From assembly GCA_007134725.1 (NCBI GenBank), contig SLKF01000023.1:1-12433 (forward strand): a DNA stretch of 12,433 bases, read 5' to 3'. This document shows, one piece after another, positions 1 to 12,433 of this stretch (position 1 is its first letter; every line of letters begins with the position of its first letter). The notes beneath the pieces were generated by a model. It made no database searches, was not told the origin of the DNA, and was given only the letters and a program-made list of their open reading frames with translations. Origin of the DNA: Clostridiales bacterium. Its GTDB lineage: Bacteria; Bacillota; Clostridia; Peptostreptococcales; T1SED10-28. Both the position numbers and the translations under genes were made by a program.

Positions 1-2
1 CT

Positions 3-389
3 TTTATCGAAACCCTTGAAGAATCTTTGGTTTGTCACTTTGAAAACAGGCAGTTGGAAGTCTTCCTCTCCAAACGACCTCAGCTGATGCTTGCCATCAT
101 CAAAACTCTTGGTAAAAAAATCGAAGATCAACAGGAAATGCTGGAAGAACTGGCCTTTTATGATCTTCGCCATCGGGTACTCTTTTGGCTCAAAAAACTC
201 AGTATCGAATTTGGCATTGAAGAAGGTGAATATCTGATGATTGACCTTTCCCTTAGCCATCAGGACCTGGCCAATATGGTTGGTGCTACTCGGGAAGGGG
301 TTTCAGCCACGCTTTCAGCTTTATCGAAAGAAGGGCTGATCCTTCCCGGACGCAAACAGATTCGGCTTCATCGAAGCTTAGTGGATTAG
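3..389 (+). CDS. Crp/Fnr-family transcriptional regulator, C-terminal part (5' end outside window)
   Basis: The frame is open from base 3 with no start, so the gene begins upstream; 128 residues are visible. They cover the end of the effector domain, a long dimerisation helix (around KTLGKKIEDQQEMLEEL) and the winged helix-turn-helix. The recognition region reads LSHQDLANMVGATREGVSATL, and the pattern Q-D-L-A-x-x-V-G-A-T-R-E-x-V is typical of Crp/Fnr proteins that sense redox, oxygen, nitric oxide or cyclic nucleotides and bind DNA as dimers. The effector-binding part is missing, so the signal cannot be named. One cysteine (VCHFE) is visible, but Fnr-type iron-sulfur cysteines would lie in the missing N-terminus. 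A strong hairpin terminator follows 42 bases after the stop, so the gene ends its transcription unit. The family call is confident; the target genes are unknown. Confidence 0.88.
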   Translation, partial: FIETLEESLVCHFENRQLEVFLSKRPQLMLAIIKTLGKKIEDQQEMLEELAFYDLRHRVLFWLKKLSIEFGIEEGEYLMIDLSLSHQDLANMVGATREGVSATLSALSKEGLILPGRKQIRLHRSLVD

Positions 390-430
390 TGAAAACATTT
401 CTATATAAATTATTATACAGGAATATATCT

Positions 431-470
431 AATTACTCTGTAAATTACTTTACAGAGTAATTCTTTTTTA
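431..470 (+). terminator. Intrinsic terminator of the Crp/Fnr gene
   Basis: A perfect 14-bp stem, AATTACTCTGTAAA (431-444) with its complement at 449-462, closes a 4-base loop (TTAC). It is followed by a T-rich run (463-470, CTTTTTTA). The stem is AT-rich but fully paired and lies just after the stop codon at 389. Confidence 0.85.
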
Positions 471-576
471 TAATAAACTTTTCAGGATAGACTCTAGTAA
501 TATCGATACCGAAGCCTCTTTCTTGTTCTAAAGTCCCTTATAAAAATACTGCCCAAAGTTACACCTAGGTTTTTTA

Positions 577-612
577 AACAAAAAAACTTCTTTGAGTCAA
601 AGAAGTTTTTGG
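577..612 (-). terminator. Intrinsic terminator for the DUF1538/PII operon (probably bidirectional)
   Basis: A perfect 13-bp inverted repeat, AAAAACTTCTTTG (582-594) and its complement (598-610), surrounds a 3-base loop. Read on the minus strand, the stem is followed by seven T (580-586 on the plus strand are A), so it suits the minus-strand operon whose last stop codon is at 721. On the plus strand it also ends in five T, so it could back up the terminator at 431-470. The rest of the gene-free stretch 390-720 shows only the small hairpin at 660-682. Confidence 0.8.
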
Positions 613-659
613 TAAACACACTAATTAGTTCATTTTAATGGATTATAGCAACAAATAAG

Positions 660-682
660 GGCCCTGAAATATCATCAGAGCC
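660..682 (-). other. Small RNA hairpin in the 3' untranslated region of the PII-like gene
   Basis: On the minus strand GGCTCTGA and TCAGGGCC pair over 8 bp (one G-U wobble) around a 7-base loop. It lies 39 bases after the stop codon at 721 and has no T-run behind it, so it is not a terminator itself. It could protect the transcript 3' end. The stem is short and may be chance. Confidence 0.35.
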
Positions 683-720
683 AAGTACTTGCTAATAAAA
701 AACATTCAGCTTCAGTTAAA

Positions 721-1506
721 TTACTGTATTCCATATACCTCATCAACAGACTGGACAAACATAATCCCCTTCCCAGCCTCAGCAATGCTGGATTTTTCTT
801 TGATGGCTTTTGTCACCTTCTCCGTGATATCCCTTTTAACCAGAATCATGACGATCTCTTTTTCCGGCTCGATATCAAAAGCAAAAAGCTTGCTGGTTTC
901 ATGAATTCCCGAACCTCGGGCATTAATCACCGTAGCCCCTTTGGCTCCCGATTCATTGGCTGCGTCCACCACTTCTTTAGCATTTCCACGATCCACAATT
1001 ACAAAAATCGAATGATACCTATCCATTTCCTCACCTCCACTGATGTTTTCTTCGGGCCTGACATTAGAACCGTACTTTGATCCGATAATTTGATTGACGG
1101 GAATCGAAAAAGCAATCCCGCTGTTGGGTTTATGAAACTTCAGTTTTTCCGTGACTTTCTTTAAAAACTCGGCTCCATGACTTTCCTTCCCTAAAACCAG
1201 AACAATTTCTTTTCGATAATCCGCCAGGGCTAAAAACTTTAAAATAGGATTTTGTGCGGTGCCTTTTCCCAGAATGACCGTTCCTCCGGGAATACCGCTT
1301 TCCTTAGCGATGTGAATTACTTTAGTGCCCAGTCCGTGGTGAACAATGACCACATGAAGTTTATATATTTCAGTTTGTATTGTGTTTTTCGATTCTTCAG
1401 ACTCTTTCCTGTCCATCGTATTCTTCGTCTCACTAGTATCATTCATTCCATTAGGCTTTTTTAAGCTTTTATCTTTCTTTGGAATTTTATGCTTTGTCAT
1501 TACCAT
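721..1506 (-). CDS. Tandem PII-like signalling protein (two PII-type domains)
   Basis: Two PII-like (GlnB-fold) units are seen: residues about 48-142 and 163-261. Both carry the same signature after helix 1, ESGIPGGTVILGKGT (69-83) and ESGAKGATVINARGSG (185-200), and a later strand rich in I/V (EIVLVLGKES, EIVMILVKRD). PII proteins are normally single-domain trimers of about 112 residues that bind ATP/ADP and small effectors and control transporters or enzymes; this one is a covalent pair of divergent copies. Residues 1-46 are a Lys/Ser/Glu-rich hydrophilic extension without a recognised domain. The start overlaps the end of the DUF1538 gene by 20 bases, implying translational coupling. An alternative ATG at 1500 (Met3) sits 9 bases after GGGGG and may be the true start. 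An internal ribosome site and ATG occur before domain 2 (Met161). The inferred role is control of the DUF1538 transporter. Confidence 0.82.
   Translation of the reverse strand: MVMTKHKIPKKDKSLKKPNGMNDTSETKNTMDRKESEESKNTIQTEIYKLHVVIVHHGLGTKVIHIAKESGIPGGTVILGKGTAQNPILKFLALADYRKEIVLVLGKESHGAEFLKKVTEKLKFHKPNSGIAFSIPVNQIIGSKYGSNVRPEENISGGEEMDRYHSIFVIVDRGNAKEVVDAANESGAKGATVINARGSGIHETSKLFAFDIEPEKEIVMILVKRDITEKVTKAIKEKSSIAEAGKGIMFVQSVDEVYGIQ
1024..1038 (-). promoter_or_regulatory. Internal ribosome binding site and ATG before the second PII domain
   Basis: Reading the minus strand, GGAGGTGAGGAA is followed directly by ATG (codon 161 of the tandem PII protein), giving 7 bases between GGAGG and ATG. 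This is as good as the sites before true starts in this window. Translation from here would yield a 101-residue single PII-like protein starting MDRYHSIFVIV, close to the usual PII length and N-terminus. It may be an active second start or a relic of a gene fusion; the bases also encode the linker Ser-Gly-Gly-Glu-Glu, so chance is possible. Confidence 0.5.
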
Positions 1507-2980
1507 CCACCCCCTTTTTCACGGTTTTTAATTTAAAGAATGTTCCCAGAATCTGCAGGGTGATAATAGGCATTAAGGCCACCATGGCAATCATGCCAAA
1601 CCCGTCTATTAGCACATCCGCGGTGGGATGGTTGTAGGCCGCCCCGTTAATAAATGCCAGGATAAAGGTAGCCGTCATAGGCCCTGTGGCCACCCCTCCC
1701 GCATCAAAGGCGATCCCGATAAAAAGTTTTGGCGTGATAAAAGTCAGTGCCAAAGCAATCATGTAGCCGATTAATAAGTAATGCCACAGCTCTATTCCAC
1801 TAACCACGATCCGAAGCAGAGATAGGGATATGGCTAGTCCTACCCCAAGGGCCAGTGCCCCAAGAACAATGTTTTTCTTTACATACCCGGAGGTGACGTC
1901 TTCAATTTGATGAGTTAAAACGTAGACCGCAGGTTCTGCTAAAATCGTGGCCACTCCGAGAATAAATCCAATCATAATTAAATAAAAGTAACTATCCAAA
2001 CCGACTAGATAGGCGCCGATTTGGCTGCCTACCGCCATAAATCCCGTATTTACACCGACCAAGAACAGGCTTAACCCGATCATGGCGTAGATAAAGCCCA
2101 GAGTCATTCTTCGCAGAGCATCTTTTTTAATGGGCCAGGTGAAACGGACCAGCAAAAAGATGGCAATCAAGGGTACAAAGACAAAAAGACTTTCTAAAAA
2201 TGCACCGGGGATGGCACTGATAAAAGCTCCCATTACGGAACCTTCCAGAGGGATCTCCACGATTTCCACTTCAGCAAAATCCTGAACCTCTGTAAAAAGA
2301 TTGAGAATCATCACGGAGATAACCGCTCCCACAGAGACGATGGCTACCAGCCCAAAACTGTCTTTTTCTGAGGCTTTGCTATCCTTTTTCATGGCGGTAA
2401 TTCCGAGAGACAGGGACAGAATAAAAGGCACCGCCAAGACCCCGGTGGTGGAGCCGGAACTGTCAAAGGCAATGGCTAGAAATTCCGGAGACGTAAAAAT
2501 ACCCAACAGAAAAATTACCCCGTAGGACGCCAGGAGAATAATATGTAAGGGAATATTATAAATTAATCGGAAAAATCCTAGAATCATAAAAATACCGATA
2601 CCCAATGATACCACCGTTAGAATTGTAAAACTGGAAATGACTCCGGCGGTTAGGGCGTCGATCTGATTGCCGAGAATCAACAATCCGGGCTCCGCGATAG
2701 ATATGATAAACCCTAAAATAAATGCAGCAACAATTACCAACCATAGTTTATTTTTCTTTGTAATCACAGAGCTAAGAAGAGACCCCAAAGGAGCAATTCC
2801 CAGATCCACTCCGATTAAAAAAAAGGTCAGTCCCAATAATATAAACACCGAACCCACCAAAAATTTTCCCATCAAATGATTATCTATAGGAACAATAGTC
2901 AGTCTAAGAATAATGACAATTAACGTAATGGGAAGTATGGCAAAGAATACTTCCTTGATTTTTTCACTGAAAATATTCAC
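1487..2980 (-). CDS. DUF1538 polytopic membrane protein (duplicated; UmpAB-like putative cation/proton antiporter)
   Basis: A 497-residue, very hydrophobic protein made of two homologous halves. Paired motifs are FLIGVDLGIAPLGS (54-67) with FLVGVNTGFMAVGS (306-319), IAEPG (95-99) with LAEPA (347-351), and AFDSSGSTTG (171-180) with AFDAGGVATG (424-433). The conserved acids Glu97/Glu349 and Asp173/Asp426 lie in membrane stretches and are good candidates for ion coupling. Each half is a DUF1538 domain. In Halomonas a DUF1538 pair named UmpAB was reported as a Na+(Li+,K+)/H+ antiporter; here both domains sit in one chain. That transport role is borrowed from memory of the family, not shown here. 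A hydrophilic patch near residues 197-208 and acidic residues near 231-246 separate the halves. The start is GTG, 6 bases after AGGAGG. The gene has its own promoter and overlaps the PII-like gene, which probably regulates it. Confidence 0.82.
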   Translation of the reverse strand: MNIFSEKIKEVFFAILPITLIVIILRLTIVPIDNHLMGKFLVGSVFILLGLTFFLIGVDLGIAPLGSLLSSVITKKNKLWLVIVAAFILGFIISIAEPGLLILGNQIDALTAGVISSFTILTVVSLGIGIFMILGFFRLIYNIPLHIILLASYGVIFLLGIFTSPEFLAIAFDSSGSTTGVLAVPFILSLSLGITAMKKDSKASEKDSFGLVAIVSVGAVISVMILNLFTEVQDFAEVEIVEIPLEGSVMGAFISAIPGAFLESLFVFVPLIAIFLLVRFTWPIKKDALRRMTLGFIYAMIGLSLFLVGVNTGFMAVGSQIGAYLVGLDSYFYLIMIGFILGVATILAEPAVYVLTHQIEDVTSGYVKKNIVLGALALGVGLAISLSLLRIVVSGIELWHYLLIGYMIALALTFITPKLFIGIAFDAGGVATGPMTATFILAFINGAAYNHPTADVLIDGFGMIAMVALMPIITLQILGTFFKLKTVKKGVDGNDKA

Positions 2981-3014
2981 GATACCCCTCCTTGGTGCTT
3001 CACGCTTTTCTTAA

Positions 3015-3043
3015 ATTATAGGACAGTTCACCTACTTATGCAA
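3015..3043 (-). promoter_or_regulatory. Sigma-A-type promoter for the DUF1538-PII operon
   Basis: On the minus strand TTGCAT (3038-3043) and TATAAT (3015-3020) are separated by exactly 17 bases. Transcription would start near 3008, leaving about 28 bases before the GTG start at 2980, just enough for the ribosome site. It lies in the 83-base gap after the FMN-binding gene, so the DUF1538-PII pair can be expressed separately from it. Confidence 0.7.
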
Positions 3044-3063
3044 TTGGAGTAAGCATACGATCC

Positions 3064-3456
3064 TTATTCCACCGGACTGCTTTTGAGTGCCCTTTCAATT
3101 GCCTTAAGGTAAGCCTTACTGGAAACCGTAGCCCGAGATACCATATCCACCGCTAAGGTTTGATCTGCTACTACGCGTTCATAGATTTTTTTTCTAGCTT
3201 CTTCATGTTTGAATCCTTTAATCAATCGAATATCGGTAATCCTTCCGTTTTCTAAGGTGACTTCCACTTCGTTGGACCATCTTCTAAAATCATGTTCTCC
3301 CACGTACACTCCATCATCTAACGCAGCAATATCAACCGTTTTTATGGTGATGGCTTTTCCTTCCTCCAGACCCCGTGTTGCGAAAAACAATCCTGATAGA
3401 CCCACCAACATAAAAACTCCAACCATAACTCCTAATATCTTAAAACCTCTTTTCAT
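3064..3456 (-). CDS. Membrane-anchored FMN-binding domain protein
   Basis: A 130-residue protein with an N-terminal hydrophobic segment (about residues 6-27, after MKRGFK) that is probably an uncleaved anchor or signal, followed by a compact FMN_bind-type domain. Diagnostic pieces are DDGVYVGEHDFRRWSNEVEV (47-66), ENGRITDIRLI (69-79) and, near the end, VDMVSRATVSS (103-113). In this family the last motif, normally S-G-A-T-x-x-S/T, carries FMN attached covalently to the final Ser/Thr by the ApbE transferase; here that would be Ser113. The usual Gly is Arg108, so flavinylation is not certain. Such proteins act outside the membrane in electron transfer to quinone-linked or extracellular acceptors. 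The start ATG follows GGAGAGGAAG. No ApbE gene or partner oxidoreductase is in view, and the gene may be transcribed alone. Confidence 0.78.
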   Translation of the reverse strand: MKRGFKILGVMVGVFMLVGLSGLFFATRGLEEGKAITIKTVDIAALDDGVYVGEHDFRRWSNEVEVTLENGRITDIRLIKGFKHEEARKKIYERVVADQTLAVDMVSRATVSSKAYLKAIERALKSSPVE

Positions 3457-3490
3457 TTTACTCTTCCTCTCCGATGAAATTTATTTTTAG

Positions 3491-3523
3491 TTTCCTGATG
3501 GATTATACGTTTCCTGATGGATT
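3491..3523. repeat. Tandem 14-bp direct repeat upstream of the FMN-binding gene
   Basis: TTTCCTGATGGATT occurs twice, at 3491-3504 and 3510-3523, a 19-base period. A TATAAT for the minus strand (3502-3507) lies at the junction, 46 bases before the FMN-binding start, without a clear -35 at the right distance. Two identical sites over a promoter suggest a regulator binding site, for an activator or repressor of the FMN-binding gene. Confidence 0.6.
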
Positions 3524-3635
3524 CAACATTATCTTGTTCATAGTTTATTTAATCAATTTTCTGTTATAAAGTCAATGATTAGTGATTCCATTCACAATAT
3601 TTTAACAAGTCCCTTCTCCTCAAATTCCCAAATTA

Positions 3636-3644
3636 TGATATAAT
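3636..3644 (+). promoter_or_regulatory. Extended -10 promoter before the first YfcC gene
   Basis: TGATATAAT is a full extended -10 element (TGnTATAAT). No good -35 is seen 16-18 bases upstream, which is normal for extended -10 promoters. Transcription near 3651 gives a leader of about 47 bases containing AGGGAGGT (3683-3690) and a TTG start at 3698. The gene-free stretch 3524-3635 holds no other clear signal. Confidence 0.55.
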
Positions 3645-3697
3645 ACTTTTTAACAACGGTTTTTCAACCACGTCAAAGCTATAGGGAGGTTCTGTAC

Positions 3698-5086
3698 TTG
3701 AAAAAAATCCGATTTCCACACTCTTACGTGTTGATCTTTTACGTCATAGTTATTGTGACCCTGCTTACATATATTTTACCCGCCGGCAGTTTTGAACGGG
3801 CTGTGGATACGGAAACCGGCATCACTTATGTGGTCGCGGACTCCTTTCAAAAGCTGGATCGGAACCCCGTAACTCCCTTTAGCATGTTTACCGGGATTTT
3901 GGAAGGTATGCTGGACGCCGCCGATGTCATCTTTTTTGTATTAATTGTAGGAGGTGCCTTCGGAGTCATTCATAAAACCGGAGCCCTGACCATCTTCCTG
4001 GGCCATATCGCTCGGCTGAATCAGCGACGGGGAAAAATATTAATCATTTTGATTATGATTGTTTTTTCCTTATTCGGGACTTTTTTCGGCACCGCCGAGG
4101 AGGCCCTCCCCCTCTATCCCATTTTCATATCCGTGGCGCTTGCTCTGGGTTACGACGCTTTCACAGGAGTTGCCATGATTCTTCTAGGCACCGGGGCGGG
4201 CTTTGCTGCAGGGATATTTAACCCCTTTACCACCGGAGTTGCACAAATTTTAGCGGAACTGCCACTGTTTTCCGGGTACTGGTTTCGAATTTTAGCCTAT
4301 TTCCTTCTATTATTGCCCACAATATATTACGTTTTGCGCTATGTAAAAAAAATTGAACGGGACCCAAGCTCCAGTCTCACTTATGAAGGGGATCAATATC
4401 GAAATAAACAGTTGAACTTTGATAATATCCCGAAATTACAAAAAGAACATATCCGAGTCCTTCTGGTTATGGCCTTATCCATGATTTTTTTAATTTATAT
4501 CATCTCCTTTTGGGAGTACTCTTCCGCAAGAATGGCTGCGGTGTTTATCATCATGGGCATTCTATCCGGAATCGCAGCAAAGCTGGATTCCTCAGTGATC
4601 GCCTCGGAATTTATAAAGGGTTCGTCAAATATTGTTTACGGGGCCCTGATCATCGGTCTGGCTAGAGGAATTTCCGTCATCATGGAAAACGGGGATATTT
4701 TAGATTCTTTAATCTATTACCTGGCTACAAGCATTGAAGGTTTTGGGACCCTAGGCGTCGGTGTGGGTATGTTCCTTGTTCAAAGCTTCATAAACATCTT
4801 TATTTCATCAGGAAGCGGTCAAGCCGCTGCCGTAATTCCCATTATGAAATCCATTGGAGATCTAACGGATCTCAGTCGTCAAACCGTGGTGCTTGCCTAT
4901 CAGTTCGGAGACGGTTTTTCAAATATCATCAGTCCCACTTCCGGTTATTTTATGGCGGCCCTGGCCATTGGAAGAATCAACTGGAAAAAATGGGCAATCT
5001 GGGTGCTTCCCTTATTTCTTTATTGGTGTATTGCAGGGGTTTTTCTAATTATTTTGTCCATTCTTATACAACTAGGTCCGTACTAG
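3698..5086 (+). CDS. YfcC-family (DcuC-like) carrier, first copy
   Basis: A 462-residue integral membrane protein of the YfcC/DcuC group of ion-coupled transporters. Landmarks are LPAGSFER near residue 27, AEEALPLYP (133-141), NPFT (175-178), SGSGQAA (371-377) and QFGDGFSNIISPTSGYF (402-418). The repeated helical hairpins with SGSGQ and SPTSG motifs are expected to form the substrate pore. A hydrophilic loop near 214-253 splits the two membrane halves. YfcC relatives include amino-acid exchangers in streptococcal arginine deiminase operons, which also carry an M20 peptidase, so an amino acid or peptide substrate fits; dicarboxylates are an alternative. The start is TTG, 8 bases after AGGGAGG; no ATG nearby is better placed. 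It is followed after 26 bases by the ArsR-like gene and is about half identical by eye to the second YfcC copy. Confidence 0.85.
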   Translation: MKKIRFPHSYVLIFYVIVIVTLLTYILPAGSFERAVDTETGITYVVADSFQKLDRNPVTPFSMFTGILEGMLDAADVIFFVLIVGGAFGVIHKTGALTIFLGHIARLNQRRGKILIILIMIVFSLFGTFFGTAEEALPLYPIFISVALALGYDAFTGVAMILLGTGAGFAAGIFNPFTTGVAQILAELPLFSGYWFRILAYFLLLLPTIYYVLRYVKKIERDPSSSLTYEGDQYRNKQLNFDNIPKLQKEHIRVLLVMALSMIFLIYIISFWEYSSARMAAVFIIMGILSGIAAKLDSSVIASEFIKGSSNIVYGALIIGLARGISVIMENGDILDSLIYYLATSIEGFGTLGVGVGMFLVQSFINIFISSGSGQAAAVIPIMKSIGDLTDLSRQTVVLAYQFGDGFSNIISPTSGYFMAALAIGRINWKKWAIWVLPLFLYWCIAGVFLIILSILIQLGPY

Positions 5087-5112
5087 TACTATAAAATTAT
5101 TGGGGTGTTGAT

Positions 5113-5397
5113 ATGTCCGGAATAAATGAAAATGCCATAGATACCGAGGTTATGAAGGCCTTATCCGATGAAACCCGGGTGGATATCCTGTATATCATCG
5201 GGAATAGTGAAATCAATGTCAATGAAATAGCCAAAAACTGCAAAGTTTCACGCCCTACCATCTCGCATCATCTACAGATTATGAAGCGGGCGGGAATTTT
5301 AACGTCGAGAAAAAGCGGTAAGGAGATTTACTACTCCATTAACAAATACAAACTCACTTCCCTTGCAGAAACCATTCTTTCTTTTATTTCCTGGTAG
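5113..5397 (+). CDS. ArsR-type winged-helix regulator
   Basis: A 94-residue protein that is almost entirely a winged helix-turn-helix. It opens with MKALSDETRVDILYII (14-29), the usual ArsR helix, then NEIAKNCKVSRPTISHHLQIMKRAG as the DNA-reading helices (37-61), and a wing GKEIYYSIN (69-77). The metal-sensing ELCVCD motif of ArsR/SmtB sensors is replaced by INVNEIA, and the only cysteine is Cys43, so a metal ligand set is absent from this helix; the signal is more likely a metabolite or redox change. It lies 26 bases after the YfcC gene with GGGGTG before the ATG, so the two form an operon. It may control that operon and the M20-YfcC pair downstream. The family call is firm; the targets are inferred from position. 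Confidence 0.88.
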   Translation: MSGINENAIDTEVMKALSDETRVDILYIIGNSEINVNEIAKNCKVSRPTISHHLQIMKRAGILTSRKSGKEIYYSINKYKLTSLAETILSFISW

Positions 5398-5462
5398 TAA
5401 TTCCCTTGCTTTGAAAGTATTGGTGTGAATAAAATATCATTTCAGAAAATTTCATAAATTAG

Positions 5463-5478
5463 GTTGATAAACTTCAAC
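5463..5478. promoter_or_regulatory. Candidate operator between -35 and -10 of the M20 promoter
   Basis: GTTGA (5463-5467) and TCAAC (5474-5478) form an inverted repeat with a 6-base spacer. It covers the -35 box and part of the spacer, a repressor-like position. ArsR-type proteins bind such short palindromes and one is encoded immediately upstream. The link is inference; the half-sites are only 5 bp. Confidence 0.35.
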
Positions 5479-5492
5479 GGATAAAGTATAAT
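5464..5492 (+). promoter_or_regulatory. Sigma-A-type promoter upstream of the M20 hydrolase gene
   Basis: TTGATA (5464-5469) and TATAAT (5487-5492) are 17 bases apart, a near-consensus arrangement. Transcription would begin near 5499, about 90 bases before the ATG. A terminator-like hairpin begins only about 5 bases later, so its use for the M20 gene is uncertain. Confidence 0.65.
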
Positions 5493-5503
5493 CAGAATTA
5501 ACA

Positions 5504-5531
5504 TCGCAGTGGAGCCCATTGTGATTTTTTT
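5504..5531 (+). terminator. Terminator-like hairpin in front of the M20 gene
   Basis: TCGCAGTGG (5504-5512) pairs with CCATTGTGA (5516-5524) over 9 bp with two G-U wobbles and a 3-base loop, followed at once by seven T (5525-5531). It could end the YfcC-ArsR transcript, or be a very early attenuator for transcripts starting near 5499. Confidence 0.5.
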
Positions 5532-5588
5532 AAAAAGAACGCGTCGATATACTTAAACCTATCTAATTGTTAAGGAGGTGGAGAAATT

Positions 5589-6764
5589 ATGGAACAATGG
5601 ATGACTAAAGATGAAGTGATTCAACTAGCAGAAAAGCTGGTATCCATTGAAAGTCACAAGGCTTATGCAAAACAGGAATCGGAGATTGCAGGCTTTATTC
5701 AGGAACTCTTAGAAAAAGAAGGAATTTCCACAGAGATGGAAGAGGTGGAACCTCTGAGACCCAATGTTTACGGATTTCTCTCAGGTAAGGAAGATCAGCA
5801 CTATTTAATGTTTAACGGTCATACTGATACAGTGCCGGCCTTTAACATGGACTATCCCCCATTCAAACCCTTTATTAAAGACGGCAAACTATTTGGTCGG
5901 GGCTCCGTGGATATGAAAGGTGCTCTTGCCGCCATGCTTTCCGCTATGATTGCAGTTAAACGAAAAGGATCCATTTTGAAAAAAGGTGTCGTTTTCGCCG
6001 GTGTCATTGATGAAGAACAGGCCTGCAAAGGAACAGAACAGATTGTTCGAACCGGTAAGATTAAACCCAAACTTGCGGTAATCGGTGAACCCACAAATCT
6101 TGAAACCGCCATCGCCCATAAAGGGATGGAGTGGATTGAGGTGACCTTTAAAGGTCGAGCAACCCATGGAAGTCGTCCGAAAGAAGGCATCAATGCCATT
6201 TATCTGGCCAATGAATTCTTAAGCCTACTGAAAAATGAATTGGAACCCAAGATTGACCAAAAAACCTATCCCCTACTGGGTGCGGGAACCATCAATCCCG
6301 GCGTCATTAAAGGGGGCGACGATCCTAATATTGTCCCGGATCGATGCGTAGTACAAATGGATCGTCGTTATCTTCCCAGTGAAACCGTAAAAGAAGTCTA
6401 TCAGGAAATTGAAGATCTGGCCAAGAGGGTGATTGAAAAGCTTGGAGGGGATTTTTCCATTCGTCGGATGGCTGAAGAAACCGCAGCCCTTTACAACATG
6501 CCCCATAGCATAGACCCGGATCATATTCTTGTGACCGAGGCTCTACGGATTACCGAGGAGGTCACCAAGGTTAAAGGTGCGCCTGTAGCTTTCCCCGGAT
6601 GGAGTGATGGTGCTCAGCTCAGCAACAACATCGGCACCGAAGCTATTGTTATAGGACCAGGAGATATTTCCCAGGCCCATTCCAACGATGAATTTTGCAG
6701 CACGGATCAAATTTGGCAGGCAACACAGATTTACTTTGAAATGATTCAGTCTCTTTGTAAGTAA
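5589..6764 (+). CDS. M20-family metallo-hydrolase (ArgE/DapE/ACY1-type deacylase or peptidase)
   Basis: A 391-residue cytoplasmic enzyme with the full two-zinc active site of the M20 group. His78 and Asp80 lie in GHTDTVP, Asp108 in GRGSVDMKG, Glu142 (general base) and Glu143 in DEEQACKGTE, Glu167 in GEPT, and His374 in AHSNDEF. His193 in ATHGSRP sits in the inserted dimerisation (lid) domain, about 175-290. These enzymes cleave amide bonds of N-acetylornithine, N-succinyl-diaminopimelate, other N-acyl amino acids or dipeptides; the sequence alone does not tell which. No arginine or lysine biosynthesis genes are adjacent. Being 59 bases upstream of a YfcC carrier and downstream of another argues for catabolism of an imported compound. 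The start ATG is preceded by an ideal AAGGAGGTG (5572-5580). No signal peptide is seen. Confidence 0.87.
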   Translation: MEQWMTKDEVIQLAEKLVSIESHKAYAKQESEIAGFIQELLEKEGISTEMEEVEPLRPNVYGFLSGKEDQHYLMFNGHTDTVPAFNMDYPPFKPFIKDGKLFGRGSVDMKGALAAMLSAMIAVKRKGSILKKGVVFAGVIDEEQACKGTEQIVRTGKIKPKLAVIGEPTNLETAIAHKGMEWIEVTFKGRATHGSRPKEGINAIYLANEFLSLLKNELEPKIDQKTYPLLGAGTINPGVIKGGDDPNIVPDRCVVQMDRRYLPSETVKEVYQEIEDLAKRVIEKLGGDFSIRRMAEETAALYNMPHSIDPDHILVTEALRITEEVTKVKGAPVAFPGWSDGAQLSNNIGTEAIVIGPGDISQAHSNDEFCSTDQIWQATQIYFEMIQSLCK

Positions 6765-6785
6765 TCAACATTATTATTTCTAAAG

Positions 6786-6791
6786 TATAAT
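6786..6791 (+). promoter_or_regulatory. Possible -10 element between the M20 and second YfcC genes
   Basis: TATAAT occurs in AAAGTATAAT, the same ten bases as at the promoter before the M20 gene, but no good -35 lies 16-18 bases upstream. The second YfcC gene is therefore probably co-transcribed with the M20 gene, with a weak internal promoter as an alternative. Confidence 0.3.
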
Positions 6792-6823
6792 TTCTAATAA
6801 AAATATGAATATGGAGGTAGCAT

Positions 6824-8212
6824 ATGGCTAAATTAAAGATTCCTCATACTTATGTATTACTTTTCATGGTAATTGTTTTTGCAGTAATTATGACTTATGT
6901 TGTTCCTGCCGGAGAATTTGAACGAACCGAGGATCCGGAAACCGGAAGAACCATCGTTGTGGTTGACAGTTTTGAATACGTGGACCAAACTCCGGTCAGT
7001 CCCTTCGGTTTATTCGAATCCATTCCTAAAGGAATGGTTCAGGCAGGACTCATCATCTTTTTCGTATTAATGATCGGTGGTGCCTTTGGAATCATCCAAT
7101 CCACCGGTACCATTGACGCAGGGATCGGCACCGTGGTGAAAGCCATGGCCGGTAAAGAAAAATTAATCATCCCCATTGTCATGTTTATTTTCTCCTTAGC
7201 GGGAGCCATACTGGGAATTGCAGAAGAGGTTCTCCCCTTCTATCCCATTATGATCGCTTTGGCCCTGGCCTTAGGTTTTGACTCCATTACCGGAACCGCC
7301 ATGGTACTACTTGGCGCCGGTGCCGGTTTTGCAGGAGCCTTTGCAAACCCCTTTACCATCGGGATTGCCCAAGGAATTTCCGGACTCCCTCTTTTCTCGG
7401 GATTCGCTTTTCGGATGGTCACCTATGTAATCATCCTCAGTGTCACGATTCTCTATGTTTATCGCCATGCTTCCAAGGTTCAAAAGAACCCGGAAAGCAG
7501 CCCGACCTACGAGGATGACAAAAAGCGGCAGCATAAACTGGATCTTAGTGAATTAAAGGAAATGACCGGCAAACACAAGCGGGTATTTGGAGTTCTTATT
7601 GTAGGAATCGTATTCCTTGCTCTGGGTGTAGGCCTTTGGGGCTTTTACATCAACGAGTTAACCGCCCTATTCCTGATCATCGGGATTACCGCCGGACTGG
7701 CCGGTGGCCTAAAGCCCAACCAAATTGCGGAGGAATTCATTAAAGGAGCCCAGGAACTGGTTTATGGTGCGTTAATTATTGGACTTGCAACTACCATCAT
7801 GGTAGTTATGGAAGACGGAAATATTTTAGATACCACGATTTATACCTTAGCCAATCTGGTTGAAGGATTGCCTACGGTACTGAGTGGAATCGGAATGTTC
7901 TTTGTACAGACCTTAATTAACCTCTTTGTTCCCTCCGGAAGTGGACAGGCAGCAGTTTCCATGCCGATCATGGCTCCAATGGCCGATGTTGTGGGGATCA
8001 CCCGACAAAGTGCGGTACTTGCATTCCAATTCGGAGACGGTTTTACCAACGTAATCTCCCCGACCTCCGGTTATTTCATGGCCGCATTGGCCATCGCCGG
8101 AATCCGTTGGGAAGTATGGGCACGATGGATGCTCCCTCTGTTCCTTATCTGGACAGCTATCGGAGCGACTTTAGTGTCAATCTCCATTCTTATTGATTAC
8201 GGTCCATTCTAA
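6824..8212 (+). CDS. YfcC-family (DcuC-like) carrier, second copy
   Basis: A 462-residue membrane transporter of the same family and exactly the same length as the first copy. It shares VPAGEFER near residue 27, AEEVLPFYP, NPFT, SGSGQAA, and QFGDGFTNVISPTSGYF, with the same hydrophilic mid-loop. Differences concentrate in the loop around 214-255 and in several membrane helices. Identity is roughly one half by eye, so this is an old duplication or two separate acquisitions rather than a recent copy. It starts at ATG after GGAGGT (6813-6818), 59 bases downstream of the M20 gene, and likely supplies that enzyme's substrate or exports its product. Amino-acid or short acyl-amino-acid transport is inferred from context. 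A hairpin at 8288-8328 follows its stop codon. Confidence 0.85.
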   Translation: MAKLKIPHTYVLLFMVIVFAVIMTYVVPAGEFERTEDPETGRTIVVVDSFEYVDQTPVSPFGLFESIPKGMVQAGLIIFFVLMIGGAFGIIQSTGTIDAGIGTVVKAMAGKEKLIIPIVMFIFSLAGAILGIAEEVLPFYPIMIALALALGFDSITGTAMVLLGAGAGFAGAFANPFTIGIAQGISGLPLFSGFAFRMVTYVIILSVTILYVYRHASKVQKNPESSPTYEDDKKRQHKLDLSELKEMTGKHKRVFGVLIVGIVFLALGVGLWGFYINELTALFLIIGITAGLAGGLKPNQIAEEFIKGAQELVYGALIIGLATTIMVVMEDGNILDTTIYTLANLVEGLPTVLSGIGMFFVQTLINLFVPSGSGQAAVSMPIMAPMADVVGITRQSAVLAFQFGDGFTNVISPTSGYFMAALAIAGIRWEVWARWMLPLFLIWTAIGATLVSISILIDYGPF

Positions 8213-8284
8213 AACAACTTTACAAATTGAATTAATCATAAAATATCAATCAGCATAACTACTAAAATAGCATACGCGAAATAG

Positions 8285-8333
8285 AAAAACACCTCCCGAA
8301 CAGAGATCTTTTCTCCAGTGGAGGTGTTCTTCT
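8285..8333. terminator. Bidirectional terminator between the YfcC cluster and the GNAT operon
   Basis: AACACCTCC (8288-8296) and GGAGGTGTT (8320-8328) form a perfect 9-bp stem. The 23-base loop contains the small palindrome AGATCT. On the plus strand the stem is followed by CTTCTGTTTG; on the minus strand by TTTCTATTTC, so it can serve the convergent genes ending at 8212 and 8380. Apart from this hairpin the gap 8213-8379 shows nothing. Confidence 0.7.
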
Positions 8334-8379
8334 GTTTGATTTCACTTTTTTCGGACGCAACCTTGGGCCTAATCAGTGA

Positions 8380-8889
8380 TCAATCACACATCTTTGCCAA
8401 TCCTTGCAACTTGTCCCCTTCTACCCGGTATACGGTCCATTCGTCCATGGGGACCGCCCCCATTTCTTTATAAAAATCAATGGATGTGGTGTTCCAATCA
8501 AGGCACCACCAATCCAAACGTCCACAGTCTCTCTCCACTGCAATTTTTCCTAAAAAGGATAAGAGGGTTTTCCCATATCCCTTTCCCCGGTACTCCGGTT
8601 TTACGAAGAGATCCTCCAAATAAAGATTCGCTTTCCCTAAAAATGTGGAATAATTATGAAAAAAGAGAGCGAAACCTGCAGGTTCTCCAAGCTCTTCTCC
8701 AATAATCACTTCCGCCTGGTTTTTGTCAAACAGCGACACTCTCAACCCTTCTTCCGTTGCCACCACTTCATCCAGCATTTTTTCATACTCCGCTAAACCC
8801 TTGATAAATTCCAGTATCACAGGCACATCATCTTTTGTGGCAAAACGTATTTCAAATCCCTCAATATTGGTTTTATGAATCTCCATCAT
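8380..8889 (-). CDS. GNAT N-acetyltransferase, SSAT (polyamine/thialysine) type
   Basis: A 169-residue GNAT-fold protein. It shows FEIRFATKDDVPVILEFIKGLAEYEKM (12-38) as the first strand and helices, LYLEDLFVKPEYRGKGYGK (89-107) with the acetyl-CoA pyrophosphate-binding loop RGKGYG, and LDWNTTSIDFYKEMGA (120-135) with the tyrosine expected to act as general acid. The LAEYEK and YLEDLFV pieces match the spermidine/spermine and thialysine acetyltransferase branch (SAT1/SAT2), so the likely reaction is acetyl transfer from acetyl-CoA to a primary amine. The exact amine is not determined. Its start (ATG after GGGAGGACGGAA) overlaps the end of the large acidic protein gene by 17 bases, so the two are translated from one mRNA. 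There is a second Met directly after the first. Confidence 0.85.
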   Translation of the reverse strand: MMEIHKTNIEGFEIRFATKDDVPVILEFIKGLAEYEKMLDEVVATEEGLRVSLFDKNQAEVIIGEELGEPAGFALFFHNYSTFLGKANLYLEDLFVKPEYRGKGYGKTLLSFLGKIAVERDCGRLDWWCLDWNTTSIDFYKEMGAVPMDEWTVYRVEGDKLQGLAKMCD

Positions 8890-11443
8890 TTCCGTCCTCC
8901 CTTCCCCGAATTAACGCAGGAATAAAGTCTTGTAGATCAAACACCATCATTCCCCGTTCATCCCGGTAAAAAATATGTTCATTTTCGTGATTGATATAAA
9001 GGTCCTCGTAGCTCCATAAGGGGGTAGTTCCGCTTTCATTACTATCGTCACTAAAATGTCTTAAAAAATTGTTCATGGAAAGTCCGCCGAAATTGTTTTC
9101 AATCAATAGATCCCTGGTTTTCCGGCTATAGTACATCCCGCCGGGAGCATCGATTAAGGATCCGTGAAGCAGACTATCCATTGAAACGCTAAAGTAATTC
9201 CCGGCCTCGCTCTCAAGGGTTTCATCGTAATATTCTATTTCTTGAGCATAGCCTTCACTTATGAGTTCTTCAATGGAGCTCACTTCCATCAATTCCTCTA
9301 TTTCCTGTAAGGCATCGTAAGATATGTCCAGCAGGTGTAGATGCTTTTGTCTTGAGTCCTGTTCCTGGAGTTCTTTTGCAAGGATAAACAAATCATTCTC
9401 TTTTGAATAGCTCAGGGCAATTCTTCCCTGATCTATGGAATGGTTCACTTCTAAAACCGGTTCCAGAATGCCTTCCTTATCCCTTACAATCATACTTTTA
9501 TCTCTCAGAATACTTCCATCGGAAAGGCCAAGGATTTCCAGGAAATAATAGCCCTGTTTCATTGGATAAAAGCGAAAAGTCTCTTCGTACACACCGCCAT
9601 ATTCATGCATTTCATAAGTGGGGTCCAACGCTTTCGTTAACCCTGACATTTGAAACGATCCCTCTTCTAAATCCAGCTCCCATAGGTTTCCTTCTTCGGT
9701 AACAATCAGTAATCGATCTCCATCAATAGATTCCACCTGATCGATCCGGACTCCCTGTAACGCTTCTGGAATTTGATCCCGGTCTTTCATAGCTTCATTT
9801 TGAAAGTTATAGATCCCTAAAGAAGATTCCGGTGTGACTCCGTCTTCCAACATGGTCATAGTAGGGTATACCAGCATTAGTCCATGCTGGCGACTTAAAA
9901 AATATCCGCCGCTCATGTTTTCTTCAAAAAATATTACTTCTTCCGGGGTATTTTGACTGTGATTTTCTATCTTCACGGCGAAGTTTCGATACATTTCATC
10001 GTCTTCATGGGTTTTAACGGTATAAACCATTTCATTATATAGTACAACATCTTCAGTGTAATTAATGAATTCCGGCTCCATCTCCGGGGTTATAGCTGGG
10101 TGAAGGATAAACCCATCAGTTCCTTTTTCCACGATCCAGATTTTTTCCTCAATAGATTTATCTGTAATAACATAATAAGTCCCGTGGTTATCAATCTGAT
10201 AGTCTCGGTATTCTTCTATCTCGGGAAATAAAATCACCGGATATTCATCCACTAAAATCACTTCATCCTTCAGGGTTCCGGTTTCAAAATCATAGGTTTG
10301 AAAAATCAGTTCCTGGTTTTCGGAGAATACAATAGCAATTTCATCAGAATGAGCTGCCACACTTAAGGGATTTTTATCATTAAATTCATTTATCCAGCGA
10401 GGTTCCGCCCTCTCCAGTAGATGATCAATCTGGGTGCTTAGGTAATAGCGTTTAAGAGACTCGAAATTTAACCGGTCGATTCGAAAAACCCCTTCGGTAT
10501 CAACAAATTCTAACATAAGATCTTCCGGGTTGAGACCGCGGTATCGAAGTTCATAACCGAAGTGATCATCCGTCGGTCTCTGATATTCTCTAAACTCCAC
10601 GGTGTGCACCGCCGCATTTCTCTTTGCCTTCTCTTCGATTTCCTCAAGCACTACATTCATTAACTCTTCCCGGTTGTTAATCTCTCCCCGATGACTCCGG
10701 TAGGTTTTCTCGACGGTTAAATAATCCAGCTCTTCGTCTCTGTAAAAACCATTAAATGACATGGTTAGTTGGTAAATATATCCATCGGAACTCTTGTGAT
10801 AATTAAAATCGAAATCATGAAAGAAACCATCCTCTTCTAAGGTTTCCACCACTTCCTTTGCCAAGGACCCCTCGGGAAGCTCATCGGTGCTGACGGTAAA
10901 ACCCATGTACTCCGTCATTCGTTGTAGATCTTCTGAAATATAGGTTGTAGGGTTTCTTGGAATGACAAAAAAGAAAGCCTCGGGATTTTGTGTTTGCCAG
11001 GTTCCTCTACCCTGCTTTACGATCCGAATTTCCTCAGGAAGGACCATGCTCTCTCTTTCGGCACTTTCCAAAGCATCTTTATATATTCGATTTACAGCCC
11101 TTTCAATGGAATTCTCTTCCCAAACCTCTTGCCAGATCACCTCTTCGTACAAATGGTCATAGATATCCGAAAGCCTTGGCCATGATAATATCACTTCATA
11201 GGATATTTCATCCCTTCCACTGTTTACTTCTATTAGCTCTTGAATCTCTATAAGCTCCACAAGATCCGCATCGTATTCCGCGGCCATTTTTTCTTTTGCT
11301 TCCTCAAAAGCACTTTCTATGGCTTCATTTTTTGCCGCAGCATCTCCTGTCCGACTGATGTATATACTCCCTATTACTGCTGCGATCAGCAACACAGCCA
11401 CAACCCCTAAAAACCATTTAACTTCTTTATTGTTATCTTTCAT
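8873..11443 (-). CDS. Large acidic membrane-anchored exported protein of unknown function
   Basis: I do not recognise this 856-residue protein. Residues 1-9 are charged, 10-29 form one hydrophobic helix (WFLGVVAVLLIAAVIGSIYI), and the rest is hydrophilic and presumably outside the cell, so it is a type II-like anchored protein. Residues about 37-110 are Glu-rich and helical. The region about 350-790 alternates short beta-like strands with turns (for example IAIVFSENQELIFQTYDFETG, RLLIVTEEGNLWELDLEEG), suggesting a beta-propeller-like sensor or binding module. Asp and Glu are very frequent and I see no cysteine. The frame extends 9 codons upstream to a TTG at 11470, but ATG at 11443 is chosen because AAGGGGG precedes it; the TTG has no ribosome site. 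Its stop lies inside the GNAT gene start, implying coupling. The overlap with an amine acetyltransferase does not explain its job. Confidence 0.7.
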   Translation of the reverse strand: MKDNNKEVKWFLGVVAVLLIAAVIGSIYISRTGDAAAKNEAIESAFEEAKEKMAAEYDADLVELIEIQELIEVNSGRDEISYEVILSWPRLSDIYDHLYEEVIWQEVWEENSIERAVNRIYKDALESAERESMVLPEEIRIVKQGRGTWQTQNPEAFFFVIPRNPTTYISEDLQRMTEYMGFTVSTDELPEGSLAKEVVETLEEDGFFHDFDFNYHKSSDGYIYQLTMSFNGFYRDEELDYLTVEKTYRSHRGEINNREELMNVVLEEIEEKAKRNAAVHTVEFREYQRPTDDHFGYELRYRGLNPEDLMLEFVDTEGVFRIDRLNFESLKRYYLSTQIDHLLERAEPRWINEFNDKNPLSVAAHSDEIAIVFSENQELIFQTYDFETGTLKDEVILVDEYPVILFPEIEEYRDYQIDNHGTYYVITDKSIEEKIWIVEKGTDGFILHPAITPEMEPEFINYTEDVVLYNEMVYTVKTHEDDEMYRNFAVKIENHSQNTPEEVIFFEENMSGGYFLSRQHGLMLVYPTMTMLEDGVTPESSLGIYNFQNEAMKDRDQIPEALQGVRIDQVESIDGDRLLIVTEEGNLWELDLEEGSFQMSGLTKALDPTYEMHEYGGVYEETFRFYPMKQGYYFLEILGLSDGSILRDKSMIVRDKEGILEPVLEVNHSIDQGRIALSYSKENDLFILAKELQEQDSRQKHLHLLDISYDALQEIEELMEVSSIEELISEGYAQEIEYYDETLESEAGNYFSVSMDSLLHGSLIDAPGGMYYSRKTRDLLIENNFGGLSMNNFLRHFSDDSNESGTTPLWSYEDLYINHENEHIFYRDERGMMVFDLQDFIPALIRGREDGNDGDS

Positions 11444-11474
11444 AAAATCCCCCTTCTGCCTCGTTATCAAATGT

Positions 11475-11518
11475 TTTTATGTATAATACCTAAGCGATAA
11501 TCTTTTATCTATAATACC
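11475..11518 (-). repeat. Near-identical 16-bp direct repeat at the promoter of the acidic protein gene
   Basis: On the minus strand GGTATTATAGATAAAA and GGTATTATACATAAAA (15 of 16 bases equal) lie at 11503-11518 and 11475-11490, a 28-base period. The upstream copy contains the -10 element. The pair may be a double operator, or tandem -10 regions. Confidence 0.5.
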
Positions 11519-11539
11519 ACAGAGAGGTTGCAGTTTCAA
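11511..11539 (-). promoter_or_regulatory. Sigma-A-type promoter of the acidic protein-GNAT operon
   Basis: On the minus strand TTGAAA (11534-11539) and TATTAT (11511-11516) are 17 bases apart. Transcription near 11504 leaves about 60 bases before the ATG at 11443. Confidence 0.6.
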
Positions 11540-11564
11540 AATATTCCTTCGTCATGATTCCCCA

Positions 11565-11792
11565 TTATTCCTTGGTTCCTGTATAAATAAAGCCCTGATC
11601 ATTCATTTTAATGGCACCGTCTTCATCTACTCCGATCACATTACCGCAGGGACAGCCATACTCCTCTCCCACTTTTTCTATTTTATAACTTTTTTTGATG
11701 CGATTTTTGTGGCATTTTAACACTTTACCCTTTCCAATTTTTCGGTACTTGAAAAGTTTGGTTTTGCATTTGCCACATTTGATTGTAAGCAT
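11565..11792 (-). CDS. Small cysteine-rich protein, probable zinc ribbon
   Basis: A 75-residue basic protein, unrecognised. Cysteines occur as C6-x2-C9 (IKCGKCKTK), Cys27 with His28 (LKCHKN), and C47-P-C49 (YGCPCGN). Two close cysteine pairs suggest a zinc ribbon, with Cys6/Cys9 and Cys47/Cys49 as ligands, separated by a Lys-rich stretch (about 10-43) that could touch nucleic acid. The C-terminus is acidic and ends in GFIYTGTKE. The ATG at 11792 is chosen because AAGGAGTG lies 8 bases before it; a GTG nine bases upstream overlaps this ribosome site and is unlikely. It is monocistronic in this view and divergent from the lipoprotein gene. A regulatory or ribosome-linked role is possible but not shown. 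Confidence 0.65.
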   Translation of the reverse strand: MLTIKCGKCKTKLFKYRKIGKGKVLKCHKNRIKKSYKIEKVGEEYGCPCGNVIGVDEDGAIKMNDQGFIYTGTKE

Positions 11793-11885
11793 CGATAACA
11801 CTCCTTATGTATATTACTTTAGTACTTAATGAACTTCTTTGCAATCTCATTGAAACATTTTTCTTTTGAATCTCGTCTTATGGGT

Positions 11886-11907
11886 ATAGGATTATTAAAG
11901 ATCCTAT
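11886..11907. promoter_or_regulatory. Inverted repeat upstream of the DUF3221 lipoprotein gene
   Basis: ATAGGAT and ATCCTAT form a perfect 7-bp inverted repeat with an 8-base spacer, about 60 bases before the lipoprotein start. It may be an operator or leader hairpin. No promoter of clear quality is seen in the 172-base divergent region 11793-11964. Confidence 0.35.
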
Positions 11908-11964
11908 CTTTATCGCCGTAAGTTTGCAGCTTAATCTCGAAAAATTGAGGAAAGGAGAGTATTG

Positions 11965-12336
11965 ATGCTTAATCGACGAAAACTAACTCTACTATCTGCA
12001 AGTTTATTACTTTTGGTATTTACCACTTCCTGTGGGACATCCCTTGACCCCACTGTTCGATCCCAGGAAGGCTATATTGTAGATATGACCGAAGAACGAA
12101 TTTACGTTATCAGCCACATTGAACGGGAGGATATCCATGAGCTAACCGAAGAGGAGCTTTTGGAAAAAAGTGTTGAAGGCTCTGATAACCGAGACCTTAT
12201 AGCGGTATGGTATAACGTAAGCAGTGTGGATGACTACCAAGTTGGGCAATACGTGGAGGTTCGCTCCCGACAAGTTTTAGATAGCTTTCCCCAACAAGCG
12301 GATGCTGAAGGTATTACCGTATTAGAAGAACCGTAA
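11965..12336 (+). CDS. DUF3221 lipoprotein
   Basis: A 123-residue exported protein. The N-terminus MLNRRKLTLLSASLLLLVFTTSC is a short basic stretch plus a hydrophobic core ending in Cys23, fitting a lipoprotein signal, though the lipobox (TTSC) lacks the usual Leu three residues before the Cys. The mature part is a DUF3221-like small beta domain: QEGYIVDMTEERIYVIS (34-50), AVWYNVSSVDDYQVGQYVEV (80-99), and a VLDSFPQQADAEGITVLEE end. Such proteins occur on the surface of Bacillus relatives and have no known function. ATG at 11965 follows GGAGAGTATTG; a TTG one codon earlier is less well spaced. The 3' side carries the long inverted repeat of 12354-12406. Confidence 0.8.
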   Translation: MLNRRKLTLLSASLLLLVFTTSCGTSLDPTVRSQEGYIVDMTEERIYVISHIEREDIHELTEEELLEKSVEGSDNRDLIAVWYNVSSVDDYQVGQYVEVRSRQVLDSFPQQADAEGITVLEEP

Positions 12337-12353
12337 ATAGCAGTCCAAAAACT

Positions 12354-12406
12354 CCGATGCATAACCGCCGACGGATTTATAAGAATCCAGGGCGGTTATG
12401 CATCGG
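12354..12406. repeat. Perfect 16-bp inverted repeat after the lipoprotein gene
   Basis: CCGATGCATAACCGCC (12354-12369) pairs perfectly with 12391-12406. The 21-base loop contains a second stem, GGATT (12373-12377) with AATCC (12384-12388), so the whole folds into one long hairpin. It lies 17 bases after the stop codon. The right side is followed by TAACATTC, not a T-run, so it is not a standard Rho-independent terminator, although it may slow polymerase or protect the mRNA end. It could also be a dispersed palindromic repeat. Confidence 0.75.
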
Positions 12407-12433
12407 TAACATTCTCAGGATTAAGGCATACCA

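Follow-up and report, generated by a model that had tools for sequence, protein, structure and literature searches.

The stretch of DNA analyzed here, hereafter the window (12,433 nucleotides, contig C76), derives from a 2.06-Mb Clostridiales genome that is about 80% complete. Its reverse strand carries a gene for a membrane protein composed of two DUF1538 domains, which overlaps a downstream gene for a tandem PII-like protein (Table 1). The original prediction had described such an arrangement: a duplicated DUF1538 protein whose stop overlaps the start of a double PII-like protein, with one promoter and one terminator serving both. The duplication is confirmed by two stretches within positions 1487-2980 that match Pfam PF07556 (420.1 bits, cut-off 22.6 bits), the overlap by the reading frames at 1487-1506, and the double PII-like protein by a Pfam match to its second domain together with a fold predicted for both halves. 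The single promoter and terminator are credible as well, because the TTGCAT-17-TATAAT element upstream of DUF1538 is kept in 4/4 species compared by alignment and downstream of the PII gene lies a hairpin with a T-run; the element at 3015-3043 is absent from the list returned by a consensus promoter scan of the window. For the PII-like gene, ATG 1500 seems better spaced from GGGGGTGG than does ATG 1506.

Table 1. Features of the DUF1538-PII locus (window coordinates)
Feature	Position	Strand	Basis or remark
Promoter TTGCAT-17-TATAAT upstream of DUF1538	3015..3043	-	Invariant in four-species alignment
Double DUF1538 membrane protein, 497 aa	1487..2980	-	GTG start after AAGGAGGGG; PF07556, 1.6e-126
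DUF1538 half 1, residues 1-240, N-terminus predicted in	2261..2980	-	PF07556 match 2297-2929; loop charges
DUF1538 half 2, residues 244-480, N-terminus predicted out	1541..2251	-	PF07556 match 1541-2164; loop charges
DUF1538 3' end overlapping the PII start region	1487..1506	-	Reading frames
Tandem PII-like protein, 259 aa	721..1500	-	ATG 1500; alternative ATG 1506 gives 261 aa; PF00543
PII-like domain 1, residues 45-146	1063..1368	-	Altered T-loop motif
PII-like domain 2, residues 162-259	724..1017	-	Motif NARGSGIHETSKLF...IEPEKE; without C-loop
Terminator-like hairpin with T-run, 3' of PII gene	582..610	-	Sequence scan

Elsewhere in the window, genes for an ArsR-type regulator and an M20 peptidase are flanked by two DcuC-family carriers (3698-8212), perhaps a cluster for peptide or amino-acid use, and a gene at 8873-11470 encodes an 865-residue protein that gave zero matches in a Pfam search at E 0.05.

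DUF1538 is a little-studied family of bacterial ion transporters. UmpAB of Halomonas zhaodongensis, which belongs to the same Pfam family as the window protein, is a heterodimeric Na+(Li+,K+)/H+ antiporter encoded by overlapping genes; each unit has seven predicted helices, and two DUF1538 units are required for full function (PMC5484666). The window locus differs from UmpAB in the fusion of its two units and in having a PII gene 3' of them, and the protein is not a member of either equivalog family, scoring far under the cut-offs for UmpA (NF041627, 171.9 bits against 490) and UmpB (NF041628, 155.1 bits against 500). Among the matches listed, its closest named relative is from Isachenkonia alkalipeptolytica (89% identity). 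The words PII, topology, antiparallel, and inverted were not found in the available text of the UmpAB paper; DUF1538 is included in a table in the pH-adaptation-gene section of a growth-pH model (PMC13255231). The AF2 model of the window protein has a pLDDT of 87.4, and a fold search with this model against solved structures, including elevator (hairpin) transporters, gave weak matches only and assigned no fold. Two pairs of acidic residues, E97/E349 and D173/D426, occupy equivalent positions in the two halves and are invariant in 112 sequences. In a close relative (G002, L185 2027-3513), the DUF1538 gene is truncated and internally deleted while the PII frame is still open, possibly through decay or an assembly fault.

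DUF1538 and the PII-Like Protein Form a Near-Obligate Module

Across genomes, DUF1538 and the PII-like protein constitute a near-obligate module that is kept together in many different gene surroundings. Of 400 confirmed loci, the best 80 were kept, and in 79 of these the PII gene lies directly 3' of DUF1538, a count that includes one PII cut by a contig end (L079) and one in two frames (L090); L042 is the exception. Because these 80 loci were the most similar of the 400, an even draw of 249 genomes from one phylum was added, of which 84 have DUF1538 and 165 do not. When these were searched with a tandem-PII profile, strong hits (at least 60 bits, a line chosen once the scores were known, within the gap that opens under 62.3) were obtained in 83/84 genomes with DUF1538 and in 0/165 genomes without it. 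Hits below the line scored 53.2 (G054, without DUF1538), 44.3 (G114), 40.7 (G118), and at most 31.4 bits for the rest, and in the sole DUF1538 genome without a strong PII (G061) the DUF1538 gene has six internal stops. Computed from coordinates, 112/115 strong PII places lie no more than 1000 bases from a DUF1538 place, those farther off being G223:C77, G107:C13, and G158:C293. The PII gene also adjoins DUF1538 in 9/9 plasmid records (seven by annotation, L130 and L131 by profile), three of which are Alphaproteobacterial and represent two genera. No third conserved gene was found around the 80 loci, where the 289 flanking genes include 178 singletons and form a largest cluster of 6.

The original prediction had staked the coupling of the two genes on a neighborhood conserved across genomes; the survey found one, and the coupling is strongly supported, indeed stronger than had been claimed. 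Our literature search found no paper pairing DUF1538 with 'P-II family nitrogen regulator'.

PII and DUF1538 Domain Numbers Largely Match

Domain numbers were tabulated for 79 complete units from 73 genomes, after removal of five units truncated at contig ends; 11/84 DUF1538 genomes have no listed place and are absent from the table. The commonest arrangement is a fused DUF1538 with a tandem PII (42 units), followed by a split DUF1538 pair with a tandem PII (11), a single DUF1538 with a single PII (9), a split pair with a single PII (9), and a split pair with two single PIIs (5). One fused DUF1538 is accompanied by two single PIIs, one unit has no PII, and one unit is odd. Expressed as totals of DUF1538 and PII domains, 59 units are 2,2, nine are 1,1, nine are 2,1, and one each is 2,0 and 3,2. 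The 3,2 unit (L148) has an apparently frame-broken gene, and the 2,0 unit is that of G223, in which the tandem PII (L188 2392-3114, on G223:C77) and DUF1538 (L132) are on separate contigs. PII domain number thus tracks DUF1538 domain number: 9/9 single-DUF1538 units have one PII, and units with two DUF1538 domains mostly, not always, have two, the exceptions being the nine with one PII and the 2,0 unit.

In a tree of PII domains, built from a short alignment and with 33/106 inner branches open, first- and second-position domains fall mostly apart, fused or not, with a few exceptions. This sorting by position points to duplication before fusion, and to fusion on more than one occasion. PIIs accompanying the nine single DUF1538 units cluster together (99/98); L099, which also bears the single-unit label, is a pair cut by the end of its contig.

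Loop Charges of DUF1538 Follow a Dual-Topology Pattern

Lysine and arginine residues were counted in the eight loops around the seven helices of 279 aligned DUF1538 units, using loop bounds and an in/out rule taken from the window protein's own halves; pairs and singles played no part in the setting. The window protein has a K+R bias of +9 in half 1 and -11 in half 2. The same opposition holds for fused proteins generally, with a mean of +8.55 for half 1 (positive in 112/112) and -8.86 for half 2 (negative in 112/112), and for split pairs, with +4.35 for the first member (A; positive in 23/23) and -6.78 for the second (B; negative in 23/23). Single-domain proteins average +0.33 (range -2 to +2, n=9, representing about six lineages, with three pairs among them 77-85% alike). 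Of the 35 labelings that place four of eight loops 'in' while keeping the first fixed, the alternating one ranks first for separating both data sets.

These values resemble those of the SMR/EmrE family, in which singleton biases are centered on zero, with 3% beyond +/-2, and more than 95% of adjacent pairs have opposite biases (PMC9574504). The likeness extends to DUF606, which likewise combines near-zero singles with opposite-bias pairs and includes fused forms (PMC9574504, PMC3962082); DUF1538 differs in its larger unit of seven helices and its dedicated PII partner. With singles near zero and pairs and fused halves opposed, the charges of DUF1538 follow the pattern that marks dual-topology families, and the window protein is therefore probably an inverted repeat, with both termini predicted to be cytosolic. 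By the same reasoning from charge, the two members of a split pair, UmpA and UmpB for example, would be antiparallel partners, and the single form would insert in both orientations.

The PII-Like Protein Lacks Canonical GlnB/GlnK Residues

A search with the PII-like protein matched 666 homologues, the best 120 of which were listed. Pfam P-II matches residues 167-260 only (47.9 bits, cut-off 25), and the N-terminal half has no Pfam match; in the AF2 model of the monomer (pLDDT 80.1), a ferredoxin-like PII fold is predicted for both halves, and the N-domain is structurally nearest SbtB. The protein terminates just past the YGIQ strand. Its N-terminal extension of about 40 residues is rich in lysine and serine (1369-1500), and most relatives, about 220 aa among the best 120 of 666 matches, are without it.

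Canonical GlnB/GlnK proteins have a T-loop tip with a modified tyrosine, a B-loop lysine (GDGK), and a C-loop (RTGE). Alignment with E. coli GlnK shows that the T-loop tip with its tyrosine, the B-loop lysine, and the C-loop are all missing from the PII-like protein. The original prediction had proposed, by analogy, gating by adenine nucleotide or second-messenger level; because the canonical ATP, 2-oxoglutarate, and uridylylation residues are missing, the adenine-nucleotide part is unsupported, although the coupling itself stands. Its analogy to GlnK-AmtB and SbtB-SbtA remains reasonable, and the modeled N-domain resembles SbtB. In both known systems the paired PII plugs or clamps the cytosolic side of the transporter (PMC10710835, PMC8352866); in SbtA-SbtB, moreover, the PII-like gene adjoins an inverted-repeat bicarbonate transporter (PMC8352866), and GlnK-AmtB likewise pairs PII and transporter in an operon. 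The window system departs from these in several respects: its PII is tandem and lacks the C-terminal CGPxGC loop of some SbtBs (PMC8352866), its neighbor is DUF1538 rather than SbtA, with which DUF1538 has no listed Pfam link, and AmtB is trimeric. Domain 2 has a polar cluster that is invariant in 117 rows (R195, G196, G198, E201, E211, E213, and K214), and among sampled tandems a G-x-[HNS]-E motif occurs in 27/42 second domains against 4/39 first domains.

A Candidate PII-Gated Antiporter

We consider it fairly probable that the module is a cation/proton antiporter of the UmpAB type together with a dedicated PII-like protein that gates it from the cytosolic side. The DUF1538 protein would be a secondary transporter built as an inverted repeat of 7+7 helices, most likely one that exchanges cations for protons; the window protein represents the fused version in a family that also comprises opposed pairs and, judging by charge balance, dual-topology singles. 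Two antiparallel halves would present non-equivalent loops on the cytosolic face, where the two non-identical ferredoxin-like domains of the tandem protein, its dedicated regulator, may sit. A short T-loop would clamp the transporter in one state until a metabolite signal releases the carrier, the small ligand being read through residues other than the canonical ones.

A first alternative is that the tandem PII is a structural or assembly subunit that stabilizes the antiparallel pair and senses no metabolite. The missing ligand residues, the rarity of G-x-[HNS]-E in first domains, and the correspondence of PII number to DUF1538 number are all consistent with such a role, and near-obligate presence would be unusual for an optional regulator. 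We nevertheless regard it as unlikely: UmpAB functions in E. coli without added PII (PMC5484666), and the invariant polar cluster of domain 2 is what would be expected of a binding site. A second alternative accepts a PII-gated module whose substrate is something other than Na+, K+, or H+, such as an organic anion, a metabolite, or a metal. The antiport role of the window protein is carried over by analogy from UmpAB (PMC5484666), and the invariant acids at matching places of both halves support the cation/proton reading; together with the UmpAB assays they favor cations and make another substrate improbable. That the PII regulates a different target, for example in nitrogen metabolism, and is merely cotranscribed with DUF1538 is very improbable because of the co-occurrence of the two families (no strong PII hit in the 165 genomes without DUF1538), and the canonical nitrogen-signaling residues and a conserved third gene are likewise missing, even though PII proteins have many soluble targets and the PII of G223 is unlinked to DUF1538.

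The PII-gated antiporter would couple antiparallel halves to a dedicated PII-type switch, which suggests that ion transport is regulated here in a new way. Neither the matching of domain numbers nor the antiparallel topology predicted here was part of the original prediction, and no description of an antiparallel architecture with number-matched PII was found in the largely non-subscription literature searched. The near-obligate PII-transporter module is built on DUF1538, of which the one member studied is reported to be a heterodimer and the charges suggest an antiparallel fold. Two anonymous gene families are thus assigned to each other, with a joint function that can be tested.

More tentatively, the PII may have coevolved with an antiparallel transporter, its two domains reading the non-equivalent halves of a single cytosolic face as a pseudo-two-fold, rather than three-fold, clamp. 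DUF1538 would have passed from a dual-topology single to an opposed pair and then to a fused inverted repeat, with PII duplicated and fused in parallel. If true, a non-trimeric transporter would be under PII control. The series from single to pair to fused repeat can be tested directly, and duplication of the regulator provides a further record of it.

Other Arrangements at Related Loci

Two consecutive DUF1538-PII cassettes occur at L086 and L118, the second in L118 being visible in part, and at L033 (7484-9001) a first tandem PII is followed by a second. At L035, L071, and L075 (two titled Acholeplasmataceae and one a Bacillota MAG), a c-di-AMP riboswitch lies near the module, 5' of a divergent membrane-protein gene whose product looks, by eye, like a CPA-type exchanger.
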